A stretch of DNA of 64,000 nt from Myxococcota bacterium (GTDB lineage: Bacteria; Myxococcota_A; UBA9160; SMWR01), in assembly GCA_039030075.1 (NCBI GenBank), contig JBCCEW010000026.1, forward strand, positions 1 through 64,000. The letters are read 5' to 3'. How positions within the stretch are numbered: the first letter of the stretch is position 1; each line of letters begins with the position of its first letter. The notes under the pieces were generated by a model. The model had not been told where the DNA came from. It made no database searches and saw only the letters and a list, made by a program, of their open reading frames with translations. The translations under genes were made by a program, and so were the position numbers. Of the stretch, positions 1 through 64,000 are shown piece after piece.

Positions 1-1
1 C

Positions 2-130
2 CTGGACGACTTCATCCTCCAGCAGGTGGATCCCGCCTCGACGGTACTACCCGAACCCGGGCGGCCTTGGCTCATGGCTCTCGGAGCCCTGCTGACAGGC
101 GCGTTGGCAGTCTCTCGAACGCGGGGCTGA
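2..130 (+). CDS. C-terminal end of a PEP-CTERM-type sorted protein (partial)
   Basis: This is the last 42 codons of a gene that begins before the window. The reading frame from base 2 ends at a TGA at 128-130. The translated tail holds the sequence LPEPG, then a hydrophobic stretch rich in Leu, Ala and Gly (about 15 residues), then a short Arg-containing end (SRTRG). That order of PEP motif, membrane span and basic tail is the exosortase recognition signal; family knowledge says such proteins are secreted by Sec and processed by an exosortase. The body of the protein lies outside the window, so its function cannot be read. The fragment has no in-window start codon that would make it a gene by itself. 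The next gene begins 37 bp later on the same strand. Confidence 0.68.
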   Translation: MDDFILQQVDPASTVLPEPGRPWLMALGALLTGALAVSRTRG

Positions 131-167
131 AGAGCCGAAGCAACGCAGCCTGTTTCCAGACGATGGC

Positions 168-1448
168 ATGACCGACGACCAGCTCGACAAGATTCTCGAC
201 CGGCTTCCGTACACGGATGGGTCTGCGAGGCGTCGCTTCATGGTGGGCGCGATCGTGGGGATCGGGATCTATCTGATGGGAGGCGCAGAGACCGCCGGGA
301 CGGCGTTTCCGAAGCTGCTCTCCGATCTGCCGACCTCTGCGATCCCGGTCGTCCTGCTGCTGCTGTACGGCGTCGGAAGCGTGGTGCAGTCACTGGGCGA
401 CGTGTTGCTCGCGCCGATGGCGAATCGGATCCGCAATGTCCCGGTCGCGCTGACGGAATGGGCGAGACGGCTCTTTCGGGGGAAGGGCAGGTCGGGAGAG
501 GAGGAAGCCGGGGAGGGTCGTCGCAGCGGCCTCGACCTGGGGCGCTTTCGGCTCAGGCTCGGCCTGGACGCGCGCGAGGCGCTGCGGACCCTGCCAGAGC
601 CGGTGCAGCACGGGCTCGAGCGGCCGTTGGGGCGCTTCGGGGAGCTCGGCCTGCGAAACGCGCTTGCCGAGCTGCGAGACGAACAGTCGCGGAAGTGGGC
701 GACGCGCCTGGTGGCGCGGGCCCACGATGTGGGCTCGGTCACGACGGCCACGGTAGTGCTCGTCGCGCTCGCCTTCGCGGTGGAGTCCACACGACCAGAG
801 GGCGAGCCCGCTGACTTCGCGCTCAGTGAGGCTGCTCAGGAAAGCCTGGACAAACTACGCCGCGCGGCCCGCGACGCTCCGGAGGCGGAAGACCGTGAGA
901 GCGAGCCGGCCCTGCAACAGCCTGCTAGCTGGAAGTCGGCGGGGTCGTTCCAGACTGGGTTCGAGATCAGCGCAAACGAGGCACTGCGCCTCGCCAAGCT
1001 CGCCGACGCTTCGCCGGCGTTCTTCAGGCGATTTTGTGCGATCAACCAGGTCGTCAAGTGTCGGACGCCCGCCCGGACCTCCAGGGAGTCTGCGGAGCTT
1101 CTCTCGGAGATCCTCGTCGGGCTCGAAGAACTCTTCAGCGACGCCAGCTTTCGGGACGTCCTCACAGTCGATCGGGAGAACGGCCGGCCGAGTGAGTGGG
1201 ACCAGCTTGCGCGTCTCACGCGTGCCGCGGAGCAGCACGTCGGCGGTGGACCGGACACTAACTCCCGAGCAGGACAGCTCGCGGTGGCCACTGCCATCGC
1301 CGTGGTCCCGCTGCTCGTGACCTACGTCGGATTCTTCCTGGCGCTTCGCTACGCGATCGAATCGACCCTCGAGGAGCTCGCGATCGCGCGAGCCTCTGCC
1401 AGCGATGGGCCAGGCCAGAGCGGCGTACCGACCGACGCCTCCGGTTGA
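168..1448 (+). CDS. Hypothetical multi-pass membrane protein (426 aa)
   Basis: I do not recognise the family. Hydrophobic segments at about residues 24-40 and 56-80 form an N-terminal pair, a third lies at about 189-206 and a fourth at about 372-392. Between the first pair and the third is a basic, Arg/Leu-rich cytosolic-looking region (about 90-185). Between the third and fourth is a polar region of about 165 residues with two Cys (FCAINQVVKC) that may face the periplasm. The C-terminus is polar. The ATG at 168 is 37 bp after the preceding PEP-CTERM fragment, so the two could be co-transcribed. The layout resembles a membrane protein with an extracytoplasmic sensor loop, but no catalytic or binding motif is visible. 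Continuous high-GC coding over 1.28 kb supports it as real. Confidence 0.72.
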   Translation: MTDDQLDKILDRLPYTDGSARRRFMVGAIVGIGIYLMGGAETAGTAFPKLLSDLPTSAIPVVLLLLYGVGSVVQSLGDVLLAPMANRIRNVPVALTEWARRLFRGKGRSGEEEAGEGRRSGLDLGRFRLRLGLDAREALRTLPEPVQHGLERPLGRFGELGLRNALAELRDEQSRKWATRLVARAHDVGSVTTATVVLVALAFAVESTRPEGEPADFALSEAAQESLDKLRRAARDAPEAEDRESEPALQQPASWKSAGSFQTGFEISANEALRLAKLADASPAFFRRFCAINQVVKCRTPARTSRESAELLSEILVGLEELFSDASFRDVLTVDRENGRPSEWDQLARLTRAAEQHVGGGPDTNSRAGQLAVATAIAVVPLLVTYVGFFLALRYAIESTLEELAIARASASDGPGQSGVPTDASG

Positions 1449-1500
1449 CGAGAGCCAACTGCGGCGGCTCACCAGGAGGACGCGGTCGCCACGCACCCGC

Positions 1501-1542
1501 GGAAAAGAAAGAGCCGCCGACCGGGGGACCGATCGGCGGCTC
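1501..1542 (-). terminator. Rho-independent terminator downstream of tRNA-fMet
   Basis: A perfect 10-bp inverted repeat (GAGCCGCCGA at 1511-1520 and its complement at 1533-1542) with a 12-nt loop is followed, on the minus strand, by the T-rich run TTTCTTTTCC (1510-1501). It lies 6 nt after the 3' end of the tRNA gene, where a tRNA terminator would be expected. Confidence 0.82.
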
Positions 1543-1548
1543 TCGAAT

Positions 1549-1625
<77 letters not shown>

Positions 1626-1840
1626 GCAAAAGGGAGGTAGGGAATAGCGAGGCAGCGCGGGGCTGTCAAAGCGCCAAACCCTCGCCGAGTCGCGGAGCTG
1701 GCCCGCGGTGTTGCGGATCGTGCGCCCGGCGTCGCTTCAGCAGCGCGCAGGCGTCTGGCAGCCGCTTCGCAGAAGCCGCTTCAAGCCTTCGAGTTGGCTC
1801 GACCAATCGCTCCCGAAGAGTGTCTAAGTGTTTGAAATAA
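1626..1840. other. Intergenic region, nothing recognised
   Basis: Between the tRNA 5' end and the promoter candidate at 1841 I see no coding frame with good support and no RNA fold. The base composition drops toward AT near 1800-1860, where regulatory sequence for the next gene and the tRNA promoter would be expected. Confidence 0.5.
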
Positions 1841-1868
1841 TTGAAATATTCTGCGATCCACGTATGCT
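1841..1868 (+). promoter_or_regulatory. Candidate sigma-70 promoter of the DUF4124-like gene
   Basis: TTGAAA at 1841-1846 and TATGCT at 1863-1868, spaced by 16 bp, lie about 40 bp before the ATG at 1906, inside the most AT-rich patch of the neighbourhood. A second TTGAAATA starts 9 bp earlier (1832), giving a short direct repeat. A ribosome site (GGAAGGAG) lies about 1889-1896. Confidence 0.5.
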
Positions 1869-1905
1869 GTAAGCCACACCGTCACAGCGGAAGGAGACGG
1901 CCCCC

Positions 1906-2544
1906 ATGCAGAAGCAGCACATGCAGCAGACGATTCATTCGAGCGCGCGCGAGCGCACCCAGCGACGGGGCGTCCTGCGCCTGTCCGCGGGTGTCCTGGG
2001 CGCCGCGTTCTTGCTGGCCACGCCGATGGCAGCCAGCGCCGAGGTGTATGGCTGGCGCACCGATGACGGTGTCTTCGCCTATACCGACGACAAGGACCAG
2101 ATCCCCTCGCGCTACGTCGATCGCGCGGTGCGGGTGAACCAGAAGCGCCTCGCCGACTACCCCCGGCTGACGAAGGAAGACACCGCGACCACGCGGAGCG
2201 TGTCCGACCGACTCGCGAAGCGCCTCGAGCACCTGCGCCGCCTGAATGCGACCGAGACCGTCGCCGCGCGCGGCTACGCCCCGAGCGCGGGCGCCGGTGG
2301 CCGGACGACGGTGTCGGTGGCGACGGGCAGCGCGCAGGCGCCGAACCTCGACATCGAGACCGACGCCAGCAGCGAGCCGATCGTGGTCGAGCCGATCCTC
2401 ACGAAGGCGCCGGGGAAGATCCGGACGCGGCGCTCCACGGTGATTCGCCAGGGCGACAAGACCCTCGCGATCGTGAAGGGCCGACCGCACTCGATCAACC
2501 CGAACGAGGACATCTACGACGAGGACGAGCTGCTCGACCGCTAG
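1906..2544 (+). CDS. Secreted DUF4124-like protein
   Basis: The 212-residue product begins with a long basic N-region (to about residue 27), a hydrophobic core (about 28-46) and an AxA site (AASAEVYGW), so it is probably exported by Sec. The first mature residues, VYGWRTDDGVFAYTDD, match the DUF4124 pattern (Y-x-W-x-D-x-x-G-x-x-x-Y-T/S-D) found at the N-terminus of many small proteobacterial periplasmic proteins. The rest is polar and low in conserved motifs, ending in an acidic tail. ATG at 1906 follows a GGAAGGAG site by about 10 nt; a second in-frame ATG 15 nt later is an alternative. It sits alone, convergent with the receiver-PilZ gene, whose stop is 15 bp away. The role of DUF4124 is unknown. 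Confidence 0.78.
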   Translation: MQKQHMQQTIHSSARERTQRRGVLRLSAGVLGAAFLLATPMAASAEVYGWRTDDGVFAYTDDKDQIPSRYVDRAVRVNQKRLADYPRLTKEDTATTRSVSDRLAKRLEHLRRLNATETVAARGYAPSAGAGGRTTVSVATGSAQAPNLDIETDASSEPIVVEPILTKAPGKIRTRRSTVIRQGDKTLAIVKGRPHSINPNEDIYDEDELLDR

Positions 2545-2559
2545 AGGGTCGAGGGCCGC

Positions 2560-3321
2560 TCAGGCGGGGCGGTCACCCGCCTCGCCGGTCTCGTCGATCT
2601 CGAAGCGATCGGCCGAGACCCGCTCGTAGACGTAGTTCTCGATCAGCCGCGCCTCGTCCTGGCCGAGCTTCAGGAACTGAAGCCCCATGCCGGCCCGGGC
2701 GTCGGCGTTCGGGGGGCGTCGCCACACGACGCGCGCCGAGGGATGGACCGTCTCGTCGCTGGCGGGCAGGGTGAACTCGACGTCGAGCTCGGTCTCGGGT
2801 TCGAGTGCCGTGTCGGCTTCGACGAACATGCCGCCGCGCGAGAGGTTGAGCGCCCACGCCCAGGTCTCGTCGCCCGCGCTCGACCGCAGACACACCTCGG
2901 TCTCGAGGGGCACGCGGTCCAGGCCGCGCACGGTGAGGCGCAGGAAGCGGTTCACCGCCTGCAGCAGGGTCACGCGGGAGAGCGGCTTCTCGAGGACGTC
3001 GTCGGCCCCGGCGCGCACCGCGCGTTCGTGCTCTTCGGGCGAGCGCCCACTCGTCACGATGATCGTGGGTGTGCGGCGCAGGTCGACGTCGTTGCGCAGG
3101 CGGGTGCAGAGCTCGTCGCCGTCCATGGCCACCATCGTCAGGTCCGAGACGATGATGTCGGGGCGGTGGGCCCGCGCGATCTCCAGGGCTTCCGTGCCGT
3201 CGGTGGCCGTGAGCACCCGAGCGGTTCGTCGCAGGAAGGTGGTCTCGATCTCTCGAAACATCGGCGCATCGTCGACCACCAGGATCGTGCGGCGCGGCTC
3301 CTGCTCTTCGGCGAGGCTCAT
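2560..3321 (-). CDS. Response regulator with C-terminal PilZ domain
   Basis: A 253-residue two-domain protein. The receiver domain (about residues 8-130) has the acidic pair VVDDAP, the phospho-acceptor Asp in DIIVSDLTM, a Ser/Thr in IIVTSG and the conserved Lys in LEKPLS. A PilZ domain follows (about 135-235) with RGLDR (RxxxR) and NLSRGG (the [D/N]xSxxG motif), so c-di-GMP binding is plausible. Such receiver-PilZ proteins are frequent in Myxococcota. The start was placed at the ATG at 3321, which overlaps the stop of the lipoprotein gene as ATGA; the longer frame upstream lies inside that gene. No histidine kinase is adjacent, so the phosphodonor is unknown. It is the last gene of its operon. 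Confidence 0.88.
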   Translation of the reverse strand: MSLAEEQEPRRTILVVDDAPMFREIETTFLRRTARVLTATDGTEALEIARAHRPDIIVSDLTMVAMDGDELCTRLRNDVDLRRTPTIIVTSGRSPEEHERAVRAGADDVLEKPLSRVTLLQAVNRFLRLTVRGLDRVPLETEVCLRSSAGDETWAWALNLSRGGMFVEADTALEPETELDVEFTLPASDETVHPSARVVWRRPPNADARAGMGLQFLKLGQDEARLIENYVYERVSADRFEIDETGEAGDRPA

Positions 3322-3755
3322 CCGTCGGCTCCTGAGAGTCCGCGCATCAGGGCGGGCAGATCGGGCGCGACCCGCCACACGCTGCTCATCCCTTCTTCAC
3401 GGGTCCACACCTGACGGTCGAGGACACGGTGTTCCACGAAGTGGGGCAGCACGTAGCCGCGGTAGGTCACGTCGACCTCCGCGCTGGTGAGTTCTTCTTC
3501 CTCGACATCGAGCTCGCCGATCTCGTAGTCGGTGATGCGCACCTGCTCGAAGGGCGAGGCGAGGGCGAGGAAGTCCTTGCGCAGCTCGGGGTCGACGTAG
3601 CGCGCGGCCATCTCCAGGTCGCCCCAACGGATCGCCTTCGTGTAGCGCTTCTGCGCTTCCTTCAGGGCGTAGGCGTGGCCGAGGGGATCGCTCGTCACGC
3701 AGCCCGAGAGGCCGAAGAACAGGACCGCGAGCAGCAACCCACCGGCAAGACGCAT
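3318..3755 (-). CDS. Small lipoprotein of unknown function
   Basis: The 145-residue product starts with a short basic end, a Leu-rich hydrophobic core and the lipobox LSGC at about residues 15-18, so it should be lipidated and anchored to a membrane. The mature part is acidic and mixed, with a central GELDVEEEELTSAEVDV segment and a Trp-containing end; it may be an NTF2-like or similar small fold, which is a guess. I chose ATG at 3755 because it puts the signal peptide at the N-terminus; an upstream in-frame ATG adds 18 non-signal residues. Its stop overlaps the start of the receiver-PilZ gene by 4 bp, so the two are surely co-translated. The 163 bp before it separate it from tgt. Confidence 0.78.
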   Translation of the reverse strand: MRLAGGLLLAVLFFGLSGCVTSDPLGHAYALKEAQKRYTKAIRWGDLEMAARYVDPELRKDFLALASPFEQVRITDYEIGELDVEEEELTSAEVDVTYRGYVLPHFVEHRVLDRQVWTREEGMSSVWRVAPDLPALMRGLSGADG

Positions 3756-3918
3756 GAAGCTTTCCCTCGAGAGTTTCCGGCAGGACCGGCCGCAGGGTTC
3801 CGTCCCCACTGGGCTTTCTATCGGCCGGTCGGGACGGGAGCTGGAGTCGGGGCGGGGAGCCTGCGGTGGGCCGGCAACTACCCGGTTCCGATGGCGTTTT
3901 TCGCCGGCCCGCGGCGTC

Positions 3919-5040
3919 CTAGGCGGGCTCGGCGGTATCGAGGGCGAGGATCTCGGCGCGCAGGGCGTCGAACGTCCCAGCCATGATCCCGTCGCGGGCC
4001 CGCTCCATCAGACGTAGGTAGAAGCGCAGATTGTGGATCGAGGCGAGGGTGACTCCCAGCACCTCGCCGCTGCGGAGCAGGTGCCGCAGGTAGCTCCGGC
4101 TGAAACGCGCGCACGTGAAGCAGTCGCAGGCGGGGTCCGGCGGCGCCGTGTCCTCGCGATAGCGGGCATTCTTCAGGCGCAGGAGCCCCTGGCTGGTGAA
4201 GAGCACGGCATGGCGCGCGTGGCGGGTCGGCAGCACGCAGTCGAAGAGGTCGACGCCGAGCCCGATCGCCCGCACCAGGTCGGCGGGTTTCCCGAGGCCC
4301 ATCAGGTAGCGGGGAGCCGTCTCGGGGAGTGCGGCGTGGGTGAGCGCCACCAGCTCGTCGCGGGCGTCGGGGTCTTCCCCCAGACCCAGCCCACCGTGGG
4401 CGAAGCCGCGGAAGCCCAGGCCGTGGGTGGCGGTAGCACTCTCGCGTCGCAGGGCGGGCAGGGCGCCGCCCTGGACGATGCCGAAGAGCCACTGGTCGGG
4501 CCGTTTGTGGGCGGCGATCGAGCGTTCGGCCCAGCGCAGCGTGCGCTCGGTGGCGGCGCGCACGCGCAGGTCGGCGGACGGGTCGGGTGGGACGCACTCG
4601 TCCAGCACCATGGCGATGTCCGAACCCAGGGCTTCCTGGATGGCGACGACACCTTCGGGCGTCAGCGCGCGGCGGCGCCCGTCGACCGGCGAGGAGAAGG
4701 TGACGCCGTCCTCGTCGACCCGCGCGCGGTCGGAGAGGGAGGTGACCTGGAACCCGCCGCTGTCGGTGAGCCAGGGACCGTCCCAGCCCGCGAACCCACC
4801 GAGCCCGCCGTGGGCCGCGACGATGTCCTCGCCCGGCCGTTCGTGGAGGTGGTAGGTGTTGGCGAGCAGGATCTGCGCACCCGCCTGAGCCAGCTGCTCG
4901 GTGGTCACGCCTCGCACCGCGCCGTAGGTGGCCACCGGCATGAACGTCGGGGTGCGCACCACGCCATGGGCCGTGCCCAGGAGACCCGCCCGCGCGTCCC
5001 CGTCGCGTTGCGTCACTTCGAAGCGTCGCGGGTCGCTCAT
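3919..5040 (-). CDS. tgt: Queuine/preQ1 tRNA-guanosine transglycosylase
   Basis: Tgt exchanges guanine-34 of tRNAs with GUN anticodons for preQ1. The 373-residue length is normal. Visible motifs include the nucleophile/base-binding region TDSGGFQV (about residue 92), VLDECVPP, IVQGG, the HGGLGLGE loop, FDCVLPTRHARH with the catalytic Asp, and the zinc site CDCFTC followed 25 residues later by the His of ASIHN. ATG at 5040 overlaps the stop of queA (5037-5039) as ATGA, so translation is coupled. Gene order queA-tgt is the usual one for queuosine genes, and the two enzymes act in consecutive steps on tRNA. Downstream yajC/secDF, often found next, is absent. Confidence 0.97.
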   Translation of the reverse strand: MSDPRRFEVTQRDGDARAGLLGTAHGVVRTPTFMPVATYGAVRGVTTEQLAQAGAQILLANTYHLHERPGEDIVAAHGGLGGFAGWDGPWLTDSGGFQVTSLSDRARVDEDGVTFSSPVDGRRRALTPEGVVAIQEALGSDIAMVLDECVPPDPSADLRVRAATERTLRWAERSIAAHKRPDQWLFGIVQGGALPALRRESATATHGLGFRGFAHGGLGLGEDPDARDELVALTHAALPETAPRYLMGLGKPADLVRAIGLGVDLFDCVLPTRHARHAVLFTSQGLLRLKNARYREDTAPPDPACDCFTCARFSRSYLRHLLRSGEVLGVTLASIHNLRFYLRLMERARDGIMAGTFDALRAEILALDTAEPA

Positions 5041-6086
5041 TGGATCAGCATCGCATCGCCGTAGGAGTAGAAGCGGTAGCGCTCGGCGATCGCCTCGCGG
5101 TACGCGTCGAGCAATCGCTCGCGCCCGATCAGGGCGGCCACCAGGAGCAACAGCGACGAGCGCGGCAGATGGAAGTTCGTGAGCAGGGCGTCGACGACCT
5201 GGAAGGGGTCGCCAGGCGTCAGGAACAGGTCGGTGGTGCCGCGCGCAGCCGCGACGTTTCCATCGCCGCTGGCGCAGCTCTCGAGGACCCGGGTGCTCGT
5301 GGTGCCCACCGCGACCACGCGATTCCCGCGTTCGCGCGCCGCGGCGATCGCGTCGGCGGTCACGTCGGGGAGCTCGAAGCGCTCGACGTGCAGGCGCTTG
5401 CTGCGCAGCTGCTCCTCCTGGAGCGGCTGGAACGTGCCCGGCCCGACGTGCAGCACGACCTCGGCGCGTTCGACGCCGCGCGCCGCCAGCTCCTCGAGGA
5501 CGCGATCGCTGAGGTGGAGGCCCGCCGTGGGGGCCGCCACCGCGCCGGCCTCGCGCGCGAAGACGGTCTGGTAGCGCGCGTCGTCGGCCGGGTCCGAGGC
5601 CTCGCGTCGGATGTAGGGGGGCAGCGGCGCTTCGCCGGCCGCATAGGGCGACACGCCGGGCTCGAACCGCAGGACCACGCGGCCGTCGCCGGGGAGCGCC
5701 ACGACCTCGGCTTCGAAGCGGGCGCCGCGTCCTTCGAAGGCGAGCTTCTGGCCGACGCGCTGCCTTCCGCTCGTCTTGAGAAAGGCCTCGTAGGAATCGG
5801 GCGCCGGGCCCGGGCCGAGGAGCAAGGCCTCGGCTGCGCCGCCGCTGTCCTTGTGTCCGCGAAGGCGCGCGGGCAGCACGCGCGTGACGTTGACCACGAG
5901 CAGGTCGCCGGGATCGAGCAGCGCCGGCAGGTCCCGCACGCGGCGGTGGGCGAGGGGGCCCCCCGCGCGCGGCACGCAGAGCAGGCGTCCGCCGTCGCGT
6001 TCTGCCGGGGGTTCCTGGGCGATCAGCTCGGCGGGCAGTTCGAAGTCGTAGGCGTCGAGGTCGATCGGCGCCGGCTCATTCGCCAC
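5037..6086 (-). CDS. queA: S-adenosylmethionine:tRNA ribosyltransferase-isomerase
   Basis: QueA transfers and isomerises the ribose of SAM onto preQ1-modified tRNA to give epoxyqueuosine. The 349-residue protein opens with the family pattern DAYDFELPAELIAQEP and carries RDGGRLL, DLLVVNVTRVLPARLRG, PPYIRR, DDARYQTVFAR, APTAGLHL, HVGPGTFQPL and TNFHLPRSSLLLLVAAL, all typical of QueA. The start is GTG at 6086, which lies 11 bp inside the end of the upstream GHL10 gene; the stop overlaps tgt by 4 bp. The operon GHL10-queA-tgt is thus tightly packed. I see no preQ1 riboswitch upstream of the block. Confidence 0.97.
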   Translation of the reverse strand: MANEPAPIDLDAYDFELPAELIAQEPPAERDGGRLLCVPRAGGPLAHRRVRDLPALLDPGDLLVVNVTRVLPARLRGHKDSGGAAEALLLGPGPAPDSYEAFLKTSGRQRVGQKLAFEGRGARFEAEVVALPGDGRVVLRFEPGVSPYAAGEAPLPPYIRREASDPADDARYQTVFAREAGAVAAPTAGLHLSDRVLEELAARGVERAEVVLHVGPGTFQPLQEEQLRSKRLHVERFELPDVTADAIAAARERGNRVVAVGTTSTRVLESCASGDGNVAAARGTTDLFLTPGDPFQVVDALLTNFHLPRSSLLLLVAALIGRERLLDAYREAIAERYRFYSYGDAMLIQ

Positions 6087-7386
6087 CGGGAGCCTCGACG
6101 CGCAGCGCCTCGAAGAGTGCGGGCTCGGTCACGATCGAGTCGTAGGAGAAGAGCACGCGGTTGCGAACGCCGGCCGTGTCGAGGATCTCGACCTGCCGAA
6201 CCGCGCGTGCCGGGTTCTTGGCGAAGAGCCAGCTGCCGAGTCCCATCCAGATGCGATCGCCGACGGGCAGCCCGGAGAAGTGCTCGGCCTGATAGCGCAG
6301 CAGGCGATCGTCGACGGTGTACGACATCGGAATCGCCACATCGAGGGACCCGTCCTCGAGCCAGCGGCGCCAGTCTTGCCCCAGCACGAGGTAGCCGCGA
6401 TCGGCGTAGGTCCAGACGGCGGCCGAAAGGACGACGCCGGGGCGCACGCGCCGTGCCTCGGAGGCGATGTCCGCGACCAGCGACGAGAGCCGATCGCGTC
6501 GCCAGCGGTCCCAGGCGTTCGCGTTGCGGAGCGAGTCGCCGATGGGTGCCTGCTTGCCGGTCTCCTCGAGGAACCGGGCGCGCGTCGAGGCGCCGTAGCC
6601 GAAGTCCAGCCCCACACCGAAGCGGGTGCCCGGCGCGAAGGGCAGCACGTCCGGATAGCGGATGTAGTCGAGGTGCAGCCCGTCGAGCGCCGGGTAGCGC
6701 GAGAGCAGCTCCGCGAAGGTCGCGGTCAGCCGCGCGTCGACCCCCGGAGCCGCCGCGTCCAGGTACACGCCCGGTGTCCCCATGCGGTAGTAGCGCCGAT
6801 CGGGCTGGGGCACGTCATAGCCCGGGTAGTCGAGCAGGGAGCGCCCCTGGCGGTCGCTGAGGACGACATCTCGGCCCAGGTCGGACACGATCGGCGCCTT
6901 CGCGTTGCGCGACAGCGACAGCACGTTCACCCAGGCGTGCACGCGAAAGCCGGCGGCGTGGGCCTGCTCGAGCAGGAGCGCCAGCGTATCGACGCCATGG
7001 CGCTCGAGGTTCTCACGGTAGGGGGCCGGGTCGGCGAGGCTGGCGTCGTACCAGGCGCGGCCGCCGCGGTAGACCTGAACGAAGAGATCACTTGCACCCA
7101 GGGCCCGAGCTTGCTGCAAGAGAACAGGAATTCGGGCGGGGTCGTTCAGGACCTGCACCGCCCCTTCGGCCAGTACCCAGAGCCCGCGGCGAGGCTCTTC
7201 TGCTGCCGCCGGTTCCTCGGCAGGAGCCGGTTCGGGCGGGGTGCTGGGGACGGGAGGCGGCGGCGCCTCTTCCGCGGGACGGCACGCGGTGGCGACGCAG
7301 CCCGTGGCGACCGCCGCCGTCAGCAACAGACCCAGCAGTCCACGCCCGCGGATCGAGCGGCCGGTGGCTACGCGCGCGGGTTTCAC
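6076..7386 (-). CDS. Glycoside-hydrolase-like GHL10 (DUF187) lipoprotein
   Basis: The 436-residue product begins with a basic stretch and a hydrophobic core ending in VATGC, a probable lipobox, followed by a Pro/Ala/Glu linker (about residues 45-75). The rest is a TIM-barrel of the YngK/DUF187 family: RGLWVLAEGA, FVQVYRGGRAWY, GFRVHAWVNVL, YLDAAAPGVD, DGLHLDYIRYP and YADRGYLVLGQDW are the family's strand-end motifs. The Asp/Tyr of LDYIRYP lies in the putative active site. Members act on cell-surface glycans but substrates are mostly unknown. The start is taken as GTG at 7386, since the frame upstream runs antisense into the divergent transglycosylase gene; the exact start is uncertain. Its 3' end overlaps queA by 11 bp. 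Confidence 0.87.
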   Translation of the reverse strand: MKPARVATGRSIRGRGLLGLLLTAAVATGCVATACRPAEEAPPPPVPSTPPEPAPAEEPAAAEEPRRGLWVLAEGAVQVLNDPARIPVLLQQARALGASDLFVQVYRGGRAWYDASLADPAPYRENLERHGVDTLALLLEQAHAAGFRVHAWVNVLSLSRNAKAPIVSDLGRDVVLSDRQGRSLLDYPGYDVPQPDRRYYRMGTPGVYLDAAAPGVDARLTATFAELLSRYPALDGLHLDYIRYPDVLPFAPGTRFGVGLDFGYGASTRARFLEETGKQAPIGDSLRNANAWDRWRRDRLSSLVADIASEARRVRPGVVLSAAVWTYADRGYLVLGQDWRRWLEDGSLDVAIPMSYTVDDRLLRYQAEHFSGLPVGDRIWMGLGSWLFAKNPARAVRQVEILDTAGVRNRVLFSYDSIVTEPALFEALRVEAPGGE

Positions 7387-7494
7387 GGCGGCCGAAGCTA
7401 CCCGAGCGCTGGGGCCCTCACAACGCGCGTTGAACCCGCTTCGTCCGTCCCGCACACTCCTCGGGTGGACGCGGGCGGCAGTGGATTGGGGCGA

Positions 7495-9555
7495 ATGAGA
7501 CCGAAGAGCACGAGCTGGCGCATGCGCCATTCGAACCCGCGCCGACGTCTCGTGGTCCTGGGGTGTGCCTTGCTGGGAGCGCTCGCGGTGAGCGCCCCGA
7601 TCACCGAGGGCAGCGACCGCTCGGCGCCGCTCTCCTGGGTGTTGGCCGACCCCGGCCGCGGGCTGCGTCACGCGGTCGATGCGCTCGAGCGGGGCGAAGG
7701 ACACCTGGCGGACGCCTTGCTGCGCGCCGTGGCCGAGCGCCATCCCGTGATCGCCGACCACGCGGAGCTGCTGCGGATGCGCCTGCGCGTCGAAGCCCAG
7801 GACTACGAGGGCGCCGTCGCCTTCGAGTCCGCCTGGACGCGTCGCGAGAGTCCGCTGCGCCCGCGCTTCTACACGCTGCTCGGGGACGCCTATCGCGCAC
7901 TCGATCGCGAGAAGCGCGCCCGCGCGGCCTGGGAGTTCGCGTCGGTCGGAACGGGCGGGCGACAGCGTCTCGCCGACCTCGAAATGCGGATCGCGCGCTC
8001 CTATCTCCGCCAGGGCAATCACGAGCGCGCTGCCGAGCGCTTCCTCGAGGTCTGGACGCGCTACCCGGAGTTCGACGCGGCGGATGCGGCGGGCGCCGAA
8101 CTCGAGACCCTCGAGCGTACCCTGGGGAAGCGCCTGCGAACCCCGGACCGCTGGCGCCGTCGCGGCGATGCGCTGTACCGCCGCTACCACAACGAGACCG
8201 CACTCGAGGCCTACGACCGCGCGCTCACGGGTGGGCTCGGTGCCGACAGCAAGGCCCGCGCGCGACACCAGCGCGCCGAGACGCTCTTCCGGCTGCGCCG
8301 CTACCCCGAGGCGATCGAGGCCTACGACCTCTTGCCGCGCAGCGACAAGCGCCGCATCCAACGGGCCCGCGCCCAGGCTCGCTCGGGTCAGGTCGGCGCG
8401 GGGGCACGCGCCCTGGAAAAGCTCGGGGCCGATACGCGCGGCGCCGACGCGATCCGAGCCACCTATCTGGCGGCGCTCCTGTGGGACGGTGAGAACGGCG
8501 GGCCGAAGGCCCGGCGGCTCTTCTCCGAGGTGATCCGACGCGCGCCGAACTCCAGCCTGGCCGCGTCGTCCCGCTGGTGGCTCGGTTGGGATGCGTTCCG
8601 CAACGGCCAGCACGACACCGCCGAGCGTTACTTGCGCGAGCTCGCGGCCGTCGAGAAGGATCCGATCGCGGCGCTGCGCCCGCGCTACTGGCGGATCCGC
8701 GTGCGCGAAGAGCGCGGCGACGGCGATACCGAGGAGGCCTACGCGGCGCTCGCCCGCGACTATCCGTTCACCTACTACGGCTGGCGCGCGCTCGAGCGCA
8801 CGGAAGGGCCGGTGCCTCCGCCCGCGCGTCGGCTGCTCGACGGCGGTCCCGAAGCGCTGGGTCCCGCGGACCTGGCACGCGCGCGCATCCTGCTGGAAGC
8901 GGGGCTGGTGGAAGAGGCGCGCGAGGAGCTCGAGCATCTGTTCTCGAAAGCGCGTGGCTTCGCCGATCGCATGTCGCTGGCGGGGCTCTACGCCGAAGCC
9001 GGCGACTACAGCCGCGCCCAGCGGCTGATGGTGAACGGGTACACCGAGCACCTGGCCCGGGGGCCCGTGCCCGAGCAGATCGAGCTCTGGTGGCACGCCT
9101 GGCCCGCGCCCTACGAGCACGAGCTGCGCGCGGCGCAGCAGCCCGGGGCGCCGAGCCCGGCGCTTGTGTACTCGATCATGCGCGAAGAGAGCGGCTACCG
9201 GCCCGAGGTGATTTCGGTGTCGGGCGCGCGCGGTCTGCTGCAGCTGATGCCGGAGACCGCGACGCGAGTCGCACGCCGCGTAGCGCTCACCACCTTCGAA
9301 CCCGACGACTTGTTCCGGCCCGAGGTGAACATCCAGCTCGGCAGCGCCTACCTCGGCCAGCTCCTGGCGCGCTTCGACGGCTACGCCCCCGCCGCGATCG
9401 GCAGCTACAACGCCGGGCCCCAGGCGGTGTCGCGCTGGCTCAAGGACGAGCTCGCCTCGGAGGACGTCTGGGTCGAGCAGATCCCGTACAGCCAGACACG
9501 CGCCTACGTGAAGCGCGTGCTGCGCAGCCTTCACGCGTACCGCGTTCTCTACTGA
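7495..9555 (+). CDS. Soluble lytic murein transglycosylase (Slt-type, TPR-rich)
   Basis: A 686-residue exported enzyme that cleaves peptidoglycan with formation of 1,6-anhydro ends. After a basic N-terminus and signal-like segment (about residues 16-36) comes a long helical region with TPR-like units (about 60-500), as in the doughnut domain of Slt70. The C-terminal SLT domain (about 540-660) has the catalytic Glu in SIMREESGYRP, then ARGLLQLMPETA, NIQLGSAYLGQLL and AIGSYNAGPQAV, all hallmark motifs. ATG at 7495 is chosen as the first start after the divergent GHL10 gene (108-bp gap); the ATG at 7522 is an alternative. The sugar kinase gene begins 13 bp after the stop. Confidence 0.94.
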   Translation: MRPKSTSWRMRHSNPRRRLVVLGCALLGALAVSAPITEGSDRSAPLSWVLADPGRGLRHAVDALERGEGHLADALLRAVAERHPVIADHAELLRMRLRVEAQDYEGAVAFESAWTRRESPLRPRFYTLLGDAYRALDREKRARAAWEFASVGTGGRQRLADLEMRIARSYLRQGNHERAAERFLEVWTRYPEFDAADAAGAELETLERTLGKRLRTPDRWRRRGDALYRRYHNETALEAYDRALTGGLGADSKARARHQRAETLFRLRRYPEAIEAYDLLPRSDKRRIQRARAQARSGQVGAGARALEKLGADTRGADAIRATYLAALLWDGENGGPKARRLFSEVIRRAPNSSLAASSRWWLGWDAFRNGQHDTAERYLRELAAVEKDPIAALRPRYWRIRVREERGDGDTEEAYAALARDYPFTYYGWRALERTEGPVPPPARRLLDGGPEALGPADLARARILLEAGLVEEAREELEHLFSKARGFADRMSLAGLYAEAGDYSRAQRLMVNGYTEHLARGPVPEQIELWWHAWPAPYEHELRAAQQPGAPSPALVYSIMREESGYRPEVISVSGARGLLQLMPETATRVARRVALTTFEPDDLFRPEVNIQLGSAYLGQLLARFDGYAPAAIGSYNAGPQAVSRWLKDELASEDVWVEQIPYSQTRAYVKRVLRSLHAYRVLY

Positions 9556-9568
9556 GGCATCGGGTCGC

Positions 9569-10543
9569 TTGGCCACGGGTAGCGGTGATCCCTGGTCGGT
9601 TCCGCTCGGTCCGTCCCGGTCCGAAGGGACGCGACGGCTCGACGTCGTGGGCTTCGGCCAGATCTCGCTGGATCGGGTGGCCACGGTCGATGCGTTTCCT
9701 CACCCGGGCGGTCACGAGAGCCAGCTCGGCGGTGCACTCGATCGTCCCGGTGGCCAGATCGCGACCGCGGTGCTCGCGGCCCGCACGCTGGGGTGCCGTG
9801 CCGCGCTGGGCGGTGCGATCGGCGACGATGCCGAGGGTCAGTCGGCGCTCGCGCCTCTGCGGGCGGCGGGGGTCGACACGGCGGGCGTGGCCGCGGTGCC
9901 CGAGGCCCGGACCCGCAGCGCCTGGATCTTCGTCCGGCGCGGCGACGGGGAGCGCAGCGTCCTCGGGTGGCGGGATCCGCGCTGCGCGATTCCGTCGGAC
10001 CTGCGCGACCGCACGGCCATCGCCGACGCGCGTCTACTGCTCGTGGATACCGATGACCTCGACCTCGCGCGCTGGGCGGTCGACGTGGCACGGCAGGTCG
10101 GAACGGCGACTGTGCTCGACGTCGATCGCGCCGATCCGGACACGTGCAGGCTGGCGCGCGACTGCGATTTTCCGATCGTTTCCGAGCTCTTCGTGCGGGA
10201 CCTCTCGGATTTGCTCGATGTCGAGAAGGTGCTCGGCGAGCTACTGGCTGGCGCCAGCCGACTGGCCATCGCGACCCTCGGGCCGCGCGGCGCGGTGGCG
10301 ATGCTGCCGGGGGGCGCGACGCGCAGGCAAGCGGCCGAGGCGGTGTCGGTCGTCGACACCACCGGAGCCGGGGATGTCTTCCGGGGCGCGTTCGCGTGGG
10401 CGGTCCTGGAGGGCTGGGGCGCCGGCGCCTGCCTGGCGGTGGCCGGTGCGGCCGGGGCCCACGCCTGCCAGGGCCTGGGGGCGCAGGCGGCGTTGCCGAC
10501 CGCGGAGCGGCTTCGAGCCCACGCCAGCGCTCCCGCCGCCTAA
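9569..10543 (+). CDS. PfkB-family carbohydrate kinase
   Basis: The 324-residue protein is a ribokinase-like sugar or nucleoside kinase. It shows the N-terminal motif VVGFGQISLD, the glycine-rich GGALDRPGGQIATAVLAA segment, a substrate lid (GDDAEGQSALAPLRAAGVDT) and the C-terminal ATP/anion-hole signature DTTGAGDVFRGAFAWA with the catalytic Asp. The exact sugar cannot be told from sequence. The first codon appears to be TTG at 9569, 13 bp after the lytic transglycosylase, so both may be in one transcript; a link to recycled anhydro-muropeptide sugars is tempting but is inference only. The next gene starts 32 bp after the stop. Confidence 0.9.
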   Translation: MATGSGDPWSVPLGPSRSEGTRRLDVVGFGQISLDRVATVDAFPHPGGHESQLGGALDRPGGQIATAVLAARTLGCRAALGGAIGDDAEGQSALAPLRAAGVDTAGVAAVPEARTRSAWIFVRRGDGERSVLGWRDPRCAIPSDLRDRTAIADARLLLVDTDDLDLARWAVDVARQVGTATVLDVDRADPDTCRLARDCDFPIVSELFVRDLSDLLDVEKVLGELLAGASRLAIATLGPRGAVAMLPGGATRRQAAEAVSVVDTTGAGDVFRGAFAWAVLEGWGAGACLAVAGAAGAHACQGLGAQAALPTAERLRAHASAPAA

Positions 10544-10575
10544 GGAGAGCCACGCGAGTCGCCGAAACGAGGACC

Positions 10576-11025
10576 ATGGCGTCGGGCAAAGCGAAGAGCA
10601 CGCTCCTGCAGCTGTTGGTGCTGCTGGCGATCCTGGCCGGTGGCGGGGCCTACAACTACCACCGCAACCTCGACCTGGAGCAGGCCGAGCAGCGCCCCTA
10701 TCGCACCCTCTCCGATGCGGATCTCGCCACGCTGCTGGCGGCGACCGAGGCCGAGTCCGAACGCCTCGACGGCCGCTACGAGCAGGCGCGCGGGCAGGGC
10801 GCTTCGCGCGCCACGGGGCAGGCCGGTTTCCAGGCGTTCGAGAGCGCCCAGCGCCGCGGTCGGGCGGTGCGCGAGATGGGCTATCAGGCTTCCGAGATGG
10901 GCGCGAGCCTGGCAGAGCTGCGGAGCGAGACGGCACGGCGCGAGGCCGATGCGGGGGCGTGGTACGCCTTCGCCGGGGACGAGTGGCGGCCGATCCTGCG
11001 GCGCGTCTTCCACGTCGAGCTCTAG
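10576..11025 (+). CDS. Small membrane-anchored protein of unknown function
   Basis: The 149-residue product has one N-terminal hydrophobic helix (about residues 9-25, rich in Leu, Ala and Gly) and then a charged, helix-rich body (Glu, Arg, Ala, Gln), possibly coiled-coil, ending in a short Trp-containing segment. I do not recognise a family. ATG at 10576 is preceded by GAGGACC; it is 32 bp downstream of the PfkB-type kinase on the same strand, so likely in the same transcript. It converges with the FYDLN zinc-ribbon gene, whose stop is 42 bp away. Confidence 0.72.
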   Translation: MASGKAKSTLLQLLVLLAILAGGGAYNYHRNLDLEQAEQRPYRTLSDADLATLLAATEAESERLDGRYEQARGQGASRATGQAGFQAFESAQRRGRAVREMGYQASEMGASLAELRSETARREADAGAWYAFAGDEWRPILRRVFHVEL

Positions 11026-11067
11026 GAAGGCGCGACCCGCGTCATCCGCGGCGTCCGGCTTCGCCCG

Positions 11068-11829
11068 CTACGAGCTCTCTTCTTCTTCCTCTTCCTCGAC
11101 CTCGTCGGGCTCATCGACGCTCGCCAGGCCGAGCCCCATCTCCGGCGTCTCCTCGACGATGATCTCTTCTTCGTCCTCGTCGAGCAGGCGGGGCTTCGCC
11201 CGCGGCTCTTCGGGCTCGGGGTCGGGCGTGCGCGGGGGCGGCACGCGCACCTTCGCCTTGCGCGGGGCCTCGTTCTGGTTGGCGCCGCACTTCGGGCAGA
11301 TCGCTTCGGCCTTGCCCAGGTCGTAGAACTTGGCGCCACAAGAGAAGCAGACGTGTTTCTGTCCGAGCTGGCCGCCGCCGGCGACCGGCTTGATCACCGG
11401 AGTCGGACGGGGCAGCTCCGGCCGCTTCGCGGGCGAGCGGCTCGGCCGGACCTTCGGTGCGCGCTTCGCGCGTCCACCGCTCTTCTTCGTGGCCGGGCGC
11501 GCGCCCTCGGGCTTCGCGATCGGCGGCTCGGCCTTCTTCGCCGGGGCTTTCTTCGCAGCGGCCTTCTTCGCGGCCGTCTTCTTGGCGGTCGTCTTCTTGG
11601 CGGTCGCCTTCTTCGTCGTTTTCTTGGCGGCGGCCTTCTTCTTCGTGGCGGCCTTCTTGGCCGGCGCCTTCTTCTTCGTCGCTTTCTTCGCCGCAACCTT
11701 CTTCTTCGGGACCGCCTTCTTCTTGGTGGCCTTCTTCTTCGAGGGCGCCTTCTTCTTGGTGGCGGCCTTCTTGGTCGCTGCCTTCTTCTTGGCGGTCTTC
11801 TTTTTGGTGGCTTTCTTCGCAGGCGTCAT
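11068..11829 (-). CDS. FYDLN-type zinc-ribbon protein with Lys/Ala-rich N-terminal tail
   Basis: The 253-residue protein has two parts. Residues 1 to about 125 are almost entirely Lys, Ala and Thr in KKAATKK-like repeats, like histone H1 C-terminal tails and other bacterial nucleoid-binding tails. Around residue 165-195 is a Cys4 zinc ribbon, CFSCGAKFYDLGKAE followed by CPKCGANQ, the signature of the TIGR02300 FYDLN family. The C-terminus is Pro-rich and very acidic (runs of Glu). FYDLN proteins are usually about 110-130 residues with only the acidic tail; the long basic arm here is extra. Its ATG overlaps the stop of the UDPGP gene as ATGA. DNA or RNA binding is likely but not shown. Confidence 0.85.
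   Translation of the reverse strand: MTPAKKATKKKTAKKKAATKKAATKKKAPSKKKATKKKAVPKKKVAAKKATKKKAPAKKAATKKKAAAKKTTKKATAKKTTAKKTAAKKAAAKKAPAKKAEPPIAKPEGARPATKKSGGRAKRAPKVRPSRSPAKRPELPRPTPVIKPVAGGGQLGQKHVCFSCGAKFYDLGKAEAICPKCGANQNEAPRKAKVRVPPPRTPDPEPEEPRAKPRLLDEDEEEIIVEETPEMGLGLASVDEPDEVEEEEEEESS
11495..11829 (-). repeat. Low-complexity Lys/Ala codon repeat (histone-tail-like)
   Basis: Degenerate tandem repeats of AAGAAG-GCC-type codons on the minus strand encode the KKA/KKT-rich arm of the FYDLN protein. Unit length varies from about 9 to 24 nt. It is coding and in frame throughout, not a CRISPR or an intergenic repeat. Confidence 0.8.
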
Positions 11830-13250
11830 GCGTCGTCTCCGACCCGAAGTTGAATGAGATCGGGCGCATCTTCGATGCGCTCCAGGCCGAGGGCGCGGAG
11901 GTCCTCTGGGCTCCCGATCTTGGATTCGTCGATCTCCACCCAGCCATTGCCTGCGGGGGCGGGGAGGCCCGCAGCTTCGAGCCAACCGCGATATCGCTGG
12001 GAGAGATCGCGGCGGGAGGTTTCGGGCGATTCGCCGCCCGAGGCGTTCTTCACCGGGGAGTACTCGGAGCGCGGTGCCTCGACGACACAGACGTCCTTGG
12101 CGGCGGGCAGGGCGTCGAAGACGAAGCGCTCGAGCTTGAAACCGTTCTCCGCGGCCGGGGTCTGGGTGGCACCCTTCGCGTCGGCCTGGGGAATCTTCTT
12201 CGCGGATGCGTGGAAGGGCAGCCAGCGCTCGGCGTCGCTCGCGATCCGGCGCACGAAGGACACCTCGAGCGCATGCACGGCCACGTTGCCCGCGCCGTAG
12301 AGCAGTTCGCCCTGGGCGTCGCGCGCGTTGCGCTGTTCGTCGTTGATCTCGGTGTACTCGACGACGCCCATCGCGCCATCCACGCGTGCCAGCACGCCCA
12401 TCTTCTCGCCAGGCTCGCGCTTGCGGAGCATCTTGCAGGACATCTCGGCGCGGGCCCGGGCGTGGTGCCCGAGAAATACCGGGTCGCCGAGGGGCAGCAT
12501 CGGGTTGTCGACCTGGTAGTAGAAGATCGTCGAGATGCCCCGGCGCTCCATGTCGTCGAGCGCGCCCGAGTCGAGCAGCGCCGTCAGGGAGCCACCGTGG
12601 CCGTCCGGGTTCTCGAAGACCCGATCGGGCTTCTCGAGCATCAGCTTCCCGTCGAAGTCGAAGCTGGGAACCATGCCCTGGCAGAGAAAGAAGACGTCCC
12701 GTTCGGGCACACCGAAGAAGCCTTCGGCGGCGAAGCCATCGCGGGTCGCGGCGTCCGTCGCCGGGCTGGTCATCACGTACCAGGGGATCGCGGCGCCCGT
12801 GCGGGCACGCAGGTGCAGGAGCTTCTGGGCCTGGAGCGCGAACAGGGTGCGTCCGCTGGCCGGCCCGAGCGGGTAGAGGCCCTTCGGCCCGGGGTAGCCC
12901 AGGCGACTCGCCTGTCCGCCGGCCACGACCATCACCGCCGCCCGGCCATCGCGGAGCAGGGACTCACCGGCCGCCTCGGCCTCGGCCCAGTGCTTCGCGT
13001 CGCCCCCGTGCTCGGGCAGGGCGACGACTTCGGGCGGTTCGAGGCTCGGCGTCCCGGAGGCGTGGGACCGTGTGGCCTGGAAGCCCCGGATCAGGCCCTC
13101 CAAGTCCAACGACGCCAGCTGGCGCCCCAATCGCTCCTGCCCCGACGGATCGAGTTGCTCCCAGAAGGCGAAGACATGCCCTTGGCCCTGGGCCTCGAAG
13201 CGGGCCTTCAACTCCTGGAAATCTGCCGTCGCGGGGCCTTTGCTCACCAC
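11826..13250 (-). CDS. UDPGP-family nucleotide-sugar pyrophosphorylase
   Basis: This 474-residue enzyme belongs to the UTP--hexose-1-phosphate uridylyltransferase (UDPGP) family, which includes eukaryotic UAP1. The nucleotide-binding signature is VMVVAGGQASRLGYPGPKG, then YVMTSPATD, PSFDFDGKL, NPDGHGGS, YYQVDNPML and EYTEI, all in family order. It would make UDP-GlcNAc, UDP-Gal or UDP-Glc from UTP and sugar phosphate; the exact sugar is uncertain. The start is placed at GTG 13250 (or the adjacent GTG at 13247), preceded by GAGGGGTGCGAG. The upstream extension lies in a divergent intergenic region. The stop overlaps the FYDLN gene by 4 bp, an association whose meaning is unclear. The product could feed the polysaccharide genes further right. 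Confidence 0.9.
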   Translation of the reverse strand: MVSKGPATADFQELKARFEAQGQGHVFAFWEQLDPSGQERLGRQLASLDLEGLIRGFQATRSHASGTPSLEPPEVVALPEHGGDAKHWAEAEAAGESLLRDGRAAVMVVAGGQASRLGYPGPKGLYPLGPASGRTLFALQAQKLLHLRARTGAAIPWYVMTSPATDAATRDGFAAEGFFGVPERDVFFLCQGMVPSFDFDGKLMLEKPDRVFENPDGHGGSLTALLDSGALDDMERRGISTIFYYQVDNPMLPLGDPVFLGHHARARAEMSCKMLRKREPGEKMGVLARVDGAMGVVEYTEINDEQRNARDAQGELLYGAGNVAVHALEVSFVRRIASDAERWLPFHASAKKIPQADAKGATQTPAAENGFKLERFVFDALPAAKDVCVVEAPRSEYSPVKNASGGESPETSRRDLSQRYRGWLEAAGLPAPAGNGWVEIDESKIGSPEDLRALGLERIEDAPDLIQLRVGDDA

Positions 13251-13467
13251 CTCGCACCCCTCGGCTGCACTGGGGGCTCCCTGTAGCACAGCCAGGAAAG
13301 CCCAGCACGTCTGGGCAGATGGGACGCCGTTCTGCGGAACCCGAGCGATTCGGGCTGGACCCGGCGCGCTGCGGTCGCCGGCCGGGTGCTGGGGAATTTC
13401 CCTCGCCTCTCCCCCCGGGCGCTCGGGAGCCTCAAGTGGGAGTTCGCGGGCTCCGATCTCGCGGTCG

Positions 13468-14625
13468 ATGCCCGAGCCGAAGCCCCGCGCGACCCACCGC
13501 GACGCTGCCCGGGACGCGGTGCCTGCAGGTACCCCGGCCGCGGAGGGCGGGCGCGTGCGGACCTTCCCCTGCACCGGCTGCGGGGCGGACCTCGTCTTCT
13601 CGGTGGGCCTCCAGGCCCTCGCGTGTCCGTACTGCGGCACGACCCGGGATCTCGACCTCCGCCACGATGCTCCCATCCCGGAGCAGGACCTCCTCTCGGA
13701 GCTCGCGCGCCTGGCGGAGCTGCGCGACGGCGCGAGCGAACGAGCGCCTGTCCTGACCGCGGTCTCCTGCGACTCCTGCGGGGCCGAACTGCGGCTCGGG
13801 CCTCACGCCCAGGCCGATCGCTGCGCCTATTGCGACGCCGTGCTGGTCGGCACGCCGAGCGCCGGGGACACGGCTCCGATCGACGGAATCCTGCCGTTCC
13901 GCATCCAGGCCGAGGCCGCACACGAGGCGCTCGAAGCCTGGCAGCGGGCCCTCTGGTTCGCACCGAACGCCTTCGTCCGCGCGCGCATGCCCGATGCGCT
14001 GCAACGCATCTATCTGCCGTACTGGTGCTTCGATGCGCTCACCTTCACGCGGTTCACGGGCGAGCGGGGCACGGCCCACCGCACGACGGTGAAGGTGAAC
14101 GGACGGCGCACCACCCACACCCGCTGGAGCTGGAAGTCGGTGTCGGGAAGCTTCCAGCACGTGTTCGACGACCACCCGGTGCCCGCCGACGCGACCCTCC
14201 CCGGCGAGGTCCTGCGCGCCCTGGCGCCCTGGCCGACCGAGCGCTGTGTTCCCTTCGAAGCCGGCCTGCTCGCCGGCGCCGTGACGAAGGCGTGTGAGAT
14301 CGAGCTTCCCGAAGCCTTCAAGATCGGCAAGCGCGAGATGGAGTCGCGGCTCGGCGATCGCGCCCGTCAGCAGATCGGCGGCGACGACCAGCGCGTGCAC
14401 CGTCTCGAGACGCGCTGGGATGCGCTGGCCTACAAGCACCTGCTGCTGCCGGTCTGGGTGGTCCCGTTGCGCTGGCGCGAGCGCGTCTACTGGTTGGTGG
14501 TGAACGCCGAGACCGGCGAGGTCCAGGGCGAGCGACCGATCTCGAAGTGGAAGGTCGGACTGGCCATCGCCGCTGCGCTGCTCGCGGTGCTGGGCGTCGC
14601 GCTGCTGAAGGAAAGCGGGCTCTAG
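13468..14625 (+). CDS. Double zinc-ribbon protein with C-terminal membrane anchor
   Basis: The 385-residue product starts with a polar tail, then two zinc ribbons: CTGCGADLVF...CPYCG (about residues 35-55) and CDSCGAELRL...CAYCD (about 95-120). A middle region of about 200 residues (LPFRIQAEAAHEALEAWQ) has W-rich beta-strand patterns, and one hydrophobic helix closes the protein (about 360-380). This is the layout of zinc-ribbon membrane proteins in which a primosome-like or TFIIB-like ribbon pair precedes a domain of unknown function. ATG at 13468 was chosen as the first start after the divergent UDPGP gene. Its stop TAG shares the four bases CTAG (14622-14625) with the stop of the convergent glycosidase. 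Confidence 0.8.
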   Translation: MPEPKPRATHRDAARDAVPAGTPAAEGGRVRTFPCTGCGADLVFSVGLQALACPYCGTTRDLDLRHDAPIPEQDLLSELARLAELRDGASERAPVLTAVSCDSCGAELRLGPHAQADRCAYCDAVLVGTPSAGDTAPIDGILPFRIQAEAAHEALEAWQRALWFAPNAFVRARMPDALQRIYLPYWCFDALTFTRFTGERGTAHRTTVKVNGRRTTHTRWSWKSVSGSFQHVFDDHPVPADATLPGEVLRALAPWPTERCVPFEAGLLAGAVTKACEIELPEAFKIGKREMESRLGDRARQQIGGDDQRVHRLETRWDALAYKHLLLPVWVVPLRWRERVYWLVVNAETGEVQGERPISKWKVGLAIAAALLAVLGVALLKESGL

Positions 14626-16352
14626 CGGCGTCGGGCCCAGCCGACGCCCGCCACGATCCCGACGCCCAACACCAGGAAAGCGAGCAGGCCCGCCGTCGGC
14701 ACGGGCGCAGGTGTGAACTCGAGCACCGCGAGCGACTCCGCCGCGATCGTGACCTGGCTCCCCATGCCCGGTGCGATCGAAATCCCGCCGCTCGGGTCTT
14801 CGAAGCGCCAGATCCGGTGGGGTCGCGCGGGCGCCCCGGCGAGGGAGATGCGGACGCTCCGTGCCGTGGCGTTGCGGTTCACGACGAGGACGCGGGTGGT
14901 CGCGCCGATCTGGCTGGCGAGGAGGGCGCCCAGCCCGGCGTCGAGCCTGCCGTCGGGTTGGCTCGCGGCCGCCAGACGTCGGGCACCGGGATCGATCAGC
15001 AGGGCGAGGAGCTCGTACGCGCGATAGCCCGGCTTCGGCTGTCCGGCGTGGTCGACGACACCGAGCTGGATCGAGCTCGGGAAGAAGTCCCAGAAGATCG
15101 CGCGATGCGCGCGATCGAGGCCGGCCGTCGCGCCGAGGGCGAGGACGGTCGCGATGTGGAGGGGTGGCTCCATGCTGGCGGCGTAGGCCGCATCGCCGGC
15201 GGACGTGGCGAGGTTCGGGCCCCACTCGGCGAGCGCGAGCTCGATGCTCGCGTAGTTCGTGGTCGCCGCGGCGGTGGCCGCGACGCTGGTGATCACGTCG
15301 ACCACTTCGAGCGGGTCGTTCGCGTAGGCGTGAAAGGAGATGAAGTCGAGGGGGACGAACCCGCCCGGAACCCCGGCGCTGTCGAAACCGGTGAGGACCG
15401 TGTTCGTGACCGCTTCGGTGGCGAAACTGCCCAGCCCGAAGCGCAGCTTCCCGGCGTCCGGGTGACTCGAGCCGCTCCGGTAGGCGTCGAGTGCGACGAG
15501 GGTCTGAATCGACATCTCGAAGAAGCGATCGAGCGGCCCCGACTGATCCTCGAAGTCCGGGTCCCAGAAGAACGGAAACTCGGGTTCGTTTCCGACTTCC
15601 CAGTAGTGAACCGGGCGACCCGGTTCCGCACCCACCCCTTCGACGATGCGTTCGACCACGCCGGTCGCAGCCGCCGCGAAGACCGCGGCGTCGGCCGGTC
15701 GGATGTTGCTGACGCGGTTCTGGAAGCTCCAGCTGCAATTCGTGCGTAGCGGTGTCGGGTTGACCGCCAAGGCGCGCGGCATGGCGTCGAACGAGACGAA
15801 GGAGGAGGCTCCGAAGGTGGCCGCCGTGTCGATGACCTCGCGGAGGTAGTCGAGCTGGTAACGGGCATCGTCGTTCGTGTCTGCCAGCGTGACGGGCTGG
15901 CCGTCGTCGGAGAACCAATCGCGGGACGCGATCAGCGCGAGGTCGTTCGGTTCGGACGCGGCCATCTGCGGCAGCGGGATCGGGCAGGGGGACCCGTCGG
16001 TCAGGGTCGAAAAGAGCTGGGTCGAGTTCTCCCAACGCCCGACACTCACGCGCCATTCCGAGAACCCGATCGCCTGCATGCGCGCGGGCAGCCCGGGCTG
16101 GCCCGCGTAGTCGTAGAGCGCGCCCGAGAGGTCGTAGTGGCCGAGCAGGGCGGGGGAGAGCGCTTCGAGCGGGGCCGCGGGGTCGAGCGAGATCTCCCAG
16201 TCGGCTGCGGCCTGCGCGTGGGCGGCCAGTGCTACGAGGGCGATCGCGCAGGCCACGCTCAGGCGCGCGCGCACCTTCCGGAGGCACACCTGGACGGCGG
16301 AACACGGCGACGACGCCCTGCGTGAGGGAAGGCCGAAAGGCATCGTCGCCAT
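14622..16352 (-). CDS. Secreted clan GH-A glycosidase (GH39-like) with C-terminal sorting-type tail
   Basis: The 576-residue product has an N-terminal signal region (about residues 24-48, ending AHAQAAAD), a TIM-barrel and a beta-rich C-terminal domain. The acid/base Glu is likely that of YWEVGNEPEF (about 247) and the nucleophile that of LALAEWGPN (about 357), the spacing and context of GH39/GH51-type retaining enzymes. The last 28 residues are VPTAG, a hydrophobic helix and a WARRR end. This resembles the IPTL/PEP-CTERM class of exosortase sorting signals, so surface release or anchoring is inferred. Substrate is unknown. Start could be the ATG at 16352, 16343 or a later codon at the signal peptide. 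It follows the Usp gene on the same strand by only 4 bp. Confidence 0.82.
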   Translation of the reverse strand: MATMPFGLPSRRASSPCSAVQVCLRKVRARLSVACAIALVALAAHAQAAADWEISLDPAAPLEALSPALLGHYDLSGALYDYAGQPGLPARMQAIGFSEWRVSVGRWENSTQLFSTLTDGSPCPIPLPQMAASEPNDLALIASRDWFSDDGQPVTLADTNDDARYQLDYLREVIDTAATFGASSFVSFDAMPRALAVNPTPLRTNCSWSFQNRVSNIRPADAAVFAAAATGVVERIVEGVGAEPGRPVHYWEVGNEPEFPFFWDPDFEDQSGPLDRFFEMSIQTLVALDAYRSGSSHPDAGKLRFGLGSFATEAVTNTVLTGFDSAGVPGGFVPLDFISFHAYANDPLEVVDVITSVAATAAATTNYASIELALAEWGPNLATSAGDAAYAASMEPPLHIATVLALGATAGLDRAHRAIFWDFFPSSIQLGVVDHAGQPKPGYRAYELLALLIDPGARRLAAASQPDGRLDAGLGALLASQIGATTRVLVVNRNATARSVRISLAGAPARPHRIWRFEDPSGGISIAPGMGSQVTIAAESLAVLEFTPAPVPTAGLLAFLVLGVGIVAGVGWARRR

Positions 16353-16356
16353 TCTC

Positions 16357-17268
16357 TCACGGGCTTGCCGGGACGGGACAGACGAAGTCGGCCGGCTTGA
16401 CCGTGAGGAGAGAACCGTCCAGGCGCGGCAGCAGTCGCTCCGCCGTGTTCCCTACCAGGAGCCCGGGAACGCCCCCGCGCGAGACCGTGCCCATCACGAC
16501 GAGGTCTGGGGACAGATGCGCGAAGCCGTCGAGGACCGCCCGAGAGGGCGAGGTCACGCCGACGTGCAGCATGGCGCTGGCCGCCGAGCGGCTGCCTTCG
16601 AGCGCTCCGTGGATCTGTTCGATGGCCTTGGTGCGCTCGTCTCGTGCCCACTGCTCGCTCACCGCGTCGCCTTCCATCTGCACGCTCAGCGGTCGTTGCA
16701 GCGCGTGCACGACGTGGAACTCGGCATCGGCGAGATCCGCGAGGGACGCGGCGAGGGCGATCACGCGATCGCCCACGGCCGAGAGATCCGTCGCTGCGAG
16801 GATGCGGCGCAGGCCGGTGGACGCGTCGGGTTTGACGACCCAGACCGGGCACGGGCACTTCCGGAGCAGCTTTGCCGTCACGCTGCCGAGCAGCGGAGCG
16901 TTCGCGATCGAGCGGGTTCGTTTGCCCGCGATCACGAGATCGCCGCCGTGGCGCAGCACGTGTTGGGTGATCGCGCGCCAGGCGGGGGCTTCCTCGCTGG
17001 CGACGTCGACCTCCAGCCCCGTCGGCACGGTGTCGGCCGCGAGTGCGGCCAATGCCGCCGGAGCGTCGCTGGGCGCGGGCGTGTCGACATAGCCCCCGTC
17101 GGCGGCGCTCCAGGCTTCATCGGGTGCGCTCGAGTGCAGCAACGTGATGCGTGCCCCGTTTCGCTCGGCCAGCCAGCAGGCCTGGTCGATCGCGCGGCGG
17201 CTGCCCACGCTCGTCGACCCGTCGGCTGCCAGATCCACGCCGACGACGATGCTTCGAAGCGTCTCCAT
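16357..17268 (-). CDS. Tandem universal stress protein (UspA x2)
   Basis: The 303-residue protein holds two UspA-type domains (about residues 4-145 and 155-300). Each starts with a beta strand and Asp (SIVVGVDLA and RILAATDLS) and each ends with a nucleotide-loop motif: GSVTAKLLRKCPCPVWVV in the first, GxxGN-like GLLVGNTAERLL in the second, so ATP binding is plausible. ATG at 17268 is preceded by a strong GGAGGAAGGG site, which decides it over the longer frame. It is divergent from a Kef-type antiporter (283-bp gap), a pairing seen for stress proteins and ion transporters. The glycosidase follows by 4 bp. Confidence 0.93.
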   Translation of the reverse strand: METLRSIVVGVDLAADGSTSVGSRRAIDQACWLAERNGARITLLHSSAPDEAWSAADGGYVDTPAPSDAPAALAALAADTVPTGLEVDVASEEAPAWRAITQHVLRHGGDLVIAGKRTRSIANAPLLGSVTAKLLRKCPCPVWVVKPDASTGLRRILAATDLSAVGDRVIALAASLADLADAEFHVVHALQRPLSVQMEGDAVSEQWARDERTKAIEQIHGALEGSRSAASAMLHVGVTSPSRAVLDGFAHLSPDLVVMGTVSRGGVPGLLVGNTAERLLPRLDGSLLTVKPADFVCPVPASP

Positions 17269-17551
17269 GGCCCTTCCTCCCGGCTGCGCCCTGTTCCTCC
17301 GCGCAGCACCTTCTCGATGTACGCAGCAGCTGATTGCTGCCGAGGCACTTCGCAAGAACGATGCCGGGCTGGCGAGCGAGGCGAAGGGGCAGGGCGGGTG
17401 CACGCTGGGGCGATTGGGCACACGGCGGGGCGATTCGCCTCGGCGGCCGGCCGCGTTTCGGATCCCGGCGCAGGGAGAGGGTCTCTCTTACTCTCGGGCG
17501 CGGCGGCGCCCGCGACCGAGCGAGTGGCGTTGCCGAGCGAGGCCCTCCGAC
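17269..17551. promoter_or_regulatory. Divergent intergenic region between Usp and Kef genes
   Basis: This 283-bp gap should hold promoters for both genes. I see one short inverted repeat, GCAGCA (17323-17328) and TGCTGC (17335-17340) with a 6-bp spacer, 55-70 bp upstream of the Usp start. No clear -35/-10 pair stands out. Confidence 0.35.
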
Positions 17552-19306
17552 GTGTCCCTGGAATTCTCCGAGCTCGAGATCCTCTTCCTGCAGGCCCTCG
17601 CGCTAATGACGACCGCCTGCCTGGTCGTTCCCGTCTTCAAGCGTGTGGGGCTGGGTGGCGTGCTCGGCTACTTCGCTTCTGGCGTGCTCGTGAAGTGGCT
17701 CTTCTCGGCGAGCTTCTCCGGCCACGCCGCCGAAGAGCTGCTGCACTTCGCCGAGTTCGGCGTCGTCCTGTTCCTGTTCGTCGTCGGCCTGGAGCTGACG
17801 CCCGCCGCGCTGTGGCGCATGCGCCGGGACATCTTCGGATTGGGGCTGGCCCAGCTCCTCGGCTGCGCGGCGCTCCTCGGAGGCGCCGCATACGCACTGC
17901 TCGGGCGCGTCGAAGTCGCCACCACCATTGGGTTCGGGCTGGCGCTCTCGTCGACCGCCGTCGTGATGCAGCTCCTCGACGAACGAGGCGAGCGCGGCAC
18001 GCGTTACGGCAAGAAGGCGTTTGCGGTGCTGTTGCTGCAAGACCTGGCCATCGTGCCGCTGCTGCTCGGCGTCGAGGTTCTGGGCGCGCAGGGCGAGGGC
18101 GGTGCGCAAGGCAGTGGACTCGGAGCCCTCGCGATCTCCGCGGCTGCCGTTGCCTTGTTGGTGTTCGCCGGTCGCTACCTGCTGACGCCCCTCTTCCACC
18201 TGGTGGCGCGCAGCGAGCTGCGCGAGCTGATGACCGCGAGCGCGCTGGCCGTCGTGATCGGGGCCGCGATGCTGGTCGACCTCGCGGGGCTGTCCTACGC
18301 CATGGGCGCTTTCATCGCGGGGGTGATGCTCGCCGAGTCGGCCTTCCGCCACGAGGTCGAGGCGAACATCGAACCGTTTCGCGGGCTGTTCCTCGGACTC
18401 TTCTTCATGGCCGTGGGCATGTCGATCGATCTCGGTGTGGTCGCGGCCCAATGGCACGTGATCGCCGGCGCCACCGCGGGCGCGATGGCGATCAAGGCCG
18501 CACTCGTGCTCGGCGTCGGACGCATCGGCAGTCTCGACGGGGCATCGAGTCGCAAGCTCGCCGTGGCGCTGTGCCAGCACGGTGAGTTCGGCTTCGTTCT
18601 CTTCGGGGCCGCGGCCACCGCCGGCGTCCTGTCCCCGGAGCTCGGTTCTACGCTGATCGCCATCGTGGGGATGTCGATGGCGCTCTCCCCGCTGCTGTTT
18701 GCGGCGGAGCAACGCTTCACCCGAGAAGAACCCGAAGTGCTGGAAGAGGACTTCACCGATGCGGGCGCTCCGGTGCTGGTGGTCGGTTTCGGTCGCTTCG
18801 GACAGATCATCGCGCAGATGTTGTTCACGACCGGCGTGGGCGCGACGATCCTCGATCGTGACGCCGAACGGGTGCGCGAGGCCCGATCCTTCGGCTTCCG
18901 CGTCCACTTTGGCGATGGCAGTCGCGCTGAAGTCCTGCGCGCCGCGGGCGGGGCGGAGGCCTGCATGATCGTGGTGGCGTGCGGCCTGGCGACGGAGACG
19001 GATCAGACCGTCGCGGCGATCCAGCGCACGTTCCCCGACACCCCCGTGCTCGCCCGCGCCTTCGACCGGCGACACGCGATTCGACTGCGCCAGGGCGGCG
19101 TCGAACGGATCGTGCGCGAGACCTTCGACGGGGCGATCTCGATGGGCGCTTCGGTGCTCGAGGAGCTGGGGCAGCCGCGGGAGGTGGTTCGCTCGGTGGC
19201 CCGGGATGTCCGCAGCCGCGATCTGGAACGTCTCCGGCACCAGATCGCGGGCGCCGACCCCACCGACTTGATGCGGGTGCGCCCCGAACCGCTGCGCCGC
19301 AGCTAA
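17552..19306 (+). CDS. Kef-type monovalent cation:proton antiporter (CPA2) with RCK domain
   Basis: A 584-residue inner-membrane protein. The N-terminal part (to about 385) has about 12-13 hydrophobic helices with CPA2 motifs such as GLGGVLGYFASGVL, LFLFVVGLEL, GLALSSTAVVMQLL and LLLQDLAIVPLL. The C-terminal cytosolic part (about 405-525) is an RCK/TrkA-N domain with the GFGRFGQ dinucleotide loop and the Asp of ILDRD, followed by DGSR and VACGL segments as in KefB/KefC. It would exchange K+ or Na+ for H+. GTG at 17552 is used because the first helix follows directly; the frame upstream is unlike the family. No KefF/KefG ancillary subunit is adjacent. Confidence 0.92.
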   Translation: MSLEFSELEILFLQALALMTTACLVVPVFKRVGLGGVLGYFASGVLVKWLFSASFSGHAAEELLHFAEFGVVLFLFVVGLELTPAALWRMRRDIFGLGLAQLLGCAALLGGAAYALLGRVEVATTIGFGLALSSTAVVMQLLDERGERGTRYGKKAFAVLLLQDLAIVPLLLGVEVLGAQGEGGAQGSGLGALAISAAAVALLVFAGRYLLTPLFHLVARSELRELMTASALAVVIGAAMLVDLAGLSYAMGAFIAGVMLAESAFRHEVEANIEPFRGLFLGLFFMAVGMSIDLGVVAAQWHVIAGATAGAMAIKAALVLGVGRIGSLDGASSRKLAVALCQHGEFGFVLFGAAATAGVLSPELGSTLIAIVGMSMALSPLLFAAEQRFTREEPEVLEEDFTDAGAPVLVVGFGRFGQIIAQMLFTTGVGATILDRDAERVREARSFGFRVHFGDGSRAEVLRAAGGAEACMIVVACGLATETDQTVAAIQRTFPDTPVLARAFDRRHAIRLRQGGVERIVRETFDGAISMGASVLEELGQPREVVRSVARDVRSRDLERLRHQIAGADPTDLMRVRPEPLRRS

Positions 19307-19471
19307 AGGATCCAGGCGGGCCCGCTGGGTGCAAAGTCCTGTCTGGGCTCAAAGTGGGTCTGGGCGCATGCGCGACGGCGGGGGTTCCAGGAGTCCGCTT
19401 TCAGGGTGGGGGCAGCCGCTATGCTGGCCTTTTCCCGGGGCTTCGTGCCCCCGTTCCCCCCGAGTAGGACC

Positions 19472-21850
19472 ATGATCCGCGGCGCCCCCTCCGTTTCGCG
19501 AGCCAGCGTGATGCTGACGTTGGTTTTCCTGTTCTGGGCGCAAGCAGCCGAGTCCCGCAGCGCGCGGGTCGTGCGCATCGGCGTGGTCTCCGACGGCGAG
19601 TTCATCCTCGAACCTCTCGACGAGATCCTCCGCAGCGAGATCCGCGACCTGCTCGAAGGCGAGTTCCGGGTCGAGTTTCCGGAATCGGCGCAGGTCACGG
19701 TCGGGGCCACGCCCGAGACATCGCGCGATCTGCTCGAGCAGGTGCTGGCGTCCCCGGAGGTCGACATGGTCGTGGCCCTGGGTCCCGTCGGTACGGCGGC
19801 GCTCGCAACGATCGATCCGCTGCCGAAGCCGGCCTTCGGGACCACGGTGATCGACCGGGAGTTGCAGGGCTTTCCGATCACGCCCGAGGGCACGAGTGGT
19901 CGCCGGAACCTCGCCTATCTGGTGGACGATCTCTCGATCGGAGAAGCCCTCGAAACCTTCGCCGAACTCGCGCATACCGAGCGGCTCGCGCTGCTGCTGG
20001 ATCGCACCCTCGCCGACGAACTCTCGGAGGTCGTCGTCGCCGTCGGAGGAGAGACCGAGTCACGAGGCGTCCGGATCCGACCGATCGCCTTCGAGCGTCC
20101 GATCGAAGCCACCCTGGAGAAACTCCCCGAGGACGTCGACGGCATCCTGCTCGGCTCCCTGTTGACCTTCTCGGCAGCCGAGGTGGAGACGCTCGCCGCG
20201 GCGATCGCCGAGCGGAAGCTCCCGAGCTTCGCGCTGGTGAGCTCGCGCGAGGTCGAGCTGGGCATGCTGGTCACCGCGGCCTCGTCGGCCGACTCGCGCC
20301 AGCTCGGACGGCGTGTCGCGCTGATGATCCAGGATACGCTGCTCGGCGCCCGTCCCGAAGATCTACCCGTGGCCCGCGAGGTCCGGCGCGAGATGACCCT
20401 CAACCTCGCGACGGCGCGGAAGATCGGGCTGCCGGTGCGCTTCGATGTGATGGAGAAGGCGGTGTTGATCCATCCCGGCGGCATGCCCGGCGCCGTCCCG
20501 CTGTCGATCGATGCAGCCATCGAACGCTCGCTCGCAGAGAACCTCGACCTGCGTTCGCAGGACCGGGTCGTGGCCGCGGGCCGAGAGGATGTGTGGCAGG
20601 CGCTGTCGCTGCTGCTGCCGTCGGCGTCGGCCAACAGCGTCGTGGGCTGGTCCGGTGGGAACCCGAACCCCGAGTCGCGCACGACCTCGGCGGGCCTGAC
20701 CGCCCAGCAGGTGCTCTTCGACGAGAGCCTGATCGGAAACCTGACGATCGCGCGCTACGGCCAGGAGGCGGTGGAGGCGGTGCGGGAACAGGTCCGCCAG
20801 GACCTCGTGCAGGCCACGGGAACGGCCTACCTCGAGGTGCTGCGCGCCGCGACCGCACTCCGCATCCAGCGCGAGAACCTGCGCGTGACCCGGGCCAACC
20901 TCGAGCTGGCCCGCACGCGAAAGCGGATCGGCACGGCGTCGGCCGGGGAGGTCTACCGCTGGGAGAGCGAAGAGGCGAACGCGACCCGCGATCTGGTGCT
21001 CGCGCGGGCCACGGACCGCAACGCGCGCACATCCTTCAACCGTGTTCTCAACGTTCCCCTCGAGAAGCCCTACGACCTTGATGATGTGACGATCGAACAG
21101 ATCAGCCCGATCTTCTCGGCGCGCGAACTCGAGCCGTACTTCGAGGCGCCCGCCTTGATGGAACACGTCCGGGAGTACGTCGTGGCGCGCGCCCTCCAGT
21201 TCGCGCCCGAGCTGGCCGTGGTCGACGCCCAGGTGAAGGCCCAGGAGCGCTTGCTCGACACGCGGGGGCGCACCTTCTACCTGCCGCGCTTGCTGGCCAC
21301 GGCCCAGGCCGACCGGATCTTCGACCAGGACGTCGGTGCGGTGAAGGGCGACGAATCGCGCAGCTGGTCGGCCGGGGTGCAGGCGTCGATTCCCCTCGCC
21401 GAAGGTGGCGGCCGAGTCGCCGAGCTGCGCCAGGCCCGCGAAGAGCTCGCCCAGCTGCGCATCGACCGCCGCTCGGAAGCCCAGCAGGTCGAGGAGCGCG
21501 TGCGGACGGCCGCGAACACCGCCCAGGCGAGCTTCGTGGCGATCGATCTCACGGCGCGCGCCGCCGAGGCCGGCCGGCGCACCCTCGAACTCGTGACCGA
21601 CGCCTATTCGCGCGGTGCAGTCGACGTGCTCGACCTCCTCGATGCCCAGAACAACGCGCTGGCGTCGGAGCAGCTCGCTGCCAATGCGGTCTACGATCAC
21701 GCGATCGATCTCCTGGCCCTGCAGCGCGCCGGCGGGGAGTTCGAGCTGCTGGAAACGCCGAGCCAGCGCTCGAACCGGGTCGAACGCATGCTGGAGTTCC
21801 TGTCGGACCGCACCGGGACGTTCGGCGTAGGCCCGACCCCGATCCCATGA
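19472..21850 (+). CDS. Fusion of an ABC-type periplasmic binding domain with a TolC-family channel
   Basis: The 792-residue product has a signal peptide (about residues 8-28), then about 310 residues that look like an ABC_sub_bind (TrpX-like) periplasmic binding protein: RIGVVSDGEF at the start, VDMVVALGPVGTAAL, GILLGSLLTFS and LPSFALVSSREVELGML. From about 340 to the end is an outer membrane efflux (OEP) domain with two coiled-coil repeats, for example ENLDLRSQDRVVAAGRE, GTAYLEVLRA, ELARTRKRIGTASAGEVYRW and SRGAVDVLDLLDAQNNAL. Normal TolC proteins are 430-500 residues. ATG at 19472 follows a short purine run. Its stop overlaps the membrane-fusion gene as ATGA, so it is the exit duct of the RND pump coded next. 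The binding domain might sense or present a substrate. Confidence 0.86.
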   Translation: MIRGAPSVSRASVMLTLVFLFWAQAAESRSARVVRIGVVSDGEFILEPLDEILRSEIRDLLEGEFRVEFPESAQVTVGATPETSRDLLEQVLASPEVDMVVALGPVGTAALATIDPLPKPAFGTTVIDRELQGFPITPEGTSGRRNLAYLVDDLSIGEALETFAELAHTERLALLLDRTLADELSEVVVAVGGETESRGVRIRPIAFERPIEATLEKLPEDVDGILLGSLLTFSAAEVETLAAAIAERKLPSFALVSSREVELGMLVTAASSADSRQLGRRVALMIQDTLLGARPEDLPVAREVRREMTLNLATARKIGLPVRFDVMEKAVLIHPGGMPGAVPLSIDAAIERSLAENLDLRSQDRVVAAGREDVWQALSLLLPSASANSVVGWSGGNPNPESRTTSAGLTAQQVLFDESLIGNLTIARYGQEAVEAVREQVRQDLVQATGTAYLEVLRAATALRIQRENLRVTRANLELARTRKRIGTASAGEVYRWESEEANATRDLVLARATDRNARTSFNRVLNVPLEKPYDLDDVTIEQISPIFSARELEPYFEAPALMEHVREYVVARALQFAPELAVVDAQVKAQERLLDTRGRTFYLPRLLATAQADRIFDQDVGAVKGDESRSWSAGVQASIPLAEGGGRVAELRQAREELAQLRIDRRSEAQQVEERVRTAANTAQASFVAIDLTARAAEAGRRTLELVTDAYSRGAVDVLDLLDAQNNALASEQLAANAVYDHAIDLLALQRAGGEFELLETPSQRSNRVERMLEFLSDRTGTFGVGPTPIP

Positions 21851-23007
21851 GGTATCCGTTGCGCGAGAACAGCACTCGGTCGTTCCTGACCTCGTTGACC
21901 GTCGGGCTCTGCCTGACGATGGCGCTGGCGTGCGAGGAGGAGGCCGCGCTCGAGCGCGAGGTGATCCGCAGCGTCGTCACCACCCGCATCGAGGCGCCGG
22001 GCGAGCGGCGCAAGCGGGTCTTCAGCGGGACCGCCCAGTCCCGCGATCGCACGGAGCTGAGCTTCCAGGTGAGCGGCAAGATCCAGGCGATCCATCACGG
22101 GACCGGCGATCAGGTCCCGGCCGGAACCCTGATCGCGGAGCTCGAACCGACCGACTTCGATCTGGCGCTGCGCGAGGCGCGCGCCGCATCGAGCCAGGCC
22201 GCTGCGGAGGCGCGCAACGCATCCGCGAACTACCGCCGCGTTCGCGCACTCTACGAGCGGGAGGGCGTGTCCCGCGAAGAACTCGATCAGGCCCGCACAG
22301 CGGAAGAGACTACCCAGGCGAACGCGAGCGTCGCCTCGAACCGCGTTCGCCAGGCCGAACAGCAGCTGGCCTACACGAAGCTCTACACGCCGAGCGACGG
22401 CGCCATCAGCGCCGTGCCAGCCGATGCAGGCGAGAACATCCAGGCCGGCGAACCCGTCGCGATCTTCCAGACCGGCGGTCCTCCGGAAGTCATCATCGCG
22501 ATGCCCGAGAATCTGATTCCCGCCGTCAACGAGGACGACCCGGTCGAGGTCGGCTTCGACGCGTTTCCCGACGCGCGCTACGACGCGGTCGTGCGCGAAG
22601 TGGGGATCGCCCCCGACGAGGGTGGGACCACGTATCCGGTCACCGTCCAGATCGACGCCGACTGGGCGCAGATCCGCCCGGGCATGAGCGCCGACGTGGC
22701 GTTCTCCTTCGCGCTGGACGAGCAGGACGCCGTGATCCTCCCGGTCGGAGCCGTGGGGCGGGACCGCTCGGGTCACTACGTCTTCGTGGTCGAGCCGGAG
22801 GCCGAGGCCGAGACCCAGACGGAGACGGCGAGACTCGAGCGCTTCGGCACGACCCGAAAGCGCTACGTCGAGGTCGCGGAGATCGTGGACGAAGGAATCG
22901 CCCTCCGCGACGGCGTGCGCGGAGGCGAGCGCATCGTGATCGCCGGTGTGCCGCGGGTTCAGGACGGCCTGCGCGTGCGGATCCTGGACGAGGGCGACTG
23001 GCCGTGA
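21847..23007 (+). CDS. RND efflux membrane-fusion lipoprotein
   Basis: A 386-residue HlyD/AcrA-type adaptor. The N-terminus ends in a lipobox (MALAC, about residues 25-29), so it is anchored in the inner membrane. Then come a barrel/lipoyl half (SFQVSGKIQAIHHGTGDQV), a short helical hairpin (about 85-170), the second lipoyl half (LYTPSDGAISAVPADAGENI), a beta-barrel and a C-terminal domain (GVRGGERIVIAG). Its ATG overlaps the stop of the TolC fusion and its stop overlaps the GTG of the permease (GTGA), so the three proteins are made together. It links pump to channel in the periplasm. Confidence 0.95.
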   Translation: MRYPLRENSTRSFLTSLTVGLCLTMALACEEEAALEREVIRSVVTTRIEAPGERRKRVFSGTAQSRDRTELSFQVSGKIQAIHHGTGDQVPAGTLIAELEPTDFDLALREARAASSQAAAEARNASANYRRVRALYEREGVSREELDQARTAEETTQANASVASNRVRQAEQQLAYTKLYTPSDGAISAVPADAGENIQAGEPVAIFQTGGPPEVIIAMPENLIPAVNEDDPVEVGFDAFPDARYDAVVREVGIAPDEGGTTYPVTVQIDADWAQIRPGMSADVAFSFALDEQDAVILPVGAVGRDRSGHYVFVVEPEAEAETQTETARLERFGTTRKRYVEVAEIVDEGIALRDGVRGGERIVIAGVPRVQDGLRVRILDEGDWP

Positions 23008-26000
23008 GCCTCACCGAGCTCGCGATCTCGCGGGATCGCATCACCGCCATCGCGACGCTCCTGATCCTCGTCTCGGGGACGAGCACCTACTTCTCGATGC
23101 CGCGGGACGAGGATCCGGGCTTCCTGATCCGGGTCGCGACCGTGCGGACGATGTTCCCGGGTGCGAGTCCCACCCGCGTGGAGCAGCTCGTCACCGATCG
23201 CATCGAGACCGCGGTCCGGCAGATCCCGGAGCTGGAGAAGGTCACCAGCCAGTCGCGCGAGGGCATTTCGCTCGTCACGGTCGAGTTGCGCGACGAGATC
23301 TTCGACCTGCAGCCGGTGTGGGACGACCTGCGACGCAAGGTCGAGGCGATCGAGGGGGATCTGCCCGACGGGATCCAGGGGCCGTTCGTCGACGACGAGG
23401 TCGGCGATGTCTACGGCATCCTGATCTCGGTCACCGGGCCGGGCTATGCCTACCGCGACCTCTATGAGGTGGCCAAGGACACGCGGGACGAGCTGCTCCT
23501 GCTCGTGGACGCGGCGAAGGTCGAGATCTACGGCGCCCAGGAGGAGCGCATCTTCCTCGAGTTCACGAACACGCGCCTGGCCGAGTACGGGCTCTCCCCC
23601 GCGATGCTCAAAGACATTCTGGCTGCCCAGAACATCCTCTCGGCCGGGGGCAGCGTGGTCGTCGACAGCGAGCGCCTCTCCCTCGAACCCACCGGGAACT
23701 TCGAGACCCAGGAACAGCTCGCCGAGGCGGCGATCGCGATCCCGTCCGGCGAGCTCGTACCGCTCCGCGACATGGTCGACGTGCGGCGCGGCTACATCGA
23801 CCCGCCACGCGTGCTGCGTCGCGCGAACGGCGCCCCTGCGCTGGGGCTCGCCGTCTCGATGCGCGACGGCGGCAACCTGATCGAGCTCGGCGAGCAGGTG
23901 ACGGGAGTGCTCGATCGCGTGAGGCCGCGCTTCCCGCTCGGCATCGAGCTCGAGCTGGCTCAGTTTCAGCCGGAGATCGTGAGCCGCAAGGTGAGCGAGT
24001 TCGAGTCGAATCTGCTCCAGTCGGTCGCCATCGTGGCAGGCGTCATGCTGATCACGCTGGGCCTGCGCACCGGGCTGATCGTCGCGTCGCTGGTGCCGAG
24101 TGCGATGGTGTTTGCGATCGCCGTGATGGGCGGTCTCGAGATCGGACTCGACCAGATGTCGCTGGCCGCGTTGATCATCGCCCTCGGCATGCTCGTGGAC
24201 AACGCAATCGTGATGTCCGAGTCGATCATGGTCCAGATGGCGGCAGGGAAGCGGGCGGTGGCCGCGGCGGTCGACAGCGCGAAAGAGCTGGCGGTCCCGC
24301 TGCTGACCTCGTCGCTCACGACCGCAGCGGCCTTCCTTCCGATCTATCTGGCCGAGAACGCGTCTGGCGAGTACACGGCCCCGATCTTCAAGGTCGTGAC
24401 GATCACGCTGCTTTGTTCCTGGCTGGTGTCGCTGACCCTGATACCGCTGCTCTGCGTGCGCTTCCTCCGGGTCGAACCCCAGGACGAGAACTTCGAGACT
24501 CCCTTCTACCGGCGCTACCGGGGCGTGCTGGCCACCGCGCTGCGCCGACCCTGGTTGTCGTTGGCCGCGATGGTCGGCGTCCTGTTCTTCGCGCTCTTCT
24601 GTTTCCGGTTCCTCCCGAACATCTTCTTCCCGGACAACGACCGTCCGCTCCTCGTGGGCGAGTTCGCGTTCCCCTTCGGCACGGCGATCGAACACACGGC
24701 CGAGGCGACGACCCGGATCGAGTCGTACATCCAGGAGAACCTGCGCGTCGACGCGTCGCGCAGCGAAGGCGTCACCGACTGGGTGACCTACGTCGGAGAC
24801 GGCGGGCCCCGCTTCACGCTCGGATACAACTCGGAGGAGTCGGCGCCCTACATCGCGGCGATGCTGATCAACGCGACGAATCGCGAGACCAGCATCGAGG
24901 CCGGTCGCGCGCTGGAAACCTGGGCGAACGAGAGCTTCCCCGGGCTGAAGGCGACGGTCCGCCCGCTGCAGACCGGTCCGGGGGGCTGGCCGCCGATCCA
25001 GATCGAGATCGCGGGCCGCGAGCTCGATCCGCTCTTCGCGATCGTCGACGAGGTGAAGCAGCAGCTGCGGGAAACGCCGGGGACGCGCCTGATCGACGAT
25101 GACTGGGGGGCGCAGGCAAAGAAGCTCGTGATCCGGATCGACCAGGAGCGCGCGCGCCGGGCCGGGCTGACCAGCCAGGACGTGGCGGTATCCCTCCAGA
25201 GCTATCTCTCGGGGCTCGAGGCGACCGACTTCCGCGAGGGCGAGGAGCTCATCCCGATCACGCTGCGGTCGGCCGTGCGCGGGCGCGCGGACCTCGGCGC
25301 GCTGGAGAGCATCAACGTCTCGTCGCAGGCCTCGGGCACCGCGGTGCCCCTGAAACAGATCGCCGACGTCGAGCCGGTCTGGGAGCCGGGGATCATCCGG
25401 CGTCGCGACCGGCTGCGCACCGTCACCGTCGAGGCGGCCCCGACCGCCGGCGTGACCTCGGCGGAGATCGTGGGCAGCCTCGCGCCGTGGCTGGAGGCGC
25501 GCAGCGCCGAGTGGCCGCAGGGCTACGCGTTCCGCTTTGCGGGCGAGTTCGAGGACTCGAGCGCGGCGAACGACGCGATCGGCGAGAAGCTGCCGATTGC
25601 GGGATTGGCCATCGCGATGCTGCTCGTCCTCCAGTTCAACTCGCTTCGCAAGCCGACGATCATCCTGCTGACGATTCCCTTCGGCCTGATCGGAGTGGTG
25701 TTCGGGCTGCTGGTGGCCCGGAGCTACTTCGGGTTCATGACCCTGCTGGGGGTGATCTCGTTGTCCGGCATCATCATCAACAACGCGATCGTGTTGATCG
25801 ACCGGATCCAGATCGAGCTCGACGGCGGGCTCACGCCCTTCGAGGCGGTGCTCCAGGCCGCTCAGCGTCGCCTGCGACCCATCCTGCTCACGACGGCGAC
25901 CACCGCCGGCGGCCTGATTCCGCTCTGGCTCGGAGGCGGGCCGATGTTCGAGCCGATGGCGATCGCCATCCTGTTCGGCCTGCTCTTCGGCACGGCCCTC

Positions 26001-26057
26001 ACCCTCGGCCTGGTCCCGATCCTCTACACGATCTTCTACCGCGTGGAGACGCGCTGA
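23004..26057 (+). CDS. RND-family efflux permease
   Basis: The 1017-residue inner-membrane pump has the AcrB-type plan: TM1, a large periplasmic loop (about 35-330), six helices, a second large loop and a last helix set. Motifs include PRDEDPG after TM1, the TM4 sequence LVDNAIVMSE (one Asp where AcrB has two) and the TM10 sequence IIINNAIVLIDRI (Asn where AcrB has the relay Lys). The two halves are similar, as expected for an internal duplication. GTG at 23004 overlaps the adaptor stop. Substrate is unknown; the AcrB-like size and no metal-site motif (such as the CzcA type) favour organic compounds. A change in the proton relay is noted under findings. Confidence 0.96.
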   Translation: MSLTELAISRDRITAIATLLILVSGTSTYFSMPRDEDPGFLIRVATVRTMFPGASPTRVEQLVTDRIETAVRQIPELEKVTSQSREGISLVTVELRDEIFDLQPVWDDLRRKVEAIEGDLPDGIQGPFVDDEVGDVYGILISVTGPGYAYRDLYEVAKDTRDELLLLVDAAKVEIYGAQEERIFLEFTNTRLAEYGLSPAMLKDILAAQNILSAGGSVVVDSERLSLEPTGNFETQEQLAEAAIAIPSGELVPLRDMVDVRRGYIDPPRVLRRANGAPALGLAVSMRDGGNLIELGEQVTGVLDRVRPRFPLGIELELAQFQPEIVSRKVSEFESNLLQSVAIVAGVMLITLGLRTGLIVASLVPSAMVFAIAVMGGLEIGLDQMSLAALIIALGMLVDNAIVMSESIMVQMAAGKRAVAAAVDSAKELAVPLLTSSLTTAAAFLPIYLAENASGEYTAPIFKVVTITLLCSWLVSLTLIPLLCVRFLRVEPQDENFETPFYRRYRGVLATALRRPWLSLAAMVGVLFFALFCFRFLPNIFFPDNDRPLLVGEFAFPFGTAIEHTAEATTRIESYIQENLRVDASRSEGVTDWVTYVGDGGPRFTLGYNSEESAPYIAAMLINATNRETSIEAGRALETWANESFPGLKATVRPLQTGPGGWPPIQIEIAGRELDPLFAIVDEVKQQLRETPGTRLIDDDWGAQAKKLVIRIDQERARRAGLTSQDVAVSLQSYLSGLEATDFREGEELIPITLRSAVRGRADLGALESINVSSQASGTAVPLKQIADVEPVWEPGIIRRRDRLRTVTVEAAPTAGVTSAEIVGSLAPWLEARSAEWPQGYAFRFAGEFEDSSAANDAIGEKLPIAGLAIAMLLVLQFNSLRKPTIILLTIPFGLIGVVFGLLVARSYFGFMTLLGVISLSGIIINNAIVLIDRIQIELDGGLTPFEAVLQAAQRRLRPILLTTATTAGGLIPLWLGGGPMFEPMAIAILFGLLFGTALTLGLVPILYTIFYRVETR

Positions 26058-26234
26058 TCCGCACGTCGCCGCCAGGCCGCGAACGGACAGGGTGGTGGAC
26101 CCCGTGCGGCCGGCATCGAGCAGGGTAGGGGGACTGAAATTTCCGGGAATCGCGAGATTCCCCGCAACCTTTTCGCTCGCGCTGCGAATACGTGGGCGGC
26201 CGGCATTCCTCGGCCCGCTCAACGAGAGATTCGC

Positions 26235-26924
26235 ATGCGCTCCATTCGCCTCGGACTCCTGGGAGGCCTCGTTCTCGGCCTCCTCGCCACGCCCGCCTTC
26301 GCCGACTCGGGTGCCCGCTACCGGGTGACCGTCACGAACATCACCAAGGGCCAGACCTTCACCCCGATCCTCGTCACCACCCATTCCCCGCGCATCGGCC
26401 TCTTCGAGCCGGGGACGCCCGCGTCGCCCGAACTCGAGGTGCTCGCCGAGGACGGCGGAACGGGGCCCCTCACCGAGCTGCTCGAGGGCCTCGGATCACG
26501 ACTGGTCGCCGATGTCGAGACGATCCCGGGGCTGCTGGCGCCGGGCGAGTCGCGCAGCGTCGAGATCCGTGCACGCCGTCGCAGTCGGCTCAGCGCCGCG
26601 GCGATGCTGATCCCCACCAACGACACCTTCTTCGGCCTGGACACGGTGCGCCTGCCGCTCTACGGCAGCGCCACCTACTACGCGCCCGCCTACGACGCGG
26701 GCACCGAAGAGAACGACCAGAACTGCGCGAACATGCCGGGGCCGCGCTGCGACGGAGACGGACTGTCTGCCGAGCCGGCCGAAGGCGACGAGGGCTTCGT
26801 CGCGATCGGGAACGGCTTCCACGACATCGGGACCGTGGACGCCGAGGGCAACGAGATTCTCGGGCCCTTCGTCTACGACTGGCGTAACCCGGTGGTGCGC
26901 ATCGACGTACAGAGGCTCTACTGA
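26235..26924 (+). CDS. Secreted spondin-N-domain protein
   Basis: A 229-residue protein with a clear signal peptide (residues 1 to about 22, ending AFADSG). The mature part matches Spondin_N: YRVTVTNITKGQTFTPILVTTH at the start, an internal EVLAEDGGTGPL segment, IPTNDTFFGLD, and NGFHDIGT near the end. Bacterial homologues are small extracellular or periplasmic beta-sandwich proteins of unknown role. It is followed by a strong hairpin and, 50 bp later, by the ECF sigma and NrsF genes. Such proteins are often near ECF sigma/DUF1109 pairs, so it may be a target of that regulator (inference). The ATG at 26235 follows an AACGAGAG site. Confidence 0.88.
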   Translation: MRSIRLGLLGGLVLGLLATPAFADSGARYRVTVTNITKGQTFTPILVTTHSPRIGLFEPGTPASPELEVLAEDGGTGPLTELLEGLGSRLVADVETIPGLLAPGESRSVEIRARRRSRLSAAAMLIPTNDTFFGLDTVRLPLYGSATYYAPAYDAGTEENDQNCANMPGPRCDGDGLSAEPAEGDEGFVAIGNGFHDIGTVDAEGNEILGPFVYDWRNPVVRIDVQRLY

Positions 26925-26935
26925 TCCCATTCCGA

Positions 26936-26964
26936 TGTGGGGCCCGCCGAGCGCGGGCCCCACA
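26936..26964. terminator. Perfect 12-bp hairpin between spondin gene and sigma factor
   Basis: TGTGGGGCCCGC (26936-26947) and its exact complement (26953-26964) with the 5-nt loop CGAGC. It sits 12 bp after the spondin stop and 10 bp before the sigma factor start. No T-run follows, so it may attenuate or protect the transcript rather than end it. Confidence 0.55.
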
Positions 26965-26974
26965 CCCAGCGCCC

Positions 26975-27574
26975 ATGCGCGAGCTGCGAGAAGACGAATC
27001 CGAAGACGAACGATGGTTGCGCTGGTCGCGCTGGATGTCCCAATCCCAGGACGGCGACCGTGAGGCCTACGCCGAGCTCATGCGGGAACTCGCCCGCGTG
27101 ATCGACGCCTTCGTGCGCGCGCGCTTCGGGACGTCCCCCTTCGTGGATGATTGTGTGCAGGAGTCACTGCTCTCCATTCACCGGGCCCGGGCGAGTTACG
27201 ACCCCAGGCGACCCTTCCGGCCCTGGCTCTTCGCGGTCGTGCGGCGCCGGGTGATCGACTGCCTGCGGGCCGACTCCCGGCGGGCCCGGGAGGCCCCGCT
27301 GGACACGGCGCCCGCAGCCTTCAGCGTGGACCCCGCGCGCCCGTTGGACGGCGAGCGGATCCTGGCCCGACTCACGCCCCAACAGAGCGAGGCGCTCATC
27401 ATGACGAAGTTCTACGGTCACTCGATCGCAGAGGCAGCGCGCTCCGCGGGGGTTTCGGAGACGGCGATGAAGGCGCGGGTGCACCGGGCGGTTTCGGAAG
27501 CGCGACGCGCGTTGGAGCGGGAAGGGCGTGGACGTCTGCTCGCTGGATTCTCGCCGCGCGAGGAGCAGCTTTGA
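26975..27574 (+). CDS. ECF-type RNA polymerase sigma factor
   Basis: The 199-residue protein has sigma-70 region 2 (about 28-95, with VDDCVQESLLSIHRARASYDPRRPFRPWLF as the region 2.2-2.4 core, split over several helices) and region 4 (about 130-185, with LTPQQSEALIMTKFYGHS and SVSETAMKARVHRA-like helix-turn-helix). It lacks regions 1.1 and 3, the ECF plan. The stop overlaps the TTG start of the following NrsF-type membrane protein by 4 bp (TTGA), which marks them as a sigma/anti-sigma pair. The ATG at 26975 is 10 bp after a hairpin. It is a likely stress response regulator. Confidence 0.95.
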   Translation: MRELREDESEDERWLRWSRWMSQSQDGDREAYAELMRELARVIDAFVRARFGTSPFVDDCVQESLLSIHRARASYDPRRPFRPWLFAVVRRRVIDCLRADSRRAREAPLDTAPAAFSVDPARPLDGERILARLTPQQSEALIMTKFYGHSIAEAARSAGVSETAMKARVHRAVSEARRALEREGRGRLLAGFSPREEQL

Positions 27575-28215
27575 AACCCGAACTCGACGCCTGGATCGAG
27601 CAGGTCAGTGAAGACCTCGAACCCGTCCGCTGGCCTGGAGCCGTGTTGCCGAGGCTGCTCGCCTTTGCCCTGGTGGGAGGCGGCTTCGTGGCTGCGCTCG
27701 TGTCGAGTACCGGTTCGCTTCGCGTGGGAGCGCTCCAGGCATTGCTCGAGGAGCCACGCTTCCTGCTGGAATGCGGGGTGGGGCTGGCCGTCTCGGTCGC
27801 GGCCGGGTTCTTCGCGCTGCGCGCCGGCATTCCCGGCGACCGCACGGCGCGCACGGGCCTCGTGCTGGTGATCGGCGGCATCGCGCTCTGGGCGGGGCTC
27901 GTGGTCAGCAGCGGCGTCTGGCCGATCTTCGAGCCTTCGATGGCGGGGAAGCGCCCGGGCTGCGAGTGGCAGACCCTGCTGTTCGCACTCCCCGGGCTTG
28001 CCCTCGGGCTTTTCCTCGTACGCGGGCTGGCCCCCTTCGATCGCGCGATCGCGGGTGGGCTGATCGGCGCGGGCGCGATGGCGCTGCCCGCGCTCGCGAT
28101 GCAGCTGGCCTGCATGTACGACCCCCACCACGCGCTCACGCATCATGGTCTGCCAGGTCTCGGGGTCGTGGCGTTGGGCGTTGCGCTCGGGCCGATCGTT
28201 CTGCGGCGGATCTAG
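27571..28215 (+). CDS. NrsF (DUF1109) family membrane anti-sigma factor
   Basis: The 214-residue protein has six hydrophobic segments (about residues 20-40, 60-85, 92-110, 128-146, 152-172, 188-208), no large soluble domain and only a short N-terminal tail, as in DUF1109/NrsF. The Cys in KRPGCEWQTLLF and the Cys with the His-rich stretch in LACMYDPHHALTHHGLPG occupy the places of conserved residues in the family. In Caulobacter NrsF holds SigF at the membrane and releases it on metal or oxidative stress. The start is TTG at 27571, inside the sigma stop, so translation is coupled. The stop is 6 bp from the stop of the convergent STAS-like gene. Confidence 0.91.
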   Translation: MKPELDAWIEQVSEDLEPVRWPGAVLPRLLAFALVGGGFVAALVSSTGSLRVGALQALLEEPRFLLECGVGLAVSVAAGFFALRAGIPGDRTARTGLVLVIGGIALWAGLVVSSGVWPIFEPSMAGKRPGCEWQTLLFALPGLALGLFLVRGLAPFDRAIAGGLIGAGAMALPALAMQLACMYDPHHALTHHGLPGLGVVALGVALGPIVLRRI

Positions 28216-28220
28216 GCGGG

Positions 28221-28613
28221 CTACGCCTCGGCAGGGCGCTCGTCGATGCCCAGGTGCGCCCAGGCGTCGGAGAGATCGCGGAATACGCGCAGGTGCGGAA
28301 GTCGGCCGCCCATCAACGTCTGGAGGATCCGGGCCATCCCATAGAGGCCCGTTCCCCGGACCACGATCGCCACGCGCTGTTGGCGACTCGCTTCGGGGTC
28401 GCAGCTCCGCATGCGCCCCAGCTGGCGCACGGCCTGGAGTGAGAGACCCGAGATCTCGTCCACGGCGGAGAAGTCGTAGAGCGCGTGCTTCCAGGCCGCA
28501 TTCGGGTCCTGCTGGGCCTGCGCGACGAAGCCGAGAAGATCGGCGTCGGTGAGCCTCCCGACCGCGCGTACGACGAACGCCGGCGGTTCCTCCAGGACCT
28601 GGAACTCGATCAT
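28221..28613 (-). CDS. STAS/SpoIIAA-like protein
   Basis: The 130-residue protein has the alternating strand/helix look of a STAS-like fold: FVVRAVGRLTDADLLGFV at the N-terminus, LYDFSAVDEISGLSLQAV in the middle and VAIVVRGTGLYGMARILQ in the second half. The Ser of an anti-anti-sigma factor is not evident, so it may belong to the SpoIIAA-like group that lacks phosphorylation. Start taken as ATG at 28613, in front of which I see no good ribosome site; a longer frame exists but crosses into the promoter region of the ABC transporter. It is convergent with NrsF (6 bp) and divergent from the exporter. Confidence 0.72.
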   Translation of the reverse strand: MIEFQVLEEPPAFVVRAVGRLTDADLLGFVAQAQQDPNAAWKHALYDFSAVDEISGLSLQAVRQLGRMRSCDPEASRQQRVAIVVRGTGLYGMARILQTLMGGRLPHLRVFRDLSDAWAHLGIDERPAEA

Positions 28614-28818
28614 GGAGGGTGAATAGCTCGACGCGGCCGGTCGTGCCGGACTCGGCCGGGTTTCGCCTGTGGCGACCCTTCGGGCGTTTCGTCCCGTGTT
28701 GGGGTGTTCTGTCCGCCCAGTCCGGCCCAGACGACGGCGATGGCGCCCGCCGTTCGACCTCCGCGAGGCATGCCGATTGCACCTGCGCAGGAAGCAACCC
28801 ACGAGAGGGGAAGGACGG

Positions 28819-29547
28819 TTGGCGCTCCTTTCGACTGCATCCGTCGCCGAGGGCCTCCGAGCCGAGGCGCTGAGCAAGGTCTATCGGACCGGAGACGTCG
28901 AAGTGCGTGCTCTCGATCGCGTCGATCTCGAACTCCACCCAGGCGAACTCGTCGTGATGCTCGGTCCTTCGGGCAGCGGGAAGTCCACGCTCCTGAACAT
29001 CCTGGGAGGGCTCGACACGCCGACCTCCGGTTCCGTCTTCTTCCGGGGAGAGGACATCACGGCCTCGGACGAGGCGTCGCTGACGGGCTATCGACGCGAC
29101 TACGTCGGTTTCGTGTTCCAGTTCTACAACCTGGTGTCGAGTCTGACCGCCCGCGAAAACGTCGCGCTGGTCACCGAGATCGCGCAGGACCCGATGGATC
29201 CCGTCGAGGCTCTCGCGCTCGTGAACCTCGAAGACCGCCTCGACCACTTCCCGGCCCAGCTCTCCGGAGGCGAGCAACAGCGGGTCGCGATCGCGCGGGC
29301 GATCGCCAAGCGACCGGCGATCCTCCTCTGCGACGAGCCGACCGGCGCCCTCGACAGCAAGACCGGCATCGTGGTGCTCGAGGCACTCGAGCGCGTCAAC
29401 GCGGAGCTGGGCACCACGACGGCCGTGATCACCCACAACACGGTCACCGCGGCCTTGGCCGATCGCGTCGTCTACCTGGCCGATGGGCGCATCGACCGCA
29501 TCGAAGCGAACGCCGAGCGTCGCAGCGCGGCGTCGCTCGCGTGGTAG
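28819..29547 (+). CDS. ABC exporter ATP-binding subunit (MacB/LolD type)
   Basis: A 242-residue ATPase with Walker [10 protein letters not shown] (about residue 45), Q-loop VFQFYNLV, signature LSGGEQQR, Walker [13 protein letters not shown] and the H-loop ITHNT. The composition fits the LolD/MacB group that works with FtsX-like permeases. The start is put at TTG 28819, preceded by GAGGGGAAGGACGG, which fits the domain start; longer frames extend into non-conserved sequence. It is followed by the permease (8-bp gap to ATG, or overlap if GTG 29541 is used) and a HlyD-type adaptor, forming a three-gene export unit. Confidence 0.95.
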
Positions 29548-29555
29548 CGCCGCGC

Positions 29556-31928
29556 ATGCTCTCTTCGCTCGACCGGAAGCTGCTCCGCGACCTCTGGCGG
29601 CTCAAAGGGCAGGTGGGCTCCATCGCGATGGTGATCGCGGCGGGCATCGCGCTCCTGGTGATGTCCCTGTCCACCCACGAGGCATTGCGTGAAACCGCGG
29701 CAGCGTACTACGAGCGCTTCCGCTTCGCGGAGGTGTTCGCGAACGTCGAGCGCGCGCCCGTTCACGTCCGGGCCCGGGTGGCGTTGATCGCGGGCGTGAA
29801 GGCCGCCGAGACCCGCATCTCGAAACAGGCGATCCTGGACGTCGAAGGGTTCGAGGAGCCTTTGATGGGTCGCCTCGTGTCGATTCCCGAAGGCCGACAG
29901 CCGGGCCTCAACCGGCTCTTCCTGCACACCGGCCGCCTGCTCGAACCCGGGCATCCCGACGAAGTGATCGTGAACGCCTCGTTCGCCGAAGCGCACGAGC
30001 TGGCCCTCGGTGACACGATCGGCGCCGTCGTGAACGGCCGCCGGCGGGCGTTGCGGATCGTGGGCACCGCGAGGTCCCCCGAGTTCATCTATGTGATCAG
30101 CCCGTTCGCGCTGATCCCCGACAAGAAGCGCTACGGCATCCTGTGGATGGGTCACGCCGCGCTCGAGGCCGCCTACGACTTTGATGGGGCGTTCAACGAC
30201 CTGGCACTCTCGCTCGAGCGGGGAGTCGACCCGCGTCGTGTCGTGGCCGAGCTCGACCCGATCCTGGCGCCCTATGGCGGAGTCGGCGCAGTCGATCGCA
30301 CGGACCATCTATCGGCCTGGTTCGTCGAGAACGAGCTCGAGCAGAACCGGACCAACGCACGCCTGCTCCCGAGCGTGTTCCTCGGCGTTGCCGCCTTCCT
30401 GACCACGATGGTGCTGAACCGGCTGATCGCCATCGAGCGCAATGAGATCGGGTTGATGAAGGCGTTCGGATATTCCCGCGCGCAGGTCGGCTGGCACTAC
30501 GCGAAGTGGGTGCTGGTGGTCTGCGGGCTCGGGATCGCGCTGGGTTGGGGCCTGGGAGCCGCCCTGGGAAAGTTCAGCACCGCCACCTATGCCCGACATC
30601 TCAACTTCCCGCTGTTGATCTATCGACCGGGGCCGACGTCCTTCGCGATCGGAGCGGTCGCGAGCCTCGTCACCGCGCTCGCCGCCGCCCTGCGAGGCGT
30701 GCTGCGCGCCGCAAACCTGCCTCCCGTCGTGGCGATGCGTCCACCGGCGCCCGCGAACTTCCGGTCCGGGCCCGGGATGAGAGCGCTCCTCGAACGGATC
30801 GCGGACCCGCCGACGCGGATCCTCTTGCGCCAGATCGCGCGGTGGCCGGTGCGGGCCCTCACCACGGGGCTCGGCTTCGCCTTCGCCGTCGCGATGATGG
30901 TGCTGTCGCTCCAGTTCACCGACGCGATCGACGTGCTGGTCCGCGCCCACTTCGAGGAGTCCCAGCGCGAGGACCTGGCGCTCGGGTTCGTCGACGCCCA
31001 GCCCACCACGATCCTGCACGAGGTCGCGCGGCTGCCGGGCGTCCTCGAGGTCGAGCCGCTGCGGGTCGTCCCCGTTGACCTCCGCTCCGGTCATCGCGCC
31101 CACCGCGGCACGCTGCAGGGCCTGTCGTTGGGAGCCCGACTGACGCGCATCTACGACACGCACCGCGGCGCGGTTCCCGTCCCTGCGAGCGGCGTGGCCC
31201 TCACCCGGAAGCTCGCCGAGAAGCTCGGCGTGACGGTCGGCGACCGCGTGGCGTACGAGGTGCGCGAGGGGCGACGGCCGCGGGGCGAGCTGCTGGTCGG
31301 GGAGGTCTTCGATTCCTCGATCGGGATGCTGGCCTACGTGAACCTGGCCGCGTTGAATCGTCTGCTCGGCGACCGTCCCCTGGCCGAGTACGCCAAGGTC
31401 CGCTTCGACAGCCAGGAACGGGGTGCGCTCCTCGCCGAGCTCAAGGAGCTCCCGACCGTTTCCGCGGCAGGGCTCAAGGCCTCGGCGCTCTCCAACTTCC
31501 ACGCGACGATCGCCGAGACGCTCCTGATCTTCGTCGGGTTCTTCAGCGCCTTCTCCTTCGCCCTGGGCTTCGGGGTGACCTACAACGCCCAGCGCATTGC
31601 GCTCTCGGAGCGGGGGAGGGAGCTCGCCACGCTGCGCGTCCTCGGCTTCACGCGCTGGGAGACCCTGTACATCCTCGTCGGCGAGACCTGGCTTCTGCTG
31701 CTGGCGAGCCTTCCCCTGGGATGTGGGCTCGGCTGGCTCCTCACGGCCCTGTTCGTGAACGCGCCGGGCTTCGATACCGAGTTGATGCGTCTCCCGCTCG
31801 CGATCGACGCAACGACGTACGGGGTGTCGGTCCTGGTGCTACTCGTCGCGGGAGCCGTCGCGGCCCTTGCGATCCGGCGACGCCACGATCGACTCGATCT
31901 GGTGTCGGTCTTGAAAACGAGGGAGTAG
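29556..31928 (+). CDS. FtsX-type ABC exporter permease
   Basis: The 790-residue protein has a first TM helix (about residue 21-40), an extracytoplasmic domain (about 45-260), three helices (about 270-390), then a second half with another TM, soluble domain and three final helices, i.e. two FtsX repeats. RIALSERGRELATLRVLGFTRWE before the last helices and AIERNEIGLMKAFGYSRAQV in the first half are the coupling motifs that contact the ATPase. The ATG at 29556 fits the family start (MLSSLDRKLLRDLW). GTG at 29541, which would overlap the ATPase gene, is an alternative. It probably moves a lipid-linked or hydrophobic cargo with the HlyD partner. Confidence 0.93.
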   Translation: MLSSLDRKLLRDLWRLKGQVGSIAMVIAAGIALLVMSLSTHEALRETAAAYYERFRFAEVFANVERAPVHVRARVALIAGVKAAETRISKQAILDVEGFEEPLMGRLVSIPEGRQPGLNRLFLHTGRLLEPGHPDEVIVNASFAEAHELALGDTIGAVVNGRRRALRIVGTARSPEFIYVISPFALIPDKKRYGILWMGHAALEAAYDFDGAFNDLALSLERGVDPRRVVAELDPILAPYGGVGAVDRTDHLSAWFVENELEQNRTNARLLPSVFLGVAAFLTTMVLNRLIAIERNEIGLMKAFGYSRAQVGWHYAKWVLVVCGLGIALGWGLGAALGKFSTATYARHLNFPLLIYRPGPTSFAIGAVASLVTALAAALRGVLRAANLPPVVAMRPPAPANFRSGPGMRALLERIADPPTRILLRQIARWPVRALTTGLGFAFAVAMMVLSLQFTDAIDVLVRAHFEESQREDLALGFVDAQPTTILHEVARLPGVLEVEPLRVVPVDLRSGHRAHRGTLQGLSLGARLTRIYDTHRGAVPVPASGVALTRKLAEKLGVTVGDRVAYEVREGRRPRGELLVGEVFDSSIGMLAYVNLAALNRLLGDRPLAEYAKVRFDSQERGALLAELKELPTVSAAGLKASALSNFHATIAETLLIFVGFFSAFSFALGFGVTYNAQRIALSERGRELATLRVLGFTRWETLYILVGETWLLLLASLPLGCGLGWLLTALFVNAPGFDTELMRLPLAIDATTYGVSVLVLLVAGAVAALAIRRRHDRLDLVSVLKTRE

Positions 31929-31933
31929 GGCGG

Positions 31934-33169
31934 ATGCAAACGCAAAACGCACACGGTAAGCGGTTCGCACTGTGGGGAGGGCTCGGAGCACTGGTCGTGT
32001 CCGGGCTCGTCTTCGCGTTCTGGCCTGCACCTCTCGGCGTCGACCTCGTCGTGGTGGAGGCAGCGCCGATGACGGTCACCGTCAGCGACGAAGGCGAGAC
32101 CCGGGTGCGCGACGTCTTCGTGGTCTCGGCGCCGCTGGCCGGCCGCGCGCGCCGCATCGAGGTCGACCCCGGTGACGTGGTGACGGCCAACCAGACCTTG
32201 CTCGCCGAGATCGAACCGGCGCAGCCCCTGTTGCTGGACCCGCGCAGCGAGGCCCAGGCGCGGGCCCACCGGAAGGCGGCCGATTCGGCGGAGGCGGCCG
32301 CACGCGCCGAGGTCGAGAAGGCGCAGGCGGATCTCGCGTTCCAGCGATCCGAGCTGCAGCGCGCGCGGGAACTCACGAGCAACGGGGTGATGTCGGACCG
32401 GGACCTCGAGGCCGCCGAGCAGCGCTATCGAAGTGGGTTGGCGGCGTTGGCCCGCAACCAGTCCGTGCTTCAGGTGCGCGCCTACGAGCTCGAGCGCGCG
32501 CGGGCCGAGCTGATGTCTCCCAGCGAGGTGGCCGCACGGCGGGCGGGCTGCGAGTGCGTCTCGATCGTCGCACCCATCGACGGTCGGGTGCTGCGCGTCC
32601 TGCACGAGAGCGAGGGCATCGTCGCGGCCGGCGAGCCCTTGATCGAGATCGGCGACCCCGAGCGCCTCGAAGTCGTCGCCGATCTGCTCTCGACGGATGC
32701 GGTCAGCGTGAGCGTCGGCCAACGGGCCCGCCTGGAGAATTGGGGTGGGGAGGGCGCCCTCGAAGGCCGCGTCCGCCGGGTGGAGCCTTTTGGCTACACC
32801 AAGGTCTCGGCGCTCGGGATCGAGGAGCAGCGCGTGAACGTGGTGCTCGACATCACGAGCCCACACGGGGTCTGGAGCCGACTGGCCCATGGTTTCCAGC
32901 TCGACGTCCACGTCGTGCTGTGGGAATCCGACACCGCGCTCCAGGTGCCGTTGACGGCGCTGTTCCGCGATGGCGAGTCCTGGGCGGTGTTCGTGCGCGA
33001 AGCTGGGCGCGCGCGGATCCGGTCGGTCGTGGTGGGACGGCGCAATGGCCAGTCCGCAGAGATCCTGGACGGGCTACAAGAAGGCGACGCAGTCGTGGTG
33101 TACCCGAGCGAACGCATCGAGGCGGGAATCCGCCTGGAACCCAGGGGCCCGTCGAGTGGAACCGGCTAG
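31934..33169 (+). CDS. HlyD-family adaptor of the ABC exporter
   Basis: A 411-residue periplasmic adaptor with an N-terminal membrane anchor (about residues 11-30), a first lipoyl half (VFVVSAPLAGRARRIEVDPGDVV split in two), a long helical hairpin (about 90-200, rich in Ala, Glu, Arg), the second half (CVSIVAPIDGRVLRVLHESEG), beta-barrel and C-terminal domain. The ATG at 31934 is 5 bp after the permease stop and is preceded by GGAGTAGGGCGG. Together with the two previous genes it forms a MacAB-like, or DevBCA-like, ABC exporter; no TolC follows, so the channel would be coded elsewhere. Confidence 0.93.
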   Translation: MQTQNAHGKRFALWGGLGALVVSGLVFAFWPAPLGVDLVVVEAAPMTVTVSDEGETRVRDVFVVSAPLAGRARRIEVDPGDVVTANQTLLAEIEPAQPLLLDPRSEAQARAHRKAADSAEAAARAEVEKAQADLAFQRSELQRARELTSNGVMSDRDLEAAEQRYRSGLAALARNQSVLQVRAYELERARAELMSPSEVAARRAGCECVSIVAPIDGRVLRVLHESEGIVAAGEPLIEIGDPERLEVVADLLSTDAVSVSVGQRARLENWGGEGALEGRVRRVEPFGYTKVSALGIEEQRVNVVLDITSPHGVWSRLAHGFQLDVHVVLWESDTALQVPLTALFRDGESWAVFVREAGRARIRSVVVGRRNGQSAEILDGLQEGDAVVVYPSERIEAGIRLEPRGPSSGTG

Positions 33170-33221
33170 AAGGGGCCGGGCCGTCCCCGGGGATCCGGGC
33201 TGTCCTGGCCAGAGGCTTTAT

Positions 33222-33252
33222 TTGACATAATCCATCTTATCGGACGTTAAAC
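33222..33252 (+). promoter_or_regulatory. Weak promoter candidate before the AlgI-like gene
   Basis: TTGACA at 33222-33227 and TTAAAC at 33247-33252 (19-bp spacer) lie in an AT-rich patch of this otherwise GC-rich region, about 110 bp before the AlgI-like GTG. The spacing is longer than ideal, and an alternative -10 (GTTAAA) overlaps. Confidence 0.35.
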
Positions 33253-33360
33253 CCGAGGGGTTCGGAAGGGCTCTCGAAACGCCCGGTCAGGCCCAAGACC
33301 GCCAGAACCCGCGCGAAACCCCAGCGTCCCTGCCGCAAACCCGCTATTCGAAACCGCCGG

Positions 33361-34749
33361 GTGGTTTTCAGTACTCAGATCTTCCTGCTCTGGTTCCTGC
33401 CGATCGCGCTCCTCGGCTACTACGCGCTGCCGGTGCGGTTCCGAACGCTGTGGCTGACCGCGACCAGCTATCTGTTCTACGGCTGGGCGCGTCCCGAGTA
33501 CTGCCTGCTCCTGCTCGGCGTGACCGTGCTCAGCTACGTGGCCACGGCGCGGATGGACGCGGCGACGACCCCCGCGGTGCGCCGGCGCTGGCTGGTCGCC
33601 TCGGTGACGATCAGCCTGGGAGCGCTCGGGTTCTTCAAGTACGCGGGCATGCTGGCGACCTGGCTGCGCACGACCCTCGGCTGGGTCGGCCTGTCCCCGG
33701 ACGCGGTTCCTGCGCTGTCGATCGTCCTCCCGATCGGCATCTCGTTCTTCACCTTCCAGGCCATCAGCTACACCGTGGACGTCTACCGTGGCCACGGCCG
33801 CCCGGCGCGGCGTTTTCTCGAGTACGCCAGCTACATCGCGCTCTTTCCCCAGCTGATCGCCGGTCCGATCGTTCGCTACGAGTGGATCGAGCACGATCTG
33901 CACTCGCGCCAGCACTCCTGGGGCAAAGCCTGGCTGGGGCTGCGCTTCCTGGGCTTCGGGCTCGCAAAGAAGGCGCTGCTGGCCGACACCTTCGCGCTCG
34001 GCGTTCCCGCCGGCTTCGGCCCCGAGGATCCGGGATTCGTGGGGGCCTGGGTCGGGACGCTCAGCTACACGCTCCAGATCTACTTCGACTTCTCGGCCTA
34101 CAGCGACATGGCCGTGGGCCTCGGGTTGTTGCTCGGGTTCCGTTTTCCGAAGAACTTCGACTCGCCCTACCGGTCCGCCTCGATCACCGAGTTCTGGCGT
34201 CGCTGGCACATCTCGCTCTCGAGTTTTCTGCGCGACTACCTCTACATCCCCCTCGGTGGCAACCAACGCACTGCCGTTCGCACCTACGTCAATCTGATGA
34301 TCGTGATGGTGCTCGGTGGGCTCTGGCACGGCGCGAGCATCGTCTTCCTGCTCTGGGGGTTCTGGCACGGAGCGCTGCTCGCCATCGAGCGCGCCCTGGG
34401 AGACCGGCACCCGCTCGCAAGGCTTCCGCGACCGTTGGCGATCGGCGTGACGACCCTGCTCGCCATGATCGGCTGGGTGCTCTTCCGCGCCGAAGACCTC
34501 ACGATGGCGGCGCGGGTCCTCGGCGCGATGTTCTGGCCCAGCTCGTTCGCGTTGCCCGCCCTGGTGCATCCCGCGCTCTACGCCCTGCTGCCCCTCGGCT
34601 TCGCCGTGTGCTGGTGGGCACCGAACAGCTGGGAATGGGCGCATCGTGCCAGCTGGGGGCGCGCCGTCTCGCAGGCCGTGCTGATCGCCCTCTCCCTCTT
34701 CACCGTCCTGGCGTACGCCCAGTCGCCGTTCCTCTACTTCCAGTTCTAG
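33361..34749 (+). CDS. AlgI-like MBOAT O-acyltransferase
   Basis: A 462-residue membrane protein with about 11-12 hydrophobic helices. The N-terminus MVFSTQIFLLWFLPIALLG matches AlgI, which supports GTG at 33361 as start. SITEFWRRWHISLSSFLRDY and GLWHGASIVFLLWGFWHG carry the MBOAT His residues, the second being the catalytic one in AlgI. In the alginate system AlgI moves an acetyl group across the inner membrane to an SGNH partner. Here the next gene (34 bp later) is such a partner, so the pair probably O-acetylates a surface polysaccharide. Which polymer is not known; no alginate synthesis genes are in the window. Confidence 0.94.
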   Translation: MVFSTQIFLLWFLPIALLGYYALPVRFRTLWLTATSYLFYGWARPEYCLLLLGVTVLSYVATARMDAATTPAVRRRWLVASVTISLGALGFFKYAGMLATWLRTTLGWVGLSPDAVPALSIVLPIGISFFTFQAISYTVDVYRGHGRPARRFLEYASYIALFPQLIAGPIVRYEWIEHDLHSRQHSWGKAWLGLRFLGFGLAKKALLADTFALGVPAGFGPEDPGFVGAWVGTLSYTLQIYFDFSAYSDMAVGLGLLLGFRFPKNFDSPYRSASITEFWRRWHISLSSFLRDYLYIPLGGNQRTAVRTYVNLMIVMVLGGLWHGASIVFLLWGFWHGALLAIERALGDRHPLARLPRPLAIGVTTLLAMIGWVLFRAEDLTMAARVLGAMFWPSSFALPALVHPALYALLPLGFAVCWWAPNSWEWAHRASWGRAVSQAVLIALSLFTVLAYAQSPFLYFQF

Positions 34750-34783
34750 TCCGATCTCAGGCAAAGCGACCTCACGCGAAACG

Positions 34784-36025
34784 ATGTCACGCAAAGACAC
34801 CGAGTTCTCCGCACGAGACCAGCTGGACCGCTGGGCAGCCGAAGCCCCGTCGGAATCCGTCCGCGCGATGGTGCTACTCGCCGCGACCCCGCTGATCCTG
34901 CTCGTGGCGATCGAATGGGCCCCGAGCGGCGAATCGGTCCCCTTCCCCCTCCCGTGGGCCGAGAGCTCGAGCCCGTTCGAGCCCGGTCTCGACGACACGT
35001 TCGAGTGCGGACGCGACCTGGTGCGTCGTGCCGCGCTTCCCGTGTTCCGCACGGGCTTCTCCGAGGGCTCGCCGCTGTCGTGTGCACTCACGACGGACGA
35101 CCGCGGGTACCTCGGGCGCCGCTCGCACGTCCCGGGTCAGCGCACGACCTGGATCGTCGGTGCGAGCTTTGCGACCGCAGGCTCGCACTATGCAGCGACC
35201 CTAGGCCCCCGACTCGAACATCACGGCGCTCCGAATGTGTTCAACCGGGCCTGGCCCGGCCGTGGCCCGGCATTCGCCCTGCGTCGGCTCCTGCAGGATG
35301 GAGATGTCTCGCCCGGCGACACGGTGGTGTGGACCATCGTTCAGCGAGCCCTGCGGGCGGCGCCCTTTCGGCCCCTGCGTCGGGCCGTCCGCGTCGGAGC
35401 GGACAGCATCGAGCTCGAGAGCGGCCCGGATTGGCGATCCCTCGCACGCAAAGTGCGTGATTGGCCGCGGTCGATCGAGGGCACCCTCGAGTTCCGGAGT
35501 GTTCCGCGCACCTGGTCGCGCAACCGGAACGCCTGGGCGCTCCCCGCGCGGCTCGACCTGGGAGCCACCTCCGCGGTGCGCCCTGCCCGTCTCGTCGACG
35601 GGACCCGAGTCCTGTTCTTCTCCGAAGAGGTGGACTCCTACAGCCGTACCTGGGCCGCCGCCGGTGGCGACCGTCTCGCCGACATCATCGCGGTGGCGTC
35701 CCGCCTGCTCGAGAGCCGCGGGGCCAAGCTGCTCGTTGTGTTGATCCCGGACCGGTTCGAGGTGTACCAGCCGCACCTGGACGCAGAGTCGAGCGTCGCC
35801 TTCGACGTCGTCGATCCGGGCGAGCGGGTGCCCGAGCGGATGGAGCGCGAACTCCGCGCACGAGGCGTCACGGCGCTCGACCTGTACCCGTTGCTGGCAC
35901 CGGCCGCGATGGAGACCCCGTCGGCGTTCCGCAGCGACGACACGCACTGGAGCAACGCGGGCATCGACCTCGCGGCTCGAGCGATCGCGGACGTCCTGGC
36001 CGGGGAGCCCTTCGCGGGGCGCTAG
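34784..36025 (+). CDS. AlgX/AlgJ-like SGNH acetylation partner
   Basis: A 413-residue protein with one N-terminal membrane helix (about residues 28-47) and a periplasmic domain. TWIVGASFATAG has the place of the SGNH block I motif (GDS replaced by GAS), and RSDDTHWSNAGIDLAA holds the block V Asp-x-x-His typical of AlgJ/AlgX proteins. Block I carrying GAS in place of GDS is usual for part of this group. It follows the AlgI-like gene by 34 bp and would pass the acetyl group to the polymer. The 3' end meets a perfect 11-bp hairpin and the convergent type 3 repeat gene. Confidence 0.84.
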   Translation: MSRKDTEFSARDQLDRWAAEAPSESVRAMVLLAATPLILLVAIEWAPSGESVPFPLPWAESSSPFEPGLDDTFECGRDLVRRAALPVFRTGFSEGSPLSCALTTDDRGYLGRRSHVPGQRTTWIVGASFATAGSHYAATLGPRLEHHGAPNVFNRAWPGRGPAFALRRLLQDGDVSPGDTVVWTIVQRALRAAPFRPLRRAVRVGADSIELESGPDWRSLARKVRDWPRSIEGTLEFRSVPRTWSRNRNAWALPARLDLGATSAVRPARLVDGTRVLFFSEEVDSYSRTWAAAGGDRLADIIAVASRLLESRGAKLLVVLIPDRFEVYQPHLDAESSVAFDVVDPGERVPERMERELRARGVTALDLYPLLAPAAMETPSAFRSDDTHWSNAGIDLAARAIADVLAGEPFAGR

Positions 36026-36028
36026 AGC

Positions 36029-36062
36029 GCTCCCGGGTGACGGCGATGCGCCACCCGGGAGC
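36029..36062. terminator. Hairpin between convergent genes
   Basis: GCTCCCGGGTG (36029-36039) and its exact complement (36052-36062) with a 12-nt loop. It starts 3 bp after the SGNH-protein stop and ends 9 bp before the stop of the repeat protein, so it may serve both strands. There is no T-run. Confidence 0.55.
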
Positions 36063-36071
36063 TCGGTCTAG

Positions 36072-37913
36072 CTACTGGACGGGAACCACCCGCGGCTGGC
36101 CAGGCTGTCCCAAGGGAGGCGCGGCGGCCGGGGGCGGAGGCGGTGCGATCACCTGGAAGTCGATGATCATCGGCGTGCTCGCCGTGCCGGCACCGCCGTT
36201 CGCCGAGTGGGCCGTCACCGCCAGGGTGTGGCTCCCGGCCGGCGGCAGCGTCCAGGGCTCGTAGGAGTTCGGGCCGCTGTCGAACATGGCATACGGAGGC
36301 GAGTTCTCGGTCCGGACGACGCTGCCGTCCAGCGCGAACGTCACGCTCTCGACCCCGCCCGACGTCACGGCCACCACCGCCACACGCGGCGTCACACTCG
36401 GATCGATCGATTCCCCGAGCCAGGGGTCATGGATCGACTGGTCGGTGTCGGCGTTCTTCAGCGCCAGGTGCGTCACCACAGGGTTGGCCGGCGGCGGCGG
36501 CGGCGGCGGCGTGGAGCCTCCGCCTCCGCCGTTGTTGTCGGCCACCAGCGGGTCGGTCCCCGCCTGGATCTCGGCCAGGTCGGAAGCACCGTCGCCATCG
36601 GTATCGCTTGAGAGCGGGTTCATCCCGCGCCCGACCTCGAATCCGTCGCCCAGGCCATCGCTGTCCGTGTCGGCCAGGTTGGGATTGGTGCCGTAGGTCG
36701 CCTCGTCGGCGTCGGTAAGCCCGTCGCCGTCGGTGTCGTCGTTCCCCGGCGGCGGGGGGGGCGGCGGCGGAGGCGATCCACCGCCCCCACCCGTGGTGTC
36801 GTCGACACCGCTGCCCGGGTTGGCCCCGCCCGTCGCGCTGGCGGGCGGATTCGCCCAGCCCACGGCCGAGAGCCGCACAAAGGGCGGCTCGGCATGGCCG
36901 TCGGCGACGGCGGCCTCGATGCTGTCGTAGCAGTAGATGGGCGTCACGCCGGGAGCGAAGCTCTCGGTGTTGAAGTCCTTACCGGTCGGGTTGACCCGGC
37001 CGTTCGGGCAGCACTCGCCCGGGTTGACCCGGCCCCAGCCGCCCGCCGGACACTCGGCCGCATTGATCCGGTCGTGTCCGCGCGAGGAGCGCAGCGAGCC
37101 CGGCCAACCGTCGGTGGCGCCCGAGCCGCCGACGACGATCACCTTCTCGATGTTGTCCCGGATGTCCCAGCCGGCGGTGTTCGTCGTGGTCACCCCGATG
37201 TGCCAGTAGGCCGGCAGATCGTGGTTGTTGTTCGATCCGTGCTGCGACTTCGCGCCGATGCCGTAGGCGTTCGGGTTGGTATTGCCCACCACCACGTTGT
37301 GGAAGAGCATGCCGCCCGAGCCCACGTTGTCGGTGCAGTTGTTGTTCGGGTGGCCGTACGCGTCGACACCCTTCTTCCATCCACCGATGTTCACGATCTG
37401 GTGGGTCGATTGGATGTTCCGCAGCGTCGTGTCCTGGAAGACGATCCAGCCACCGAGGTGGGAGAGCCCGTCAAAGAACTGGACGATGTCGGGGTGGAAC
37501 TGTCCCCCGGGGTCAGTGATGTCGCCCCAGGTTTCTTCCTTGATGTAGAGCCACTTCACCTTCTGGATGTTGGAGCCCTGCACGCCGTCGCCGCCGTTGG
37601 GAACGGTCAGGATCGAGCCGCCATGGGCCATGACGTTGCAGGTCTCGCACGCGCCGAGACTGAGGGCAGGCTGATTGCCCTCGTTGTTCCGGCACGAGGG
37701 AAACCAGGTGCCGGTGGAATTCTTTCGCTCCCGGGCCCGCTTGGCGAGGAACGTGATGTCCCCATAGCCCGGCCCCGCATTGACCGTCAGGTCGCAGTTG
37801 CCCGGATTTCGGCTGGACGCCCAGTTCGGCGTCGCCGGACACTGTGCCGAGGCTGCTTCGGCCAGCAGCCCGACTGCGAGCGCAACCACCCACGCCGCTT
37901 TCTTGATGTGCAC
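36072..37913 (-). CDS. Secreted protein with thrombospondin type 3 repeats
   Basis: The 613-residue product has a signal peptide (about residues 4-24, ending EAASAQ), a large N-terminal domain (about 25-385) rich in Gly, Asn, Trp and Cys with beta-helix-like patterns (for example NVMAHGGSILTV and QIVNIGGWKKG), then Pro linkers and three Ca-binding type 3 repeats: DTDGDGLTDADEATYGTNP, DTDSDGLGDGFEVGRGMNP and DTDGDGASDLAEIQAGTDP. A C-terminal Ig-like domain (about 495-590) and a Pro-rich tail follow. GTG at 37913, preceded by GGGGG, was chosen because it starts the signal peptide; TTG at 37919 is an alternative. It is probably a large extracellular or surface protein. It faces the methyltransferase gene across a 298-bp region. 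Confidence 0.84.
   Translation of the reverse strand: MHIKKAAWVVALAVGLLAEAASAQCPATPNWASSRNPGNCDLTVNAGPGYGDITFLAKRARERKNSTGTWFPSCRNNEGNQPALSLGACETCNVMAHGGSILTVPNGGDGVQGSNIQKVKWLYIKEETWGDITDPGGQFHPDIVQFFDGLSHLGGWIVFQDTTLRNIQSTHQIVNIGGWKKGVDAYGHPNNNCTDNVGSGGMLFHNVVVGNTNPNAYGIGAKSQHGSNNNHDLPAYWHIGVTTTNTAGWDIRDNIEKVIVVGGSGATDGWPGSLRSSRGHDRINAAECPAGGWGRVNPGECCPNGRVNPTGKDFNTESFAPGVTPIYCYDSIEAAVADGHAEPPFVRLSAVGWANPPASATGGANPGSGVDDTTGGGGGSPPPPPPPPPGNDDTDGDGLTDADEATYGTNPNLADTDSDGLGDGFEVGRGMNPLSSDTDGDGASDLAEIQAGTDPLVADNNGGGGGSTPPPPPPPANPVVTHLALKNADTDQSIHDPWLGESIDPSVTPRVAVVAVTSGGVESVTFALDGSVVRTENSPPYAMFDSGPNSYEPWTLPPAGSHTLAVTAHSANGGAGTASTPMIIDFQVIAPPPPPAAAPPLGQPGQPRVVPVQ
36485..36775 (-). repeat. Type 3 repeat and polyproline linker coding repeats
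   Basis: On the minus strand, GGC-type runs code for two polyproline linkers (about 36485-36530 and 36743-36775) that flank three 19-residue DxDxDG repeats (36535-36742). They are in frame and part of the gene above. Confidence 0.75.
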
Positions 37914-38211
37914 AATCAACCCCCCGCGAGCTCTCTCGAACGTTTCGTACAGGTCCCGCTTTGCGTGAGGGTTATTCGAGGATTCGGGCCGTAGAGACTG
38001 TGATCCATCGCACAAGCGCACCGGAAAATTCCGTCCCCCCGCGCCTCGCTCGAAATCGGCACACCGCCGGTTGCCTTTTCGGAGCCGGCGGAGCCTAGCA
38101 GGACCCGCGGGGAGTCGACGATTTCCCGGGAACGTCACAAGCCCTGCCCGTCTGCCACTTACTCTTTCAGAAGCCATCCAGCCTGCTATTCGTCCGTTAC
38201 GAGGACCGTTC
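37914..38211. promoter_or_regulatory. Divergent promoter region of the repeat protein and methyltransferase
   Basis: About 298 bp with no gene. It must supply promoters on both strands, but I see no convincing hexamer pair. A GAGGACCGTTC site just before 38212 is the ribosome site of the methyltransferase. Confidence 0.3.
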
Positions 38212-38937
38212 ATGTCTCTCTACAGTGTCGTCAAGGCGACCTATAAGTCCCTGATTCCCAAGAAGATTCGGCACGCGATCTTCACGAACCTGCCGGGCAA
38301 GGGGCTGCGTCGAGGGCTGATCTCGACCCTCGAGCGGACTGCCAGCCACGACGAGATCTACGACGCCGACTACTACGACGACGTGGTCGACCGTTACATG
38401 CGCAACTCGGCGCCCTCGATCGCCGACAGCATCATGCGCGATTTCGCCCCGACGAAGGTCGTGGACGTGGGTTGCGGTTCCGGCCTCCTGCTCCAGGCGC
38501 TCCAGGGGCGAGGCGCCTCCTGTCAGGGCTTCGAGTACTCGCTCGCGGGGATCGAGGTCTGCAAGAGCCGCGGCCTCGAGGTGACCCGCTTCGACATCGA
38601 GACGGACGCGCCGCCGTCGGTGCGCGCCGATCTGGCGATCAGTACCGAGGTCGCCGAGCACCTGCCTGCCTCTTGCGCCGATCGGCTGGTGGACTTCCTG
38701 GCCGCGATCTCCGACCAGATCGCCTTCACCGCTGCGGAGCCCACGGGCGGACCGCCGGGCACCGACCACGTGAATGAGCAGCCCCGGGCCTACTGGATCG
38801 AGAAGTTCGAGAAGCGCGGCTACAAGCTCGACGCGGAGACCGCGGGTCGCTGGCAGCGCGAGTGGGAGCAGGCGGGCGTGACCCCCTGCTACTCGAACAC
38901 GATCATGGTGTTCCGCCGCACGCCGCTGGCGGCCTAG
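38212..38937 (+). CDS. Class I SAM-dependent methyltransferase
   Basis: The 241-residue protein has motif I VVDVGCGSGLLLQAL (about residue 83), the acidic residue at the end of strand 2 (GFEYS), and the STEVAEHLPA segment of motif IV; it belongs to the UbiE/Methyltransf_23 type. The N-terminal 60 residues are basic and unlike the core. ATG at 38212 follows a GAGGACC ribosome site. It stands 210 bp before the ligase-like gene on the same strand, in a polysaccharide region, so it may methylate a sugar or lipid carrier; that is inference. Confidence 0.88.
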   Translation: MSLYSVVKATYKSLIPKKIRHAIFTNLPGKGLRRGLISTLERTASHDEIYDADYYDDVVDRYMRNSAPSIADSIMRDFAPTKVVDVGCGSGLLLQALQGRGASCQGFEYSLAGIEVCKSRGLEVTRFDIETDAPPSVRADLAISTEVAEHLPASCADRLVDFLAAISDQIAFTAAEPTGGPPGTDHVNEQPRAYWIEKFEKRGYKLDAETAGRWQREWEQAGVTPCYSNTIMVFRRTPLAA

Positions 38938-39147
38938 CCAGAGGACCTCGCGGCCGCCGATTCCCCGCGTGAGGGCCGCTCCCCTCACGCCCCGCTGCCC
39001 CGCGCGCCCCACGCCGGGTCGGGCGACGTATCTTCCGGGTTTCCGAATGCGCCCGAAGCGCAACGGACGGCTCAAGCCCTGGCCGCCGCAGGGCGAATGG
39101 TCTGAGACCCTTCCCGGAGACGTCTTCCTCTTGGCCGGTGCGATCCC

Positions 39148-40506
39148 ATGGGCTCCCAGCTCGAACCCCTCGCCCTGCTCCTGACGCTCGCGCTGGGGGT
39201 GGCGCTGCTGGCGGCTCCCCGCCGCTTCGCGCTGCTCCCGATCCTGGCGGGCGCGATCTTCATTCCCGCGGATCAGCGGGTGGTGATCGCGACGCTCGAC
39301 TTCTCGATGATCCGGATCCTGATCCTGTTCGCGTTCGCCCGGGTGATCGGGCGCGGCGAGATCCGCCCCATCCAGATCAACGCGCTGGACATCGGCATCG
39401 TGGCGCTGGCCGTGATCTTCCTGGTCACCCAGACCCTGCTCTACCAGACGCTGCCCGCGTTCGTGAACCGGCTCGGCACCGGCTTCGACCTGCTGGGGAT
39501 CTACTTCTACACCCGCTTGCTGCTGATGAACTGGACCGACATGTGGACGACGGTCCGCCTGGTCGGCTGGTGCCTCGGCATCTTCGCGGTGTTCATGGCC
39601 ATCGAGTGGACGACGGGACGCAACCTGTTCTCGGCGATCGGAGGGGTTCCCGAGTACACCGTCGTGCGCGACGGGCGCCTGCGCTGTCAGGGCGCGATCG
39701 CCCACCCGATCCTCGCGGGCGTGTTCGGCGCGTGCTGGACGCCGATCGTCTTCTCGCTCTGGTGGAAGAAGGAGAAGTCGCGGGCGGTGCTCTCCTACCT
39801 GGGCGCCTTCTTCGTCGTGGTCTTCTCGGCGTCGAGCACGCCGCTCCTCGCGCTGGTCTTCGGAGCCCTCGCCCTCTGCCTCTGGCCCTTGCGTACCAAT
39901 CTCCGTTGGCTGCGCTGGGCCGGCCTCGCGCTGATCATCTTCCTGCATCTCGTGCGCGAGAAGCCGGTCTGGCACCTGCTGGCGCGCATCAACGTGGTCG
40001 GCGGGTCGACGGGCTATCACCGCTACCTAGTGATCGACAAGGCGATCCAGTACTTCGACGAGTGGTGGATGCTCGGCACCACCAACATCGACCACTGGCG
40101 CATTCACGCGAACGACATCACCAACCAGTACGTCGCGACCGGGATCAACGGCGGCATCGTCGCGATGTTCATGCTGATCGGAATCATCGTGATTGCGTTC
40201 CGGCTCGTCGGCCGCTCGTTCAAGAGCCGCTACCTGAGCCCGCCCCAGCGACGCTTCGCCTGGACGCTCGGCGCGACCCACTTCACCCACACGGCAATCT
40301 TCTTCGCGGTGGCCTATTTCGGGCAGCTCACCTTCATCTGGTACCTGCAGATGGCGTTGGTGGGCGCTCTCGCCGAGATCACCGAGCGACAGACCAAGGG
40401 GCTCCGACGGCGCAAGTCCAAGGCCCCTCCAGCCGATGACCCCGCGACGCCCCCGGTGCTCACACCCGCTCCGGGCGGCGTCGCACCCCGCACCCCCCTC
40501 CCCTAA
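39148..40506 (+). CDS. O-antigen-ligase-like membrane protein
   Basis: A 452-residue protein with about 10-11 hydrophobic helices and a basic/Pro-rich cytosolic tail. A periplasmic loop with ATGINGGIVAMF and HANDITNQYVATG, plus the Arg in RCQGAIAHPI, match the Wzy/WaaL O-antigen ligase plan, in which the large loop before the last helices carries catalytic Arg/His residues. It could polymerise or ligate a surface glycan. The glycosyltransferase and sulfotransferase follow at 91 and 1 bp spacing on the same strand, so these form one unit. Confidence 0.75.
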   Translation: MGSQLEPLALLLTLALGVALLAAPRRFALLPILAGAIFIPADQRVVIATLDFSMIRILILFAFARVIGRGEIRPIQINALDIGIVALAVIFLVTQTLLYQTLPAFVNRLGTGFDLLGIYFYTRLLLMNWTDMWTTVRLVGWCLGIFAVFMAIEWTTGRNLFSAIGGVPEYTVVRDGRLRCQGAIAHPILAGVFGACWTPIVFSLWWKKEKSRAVLSYLGAFFVVVFSASSTPLLALVFGALALCLWPLRTNLRWLRWAGLALIIFLHLVREKPVWHLLARINVVGGSTGYHRYLVIDKAIQYFDEWWMLGTTNIDHWRIHANDITNQYVATGINGGIVAMFMLIGIIVIAFRLVGRSFKSRYLSPPQRRFAWTLGATHFTHTAIFFAVAYFGQLTFIWYLQMALVGALAEITERQTKGLRRRKSKAPPADDPATPPVLTPAPGGVAPRTPLP

Positions 40507-40596
40507 CCTGGGGACGCCGGCAGCCCGCTGTCGTGTCCCCCCGGAACATCGCTTCTCGCCCCCAGGCGAGCCCCGCGCAGGACACGACCGCTGCCC

Positions 40597-41607
40597 ATGA
40601 CTTCGACCCCGGGTTCGACTGACGCCACGCCCTTCAGCTTCGTCTGCTGTGTCGAAGCGGGCCGCCTCGAGCCGATGACGGTGCGTCTCGCCGACAGCCT
40701 GCGCCGCTACGGAGGGAAGTACGCGAAGGTGCCCTTCTACGCGGTGACGCCGCGCCAGGGACCGTCGCTCTCGCGGGAGACGTTGCGGCGCTTCGACGCA
40801 CTCGACGTGCGCTACATCCGCGCACCGCAGAAATCGCCGTACACCTGGTACCACTTCTACAACAAGCCGCTGGCGCTGAAGCTCGCCGAGGAGCAGGCGG
40901 ACACGCCCTTCATGGCGTGGCTGGACTGTGACCTGCTCGTCCTCGACGAGCCCGAAGAGTTCGCGCTCGAAGATGGCTACGACTTCATCGCGGCGGCGCC
41001 GGGTCACGACATCATCGGCACCACCGGGCCCGGCGACCCCCACGAGCCGCACTGGGCGAAAGCCTGCGAGATCGTGGACGTCGGCCTCTACGACCTGCCC
41101 TGGATCACGGCCCACGTCACCCAGCGGCGGATTCGTCTCTACTGGCAGGCCGGCGTCTTCGGGTACCGGCGCGACACCGGGCTCGCCGCCGACTACCTCC
41201 ACTGCTGCGACCGACTGCTCGACGCGGGCTTCGGTCTGCCGGCGAACGGCGTGCACTGGCTCGAACAGATGGCGCTGGGCTTCGCGATGGTCCGCAAGGG
41301 GCTCGCCTATACCGAGCTCCCGGAGTCCCACAACTACGCGGTGGCGAGCTACCTGGACGAAGAGCGCGGGGACGATGTCCTCGAGGCCGCGCGCGTGCTC
41401 CACTATCACGACGCGATGGATCCGGGCTATTGGGATCGCTTCCTCTCGGTGATGCGGCACTCGCACCCCGAACCTGCCACTTGGCTCGAACCCCAGGGCC
41501 CGATCCTCGATCCCCAGTCCCGCCCCGTGCAGCTCGCGGCGAAGCTCCTGCGCGGCTGGCGCTTGTCCCAGCGCCGCCGCCACGAATCCCGGAGCCCCGT
41601 ACGATGA
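40597..41607 (+). CDS. Putative glycosyltransferase with DxD motif
   Basis: The 336-residue protein starts with SFVCCVEAGRLEP, has an early Rossmann-like strand set and the segment FMAWLDCDLLVLDEPEE that carries a DxD-type motif (DCD) with the following hydrophobic strand, as in GT8/GT-A enzymes. The rest, including YWQAGVFGYRRDTG and HWLEQMALGFAMV, fits a nucleotide-sugar transferase of unknown specificity. Some families of unknown function share this pattern, so the enzyme role is probable, not certain. Its TGA overlaps the ATG of the sulfotransferase (ATGA), which couples the two. Confidence 0.72.
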   Translation: MTSTPGSTDATPFSFVCCVEAGRLEPMTVRLADSLRRYGGKYAKVPFYAVTPRQGPSLSRETLRRFDALDVRYIRAPQKSPYTWYHFYNKPLALKLAEEQADTPFMAWLDCDLLVLDEPEEFALEDGYDFIAAAPGHDIIGTTGPGDPHEPHWAKACEIVDVGLYDLPWITAHVTQRRIRLYWQAGVFGYRRDTGLAADYLHCCDRLLDAGFGLPANGVHWLEQMALGFAMVRKGLAYTELPESHNYAVASYLDEERGDDVLEAARVLHYHDAMDPGYWDRFLSVMRHSHPEPATWLEPQGPILDPQSRPVQLAAKLLRGWRLSQRRRHESRSPVR

Positions 41608-42464
41608 GCAGCCCGCGATCGCCGATCATCGTGATCGGTATGCTGCGCTCGGGTACGACCATGAGTGGCGGCCTGCTCGAGGCCCTCGGCGCCTTCATGG
41701 GTGTGGACCAGGAGTGGAACGGCGAGTCGCTGTTCTTCCGCCGGCTCAACGAGTGGATGGTCGAGTACAGCGGGGGCAACGTCGAGTTCCCCGACTCCTA
41801 TCTGCTCGCGCGCCGACACCGGCGCCTGATGGAGCTGCACAACGACTACCTGCGCGTGTCGATCGATTCGCCGCGGGCCTTTCGGTTCCTCGGATGGAAG
41901 CGCTACTGGCGCTACCGCGGCCTGAGCCGGATCGATGAGCCCTGGGGTTGGAAGGATCCGCTCACCACGATCACGCTCCCCAATTGGCTCGCCGTGTTCC
42001 CGAACGCGCGGGTCGTGTGTCTGCGCCGTCACGGCGTCGACGTCGCGGCCAGTCTGCGCACCCGCCATCGCTGGATGTTCGACCGGGCCGAGGAGAGCTA
42101 CCGCAAGCGGCGCTGGCTCTACCGTTTCAAGCAGAAGGACCGCGGCTTCGCCGACCTGCGCGCCGCCTTCCTCGGGCGGGGCTTCTCGATGTGGGAGCTC
42201 TACAACCGCCAGGTCTCCCGCTACCTCGCCCTCTACCCCGAACAGACCCTCGAAGTGCACTACGAGAAGCTGCTCGCCGACCCGGCGAACGAGCTCGGGC
42301 CGATCGCCGCGTTCTGCGGCATCGACACGACCCCCGAGGCCGTGGCCCGGGTGGCTGCATCGGTGAAGCCGTCGCGGGCCTTCGCCTATCAGAAGGACCG
42401 CGAACTCGCGCGCTTCGCCCGCGCCGTGGAACCGCGTCTGGCGCGCTACGGCTACAAGGCCTGA
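41604..42464 (+). CDS. Sulfotransferase family protein
   Basis: The 286-residue protein has the PAPS 5'-phosphosulfate loop IVIGMLRSGTTMSGGLLEAL (about residues 9-28), the 3'-phosphate-binding region VVCLRRHGVDVAASL and a typical ending with YEKLLADPANELGPIAAF. It would move sulfate from PAPS to a sugar hydroxyl or other acceptor. The gene overlaps the glycosyltransferase by 4 bp. Sulfation together with the AlgI-like acetylation points to a modified acidic polysaccharide. It converges with the UDP-xylose synthase gene (18-bp gap). Confidence 0.88.
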   Translation: MSSPRSPIIVIGMLRSGTTMSGGLLEALGAFMGVDQEWNGESLFFRRLNEWMVEYSGGNVEFPDSYLLARRHRRLMELHNDYLRVSIDSPRAFRFLGWKRYWRYRGLSRIDEPWGWKDPLTTITLPNWLAVFPNARVVCLRRHGVDVAASLRTRHRWMFDRAEESYRKRRWLYRFKQKDRGFADLRAAFLGRGFSMWELYNRQVSRYLALYPEQTLEVHYEKLLADPANELGPIAAFCGIDTTPEAVARVAASVKPSRAFAYQKDRELARFARAVEPRLARYGYKA

Positions 42465-42482
42465 GCGCGCGAAAGCAACCGT

Positions 42483-43469
42483 CTAGGTCTGCGCCACGCG
42501 TCGGCCGAGGTAGCCCTCGCGCGGCTCACCGGCGTCCAGGCGCTCGCGGAAGTTCTCGATCGTGCGCTCGAGACCCTGCTTCAGCGGGATCGTCGGCTCC
42601 CAGCCGAGCTTCTCCTTCGCACGGGAGATATCGGGCTGGCGCTGGGTCGGATCGTCTGCCGGGAGCGGCTCGCGCTGAATGCCGGCCTTGCTGCCGACCA
42701 GCTCCTGCACCGCTTCCGCCAGCTGCAGGATCGAGAACTCGCCGGGGTTGCCGATGTTCATCGGCAGGTGGGCGTCGTCGCCCTCGTAGCGCATCAGGCG
42801 CAGCATGCCCTCGACGAGATCGTCGCGGTAGCAGAACGAACGCGTCTGGGAGCCCTCGCCGTAGATCGTCATCGGCTCGTCCGACAACGCCTGGCAGACG
42901 AAGTTCGAGACGACGCGGCCGTCGTCGAGCGCCATGCGGGGACCATAGGTGTTGAAGATCCGGATCATCCGGATGTCGACGTCGTTGGCGCGGTGGTAGT
43001 CGCTGAAGAGCGCCTCGGCGCAGCGCTTCCCTTCGTCGTAGCACGAGCGGATGCCGATCGGGTTCACCCTGCCCCAATAGGACTCGGGCTGGGGGTGGAT
43101 GTCCGGATCGCCGTAGACCTCGCTGGTGCTGGCCTGCAGGATGCGCGCGCCCACGCGTTTCGCGAGCCCGAGCATGTTCAGCGCGCCCATGACCGAGGTC
43201 TTGATCGTCTTGATCGGGTTGTACTGGTAGTGGATCGGCGACGCCGGGCACGCCAGATTGAAGATCCAGTCGACCTCGAGCAGGATCGGCTCGGTGACGT
43301 CGTGACGGATCGACTCGAAATGCGGATGCCCGTTCAAGTGCGCGATGTTGCGCTTCGCGCCCGTGAAGAAGTTGTCGAGGCTGATCACGTCGTGACCGTC
43401 CTCGAGCAGGCGATCGCAGAGATGGGAGCCGAGGAAGCCGGCGCCGCCGGTGACGAGGACGCGCGTCAC
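42483..43469 (-). CDS. UDP-glucuronate decarboxylase (UDP-xylose synthase)
   Basis: A 328-residue short-chain dehydrogenase-type enzyme. [16 protein letters not shown] gives the NAD site. The key family motif is [19 protein letters not shown], then STSEVYGDP with Ser/Thr and the YxxxK pair in CYDEGKR (Tyr and Lys), [10 protein letters not shown] and the substrate Arg/Thr region [10 protein letters not shown]; together these identify UXS rather than a C4-epimerase. It converts UDP-glucuronate to UDP-xylose. GTG at 43469 overlaps the galE stop (GTGA). With GalE it supplies nucleotide sugars for the glycan region. Confidence 0.93.
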
Positions 43470-44458
43470 GAGGCGCTCCCGGCGTAGCCGTCGGGGTGGG
43501 TCTCATGCCAGTGCCAGGCGGTTTCCATGATCGCGTCGATCTCCGTGTAGCGCGGCTTCCAGCCGAGCACCTGCTGGGCTCGGGTCGGGTCCGCAACGAG
43601 TTCCGGCGGGTCGCCGGGGCGGCGATCCCCGGTCGTGACCGGGATGTCTCGACCCGACACGCGCTGCGCCGAGTCGACCACTTCGCGCACGCTGAAGCCG
43701 CGCCCCGTGCCCAGATTCAAGCGCAGGCCTTCGCCCGGACGCAGGCGATCGAGGGCGCGCAGGTGGGCGTCGGCGAGGTCGTCGACGTGCACGTAGTCGC
43801 GAACGCAGGTGCCGTCGGGCGTCGGGTAGTCGGTGCCGAGGATCGTGAAGCCGTCGCGCTTGCCGAGCGCCGCGAGCAGTGCCAGGGGGATCGCGTGGGT
43901 CTCGGGCTCGTGGTCTTCGCCGCGGCGGGCCTCGGGATCGGCACCACAGGCGTTGAAGTAGCGAAGCGCGGCATAGCCCAGACCATAGGCGTGGGCGTAG
44001 TCGGCGAGCGCCCGTTCGATCACCAGCTTCGTGTAGCCGTAGGGGTTGACCGGCGCCTGGGGCGTGTCTTCCGAGATCGGCACCTTCTCGGGGATGCCGT
44101 AGGTCGCGCAGGTGCTCGAGAACACGATGCGACCGACGTCTGCATCGTGCATCGCGTCGAGCAGCGACAGCGTTCCGAGCACGTTGTTCTCGTAGTAGAG
44201 CGACGGGTTGGCGACCGACTCGGCCACGAGGGCATAGGCGGCGAAGTGCATCACGGCGTCGATGCGGTGCTCGCGGAGGACGCTCGTCAGTCGCTCGCGC
44301 TCGGAGAGCGAGCCGCGGATCAGGAGTTCGGCCGGGATCGAAGCCGCGTGTCCGCGGGACAGGTTGTCCCAGACGCGCACGTCGTGGCCGGCGGCGAGCA
44401 GCTGGGCGACGGCGTGGCTGCCGACGTAGCCGGCGCCTCCAGTGACGAGGACGTTCAC
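43466..44458 (-). CDS. galE: UDP-glucose 4-epimerase
   Basis: A 330-residue NAD-dependent epimerase with [43 protein letters not shown] (catalytic Ser), [11 protein letters not shown] (Tyr-x-x-x-Lys), RYFNACGAD and [11 protein letters not shown], the standard GalE set. It interconverts UDP-Glc and UDP-Gal. GTG at 44458 is the start and the stop overlaps the UXS start. The gene follows the YfgM-like gene by 120 bp on the same strand. Confidence 0.96.
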
Positions 44459-44578
44459 GATCGCGCCCGCGCGGATCGGGTCTCGGAACGCGTGCAGAAA
44501 CGGCGGTGGGCTCGCATGCGCGTCCTTTCGGCTCTCGGAAAGGCCAACCTTACCCTGGGCCCGTGAGCGCGAGCGTCG

Positions 44579-45301
44579 CTAGCGGCTGGCCGCGGCGCGC
44601 AGCTCCAGCGCCTGGGCCTCTTGGTGGCTCGGCAGGGACAGGTCCGGGGCCTCGCGCTCGAGGCGGTCGTAGAGCCCCAGCGCCTTCTCGGGCTCGCCGG
44701 CCTGGGCCCAGCTGCGGGCCGCGTCGGCCAGCGCCCAGTCGCGCAGCGGATAGTCGCCCACACCCGCCGCTTCCTCGTGGCGGGCCGCCGCCCCGGCCCA
44801 GTCGCCGCCCTCTTCCAGGCGCTGGGCCAGTCCCTGCAGGACCATCCCCCGCACCGGCCCGGTGGCGTCGGCCAGGGCGCTCTCGAGATGGGACTGCGCG
44901 GCCTCGCCCTCGGTGAGGCGCGCGCTCTCGATCGCCGCGAGCGTCCCGGAGACGGTGCCCGCGAAGTCCTGGGCGACGCTGCTGAAGCGCTCTTCGTACT
45001 CGGCCCGGATCTGGGCCGCGGCCTCGGGGTTGGCCAGCTCGGGGACCTCCAAGGAGCCCGGAGGCGCCCCCATCGCCGAGAGATAGTCCTCGCGGCCCTT
45101 GGCCAGCGCCGCGGAGGCCTCCTGCTCGCTCGATTCCTGGGCCGAGCCGACCCAGGCGCCGACGCCGGCCAGCAGCAGGAGCCCGCCCACGCCGGTCATG
45201 ACCAGCCAGAAGTTCTCTTGCAGCCAATCGCTGAGCTTGTCCGCCGCGCCCTCGATCTCCTCGAGCGTTTCGGCGGCGACGCCCTGCTCTTTGCGAGCCA
45301 T
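44579..45301 (-). CDS. YfgM-like single-pass TPR protein
   Basis: The 240-residue protein has a cytosolic N-terminus, one TM helix (about residues 33-53, LVMTGVGGLLLLAGVGAWVG) and a periplasmic helical repeat region (about 60-235) of TPR type, the plan of YfgM and TPR_21 proteins that bind SecYEG chaperones. It follows der by 62 bp, matching the yfgM/bamB/der neighbourhood of many Proteobacteria; bamB is absent here. Function in envelope protein biogenesis is inferred. Confidence 0.78.
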   Translation of the reverse strand: MARKEQGVAAETLEEIEGAADKLSDWLQENFWLVMTGVGGLLLLAGVGAWVGSAQESSEQEASAALAKGREDYLSAMGAPPGSLEVPELANPEAAAQIRAEYEERFSSVAQDFAGTVSGTLAAIESARLTEGEAAQSHLESALADATGPVRGMVLQGLAQRLEEGGDWAGAAARHEEAAGVGDYPLRDWALADAARSWAQAGEPEKALGLYDRLEREAPDLSLPSHQEAQALELRAAASR

Positions 45302-45363
45302 CGCTCCTCCCCGTCCCTGGCGGTTCCAGGGCCGCGGATTGTATCGCGCAGGGACGGCTTCGC

Positions 45364-46722
45364 TCAGCGACGGCGGGCTTTTTCGGAGCGGGCCCGGAGC
45401 CGGATCCGGATCGGCGTCCCGGCGAAGTCGAAGGCCTCGCGCAGCCGGTTCTCGAGGAATCGTCGGTACGAGGGCTGGACTGCCTCGGGCTCGGTGCAGA
45501 AGAGCGTGAAGGTCGGGGGTCGCACGGAGGTCTGGGTGGCGTAGAAGAACTTCAGGGGGCGTCGGCGGGTTCCGCGCTGGGCCATCGCGGGCTCATGACG
45601 GGCGACCGCTTGTTCGAGCCAGCGGTTCAGCTCCGCGGTGGGCACCCGGCGCTCGGCCGCGGCCCGGAGAGCCGCGAGCCGGGGAAAGAGCGCCATCACC
45701 CCCGAGCCGGTCTTCGCCGAAGCCGGCACCACCGGTGCGTCGGCCATGAAGCGCAGCCCGTGGGCGATGTCCTTGCGCACTTCCTCCTTGCGGTCGGCGT
45801 CGCGGATCTGGTCCCACTTGTTCGCCACGATCAACGTGGCGACTCCGCGATCGCGCGCGAGCCGCCCCACCTTCGCGTCCTGATCCGTCGGCCCCTCGGA
45901 GGCATCGACGAGCAAGAGGGCCACGTCGGCGCGCTCTAGCGCGCGAACGGTCATCAGTGCGCTGACCCGTTCCGCGGTTTCCGCCCGCCGTCCGGGCCGA
46001 CGCAGACCGGCCGTGTCGACGAGGGTGTAGACCTGTCCCTTGTGCTCGAAGCGAACGTCGATCGCGTCGCGGGTCGTGCCGGGGACGTCGGAAACCACGA
46101 CGCGTTCGTCACCGGCCAAGTGGTTGACCAGCGAGCTCTTCCCGACGTTCGGCCGACCGATCACCGCCACGCGCAGCGACGGCTCCTCTTCCGCGGGTGG
46201 CTCGGGTGCCTGAGGCAGCAGGGCGACGATCTCTTCGAGGGCATCCCAGGCGCCGCCGCCGTGTTCGGCCGAGACGCCGCGGGTCCGTTCAAAGCCGAGC
46301 CCGTGGAACTCGCCGACGCGATCGGCGTGGGCGGGGATGTCGACTTTGTTCACGACCAGACTGACGGGCTTCGCGGTGCGCCGCAGCATCCTCCCGAGAT
46401 CCTCGTCATCCGGGAGCACGCCGACCTGCGCATCGGCCACCCACAGGATGGCGTCGGCGTCCTCGATCGCGCTCTGAGCCTGGGCCTGCACCGCAGCCGG
46501 CAGTCCCGCCTCGGCCTCGGGGTCGAGGCCGGCGGTATCGACGAGCAGGATCGCGCGGTCCTCGACCAGGACCTCCTCGGCGATCCGATCCCGCGTGATC
46601 CCCGGGCGGTCCTCGACCAGCGCGCGCCGGCGTCCGGCGTAGCGATTGAAGAGGGTCGATTTTCCGACGTTGGGGCGCCCGACGATCGCGACGATCGGCA
46701 GCGCGGCGGGCGGCGGCGGCAT
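45364..46722 (-). CDS. der: Ribosome assembly GTPase Der
   Basis: A 452-residue double GTPase (EngA). The first G domain has GRPNVGKST, DTAGL and NKVD (residues about 16, 62, 125), the second GRPNVGKSSL, DVPGTTRD, DTAGL and NKWD (about 188 to 303), and the C-terminal KH-like domain starts near 360. It helps 50S subunit assembly. The ATG at 46722 sits at the head of an operon with the YfgM-like gene and perhaps galE. Confidence 0.98.
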   Translation of the reverse strand: MPPPPAALPIVAIVGRPNVGKSTLFNRYAGRRRALVEDRPGITRDRIAEEVLVEDRAILLVDTAGLDPEAEAGLPAAVQAQAQSAIEDADAILWVADAQVGVLPDDEDLGRMLRRTAKPVSLVVNKVDIPAHADRVGEFHGLGFERTRGVSAEHGGGAWDALEEIVALLPQAPEPPAEEEPSLRVAVIGRPNVGKSSLVNHLAGDERVVVSDVPGTTRDAIDVRFEHKGQVYTLVDTAGLRRPGRRAETAERVSALMTVRALERADVALLLVDASEGPTDQDAKVGRLARDRGVATLIVANKWDQIRDADRKEEVRKDIAHGLRFMADAPVVPASAKTGSGVMALFPRLAALRAAAERRVPTAELNRWLEQAVARHEPAMAQRGTRRRPLKFFYATQTSVRPPTFTLFCTEPEAVQPSYRRFLENRLREAFDFAGTPIRIRLRARSEKARRR

Positions 46723-46832
46723 GGAATCTCCGAAGGCGGCGGAGAGTACCGCGGTGGTCGCCGCGCGGCGGCTTGACAGGCGATCCGCCGGCCGGGAGGG
46801 TTCCCCCGTTCACTGGCGACGGGGGGCGACCG

Positions 46833-47336
46833 ATGCAGCGAACCATGGTCGCAGCTTCACAGCACCGAGGGGCGCGCGGTCGGAGCGTGCGGGCGTGTCT
46901 GGCCACCCTACTCCTATGCGTCGGAATCCCAGCAGTGGCTTGGGCTTCCCCGACAACCCTCCAGCGATCTCTCCAGAACGTGGTGCTCGCGCCGGTAGAT
47001 CTCGCACTGGCGCCAATCGTCGCGGCCGATTCGATTCAGCGCCATTGGACCGCCGGGGACGACCCGTGGGCGGTCCGCGTGGGCTTCCTGGTGCCGGGTC
47101 TCGCCTGGAACACGAGCCTCCAGGCGCTGGGCGCGGTGATCCGCGAAACCGCCGGCCTGCTCGAGTTCGCGCCCGGCCTGGGCCTCTTCTTCTTCGAGCG
47201 GGACCTGAACCCGCTCTTCGACCCGGCGGAGCGCGGGCACGCCCTCCTCGAAGTGGACACGCCGCGGGTGCCGCTGCGCGCGGGCGTCGACTACACCCGG
47301 CCCGAAGGGCCCGCCGACGCCTCGACCGGCGGCTGA
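46833..47336 (+). CDS. Secreted protein, possibly exosortase-associated TIGR04073-like
   Basis: The 167-residue protein has a basic start, a signal peptide (about residues 20-39, ending AVAWASP) and a mature domain with RSLQNVVLAPVDLALAPIVA, LVPGLAWNTSLQALGAVIR and LLEFAPGLGLFF. The rhythm of short amphipathic segments resembles TIGR04073, a small family that co-occurs with exosortase genes. This is a weak match by eye only. The ATG at 46833 is used because of the signal peptide. The 3' end overlaps the end of miaA by 46 bp on the opposite strand. Confidence 0.55.
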   Translation: MQRTMVAASQHRGARGRSVRACLATLLLCVGIPAVAWASPTTLQRSLQNVVLAPVDLALAPIVAADSIQRHWTAGDDPWAVRVGFLVPGLAWNTSLQALGAVIRETAGLLEFAPGLGLFFFERDLNPLFDPAERGHALLEVDTPRVPLRAGVDYTRPEGPADASTGG

Positions 47337-48283
47337 GCCTCGCCCTCGAAGAACGCGGCAACCCGAGCCGCGATCGCCTCGGGATCGCGCGGGTCCACCC
47401 AGACGACGTCCGGCACCTTGCGCAACCAGGTGAGCTGGCGTCGCGCGAAGTGGCGCGTGTCGCGCTGCAATGTGACGAGGGCGCTCGCGAGCGTGTCCTC
47501 ACCGCGGACCACCGGCCACACGTGTCGGTATCCAATGGCCTTCATCGATCGGAGCTCGGGGCCGTAACCCGCCTTCGCGAGGCCGCGGAGCTCCCGGAGC
47601 AACCCCTGTTCGATCATCGCTTCGCAGCGGCGGTCGATGCGCTCGTAGAGCGCTTCGCGTTCCCAATCGAGCGCCAGGTGCAGCGTGTCGTAGGGCGAGT
47701 CGTCGAAGCCGTGGTCACCGCGCACCTGGCTGGCGCCCCGCCCGGTCTCGGTCGCGATCTCCAGTGCCCGCACGACGCGTCGCGTGTCGTTGGGATGGAT
47801 GCGGGCGGCGGCATCCGGGTCCTGATCCGCGAGACGGCGGTGGAGCCGCCCGGGGTCGCCTGCGGCCGCAGCCTCGGCCGCTTCGGTCTCGAGCTGTTCG
47901 CGGAGCTCGGGTTCGGCCTCCACCCCATCGATCAACCCGTGCAGGACCGCACGGATGTAGAGGCCCGTGCCTCCCACCAGGAAGGGGCGATGCCCCCGCT
48001 CCTGGATGCCGGCGATCGCAGCCCGGGCCGCGCGCGCATAGCGCCCAGCGGAGAAGGTCTGGTCGGGGGCGACCACGTCGATCAGGTGGTGCGGGACCGC
48101 GGCACGCTCTTCGATCGTGGGCTTCGCGGTTCCGATGTCGAGCCCGCGATACACCTGCATCGAGTCCGCGTTGACGATCTCGCCGTCGAAGCGGTTCGCC
48201 AAGGCGATGGCCAGGGACGTCTTGCCGCTGGCGGTCGGTCCGGTCAGGACCACCACCGGATTTCGCGGGGGGCTCGCAGTCAC
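47291..48283 (-). CDS. miaA: tRNA dimethylallyltransferase
   Basis: MiaA adds a dimethylallyl group to A37 of tRNAs that read UNN codons. The 330-residue protein has the P-loop GPTASGKTSLA, DSMQVYRGLDIGTAKP, HHLIDVV, the GGTGLYIRA loop and the later LRSMKAIGYRH and TRHFARRQLTWLRK motifs. GTG at 48283 is the start; mutL ends 38 bp upstream, matching the common mutL-miaA order. Its 3' end overlaps a convergent small gene by 46 bp. Confidence 0.97.
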   Translation of the reverse strand: MTASPPRNPVVVLTGPTASGKTSLAIALANRFDGEIVNADSMQVYRGLDIGTAKPTIEERAAVPHHLIDVVAPDQTFSAGRYARAARAAIAGIQERGHRPFLVGGTGLYIRAVLHGLIDGVEAEPELREQLETEAAEAAAAGDPGRLHRRLADQDPDAAARIHPNDTRRVVRALEIATETGRGASQVRGDHGFDDSPYDTLHLALDWEREALYERIDRRCEAMIEQGLLRELRGLAKAGYGPELRSMKAIGYRHVWPVVRGEDTLASALVTLQRDTRHFARRQLTWLRKVPDVVWVDPRDPEAIAARVAAFFEGEAQPPVEASAGPSGRV

Positions 48284-48321
48284 GGCGGGAGCCTAGTCGA
48301 ACGCGGCGTCGGCGCCTGGAC

Positions 48322-50226
48322 CTAGCGCCTGCCGAAACGACGCTCGATCTCGGCCAGCGAGAACGGCACCACGACCGGGCGTCCATGCGGACAGGTCGGG
48401 GCCCAGGGGACCGCATCGAGGCCGTCGAGCAGCGCCTGCTGTTCGCGGGGGTCGAGGTGGTCGCCTTTGCGTCGTGCGGCGTGGCAGGCCAGCGTCGCGA
48501 AGACTCGGTCCGCCGCTTCCAGCACCCGAACGTCGGCGGCCTCTCCGGAGCGACCGCTCTCGCCTTCCAGCCATGCATCCGCCAGGCCGCGCAGCAGCTG
48601 GGCGGGATCGCGGTCGGCGAGCAGTGCCGGCACGCTGCGGATCGCCATGGTGTCTTCGCCGAAGGGCTCGAGCTCGAACCCGAGGCGCAGCGCGTCCTCC
48701 AGGGCTCCCGTCAGTACCGCCATCGCCTGCGGCTCGAGCTGGACGGCAAGCGGCGTGAGCAGCCCCTGACGCTCGACCCCGTGCTCGAGCCAGTGGGCGC
48801 GCAGCTGCTCGTAGAGGATCCGCTCGTGGGCCGCGTGCTGGTCCACGAGCAAGAGCTCTTCCTTGCCTTCGACGATCAGGTAGGTCGCCTGGGTCTGGCC
48901 CAGCAGCCGCAGATCCCCGAAGCGGACACGCGCCTCGGCCGCGGGGGCCGCGGGCTCGCCCGCGTCCCGGGCGAAGAGCCAATCCGTGGCGCCGCTCGCA
49001 GCCGCACCGGCGGTCGCGCTCGGAAACCCACCGGGGCGCTCTCCCGAGGCGGCAGGTGGCGGCCCTGCGCCCCCTGCCCACCTCGCCTCGGAGGGGTGGG
49101 TGGTCTGAGACGGCGTGCTCGACACCACAGCGGAGGCCCCGGGGTCGGCGGCGAGCCAGCGTCGCCCGGCGAAGCCATCCCGGACGGCCTGGCGGACCCA
49201 GCGGTGGGCCGAGCGGCCATCGGCGAAGCGCACCTCCCACTTCGCCGGGTGGACGTTGACGTCGACCGCCTCGGGCGGCAGCTCCAGGAACAGCACGGCG
49301 CTCGGGAAACGCCCGCGCGGGAGTGCATCGCGATAGCAGTCGACCAGGGCGTGCTGCAGCGTCCGGTCGCGGACGGGACGGCCGTTCACGAACCAATAGA
49401 CGCCGGAGAGGTTGCGGCGGTGGCGATCGGGGCGGGAGACCCAGCCGTGGACCCGAACCCGCCCTTCCTCGGAGGCTACGGGCACCAGCGCCTCGGCTTC
49501 GGCCTCGCCCAGCACCACGGCGAGGCGATCCAGCGGGTCGGAAACGGCGGGCCAGGACCAGGCCGGTCGGTCGTCGCGAATGACGTCGATGTGGACGCCG
49601 GGCAGCGCAAGCGCGGTGCGGGCGATCCAATCGGTCGCGTGCCCCCACTCGGTGTTCGCGGTCTTCAAGAACTTGCGCCGCGCGGGCACGTTCCAGAACA
49701 GCTCGGCCACCTCGACCCGCGTCCCGACCGGACCGCCGGCCTCTCGCGGCTCGCGTTCTCCACCGCCTTCGACGCGGATTTCCGTAGCGACCTCGTCACT
49801 CTGGCGACGAGTCTTCAGGCGAAACTTCGAGACCGAGGCGATCGCGGGCAGCGCTTCGCCGCGGAACCCGAAGCTCGCGATGCGTACCAGATCCTCGGCC
49901 GTGCGGAGCTTGCTGGTGGCGTGGCGCTCGAGCGCCAGGAGCGCGTCGTCCCGCGACATCCCGACGCCGTCATCGGTGACCGCGATGAAGGCACGGCCTC
50001 CGTCCCGCAGCTCGACTCGCAGCCGCTGGGCGCCCGCATCCAGCGCGTTCTCCAGCAGCTCCTTCACCACGGAGGCGGGCCGCTCGACGACCTCGCCGGC
50101 CGCGATCTGATCGATGAGTGCGCTCGGAAGACGCTGCACCGCCCTTGAAGCCGGTCGCTCGTGTGCCCCTGCGGGTTCCGTGGACCTGACTTCTCTTCGA
50201 TCGCGCGTCCGGCCCGCGTCGCTCAC
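48322..50226 (-). CDS. mutL: DNA mismatch repair protein MutL
   Basis: A 634-residue GHKL ATPase. The N-terminus has IDQIAAGEVVERPASVVKEL with the catalytic Glu, then DDGVGM, ATSKL, GFRGEAL and GPVGTRVEVAELFWNVPAR. A Pro/Ala linker (about 370-435) precedes the C-terminal dimerisation domain, which begins LLGQTQATYLIVEG and has the DQHAAHER block; CPHGRPVVV is at the end. The DQHAxxER and CPHGRP motifs occur in MutL proteins, and endonuclease activity of the C-terminal domain is not judged here. GTG at 50226 with GGGGGAGCG before it was chosen; a longer frame adds unlike residues. It shares its upstream region with the NtrC-like gene. Confidence 0.96.
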   Translation of the reverse strand: MSDAGRTRDRREVRSTEPAGAHERPASRAVQRLPSALIDQIAAGEVVERPASVVKELLENALDAGAQRLRVELRDGGRAFIAVTDDGVGMSRDDALLALERHATSKLRTAEDLVRIASFGFRGEALPAIASVSKFRLKTRRQSDEVATEIRVEGGGEREPREAGGPVGTRVEVAELFWNVPARRKFLKTANTEWGHATDWIARTALALPGVHIDVIRDDRPAWSWPAVSDPLDRLAVVLGEAEAEALVPVASEEGRVRVHGWVSRPDRHRRNLSGVYWFVNGRPVRDRTLQHALVDCYRDALPRGRFPSAVLFLELPPEAVDVNVHPAKWEVRFADGRSAHRWVRQAVRDGFAGRRWLAADPGASAVVSSTPSQTTHPSEARWAGGAGPPPAASGERPGGFPSATAGAAASGATDWLFARDAGEPAAPAAEARVRFGDLRLLGQTQATYLIVEGKEELLLVDQHAAHERILYEQLRAHWLEHGVERQGLLTPLAVQLEPQAMAVLTGALEDALRLGFELEPFGEDTMAIRSVPALLADRDPAQLLRGLADAWLEGESGRSGEAADVRVLEAADRVFATLACHAARRKGDHLDPREQQALLDGLDAVPWAPTCPHGRPVVVPFSLAEIERRFGRR

Positions 50227-50305
50227 CGCTCCCCCACAACCACCCGAGCGCCGCCGCGCCCGTACCACGTTGCAGACTATCGCGTCAATCCCCGGAATTG
50301 GCGAC

Positions 50306-50331
50306 GCGAAACGCTTCTTCTCGTGTTTCGC
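50306..50331. promoter_or_regulatory. Inverted repeat in the mutL/NtrC-like divergent region
   Basis: GCGAAAC (50306-50312) and GTTTCGC (50325-50331) form a perfect 7-bp inverted repeat with a 12-bp spacer. It lies about 90 bp before the NtrC-like gene and 80 bp before mutL, where an operator for either could sit; it could also be a small hairpin. Confidence 0.4.
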
Positions 50332-50353
50332 AGGGGTTTTGGGTGCAATTGGA

Positions 50354-50383
50354 TTGACAGAACACCCTGGTACTCCATAGCTT
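50354..50383 (+). promoter_or_regulatory. Candidate promoter of the NtrC-like gene
   Basis: A perfect TTGACA (50354-50359) is followed after 18 bp by TAGCTT (50378-50383), or after 16 bp by CATAGC. The start codon is 35 bp downstream, preceded by GGGGGAGATC. The -35 is strong and the -10 weak, which would fit an activator-dependent promoter. Confidence 0.42.
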
Positions 50384-50417
50384 TGCTGCCTGACCAGGGG
50401 CGGGGGAGATCATCACG

Positions 50418-51389
50418 ATGACGGAGACCGCAGGGCGACTCGACGCAGTGTCGCACGGCGCGGAGCGCGCCACCGGACGTCGACGCAGCGATCGCATCGT
50501 CGGCGCTTCGCGCGCCATCCAGGATGTCGTAGAGAAGGCGGTGGGCGCCGCCGCTTCCGAGCTGCCGGTGCACATCCACGGGCCCGAGGGGTCCGGCAAG
50601 GAACACACCGCGCGCGCCATCCACAGCTGGAGCACCCGTGCAGGGGGCCCGTTCGTGGTGGTGTCCTGTGTTGGCGTTGCCGAGGCGCTACTCGGACGCG
50701 AACTCTTCGGTTGCGCGGCCTCCACCTATCCGAACTTCCCCGAAGCTCACGACGGCGCGCTCCAGCGGGCCGCCGGGGGCACGGTGATGATCGACCACGC
50801 CGACGCCCTGCCCGGCAACCTGCTCCAGGCCTTCAGCAAGGGCCTCGAGGACGGCCGCTTCGAGCGCGAAGGCGACGGCACGCCGCTGGCGCTGCGGGCG
50901 CGCGTGATCCTGGTCTCGCGGGCTCCGCTCTCGCCCTCTCCCTTCCGCGATCTCGCGCACCACACCATCGAGATGCCGAGCCTGGAAGAACGCGGCGATG
51001 ACATCCTGCCGTTGGCTACCCACTTCCTGCGTCTGCACGCAGAGGACCTGAAGGTCCAGCCGGTCGGCTTCACCACCGAGGCACGCGCCGCCCTGACGGC
51101 GGAGCGCTGGACCGGAAACGTCCGCGAGCTCTCCGAGCGCATCGGCCAGGCCCTGCGGCTGGCGGGCAGCGGCGCGATCTCGGCCGAAGCCTTGATGCTC
51201 TCGGCCCAGGCCGAGGAAGTGCCGTCGTTCAAGGAAGCGAAGCGCGCGTTCGAACGCCGCTACGTCACGAGCCTGCTGCGACGTTGCGATGGCAACATCA
51301 GCCGCGCCGCGCGCCTGGCGAAGAAGGACCGCAAGGACTTCTACGACGTGATCCGGCGTACGGGTGTGAACCCGGCCGACTTCCGCTGA
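50418..51389 (+). CDS. NtrC-type AAA+/Fis protein without the sigma-54 GAFTGA loop
   Basis: The 323-residue protein begins near its AAA+ domain (about 28-240) and has no receiver or sensor domain. Walker A is HGPEGSGKEHTARAIH, Walker B GTVMIDHAD, and RWTGNVRELSERIG is the C-terminal AAA+ motif. At the place of the GAFTGA loop that contacts sigma-54 stands FGCAASTYPNFPEAHDGAL, so contact with sigma-54 is unlikely. A Fis-type helix-turn-helix ends the protein (about 275-320, NISRAARLAKKDRKDFYD). The ATG at 50418 has a good site upstream. The nitrilase-family gene starts 5 bp after the stop. It may act as a plain DNA-binding regulator. Confidence 0.88.
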   Translation: MTETAGRLDAVSHGAERATGRRRSDRIVGASRAIQDVVEKAVGAAASELPVHIHGPEGSGKEHTARAIHSWSTRAGGPFVVVSCVGVAEALLGRELFGCAASTYPNFPEAHDGALQRAAGGTVMIDHADALPGNLLQAFSKGLEDGRFEREGDGTPLALRARVILVSRAPLSPSPFRDLAHHTIEMPSLEERGDDILPLATHFLRLHAEDLKVQPVGFTTEARAALTAERWTGNVRELSERIGQALRLAGSGAISAEALMLSAQAEEVPSFKEAKRAFERRYVTSLLRRCDGNISRAARLAKKDRKDFYDVIRRTGVNPADFR

Positions 51390-51394
51390 GCCCG

Positions 51395-52207
51395 GTGGAC
51401 GACGCGCTCCGCGTCGCGGTCGTCCAGCTCACCTCGACGGACGTTCTCTCGGACAACCTCGCGGTTGCCGAAGGTCTCGTGAGAGAGGCCGCCGCGGCAG
51501 GTGCCCGCTTCATCGCGCTGCCCGAGATGTTCCCTTTCCTGCGCCGCGAAGGGCAGACGTTTCCGCACGCGCAGGACGTCGAGGGCGAGATCCTGGGACA
51601 CGTCCGCGACTGGGCGCGCTTCCACCAGGTGCGGATCGCCGCCGGGTCGATTGCCGAGGTCACGGACAGCGAACGCGTCTACAACACGAGCGTGTTGGTC
51701 GGCCCCGACGGCGCGACCGAGGCCGTCTACCGGAAGATCCACCTCTTCGACGTAGATCTGGGTGACGCGGGGGGCGGCACCTACCAGGAGTCGAAGAGCA
51801 TCGCGCCCGGCGACGAGGTGGTGGTGGCCGACACCGAGATCGGCGGAATCGGATTGTCGGTCTGCTACGACCTGCGCTTCCCCGAGCTCTACCGCACCCA
51901 GGCCGCGCGCGGCGCCCAGTGGCTCTTGGTGCCGAGTGCCTTCGCACCCGCGACGGGCCGCGACCACTGGGAGGTGCTGTTGCGGGCGCGGGCGATCGAG
52001 AACCAGGCCTTCGTCCTGGCCGCGGCCCAGTGCGGACAGCACAGCCCGGATCGCGCCAGCTACGGTCGCTCGCTGATCGTGGACCCCTGGGGAGTGATCT
52101 TGGCCCAGCTCGCCGACGCTCCGGGGATCGCCGTGGCGGACTGCTCCCGGGCCCACCTCGCGCGGGTGCGCCAGAAGCTGCCCGCCCTCGCCCACCGGCG
52201 CCTCTAG
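51395..52207 (+). CDS. Carbon-nitrogen hydrolase (Nit/omega-amidase type)
   Basis: A 270-residue nitrilase-superfamily enzyme with the Glu-Lys-Cys triad in ALPEMF, YRKIHLFDVD and SVCYDLRFPEL. These forms and the length match the Nit1/Nit2-like branch (deaminated glutathione amidase or omega-amidase). It would hydrolyse a small amide; the substrate is uncertain. GTG at 51395 is 5 bp after the NtrC-like stop, so the genes are probably co-transcribed, though no functional link is obvious. Confidence 0.93.
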   Translation: MDDALRVAVVQLTSTDVLSDNLAVAEGLVREAAAAGARFIALPEMFPFLRREGQTFPHAQDVEGEILGHVRDWARFHQVRIAAGSIAEVTDSERVYNTSVLVGPDGATEAVYRKIHLFDVDLGDAGGGTYQESKSIAPGDEVVVADTEIGGIGLSVCYDLRFPELYRTQAARGAQWLLVPSAFAPATGRDHWEVLLRARAIENQAFVLAAAQCGQHSPDRASYGRSLIVDPWGVILAQLADAPGIAVADCSRAHLARVRQKLPALAHRRL

Positions 52208-52301
52208 CCCCGCTCTGGATCCGCCTCATCTGCGCTCTGGGGCCTCAAGAGCGCCCCGGGGCGCGCCGAAACGGGAAGCGACCGCGGGTTTCGGGGGGGC
52301 A

Positions 52302-52598
52302 ATGGCGGCAAAGATCGTGATCAGCAACGGCGAATCGGCAGGACTCGAGTACGAGATCGTGGCCGAAGAGACCCTGATCGGCCGGAATCCGACCACCGAC
52401 GTGACGCTGCTCGACGAGAACATCTCGCGCGAGCACGCGTTGATCCTGTTCGACAGCGAATGCGACGCCTACGTCGTGGAAGACCTGCAGAGCACGAACG
52501 GCACGAAGGTCAACGGCAAGGGCATCCGCTCCCACGAGCTTGCGCCCGGTGACGAGATCCAGATCGGGCACACCAAGTTCTCGTTCCAGCGGGACTGA
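52302..52598 (+). CDS. Stand-alone FHA-domain protein
   Basis: A 98-residue protein that is all one FHA domain. LIGRNPTTDVTL (GR motif), ISREHALI (SxxH) and STNGTKVNG (NG) are the phosphothreonine-binding signature. Ser/Thr kinase partners are not in the window. The ATG at 52302 is 94 bp after the amidase stop. Free FHA modules of this size occur with many kinases and secretion systems in Myxococcota; here the partner is unknown. Confidence 0.92.
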   Translation: MAAKIVISNGESAGLEYEIVAEETLIGRNPTTDVTLLDENISREHALILFDSECDAYVVEDLQSTNGTKVNGKGIRSHELAPGDEIQIGHTKFSFQRD

Positions 52599-52723
52599 GG
52601 TCCGGCGCGAGCAGCCGCCGCGCAGGATCGAGCGCGCCTTCGCCTGCCATTTGGTGCCGGAGTGCGGTACTCCTCCAGCGCCGAGACGCGCGACCGCGTC
52701 GCTTTTGGAGGGGGAACCAGAGG

Positions 52724-53422
52724 ATGCGAACGAATCACCCGACCCGAGGCGCCCTGGCGCGCGTGGCCTGTCTCGCGCTCTTGGCGAGCTTCTCCGTCGC
52801 CTGCAGCACGACGCCGAAGCCGGCGCCGTCCCCGGGCGTGAATCTTCCCGACTACCGCGTCGGCGCGCCCGACGCCCTGGTGGTCAACATCCTCCCCGAC
52901 CCGATCATCACCGAGCAGCTGATCGTGCGGCCCGACGGCAAGATCACCGTGCAGCTCGTGGGTGACGTCGTCGCGAGCGGTCGCACCACCGAGCAGATCG
53001 CCGCCGACATCCAGCAGCGGATCTCGCGCTTCAAGCGCGGCGCGGTCGTCACCGTCGGGCTGGTCAACGCCCAGAGCTCCACCATCACGGTGCTCGGCGA
53101 AGTCGCAGGGCCGCGCACCTTCCCGATCGGCAAGCAGATGCGCGTGGCCGAGGCACTGGGCGCGGTCGGCGGTGTCACCCGCTTCGCGTCGGACGACGAC
53201 ATCTATGTGGTCCGCGACGGCAACCCGCCCCAGGTCTTCCGGATCGACATGCAGGCCATCCGCAAGGGCGACCTGAGCACGAACATCCAGGTCTACGGCG
53301 GCGACATCATCTACGCCGAGCCGACCGCGTGGGCGAAGGTGGGCTACGCCGTCCAGGCCTTGCTCTTCCCCTTCCAGCCGATCCTCAACATCGCGCGAAC
53401 CGTCGCTGGCGGAGCCTTCTAG
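52724..53422 (+). CDS. Wza-like polysaccharide export lipoprotein
   Basis: The 232-residue protein has a signal with lipobox SVAC (about residues 24-27), a Poly_export domain (YRVGAPDALVVNILP, then IVRPDGKITVQLVGDVVASG) and a SLBB-type second domain (STITVLGEVAGPRTFPIG, MRVAEALGAVGG, VYGGDIIYAEP). The C-terminal region is an amphipathic hydrophobic helix, as in the outer-membrane barrel of Wza. It exports capsule or exopolysaccharide across the outer membrane. No kinase/Wzc partner follows; the polysaccharide genes 9-19 kb away probably use it. Confidence 0.94.
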   Translation: MRTNHPTRGALARVACLALLASFSVACSTTPKPAPSPGVNLPDYRVGAPDALVVNILPDPIITEQLIVRPDGKITVQLVGDVVASGRTTEQIAADIQQRISRFKRGAVVTVGLVNAQSSTITVLGEVAGPRTFPIGKQMRVAEALGAVGGVTRFASDDDIYVVRDGNPPQVFRIDMQAIRKGDLSTNIQVYGGDIIYAEPTAWAKVGYAVQALLFPFQPILNIARTVAGGAF

Positions 53423-53486
53423 CAACGCTTTCGGGGATCCCCCCGACAGGCCTGCCAGCGCGAGGCATTTGGATGCAGCAACGCGC

Positions 53487-54164
53487 CTAGGGCGTATCGC
53501 GGAGGCCGTTGCGCCCGCGTCGCTTGCGGCGGCGGCGCTGGTTGCGCTCGATGATTTCGACGACTTCTTCGATGTCGTCGGTGACGTGGAACAGGCGCAG
53601 GTCGCGGCGCGAGATCATGCGGTTCTTCAGCGGCTGGTCCTCGAGCCAGGTGATCAGCCCTTCCCAGAACTCGGAGCCGTAGAGGATCACCGGGAACTCG
53701 TGGATCTTCCCGGTCTGCTTCAGCGTGAGCGCCTCGAAGATCTCGTCCAGGGTGCCGAATCCCCCCGGCAGCCCGACGAACGCGCAGGCGTACTTCACGA
53801 ACATCACCTTCCGCGCGAAGAAGTAGTTGAAGTTGATGATCGTGTCGGCGTACTCGTTCGGCTCCTGCTCGAAGGGGAGCCGGATGTTCAGGCCGATCGA
53901 GCGCCCGTCGCCGCGCTGGGCGCCGCGGTTGGCCGCCTCCATGATGCCGGGCCCGCCGCCGGTGATGATCCCGTAGCCGGCCTTCGAGAGCGCCTCGGAG
54001 ACCTCGACGGCCTGCGCGTAGTACGGCGAGCCGCGGCGCGCGCGGGCGCTTCCGAAGATCGAAACCGAGGGCCAGAAAGGGCGTAGGGTCTCGAAGCCCT
54101 CGACGAACTCGCCGAGGATCTTGAAGACGGTCCAGGTGTCTTTCGCGTGGCGGTCCAGGGTCAA
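53487..54164 (-). CDS. LOG-family (TIGR00730) Rossmann protein
   Basis: The 225-residue protein has SIFGSARARRGSPYYAQAVEV, the GGGPGIMEAANRGA motif and PGGFGTLDEIFEALT, the signature of cytokinin riboside 5'-monophosphate phosphoribohydrolase-like (LOG) and TIGR00730 proteins. They hydrolyse nucleoside monophosphates to base and ribose phosphate in plants and some bacteria. The N-terminal 30 residues are extra. Role here is unknown. It ends 64 bp from the end of the convergent wza-like gene. Confidence 0.93.
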   Translation of the reverse strand: MTLDRHAKDTWTVFKILGEFVEGFETLRPFWPSVSIFGSARARRGSPYYAQAVEVSEALSKAGYGIITGGGPGIMEAANRGAQRGDGRSIGLNIRLPFEQEPNEYADTIINFNYFFARKVMFVKYACAFVGLPGGFGTLDEIFEALTLKQTGKIHEFPVILYGSEFWEGLITWLEDQPLKNRMISRRDLRLFHVTDDIEEVVEIIERNQRRRRKRRGRNGLRDTP

Positions 54165-54274
54165 GCCCTCCTCAGAGAAACGTTTCGGTCGGGGTTGGCG
54201 GGTTCCTGAACACGGAACCTTCCTCGCCGGGACAGCGCGTTCAGGTCCCGGGGCGGCCGGCCGATACGCGCGAC

Positions 54275-54598
54275 ATGGCGTCCACGGGTCCCATCCATAG
54301 CTGTTACGACGACGATCCCGAGCACACCGAGGCCATCGACGGCTTCGTGCTGGCGCTCGCCGAGCGCGTCGACGAACTCCAGGACCTCGAAGCCGGCGGC
54401 GACTTCCGCAGCCTCGAGCAGCGGGCCGCGCATCTGGCCACCGACGCAGAGCGCTGCGGCTACCTCCCGCTGCGTCGCAGCGCCGAGGAGGTCGGTACGG
54501 CTGCCCAGGAGCGCAACGGCGAGATCGCCCACAAGGCCCTCGTCGAGCTGACCGACGTCGCGCGCCGAGTCCGCCAGGGGCACCGCGGCGCCCTCTAG
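54275..54598 (+). CDS. Small helical protein, Hpt-like fold possible
   Basis: The 107-residue protein is all helix by pattern. FVLALAERVDELQDLEAGGD followed by a helix with AAHLATDAERCGYLPLRRSAE resembles the four-helix Hpt bundle (the region around the phospho-His, xxHxLKGxxxxxG). Here a His is present but the Lys and Gly after it are missing and the spacing is one residue short. If it is Hpt-like it is probably not phosphorylated. ATG at 54275 is used. It sits between a LOG-family gene (divergent) and the convergent CPBP protease gene (17-bp gap). Confidence 0.6.
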   Translation: MASTGPIHSCYDDDPEHTEAIDGFVLALAERVDELQDLEAGGDFRSLEQRAAHLATDAERCGYLPLRRSAEEVGTAAQERNGEIAHKALVELTDVARRVRQGHRGAL

Positions 54599-54615
54599 CC
54601 TGCCCGCCGGGGCCC

Positions 54616-55344
54616 CTAGAGGAAGAACCACAGCGAGATCGCCTCGCCGGCGCTGTCGGTGAACTGCTCGTCGAAGAGCAGGACGAAGAAGAAGATCGCG
54701 CCGTTGGTGACCGCGTGCACGAGCACGAGCGGGGCCAGGTGTTTCCGGTAGTAGAACCAGAGCATCGTCAGCAGTGACCAGCCGAACATGATCCCCCACT
54801 CCCAGCTCACGTGGCTGAAGACGAAGTAGATCATGACGACGATGAAGCTGCGCCAGCCGAACTTCGCGATCGGCACCTTGCGGAAGTCGCCCTTGCGGTC
54901 GAAGACCTCGACGAAGCGCATCAGCCAGCTCCGGACGAAGAGCTCCTCGACGAAGGGCGTGACCCCGAAGTAGCCGACGCCCCGAATCGCCAGCGTGACG
55001 GCCACGCCGGCCTCGCCCAGCTGGAAGCGATCGAAGCCCGCGTCTTCGGGGCGGAGGCTGTCCCAGGCCACCAGGGGCACCATCCAGAGCCCGGCGCCGA
55101 CCAGCCCGACGACGATGTCTGCGACCGCCAGAGCGCCCCAGCGGGCTCCGCGCAGCTCCGGGTACGCCCCGCGGAGCCAGAAATACGTGAAGAACCCGAG
55201 CGGCGCCGCGACCTTCAGCGTCAGGAAGAGCGGCTGGAGGACCTCCGGGGCCCGGGCGCCGATCTCGACGAGCAGCAGGAACGCCAGCATCGGGTACCAG
55301 TACGGCCCCCAGCCACTGCTGCGTTTCTTCGCGTCTTCCGCCAC
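54616..55344 (-). CDS. CPBP-family membrane protease related to exosortase-associated CAAX type
   Basis: A 242-residue protein with about 6-7 hydrophobic helices. FVEELFVRSWLMRFV has the EExxxR motif of CPBP (Abi) proteases, FVFSHVSWEWG the first His and LVHAVTNGAIF the final His/Asn. These three and the size match TIGR03008, the CAAX-prenyl-protease-related group found with exosortase systems. In that setting it may process sorted proteins, but no exosortase is in the window. GTG at 55344 follows GGAGGG, which decides the start. It is a second trace of a PEP-CTERM system next to the fragments at 2 and 14622. Confidence 0.83.
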   Translation of the reverse strand: MAEDAKKRSSGWGPYWYPMLAFLLLVEIGARAPEVLQPLFLTLKVAAPLGFFTYFWLRGAYPELRGARWGALAVADIVVGLVGAGLWMVPLVAWDSLRPEDAGFDRFQLGEAGVAVTLAIRGVGYFGVTPFVEELFVRSWLMRFVEVFDRKGDFRKVPIAKFGWRSFIVVMIYFVFSHVSWEWGIMFGWSLLTMLWFYYRKHLAPLVLVHAVTNGAIFFFVLLFDEQFTDSAGEAISLWFFL

Positions 55345-55501
55345 GCCCTCCGCACCCTCCCCTAGGCCAGGCGGGCGCAAGTTAGTCCATCCCCGGACCG
55401 GGGGCCCAGGGGGACGACGCACGCGCGACCGGCGGTTGCAGCCCCGCGCGAGCCTTCGAGAACCGCCTTCCACGTGGAACGGGAACGCCGCGGGTTGCCC
55501 T

Positions 55502-55993
55502 CTACGCGGAAGGCGACGACGGCTCGGCGCTCAACCAGACCGCGATCTCGAAGGGCTCCCCCTCGACCACGCCCCCGATCCGCCGGCCCGCATAGTCGGG
55601 CCAGACGATCTCGGCGTCTGCGGAATCCACGCTCGTCGGCACGCCGAGGGTGTAGCGGTGTCCCTGTTGCTCGAGACAGGCCTTTGCACCCCCGGCGACG
55701 ACGTTCGCGAGCTCTCGGGCACCGTCCAGCACGTCCTCGGGATCGAGCTCGGCCTCGCTCATCTCGAGCATCCCGGCCACCAGGCGGCGGGCCAGCTTCT
55801 CGGAGAAGGCGAGCACGAAGAGTCCCGATGAGGGGCCGCTCAGTTCCAGCGTCACGCGCACGTCCGCTCCGCCGAGCCCTTCGCAGGACTCCGAACGCGC
55901 TGGATCGAAGGTCAGGCGCAGCGAGGCCATCGCCTCGAAGACCGACTCCGAGATCTCGAAAAACGCGGTGGCGAGGTGTTCCGGCGTGCTCAT
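55502..55993 (-). CDS. cheX: CheX/CheC-type phosphatase-like protein
   Basis: The 163-residue protein has the CheX fold pattern and the catalytic motif DGARELANVVAGGAKACLE (about residues 90-110), with the Glu and Asn of the ExxN phosphatase signature. GTV/ELSGPSSGLFVLAFSEKLA and VPTSVDS match flanking strands. It would dephosphorylate CheY-type receivers. It is the last gene of the chemotaxis operon, with its ATG overlapping the HDOD stop by 4 bp. Confidence 0.86.
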   Translation of the reverse strand: MSTPEHLATAFFEISESVFEAMASLRLTFDPARSESCEGLGGADVRVTLELSGPSSGLFVLAFSEKLARRLVAGMLEMSEAELDPEDVLDGARELANVVAGGAKACLEQQGHRYTLGVPTSVDSADAEIVWPDYAGRRIGGVVEGEPFEIAVWLSAEPSSPSA

Positions 55994-56892
55994 GCGGTGC
56001 CTCCGGCCACCTCCTGGAAGAGCAGTGAGCCTTCCTTTGCGGCCTCTTCGAACGTGGCAAGGATCTCGGGGATCGCTTCGGTCTGCATGCTCAACAGGTC
56101 CCAGGCCGCGTCGTCGAAGCGATCCAGGTGACCTTCGCACGAGGCACCCTCGTCAACGCGGTGGGCGATCCAGTCCGCCAGGTGGATCAGCGCGGCCTCC
56201 TCCCGGAGTTCGGGAGGGGCGAACCGAGGGTGGTGGTGCCAGCGCGCGAGCTGAGCCACGCGATCGGGCAGATTCCACGACCGCAAGACGACCTCGCCGA
56301 CCTCTCCGTGGCTGAAGCCGAGGTGTCGACGCTCGGTCTCGTAGAGTGGTGCTCCCTCCCGCTCGCTCGCCTCGAGCACGTCGCGGTACCGATCCCCCGC
56401 TTGGCGAACCAACACCAGGACGCCGATGTCGTGGAGCAACCCGGCGATGAAGACTCGGTCGAGCTGTGGGGATCCCGCACAGCTGCGGCCGCGCCCGGCC
56501 TCGAGCAGCCGATCGGCGGCGATCGCTGTCGTGAGGGAGTGCTGCCAGAACGCTTCGTAGTCGAAGCCGTCCGCGTCGCGGAACTCCCGAACCACGGAGA
56601 TCGTCAGCAGGAGTTCCCGGACCGAGCCCGTGCCGAGGCGTCGCACGGCCTCCACGAGATCCTCGACGGGCGCACCGCCCCGGTACAACGGACTGTTGGC
56701 AATCTGAAGGATCCGCGCGGCGACGCCGACATCGGTCGCGACGTGGTCGGCCACGGCGTCGAGCGGTGCGCCGGAATCGATCGCGCGCAAGGTCTCGCCG
56801 ACCGCCGCCGGTAGCCCAGGAAGCGTCTCGATCTTCCCCAGGAACGCGAGGACCTCCGGGGCGACTCTTCGATCGCCGGCGTCCATCGTCAT
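55990..56892 (-). CDS. HDOD-domain signalling protein
   Basis: The 300-residue protein has one HDOD domain (about 15-210): LPGLPAAVGETLRAID, then TDVGVAARILQIANSPLY, and the HD-like LLHDIGVLVLV that keeps only part of the metal site. The C-terminal helix set continues to about 285. HDOD proteins act in signalling networks without known catalysis and often sit in chemotaxis clusters. ATG at 56892 overlaps the CheR stop and its own stop overlaps the CheX start. Confidence 0.92.
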   Translation of the reverse strand: MTMDAGDRRVAPEVLAFLGKIETLPGLPAAVGETLRAIDSGAPLDAVADHVATDVGVAARILQIANSPLYRGGAPVEDLVEAVRRLGTGSVRELLLTISVVREFRDADGFDYEAFWQHSLTTAIAADRLLEAGRGRSCAGSPQLDRVFIAGLLHDIGVLVLVRQAGDRYRDVLEASEREGAPLYETERRHLGFSHGEVGEVVLRSWNLPDRVAQLARWHHHPRFAPPELREEAALIHLADWIAHRVDEGASCEGHLDRFDDAAWDLLSMQTEAIPEILATFEEAAKEGSLLFQEVAGGTA

Positions 56893-57746
56893 GCCGCTCC
56901 TCCCTCGCGCAGGTAGTAGACCGACCCCTCGAGAGACTCGACCGAGAACGCCTCGGACACGCCGTGCAACGACTCGGCGCCGCCCAGCAGCAGCCCGCCG
57001 CCGGGTCGGATCGTGGTCTCGAGCCGCGCAATGACGTCCCGACGCAGCTCGTTCGCGAAGTAGATCAGCACGTTGCGACAGAACACGAGGTCCATCGTCC
57101 CCAGTGCCGAGAAATCGTCCGCCAGGTTGCGACGCTCGAAGGCGACCATCTGCCGGATCTCGGGGCGCACTTCGAGCGCGTTTCCCCGTGTCGAGAAGTA
57201 TCGCTCGCGCGCGTCCTCGGAGAGTCCACGCTTCGCGGCAAAGGCGTCGTAGCGCCCCGCCACCGCGGAGAAGATCGCAGAGGGAGAGATGTCCGAACCC
57301 AGGATTTCGAAACACGTCGCGTCGACGGGATCGTCCTGACGCGCGAGCCACCCCGCGACGGTCATCGCGACCGAGTAGGGCTCCTGGCCGGTCGAGCACC
57401 CGGCGCACCAGATTCGGATCTTGCCCGAGGCGCCATCGCGAAGCCGCTCGACGAAAATCGGCAGGAACACGTCCTCGAGGACGCGCCACGGGCCGTCGTC
57501 GCGAAACCACAGGGTCTCGTTGGTCGTCATCGCGTCGACCAGGCGCTCGCGCCACAGCGAGGCCTCGGGCCCCGACAGGTGCGCGAGAAGTGAGCCGTAG
57601 CTCTCCAATCCTTCCGACGTGACCAGGTCCGCCAGTCGCGTCTCGATCAGGTACGACTTGTCGGCAGCGATCGCGATCCCGGTCTCGCGTTGCAGGTACG
57701 CGCGCAGATCGTCGAACTCGGCGTCGCTGAGGTTCGGGGCACTCAT
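56889..57746 (-). CDS. cheR: Chemotaxis methyltransferase CheR
   Basis: A 285-residue SAM-dependent methyltransferase that methylates Glu residues of chemoreceptors. The N-terminal four-helix domain (about 5-75) is followed by the catalytic domain with TTNETLWFRDD, CAGCSTGQEPYSVAM (SAM site), DISPSAIFSAV and FCRNVLIYF. The ATG at 57746 overlaps the cheB stop (ATGA), and the stop overlaps the HDOD start. Starts upstream lie inside cheB. Confidence 0.97.
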   Translation of the reverse strand: MSAPNLSDAEFDDLRAYLQRETGIAIAADKSYLIETRLADLVTSEGLESYGSLLAHLSGPEASLWRERLVDAMTTNETLWFRDDGPWRVLEDVFLPIFVERLRDGASGKIRIWCAGCSTGQEPYSVAMTVAGWLARQDDPVDATCFEILGSDISPSAIFSAVAGRYDAFAAKRGLSEDARERYFSTRGNALEVRPEIRQMVAFERRNLADDFSALGTMDLVFCRNVLIYFANELRRDVIARLETTIRPGGGLLLGGAESLHGVSEAFSVESLEGSVYYLREGGAA

Positions 57747-58810
57747 GCGGGGTCGCCGCTCGCGAGCGCCTCGAGGCGCTCTCCGATGGCGTCGAGAGCG
57801 AGCACTTCGTCCACGACCCCGAGTTCCAACCCCGAGCGAGGGATACCCCACACGACGCTGCTCGCCTCGTCCTGTGCGAGGCAGTAGCTCGTGCTCGCCT
57901 CTTTCGTCGCCTGCACGCCGTGGGCACCGTCGGTCCCCATGCCGGTGAGCAACACGCTCAACACCGGCCGATCCACACGCCGGGCCGTCGATCGCAGGAA
58001 ACGATCGATCGAGGGGCGGCCACCGTTCTCCGGCTCCCCCTCGAAGATCCGCAGGGTGAACTCGCCCTCCTCCCCGGCCCGGGGCCCGAGTTCGAGGTGG
58101 CGACCGCCGGGAGCGACGTAGACCCCACCGGCCCGCGCGCGGTCACCGGGCTGCACCTCTCGGACGGGCAAGGCGCAATCGGCGTTGAGCGAAAGGGCGA
58201 GCGAGCTCGTGAACCCCTCGGCCATGTGCTGGATCACCACGATCGGGAGCGGGAACGAAGGCGAGAGCGACGACAACACCGTCCGAAGTGCGCGCGGCCC
58301 CCCGGTCGAGACCCCCATCACGACCAGCTCGGGGGTCTCGGACAGCGATCCGGACCGCGGTTCGGGTGCGACAGGGCGCGGCTCGGACTCGGCCGCCGAC
58401 ACTGGCTGCGCCGTGCGGGCCGCCAGCGCGCAGCGGACGACCCGTTCCAGGGCGCGTACCAGGCGATCCTCTTCGGACGGGTGGTTCGGCTTGCGGATCA
58501 CTTCGACGGCGCCGAGCGCCAGCGCCTCGACCGCGCGGCGCGCCTGGGAGGTCGCCGACAACAGCGCGACCGGAAGCGCCGGGGCGCGTTCCTGGAGTGC
58601 CTTCAGCGCTTCGAGGCCGCCCTGCTCGGGCAGCTCGACATCGAGCAGCACGAGATCGACGGGCCGGTCCTCGAGCTCCGCGAGGAGTTCCCGACGACTT
58701 GCCGCCTCAGCCACGACCTCGACGGACTCTTGGCCCGCCAGCATGCGTCGCACCAACGCTCGACTCGTCGAACACTCGTCCGCCACTGCGACCCGCACCG
58801 GGTCCGCCAT
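57743..58810 (-). CDS. cheB: Chemotaxis methylesterase/response regulator CheB
   Basis: A 355-residue protein with a receiver domain (Asp in VLLDVELP, early acidic DE, Lys in VIRKPN) and a CheB esterase domain (about 155-345) with Ser in GVSTGGPRALR, His in VIQHMAEGF and Asp in LLTGMGTDGAHG. It removes methyl groups from receptors in response to CheA phosphorylation. It starts 37 bp after the MCP stop and overlaps cheR by 4 bp. Confidence 0.97.
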   Translation of the reverse strand: MADPVRVAVADECSTSRALVRRMLAGQESVEVVAEAASRRELLAELEDRPVDLVLLDVELPEQGGLEALKALQERAPALPVALLSATSQARRAVEALALGAVEVIRKPNHPSEEDRLVRALERVVRCALAARTAQPVSAAESEPRPVAPEPRSGSLSETPELVVMGVSTGGPRALRTVLSSLSPSFPLPIVVIQHMAEGFTSSLALSLNADCALPVREVQPGDRARAGGVYVAPGGRHLELGPRAGEEGEFTLRIFEGEPENGGRPSIDRFLRSTARRVDRPVLSVLLTGMGTDGAHGVQATKEASTSYCLAQDEASSVVWGIPRSGLELGVVDEVLALDAIGERLEALASGDPA

Positions 58811-58847
58811 CTGCCCCTCCCTCTCCGAGGTCCCCGGTTTCCTCGAC

Positions 58848-61364
58848 CTAGACCCGGAAGGCGGCGACGAGTTCGTGCAGGCGGGTGGCCAGCGCGCTCA
58901 TCTCGCGTGACGCGTCATCGACCCGAGAGGCGCCGCTCGCCGTGCCCTGCACCCCTCGGCTCACCTCTTCGATGCTCGTCGAGACACTGCGGGCACCGAC
59001 CGAGGCTTCACTGGCACTGCGGGAGATCTCGTTCGATCCCTTGGAGAGTTCCTCCGCATTCTTGGCAACCTCTGTGGCACCCTTCGAGCACTCTCTCACA
59101 TTCTGGTTCACCACCGTGGCCGCCTCCGCAGCCGAGCCCACCTCCGACGCGATACTGGCCGCGGCGCTGCGCTGGGCGGCGACCGAAGCCGCGATCTCCT
59201 GAGAGATCTCGTTGATCTCGTCGATCACGGAAACGATCTCCTGGATCGCCTCGACGGAGCTCTGGGTGGTGCCCTGCATGTCCTCGATGCGGGCTCGGAT
59301 CTCGTCGGTCGCTGACGCCGTCTGCTTCGCCAGCTCCTTGACCTCGTTCGCGACGACGGCGAAACCGCGGCCCGCCTCTCCCGCCGAAGCGGCTTCGATC
59401 GTGGCGTTCAGGGCCAGCAGGTTCGTCTGTTCGGCAATGTCGTTGATCACGCCCACGACCTTGCCGATCTCCTGGGCCGAATCGCCCAGCCGACGCACCG
59501 TGTCGTTCGTGTGCTTCGCCGACTCCGCGGCACGGGTCGCAATGTCGGCTGCCTGTCCCGAGCTCTGGGCCACCGAGCCGAGCGAGGTGCTCATGTCCTC
59601 GACCGCGCCCGCCACCGAGTTCACCGATCCGGCCATGGAGTTCACGTTCTCCGAGACGGTGGAGAGGTTCGTGGACATCTCTTCCACCGCCGCTGCCACG
59701 TTCTGAACGTTCGTCGAAGACTGCTCGACGGCAGCGGCCACCGTGGCGATGTTCGAGGTCATCTGTCCGGTGGAACTCGCCACCGAATTCGTCTCCTCGC
59801 TCATCCGCGAGATCTCCGAAGCCATCTCGCCCGCAACGCCGGTGAGCTCCTCTGTGGACCCGCTCAATCGCTCGCCTTGGCCTTTGATCTCACCGAGGCC
59901 GGAGCGAAGGATCTCGAGGAGCTCGCGGAAGCGTCCTGCCAGCCTTCCGATCTCATCGTCCGAGTCGACCAAGGGCGGCTTCGTGAGATCGCCCGCGGCG
60001 GCGTGCTCCATCGACTCGAGCATCTCGTTGATCGGGCGCTTCAAGGTCGCCGTGATCCTGCGCGCGAAGAGCACGATCAGGATGCAGGCGCCCACCATCA
60101 CACCACCGGCCCATTGGAGCAGGCCCCGCTCCGCCGCTGCGGTCAGCGCATGCAACTCATCGATCGCGGCGAATGCCTCTTCGGTTCCGACCTCCGCGAC
60201 GATCGCCCAGCGCTGTCCAGCGAGTTCCACCGGCGCGAAGGCCGAAACGACCTGCCCGCCGTGATAGGCCTCGATGACCGCGACATCGTCCTCCCCAGCC
60301 AGCGCCTGCCGGGTGCTCTCGGTCTCGACGCTCCCCTGCTCCGGCCGCCGGTACGACGCGACGACCGAGCGATTCTCCGGGTCGCGGTACGAGTCGGAGC
60401 GCATCTTGCCGTCGGGTCCCACGAGGTAGACCTCGCCGGTCTCGCCGAGGCCGGCCCGGGCGCTCATCACCTCGGTGATGCGATCTAGCGGCATCTGGAA
60501 GATCGCGACCCCGATCTTCTTGCCCCCGTCGAAGATCGGCGACGCGATGAAGCTCGCCGGCGCCTCGTAAGAGGGCGGATACTGGGCGAAGTCGAAGAGC
60601 GCGAAGGCGTCCGGGCGCACGGCACCATTCGCCGCGCGGAAGGCCTCGCCGAAGTTGGTCTGGGCGTACGCGCCCGAGAGCAGCGACGTCGTGTAGTCGA
60701 GCTCCTTGAACACGGAGTAGACGATGTCGCCTGTGTCGGGTGCGACCAGGAAGATGTCGTAGTAGCCGAAGCGCTCGAGGTAGCTCCGGATCGCCGGGTG
60801 ATAGCGCGCGTGCAGATCGTGGTATCGCGCGCGGCCGCTCGGGCGATCCATCCGGTGCTTCGACCCGAGAGGGTGCGGGTTGGCTCGGATGTAGGCGTGC
60901 TGGAGGGCAACGGAATCGTCGTCAAGCTGGGCCACCCAGCCCGCGGCCGAAGAGCCCTGCCCGTTCTGCTTCCGGTACTCCGTGTCGAACTCGCCGGTGT
61001 AGTAGGTGGCGAGCTCGATCCGCATCGCGTCGATGTCGAGATCCGCACCGTCGCGGTAGGCGTCGAACGCGACCCGGAACTCGCGCATGGCGTCGACCAC
61101 CATCGGATCTTCGCTGAAGGTGACGACCTGGTCCTCGATCGTGTGGAAGTAGCGCTCGATCGACGCCTTCTTCTCGTCGCGCAACGCCACGAGTTTCGCT
61201 TCGACTTCGCTGCGTAGCGCGCCGCTGGCCAACGCGGCCTCGGCCTCGAGAGCGCTGCCGCCGCGCTGGTAGCTGATCGCGATGGCGACCACGAGCGGTA
61301 CGATTCCCGCGATCAGGAACGGCGCGATCAGGCTTCGCGTCAGGATCTCGAAGAGTCTCTGCAT
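58848..61364 (-). CDS. Methyl-accepting chemotaxis protein with dCache sensor
   Basis: The 838-residue receptor has TM1 (about 12-32), a large periplasmic dCache-type domain (about 40-390; for example [21 protein letters not shown] and [20 protein letters not shown]), TM2 (about 410-430), HAMP and a long signalling domain whose tip is [21 protein letters not shown]. No CheR-docking pentapeptide is seen at the C-terminus (it ends LVAAFRV). The start is put at ATG 61364, one base after the CheW stop, because GAGGGA stands just before it; an in-frame ATG 18 bp upstream is the alternative. Ligand is unknown. Confidence 0.95.
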
Positions 61365-61365
61365 G

Positions 61366-61914
61366 TCATCCCTCTTGGGCAATCGCCTCGGGTAGCCCCG
61401 TGGCGGCGAATCGTTCGTAGACAGCGTCGTCGGCGGAGAGCAGCGGCTTCGGGTTGAGGATCCCGAGCGCGCTCGATCGGGTCTTGCAGACCCCCACCAC
61501 GTATGGCGCAGCGCGAGCCGAGAGGTTTGCGGGCGGCGCCTCGAGGTCGCTCCGGCTCGGCGTCACGATGTCGGTGATGCGATCGACGAGGAAGCCCATC
61601 TTGTCGTCGGCGATCTCGCCGTCCATGAACTCGGCCGTCGTCTTCAGCACCACGAGGCGGCTGCTCGCTGTGATCTCGCGCCGCGGTGCCCCGAGCCGCA
61701 CCCCCAGATCGACCACGGTCACGACCTGGCCGCGGAGGTTCACGAGCCCGCGCAGGTAGGAAGGCGCCCGGCGCACGGGGGTGAGATCGAGCTGCTGATT
61801 CACCTCGCGGACGAATCCAATCGGAATCGACAGCAGGTGCCCGGCCACCTCGAACCCGACCAGTCCGCTCCGCGCGAGGCGCAGGATGTCGTCGCTCGCG
61901 TTGGGCAGCGTCAC
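61366..61914 (-). CDS. cheW: Chemotaxis adaptor CheW
   Basis: A 182-residue CheW-type protein with [38 protein letters not shown] (the NLRG signature) and the second-half [11 protein letters not shown]. It joins receptors to CheA. GTG at 61914 overlaps the cheA stop (GTGA) and is the fitting start, since the frame upstream runs in cheA. The stop is one base before the receptor ATG. Confidence 0.95.
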
Positions 61915-64000
61915 GCGGCGACCTCGCGGGGCGCGCAGACTCCAGCGGGCTCGAGGAGCAGGGTCAGGTGACCATCGACGATCGCGCGGCCGAGCAGCCC
62001 GGGCGCGGACTCTTCGACCTCCTCGAGCTGTACGACCGCGTCCACGGTGTCCACGATCCGGCTGGCGAGAATGCCGCTGCCCGCCTCCTCGCCGCGCGGG
62101 ATCAGGACGAAGAGCTCGCTGGATTCGGAGGGCGTCGGGCCCACCGGAAGACGGTCCTCGAGCCGCACCACGGGGAGGCTGCGTCCGCGGTAGTCCAGGC
62201 ATTCCTGTCCGCCGACGAGTTGGAGGTCCGCCCGCGAGATCCGTTCGAGCCGAAGCACCCGATGCAGGTCGATGGCGAAGTGCTCGCCGGGTGCGTTCGT
62301 GAAGAGCACCAGCTGCCGGCGTTCTGCGCCATGGGCCATGCCCTGCTGTTCCGCGTGTGCCGCGCGGGCGACGAGCTTCGATTCTTCGAGACGCAGCTCC
62401 GCGACGGTCGCCAGGCCCGCAGCATCGAGAATCATGGCGACGCAACCGTCTCCCATGATCGTGGCTCCCGCGTAGATCCCGCACTCGTCAAAAAGGTTCG
62501 AGAGTGGTTTGACCACGACTTCCTCGCTGTCGAGGATCGCGTCGACCACCAGGCCGAAGTGGGCCTCGCCCACCTGCAGGACGACGATCTGCAGGGAGCC
62601 GGCTTCCTCGCCTTCCCCGCCCCGCGGCGGCCCCGCTTCGCGGTTGGGCTCCGGAGACCCGCCGAGGACCTCGGCGAGGCGAACGATGGGAAGCAGGTGC
62701 CCGCGTAGGCGCACCACCTCGGCATCGTTGACGTGGGCGAGCCGGCGTTCGTGATCCTCGGCCCGAACCCGGATCAACTCGACGAGATTCACCTGGGGGA
62801 TCGCGAAGCGCTCTCCGTCCGCGGACACGATCAGCGAAGGGATGATCGCAAGCGTGAGGGGAAGCCGGATCGTCAGCTTCGACCCTTGGCCCGGCTCGCT
62901 CTCGAGATCGATCTTCCCGCCCAGGCGGGCGATATTCGTCTTCACGACGTCCATGCCGACGCCGCGTCCGGAAACGTCGGTCACCTTCTTCTTCGTGGTG
63001 AAGCCAGCCGCGAAGATCAGCATCCGCGCCTTGTTGTCGCTCAGGGCGTTCGCTTCTTCTCGCGTCAGCACGCCGCGCTCCACGGCCACCTGACGGGTCT
63101 TCGCCGGGTCGATGCCGGCGCCGTCGTCCTCGATCTCGATGTGGACCTGCCCGCCCTCGTGGAACGCCCGTAGGGTGATCTGCCCCTGGCGCGGCTTCCC
63201 CGCGGCTTCGCGGAGGTCGGGCGTCTCGATCCCGTGATCGAGCGCGTTGCGGATCAGATGCGTCAGCGGGTCGGAGAGCAGCTCGACGATGGACTTGTCG
63301 AGCTCGACGTCCGACCCCTCGATCGAGAGATCGACCTCCTTGGAGAGGGAGCGCGAGAGGTCGCGCACGATCCGCGTGAATTTGTTGAAGACCAGGCCCA
63401 TCGCCTGCATCCGCGTATTGACGATGTTGCCCTGGAGCTCGCTCGTGATCTGGTCGAGATCCTGGAGCACTGCGTTCGTGGTCGAGTCGGCGGTCTTCGC
63501 GACGCAGCGGAGGAGCTGGTTGCGCGAGAGCACCAGTTCTCCTGCCAGATTCATCAGCCGGTCCAGCAGCCGGACGTTCACTCGGACGGATTCGGTGGCA
63601 GGAGCGGAACCGCTCGTTGGCTGCACGGCGCTGGCCGACTCGCTGGGCGCCGTCGCCTCCGTGGGGGCACCTTTCGGGTCCGACGCGGAAGGCGCTGTAG
63701 CGGGCGGCTTCTTGGGGCGCGAGGCCGGCTTCGCCACGGGGAACACGGCATCGGGGTCGAGCCCGACCTCCTGGGCCAGATCCGCCGGCTCGGCGAGTGC
63801 CTTCACGAGGAGCTCCGAGCCCCCGTCTTCGTGCGCCGCCTCCTGCACCAGATCCGCGCAGGTCGTGAGCCGCTCGCGGAAGGCGCTGCTCCAGGGGTCG
63901 TCGGCGAGCTGGTCCGCCGTCAGTCGAATGCGAAGGAGCCGCTGGCCGAAGCGTCGCGCGTCCTTCCACTGCTCTCGGGTGGCGGTCAGCACGAAGTCGC
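61911..64000 (-). CDS. cheA: Chemotaxis histidine kinase CheA (partial, 5' end outside)
   Basis: The gene runs off the right edge; the window holds the last 695 codons. It includes a helical region near the N-terminal side and a Pro/Ala linker, the dimerisation P3 (LLDRLMNLAGELVLSRNQLL), the H/G nucleotide-binding motifs of P4 (DPLTHLIRNALDHGIE, DDGAGID, FTTKKKVTDVSGRGVGMDVV) and two CheW-like domains at the C-terminus (about 380-510 and 550-690). The Hpt domain with the phospho-His would be outside. The stop overlaps cheW as GTGA, so this heads the cluster. Confidence 0.96.
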   Translation of the reverse strand, partial: DFVLTATREQWKDARRFGQRLLRIRLTADQLADDPWSSAFRERLTTCADLVQEAAHEDGGSELLVKALAEPADLAQEVGLDPDAVFPVAKPASRPKKPPATAPSASDPKGAPTEATAPSESASAVQPTSGSAPATESVRVNVRLLDRLMNLAGELVLSRNQLLRCVAKTADSTTNAVLQDLDQITSELQGNIVNTRMQAMGLVFNKFTRIVRDLSRSLSKEVDLSIEGSDVELDKSIVELLSDPLTHLIRNALDHGIETPDLREAAGKPRQGQITLRAFHEGGQVHIEIEDDGAGIDPAKTRQVAVERGVLTREEANALSDNKARMLIFAAGFTTKKKVTDVSGRGVGMDVVKTNIARLGGKIDLESEPGQGSKLTIRLPLTLAIIPSLIVSADGERFAIPQVNLVELIRVRAEDHERRLAHVNDAEVVRLRGHLLPIVRLAEVLGGSPEPNREAGPPRGGEGEEAGSLQIVVLQVGEAHFGLVVDAILDSEEVVVKPLSNLFDECGIYAGATIMGDGCVAMILDAAGLATVAELRLEESKLVARAAHAEQQGMAHGAERRQLVLFTNAPGEHFAIDLHRVLRLERISRADLQLVGGQECLDYRGRSLPVVRLEDRLPVGPTPSESSELFVLIPRGEEAGSGILASRIVDTVDAVVQLEEVEESAPGLLGRAIVDGHLTLLLEPAGVCAPREVAA

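Follow-up and report, generated by a model that had tools for sequence, protein, structure and literature searches.

Within the window, that is the whole stretch of 64,000 nucleotides that was analysed, positions 19472-21850 are occupied by a gene that fuses a periplasmic solute-binding domain to an outer-membrane channel of the TolC type. The gene forms a single open frame of 792 amino acids on the + strand, which also carries all other features of the locus discussed here; it starts with an ATG at 19472, preceded by GAGTAGGACC, and ends with a TGA at 21848-21850. From the N-terminus, the encoded protein comprises a signal peptide, a type I solute-binding domain, a linker of about ten residues and a full TolC channel. 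The signal peptide (residues 1-26; 19472-19549) is of the Sec type, as judged from the sequence and from a hydrophobic helix at residues 10-27 of the structural model. A lipobox cysteine is absent, and a cysteine count gave zero Cys ahead of the TolC part. The two-lobed binding domain, an ABC_sub_bind/TrpX fold, covers residues ~28-336 (19553-20479) and is connected to the first helix of the TolC part by the short linker (~residues 337-345; 20480-20506), which was delimited by the secondary structure of the model. In the full AlphaFold model, this region consists of a strand at 331-333, a strand at 342-344 and a helix at 346-356. The full-length model has a pLDDT of 86.3, and one and the same chain matches both the TolC structure 7NG8 (TM 0.86) and the binding protein 3LFT (TM 0.80; Foldseek, target-normalised). 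An earlier inspection of the letters alone, hereafter the sequence-only reading, had described the gene as continuous, without a frameshift and overlapping the next gene, all of which was borne out by the open frame and an ATGA overlap. It had also held that the gene is not an assembly join. A chimeric assembly as the source of the fusion is indeed ruled out, since the identical architecture is seen in many unrelated assemblies.

The channel domain (residues 344-792; 20501-21847) is what the sequence-only reading had taken it to be, a normal TolC channel. The OEP family PF02321 matches in two stretches (E 7e-41, 140.5 bits vs a cut-off of 22), corresponding to two helical-hairpin/beta-hairpin repeats with adaptor-docking tips, whose residues Y712, G715 and D724-A725-Q726 are conserved. 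The AlphaFold model shows the TolC fold, with a long helical barrel and beta-barrel strands, and aligns with Klebsiella TolC at the TM of 0.86 given above for 7NG8. As the channel part is thus a normal TolC that retains its docking tips, export by the adjoining pump is a safe reading.

The fusion gene shares the four nucleotides ATGA (21847-21850) with the gene of an RND periplasmic adaptor, or membrane fusion protein, of 386 amino acids (21847-23007; TIGR01730, E 1e-63, above cut-off), whose N-terminus carries a lipobox-like MALAC29. The adaptor gene in turn overlaps by GTGA (23004-23007) with the gene of an RND pump of 1017 amino acids (23004-26057), identified by RND families and by phmmer searches against the PDB. 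The closest solved relatives of the pump are MexK (E 4e-178) and 6VEJ (TriC; E 5e-171), and none of the named NCBIfam RND subfamilies was reached (485.9 vs a cut-off of 1250). The operon with an RND adaptor and pump that had been read from the letters is therefore present; it consists of the fusion, the adaptor and the pump, and an ABC-importer permease or ATPase is absent from it.

The N-terminal binding domain

The assignment of residues ~30-340 to an ABC_sub_bind/TrpX-type protein, as first proposed from the sequence, holds with slightly shifted borders and rests on several lines of evidence. A Pfam search for the two expected families returned PF02321 twice, as described above, and PF04392 at threshold: residues 211-324 reach 25.8 bits when the full protein is searched and 27.7 when the N-terminal part is searched alone, with a cut-off of 25.9, and the match covers the C-terminal lobe only. 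The TrpX equivalog NF041285 of NCBIfam gave similar values (25.2 bits for the full protein and 27.3 for the N-terminal part), far below its cut-off of 390. A profile built from 34 fused N-terminal domains, in turn, matched 3LKV (E 1.3e-13), CD0873/6HNI (2.4e-7) and TrpX/3LFT (3.8e-6). These matches span profile positions 47-304 of 309, including parts of the N-lobe missed by Pfam, and the similarity consequently extends beyond the piece detected there.

Modelled alone, the domain reaches a pLDDT of 89.6 and aligns with 3LFT at Z 25.2 over 288 residues and with 3LKV at Z 25.1, while the next fold families follow at Z ~17; against ligand-bound structures, the TM is only ~0.7. The hinge and both lobes are retained, so that a full two-lobed periplasmic binding fold is modelled in the N-terminal 310 residues, and the outcome that would have overturned the sequence-only reading, a segment lacking such a fold, did not occur. 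PDB entries 5Z6V/6K1X, a Rhodothermus marinus ‘substrate-binding protein’ of ~157 residues, match model residues 126-308 only, perhaps as a relative that consists of the C-lobe alone. In the whole genome, PF04392 has a single match, namely the fusion gene; hence, this domain type serves no importer of that family there.

The fused domains share a conserved signature. Asp41 is invariant (33/33 domains), Gly42, Gly104, Lys119-Pro120, Gln132, Asn146 and Tyr149 are near-invariant, and Glu56 and Ser142-Gly143 are also kept. Among these conserved positions, Asp41, Gly42, Glu56, Lys119, Gln132, Ser142 and Tyr149, together with Pro135, do not carry the common residue of 20 stand-alone relatives. The C-lobe motif LVINMxTA, by contrast, is common to both sets. 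A comparison of loops on the cleft side and the far side of the fused domains found conservation not to be higher on the cleft side (p 0.92), and a stand-alone binding-protein control gave the same pattern.

In Streptococcus suis TrpX, the aromatic amino acid is held by T108, A127, T129, D152 and N233 (PMC9382623), and a common binding mode including these residues has been described for CD0873, 3LKV and 3LFT (PMC6816091). According to the profile alignment, the equivalents of T108, A127 and T129 in the fusion are G104, T125 and I127. The column equivalent to D152 holds an Asp in the window protein, which is unconserved in the family, and that of N233 falls in the variable region of T232. The amino-acid-holding residues are thus mostly replaced and the known TrpX ligand chemistry is mostly not kept; these substitutions make it unlikely that the fused family recognises free aromatic amino acids as TrpX does.

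Recurrence and inheritance of the fusion

A profile scan of genome contigs identified 38 loci with 45 fused genes in about ten phyla, which, by record title or placement, are Myxococcota, Acidobacteriota, Planctomycetota, Latescibacterota, Gemmatimonadota, Hydrogenedentota, Desulfobacterota, Bacteroidota, Zixibacteria and Proteobacteria. These loci were recovered with a closer subset alignment of fused domains; the same scan gave no match with the window domain alone as query, and it found no locus in which the fused-type subtype of the domain occurs without a channel. Another 19 loci held remote stand-alone binding proteins only, and a search of phage records for the fusion gave no match. Plasmids add Campylobacterota and Fusobacteriota, bringing the spread to about twelve phyla. 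In tblastn searches against plasmids, a fusion was found in Sulfuricurvum kujiense (94% query coverage, E 3e-75) and another in Cetobacterium somerae, where it heads an adaptor-RND operon adjoined by a two-component system. A second Cetobacterium copy resides on another plasmid. The N-terminal domains of Cetobacterium are shorter and diverged, scoring 35 and 15 bits against the family profile with negative controls at about -1 and -2, and the second copy is therefore a weak case.

Among 284 genomes of the window's phylum, 14 gave a match; in 13 the matching open frames are PBP-TolC fusions, some of them truncated by the end of a contig, and in one a remote importer protein was hit. The domain is present in 19 of the 34 genomes of one family, and the window's own order has the fusion in 2 of 80 genomes. 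One match (G110, locus L046) was rejected as a TolC fusion and represents a remote importer protein. When read by eye, its 933-aa frame (8344-11145, - strand) fuses a permease of the ABC-importer type with a tandem of two TrpX-like binding domains, the layout of a single-chain importer.

An adaptor and/or RND gene lies directly beside the fusion in 30 of the 38 loci. The usual partner is a MexK/TriC-like RND pump and the common gene order is fusion-adaptor-pump, with the pump coming first in L073, L077 and L081. The remaining eight loci comprise three that end at contig ends or gaps (L054, L055 and L071), four without a pump directly beside the fusion (L065, L066, L069 and L078) and one in a Hydrogenedentota bin (L070, 4064-10295), in which the fusion is accompanied by two ABC-2 permeases and an HlyD adaptor in place of an RND pump. 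Similarly, the Sulfuricurvum fusion (L014, 5899-13155) is located between a TetR regulator and an HlyD adaptor with an RbbA-type ABC exporter. The sequence-only reading was correct in that the fusion is real; its picture missed the recurrence over about twelve phyla, the conserved motif of the fused domains and the pairing with ABC-2 exporters. A pump about 50% identical to that of the window (G231) is adjoined by an adaptor gene with no channel gene beside it, and the pump clade consequently does not strictly need a linked fused channel.

An adaptor-RND pair of this kind, with ~50% identity to the window's pump and no channel gene beside it, lies in L140 (5366-9837). Several other loci show further peculiarities. 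Tandem pairs of different PBP-TolC fusion genes exist in the Myxococcota loci L035, L038, L042, L048, L050, L052, L053, L055, L056 and L057, and in several such loci a second, divergent adaptor-RND pair is found upstream, as if each pump had its own channel type. The pumpless fusion gene on a Latescibacterota chromosome (L066, 7821-9755) is a 644-aa frame that ends inside the TolC part. In a Desulfobacula bin (L073, 202-4547), the upstream adaptor and RND genes are split into several frames and the fusion gene is intact.

Pairwise distances of domain and channel correlate at r 0.91 over 35 proteins, a value reached in none of 2000 permutations, so that both parts have been inherited together; between fusion and pump, r is 0.75 over 24 operons. 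On a quick tree of the TolC part with long branches, the fused label needs 2 changes vs 9.3 for shuffled labels, and a single clade of fused proteins was not rejected (p-AU 0.186). Within the limits of such a tree, a single origin of the fusion is likely, and the simplest reading is that one or a few old fusions were inherited and transferred as a unit. The mean column entropy is 2.10 bits in the binding domain and 1.98 bits in the channel. The domain is thus about as conserved as the channel and does not represent a decaying remnant.

Possible roles of the channel-borne domain

Channels of the TolC family are usually treated as passive ducts that are opened by their adaptors. The fusion would serve an RND tripartite exporter as its outer-membrane exit duct, with a covalent type I solute-binding domain on every TolC protomer, and the pump and adaptor would drive export as in MexJK and TriABC. 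The first TolC helix belongs to the equatorial region, and since the short linker runs straight into this helix, the three binding domains would surround the channel on its outer side, at the level of the equatorial belt. On binding a ligand in the periplasm, which could be the exported compound or a metabolite of the envelope, the domain might then change its conformation and so bias duct opening or the recruitment of the duct to the adaptor and pump. The equatorial belt of TolC has been described (PMC13095208; PMC13082787), and the coiled coils are known to pivot about the equatorial domain on channel opening (PMC13095208), so that a ligand-responsive domain at this position could bias opening or assembly. 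We tentatively prefer this reading, namely an exit duct whose periplasmic binding domain at the equatorial belt couples the binding of a ligand or partner to channel opening or pump assembly, at a confidence that falls just short of even. The architecture and the genetic linkage are shown by the data; the coupling is inferred. This reading is favoured by the retained hinge and lobes, the conservation of the domain and its signature residues, the correlated distances of domain, channel and pump, the neighbouring adaptor and pump genes and the absence of another PF04392 protein from the genome. The replaced amino-acid-holding residues, the TM of only ~0.7 to ligand-bound structures and the close pump relatives without a linked channel speak against it. 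The earlier suggestion that the domain senses the substrate or gates the exit duct likewise appears plausible. A stricter version, in which the fusions form a widespread and overlooked class of ligand-gated efflux ducts and a periplasmic metabolite on the fused domain directly controls TolC opening, is unlikely; if true, the outer membrane would be a switching point of export in addition to the inner-membrane pump.

The main rival to such coupling is a structural or assembly module. In this case, the fold would have lost the ability to bind a ligand and would work as a clamp around the equatorial belt, either between proteins or as an envelope anchor, that keeps the channel at the proper height below the outer membrane or against peptidoglycan. 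The precedent is YbjP, which attaches to the equatorial domain of E. coli TolC in a 3:3 complex and has been proposed to position the channel (PMC13095208; PMC13082787). Like YbjP-TolC, the fusion has an accessory periplasmic module, which is expected at the equatorial belt with three copies per trimer. YbjP, however, is a separate lipoprotein whose fold is not that of a binding protein, whereas the module of the fusion is covalent and has such a fold. A positioning role would agree with the missing lipid anchor of the window protein and with the replacement of most amino-acid-holding residues of TrpX, but a clamp would make the hinge, the two lobes and the conserved loop residues at the ends of strands 1 and 3 (Asp41-Gly42 and Gly104) superfluous, and we consider it possible, if rather doubtful.

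RND pumps take their substrates from the periplasm. The domain could accordingly capture the compound to be exported and deliver it to the adaptor or pump at a higher effective concentration, in the style of importer-binding proteins. Such a role would fit both the presence of a binding-protein fold in the operon of a MexK/TriC-like pump and the fact that Sulfuricurvum and Hydrogenedentota have the fusion paired with ABC-2 exporters. By topology, however, the domain would sit outside the duct near the equator, far from the RND entrances at the inner-membrane side, and in the established tripartite geometry no path leads from the equatorial outside position into the lumen. This makes a transfer of substrate into the duct less likely, and substrate capture as a whole appears improbable. 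A chimeric assembly is ruled out, as stated above, and that the domain is a neutral passenger, a tolerated fusion devoid of function, can be given hardly any credence: its rarity within the window's own order (2/80 genomes) would suit a passenger, but the identical architecture at 38 loci in about ten phyla and on plasmids of two more, the near-equal conservation of domain and channel and the presence of the domain in 19 of 34 genomes of one family all speak against it.

On the preferred reading of a coupled exit duct, as in the case of a clamp, export channels may have a ligand-responsive or positioning module that has escaped recognition. A conserved binding domain that is built into the channel in about twelve phyla and kept with the pump would provide a testable case of exporter control at the outer-membrane end.

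Relation to known systems and annotation

With the TolC or outer membrane factor family (E. coli TolC, OprM and CusC), the fusion shares the two OEP repeats, the docking tips and the operon with adaptor and RND pump, and it differs by the ~310 additional N-terminal residues that form the solute-binding domain and by the absence of a lipid anchor. Among solved systems, MexJK-OpmH and TriABC-OpmH have the closest pumps (MexK and TriC) and an identical three-part layout. OpmH is a plain TolC homologue, whereas in the fusion system the operon itself encodes the channel, which has the additional domain. With the TrpX/ABC_sub_bind proteins (PF04392; 3LFT, 3LKV and CD0873 6HNI), the fusion has in common the two-lobed type I fold (Z 25) and the C-lobe motifs LVINMxTA and VExG. 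In contrast to these proteins, it is attached to a channel, unlipidated and part of an exporter operon, its amino-acid-holding residues are mostly replaced, and it has a motif of its own, consisting of Asp-Gly after strand 1, Lys-Pro, Gln and Ser-Gly-x-x-Asn-Leu-x-Tyr.

No description of a TolC/binding-protein fusion was found in the open-access literature searched, including the YbjP papers, or in those parts of a large review that a term search reached. Both halves are of known kinds and, as far as this literature shows, their combination, its spread and the conserved motif are undescribed. PF04392 matches 13 of 35 fused proteins at E 1e-3, and database annotation is inconsistent and mostly overlooks the domain, the Sulfuricurvum gene being labelled ‘ABC transporter substrate binding protein’ and the Cetobacterium gene ‘TolC family protein’. 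These two circumstances partly explain why the fusion could go unnoticed, and the annotation of the fusion genes would change.

Follow-up and report, generated by a model that had tools for sequence, protein, structure and literature searches.

A GAFTGA-less relative of sigma-54 activators with a decayed ATPase site, encoded divergently from mutL in an order of Myxococcota

The window, the whole stretch of 64,000 nucleotides analysed, contains a gene for a 323-aa regulator at 50418..51389 on the forward strand. Upstream and on the reverse strand lies mutL (48322..50268 for its longest ORF, start uncertain; Pfam). Downstream is the gene of a nitrilase-superfamily amidase (CN_hydrolase in Pfam; 51395..52207, forward strand), whose GTG start at 51395 follows the regulator stop by 5 bp. 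Both the divergence from mutL and the 5 bp spacing agree with a preliminary description of the locus. A stand-alone FHA-domain protein of 98 aa (52302..52598, forward strand; Pfam) is encoded next, as a neighbour rather than a demonstrated member of the group, followed by a Poly_export/SLBB protein downstream of the amidase (52724-53422; Pfam).

The regulator ORF is genuine. It matches PF00158 (Sigma54_activat) at 91.2 bits (E 8e-26, residues 27-171; cut-off 20.2) and AAA_lid_14 at 58.3 bits (E 7e-16), giving an AAA+ core of bEBP type, a lid (residues 191-268; 50988..51221, forward strand as are all features of the gene) and a Fis-type DNA-binding end. Descent from the sigma-54 activators, the bEBP family, is shown by these sequence matches. 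No Pfam match precedes residue 27 and neither a receiver nor another sensor domain was found in the protein, as had been described for the receiver.

The regulator belongs to an orthologous family with members in 71 of the 79 genomes searched from the Myxococcota order. The 72 members, a count that here and below includes the regulator of the window, all score at least 229 bits in the genome search, and the next matches, at 137 bits, are ordinary bEBPs. Eight genomes (G022, G029, G037, G038, G041, G061, G062 and G067) gave no orthologue match, an absence that may reflect missing sequence. Genome G073 carries two copies, the second of which (L059, G073:C173:10301-11227) is distant from mutL and the amidase gene and has an equally conserved DNA-binding end. 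A search of 377 genomes of the phylum found the regulator in 10 of the 11 genomes of a further family of the same class, f12 (267-333 bits), with lower matches running downward from 236 bits (G218). Scanning of named genomes confirmed 84 loci, of which the best 80 were taken. These are mostly from Myxococcota, Myxococcales or Deltaproteobacteria with a few others, including seven from Acidobacteriota (L167, L168, L169, L175, L177, L179 and L180), and one (L171) is from isolate UBA9160, which we take to be the GTDB name of the order or class. No publication about the family was found by titles and the starts of abstracts, subscription papers being outside this coverage.

In place of the GAFTGA loop that contacts sigma-54, the regulator reads STYPNF (residues 102-107; 50721..50738), within the sequence ELFG-CAA-STYPNF-PEAHDG. 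The phmmer alignments with PspF and ZraR contain no indel here, and being gap-free across the contact loop they place STYPNF at the exact GAFTGA position, which bears out the replacement proposed earlier. An intact motif elsewhere in the protein was also looked for, and no GAFTGA-like string occurs in the regulator or in any of the 72 orthologues. The stretch from G98 to G113 comprises the canonical 16 residues in 47 orthologues, 7-9 in 18, 11-15 in 6 and 19 in 1. The same genome encodes sigma-54 and many bEBPs in which a GAFTGA-type loop is kept, which makes the loss a peculiarity of the regulator.

The decay extends well beyond the loop. Walker A is intact in the window, as previously described (GPEGSGKE, residues 55-62; 50580..50603), while the family has Lys in 37, Arg in 34 and Ala in 1 of 72, and Asp for the P-loop Gly in 13. 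Walker B, which had been thought intact, is degenerate by alignment: it reads VMIDHA (residues 123-128; 50784..50801), that is, D-H rather than D-E, with His for the catalytic Glu. Across the family the Asp is present in 21/72 and the Glu in 7/72, with both together in a single protein, L042, which is also the only orthologue to combine them with the Walker A Lys; its relatives L040 and L041 read D-D. In the regulator, the Asn equivalent to PspF N64 is replaced by Ser and the sensor I Asn by Arg, and the arginine-finger segment is largely missing too. The interval from sensor I to the arginine fingers is shortened to LSPSPFRDLAHHTI (residues 171-184; 50928..50969), and the first finger columns are gapped in 70-71 of the 72 orthologues. 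The sensor II Arg is present in 53/72 and the Glu that follows it in all 72. By comparison, 20/20 other bEBPs of the same genome (L001-L020) retain the Walker A Lys and D-E and have F, R, D and R in the finger columns; this set excludes L021, for its degenerate-looking motifs, and L023-L028, which are weak matches of 21-29 bits. L021 (G000:C2:277667-278122) is itself a second unusual bEBP, a 439-aa frame with a PF00158 match of 101 bits, in which GGTLVLEG occupies the Walker B region where LDE would be usual; the expression used matched no ELFG-type loop in it.

These motifs bear on whether the protein might still bind ATP without hydrolysing it, binding then driving oligomerisation and activity at sigma-70 promoters as in NtrC of Rhodobacter capsulatus. 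The intact Walker A here, the Lys of 37 orthologues and the sensor II Arg of 53 are consistent with such a role, and nucleotide binding could persist given that the Lys is kept in half of the family. According to PMC10274813, ATP needs differ among such proteins, R. capsulatus NtrC requiring ATP binding but not hydrolysis and Caulobacter NtrC requiring its Walker motifs. However, the Lys is replaced by Arg or Ala in 35/72 and the P-loop Gly by Asp in 13/72, so that binding would be no property of the family as a whole, and this explanation is unlikely.

Conservation is distributed very unevenly along the protein. Mean pairwise identity is 0.27 over residues 1-24 (2,485 pairs), 0.41 over the AAA core, 0.62 over residues 189-268 of the lid and 0.88 over the 55 C-terminal residues (2,556 pairs for each of these three); by these identities, the strongest constraint falls on the DNA-binding end. 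Compared with its probable orthologues in G011 and G004, the control activator L011 has identities of 0.68 and 0.64 in the core and 0.57 and 0.61 in the helix-turn-helix (HTH) end; in the same genome pairs the regulator has 0.41 and 0.43, and 0.75 and 0.87, respectively. The conservation gradient of the family is thus inverted relative to this canonical control, a small one of one protein and two pairs. The Fis-type HTH (KKDRKDFYDVIRRTG, residues 269-323; 51222..51386) had been called intact, which its near-invariance and modelled helices support, but its HTH_8 score of 19.6 bits lies under the Pfam cut-off of 22.

The AlphaFold2 model, built with 49 sequences, has a mean pLDDT of 89.6, with residues 1-20 below 50, and places helices of the DNA-binding end at 271-289, 294-300 and 305-315. 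A Foldseek search of the PDB with this model returned NtrX, NtrC1, FlrC, ZraR and PspF, and the regulator is predicted to keep the bEBP AAA+ fold. For the 22 closest of 59 pairs, NG86 omega ranges over 0.08-0.33 for the core, where one pair is saturated, and over 0-0.11 for the HTH end; the core values indicate that the decayed AAA core is still under purifying selection. This selection, the open frames in 71/79 genomes and the near-invariant DNA-binding end speak against a decaying, pseudogene-like relic, for which the poor conservation of the core could be cited. A sigma-54 activator with an unusual loop would fit the 91 bits still scored against PF00158, but the loop is altered or deleted in 72/72 and catalytic residues are lost. 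Both of these readings are highly improbable.

The retained core fold also bears on a possible anti-activator role, in which a dead subunit would mix into the rings of an active bEBP or compete for its sites. Dead AAA+ subunits can poison rings, and the predicted fold would allow it. Against this, the finger and loop surfaces that meet neighbouring subunits are gone or altered. No paralogue in the same genome shares this DNA-binding end, the next best match scoring 25.6 bits against 108.6, which argues against competition with a sister activator. An anti-activator is accordingly rather improbable, though less so than a relic or a working activator.

Homologues were compared for their gene context, of which the mutL part proved general and the amidase part did not. 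Divergent mutL within 650 bp is found at 68/72 loci, or 68 of the 70 testable, L063 and L098 having no upstream sequence and falling outside the test. It was not seen in the 4 kb beside L059, the second copy of G073, or beside L081. Divergence from mutL is a stable contextual feature of the regulator and could be plain synteny, the neighbourhood being der-miaA-mutL. The amidase gene lies on the same strand no more than 200 bp downstream at 57/72 loci, farther off at 8 and was not seen at 7, five of which have at most 1.5 kb of downstream sequence. A regulator-amidase operon as a general rule was rejected on these counts. At L071, L162 and L176 an opposite-strand gene of the PGI (phosphoglucose-isomerase) family, absent from this position in the window, lies between the regulator and amidase genes. 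A same-strand FHA gene is present at no fewer than 46 of the 72 loci and a Poly_export gene at no fewer than 26, with flank lengths that differ; their recurrence downstream in many relatives hints at a possible link with polysaccharide export.

The intergenic region carries a putative sigma-70-type promoter for the regulator at 50354..50383 (forward strand), consisting of TTGACA (50354-50359), an 18 bp spacer and TAGCTT (50378-50383), recognised by sequence and as a conserved block. Upstream of its -35 is TGCAA (50344..50348, forward strand), the form taken in the window by a conserved CGCAA box, which is a candidate operator element. TTGACA aligned with a conserved -10 block, with CGCAA a few bases upstream of the -35, is found in 53/72 upstream regions; the other 19 failed this promoter rule, and the invariance of TTGACA in the set comes from the selection. 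Free alignment of 16 upstream regions, the window included, recovered the same block without the rule, all 16 being drawn from loci that had already passed it. A putative mutL promoter lies on the reverse strand at 50262..50288, with TTGACG (50288-50283), 15 bp and TGGTAC (50267-50262), and the strict expression for it was matched in 13/70 upstream regions. Because its -10 covers the opening codons of the longest mutL ORF, which starts at 50268, translation of mutL probably begins deeper within that ORF. Neither strand of 50150-50420 has a sigma-54-type -24/-12 element in which GG and GC are in register.

The pattern CGCAA-N(4-7)-ATTGACA has 51 matches in the 79 genomes, 27 upstream of the regulator gene and 24 elsewhere, against 6 for the reversed control; the promoter of the window, with TGCAA, is not among them. 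Thirteen of the 24 matches elsewhere were read, and 12 have, by the rule applied, a downstream ORF of at least 80 aa, no two of which are alike at E 1e-5. The box thus appears largely particular to the regulator gene, which is compatible with autoregulation without proving it. With 24 of the 51 matches elsewhere against 6 in the control, it may also be partly a promoter feature. Relatives in other families have TTGACA or a similar sequence upstream, and the CGCAA box was not seen there by eye.

An operator-like inverted repeat shared with mutL, as first proposed, is not supported. The region contains nine short inverted-repeat pairs, and as a shared operator the repeat was rejected for want of conservation across the 16 aligned upstream regions. 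One pair, GTCAATCC/GGATTGAC, overlies the proposed -35 hexamers of the regulator and mutL promoters, and GCGAAAC/GTTTCGC (50306-50312 / 50325-50331) is not kept in the 15 aligned relatives. A dyad search in the aligned promoters placed ATTGA/TCAAT arms at the top, with 0.76 in 37 non-f9 rows and 0.74 in 16 f9 rows, where they occupy the same place but one base closer. These too were rejected as an operator, as the arms fall on the -35 and -10 regions and move when the promoter spacing changes.

Relatives outside the order suggest how the protein was stripped. The seven Acidobacteriota proteins share the KDRKDFYD DNA-binding end with the regulator, yet all seven keep a GAFTGA-type loop and an LDE Walker B. 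Of the three scanned for domains, a Response_reg domain was seen in L167 and, within the stretch scanned, in neither L175 nor L180. From their sequences they look like intact activators. Seven further relatives, from outside the family of the order (L158, L161, L162, L165, L166, L173 and L174), lack both a GAFTGA-like loop and D-E but keep the length of the finger segment, and L176 reads LDQ and has no GAFTGA loop. In a tree of 53 rows, including 18 of the 72 orthologues, the family of the order joins these seven and L176 at 100/98 and stands alone at 100/100; the midpoint root serves for drawing only and does not place the Acidobacteriota on one side or the other. The contact loop and Walker B would have been lost first and the arginine fingers later.

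Remodelling of the sigma-54 closed complex is not expected of a bEBP that lacks the contact loop and hydrolysis. PMC10274813 and PMC3162934 state the same expectation, and the known cases described there tie GAFTGA loss to sigma-70 promoters, which counts for a sigma-54-independent reading. The earlier suggestion of conversion to action without sigma-54 gains good support, as an inference, from the loop loss in 72/72 orthologues, the genome itself retaining sigma-54 and other GAFTGA-type bEBPs. It needs amending in that decay has also reached Walker B, sensor I and the arginine fingers, and the protein is no GAFTGA-only variant with an intact ATPase. On sequence grounds, the combination of an almost unchanging DNA-binding end with a degenerate AAA+ engine points to plain DNA binding at sigma-70 promoters. 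The former sigma-54 activator is probably now an ordinary DNA-binding regulator, ATPase-dead and sigma-54-independent, at sigma-70-type promoters. It would form oligomers by means of its AAA+ core and lid with no turnover of ATP, bind a conserved operator through its Fis-type end and repress or activate such promoters by occlusion or contact, much as VpsR, TyrR and R. capsulatus NtrC do. For a protein that has neither a sensor domain nor an ATP cycle, the simplest guess for the switch is the level of the regulator itself or a partner protein. The regulator is possibly autoregulated; the promoter of its own gene, in the region shared with mutL, would be the first target to expect, an assignment given slightly less than even chances.

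A broader proposal is more doubtful. In a regulator common to the Myxococcota order, of which a second group of the class would carry an older version, the whole AAA+ engine would serve as a nucleotide-independent scaffold, or as a sensor of a partner or ligand, for sigma-70 transcription. With the DNA-binding end almost fixed, decay of the engine would have been stepwise, taking the contact loop and Walker B, then the arginine fingers and the P-loop Lys last, and the protein may also set mutL expression from the shared intergenic region.

GAFTGA-less bEBP relatives are known as individual cases. The present proteins form a natural series, related in their DNA-binding ends, that begins with Acidobacteriota members of apparently intact make-up and ends with forms in which no ATPase site is recognisable. 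Such a series would let the AAA+ fold without an ATP cycle be tested as a transcription-factor scaffold, along with the succession of losses by which a sigma-54 machine is dismantled. The decayed regulator adjoins mutL in most of the genomes examined from this uncultured, myxobacteria-like group, and annotating its family as sigma-54-dependent regulators would probably be wrong.

The closest parallels are bEBP relatives in which GAFTGA is lost or altered. TyrR, DhaR, HupR, VpsR and YplP are named with a defective element, along with about 110 deviating homologues, in PMC3162934, where TyrR and DhaR of E. coli and HupR of R. capsulatus are reported as sigma-70 dependent. NtrC of R. capsulatus and of Caulobacter, with GAFTGA deleted, acts at sigma-70 promoters according to PMC10274813. 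The regulator shares with the TyrR, VpsR and R. capsulatus NtrC kind, at the level of sequence, bEBP descent, a lost GAFTGA loop and a Fis-type DNA-binding end; the only sigma-70-type promoter seen is the putative one of its own gene. Unlike VpsR (Vibrio cholerae), TyrR, DhaR, HupR and YplP (B. subtilis), it lacks any sensor domain and its ATPase site has also decayed. The TyrR model matches at 119 bits, far below its cut-off, and VpsR chains at 86.7 bits (profile and phmmer searches); by these matches the regulator forms its own orthologous family and is no orthologue of VpsR, TyrR, DhaR, HupR or YplP. Its best NCBIfam match is GlrR (NF011695; 161.9 bits over residues 16-323, cut-off 763), a receiver-domain response regulator, whereas the regulator has no receiver. 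The NtrC proteins of R. capsulatus and Caulobacter likewise keep the receiver domain, which is absent here; Walker B, sensor I and the fingers are gone as well. The regulator is set apart from its known GAFTGA-less relatives by the absence of a sensor domain, the near-total loss of the ATPase site, the inverted conservation and its place beside mutL. Most likely it works as these relatives do, as an extreme variant of the TyrR, VpsR and R. capsulatus NtrC kind.
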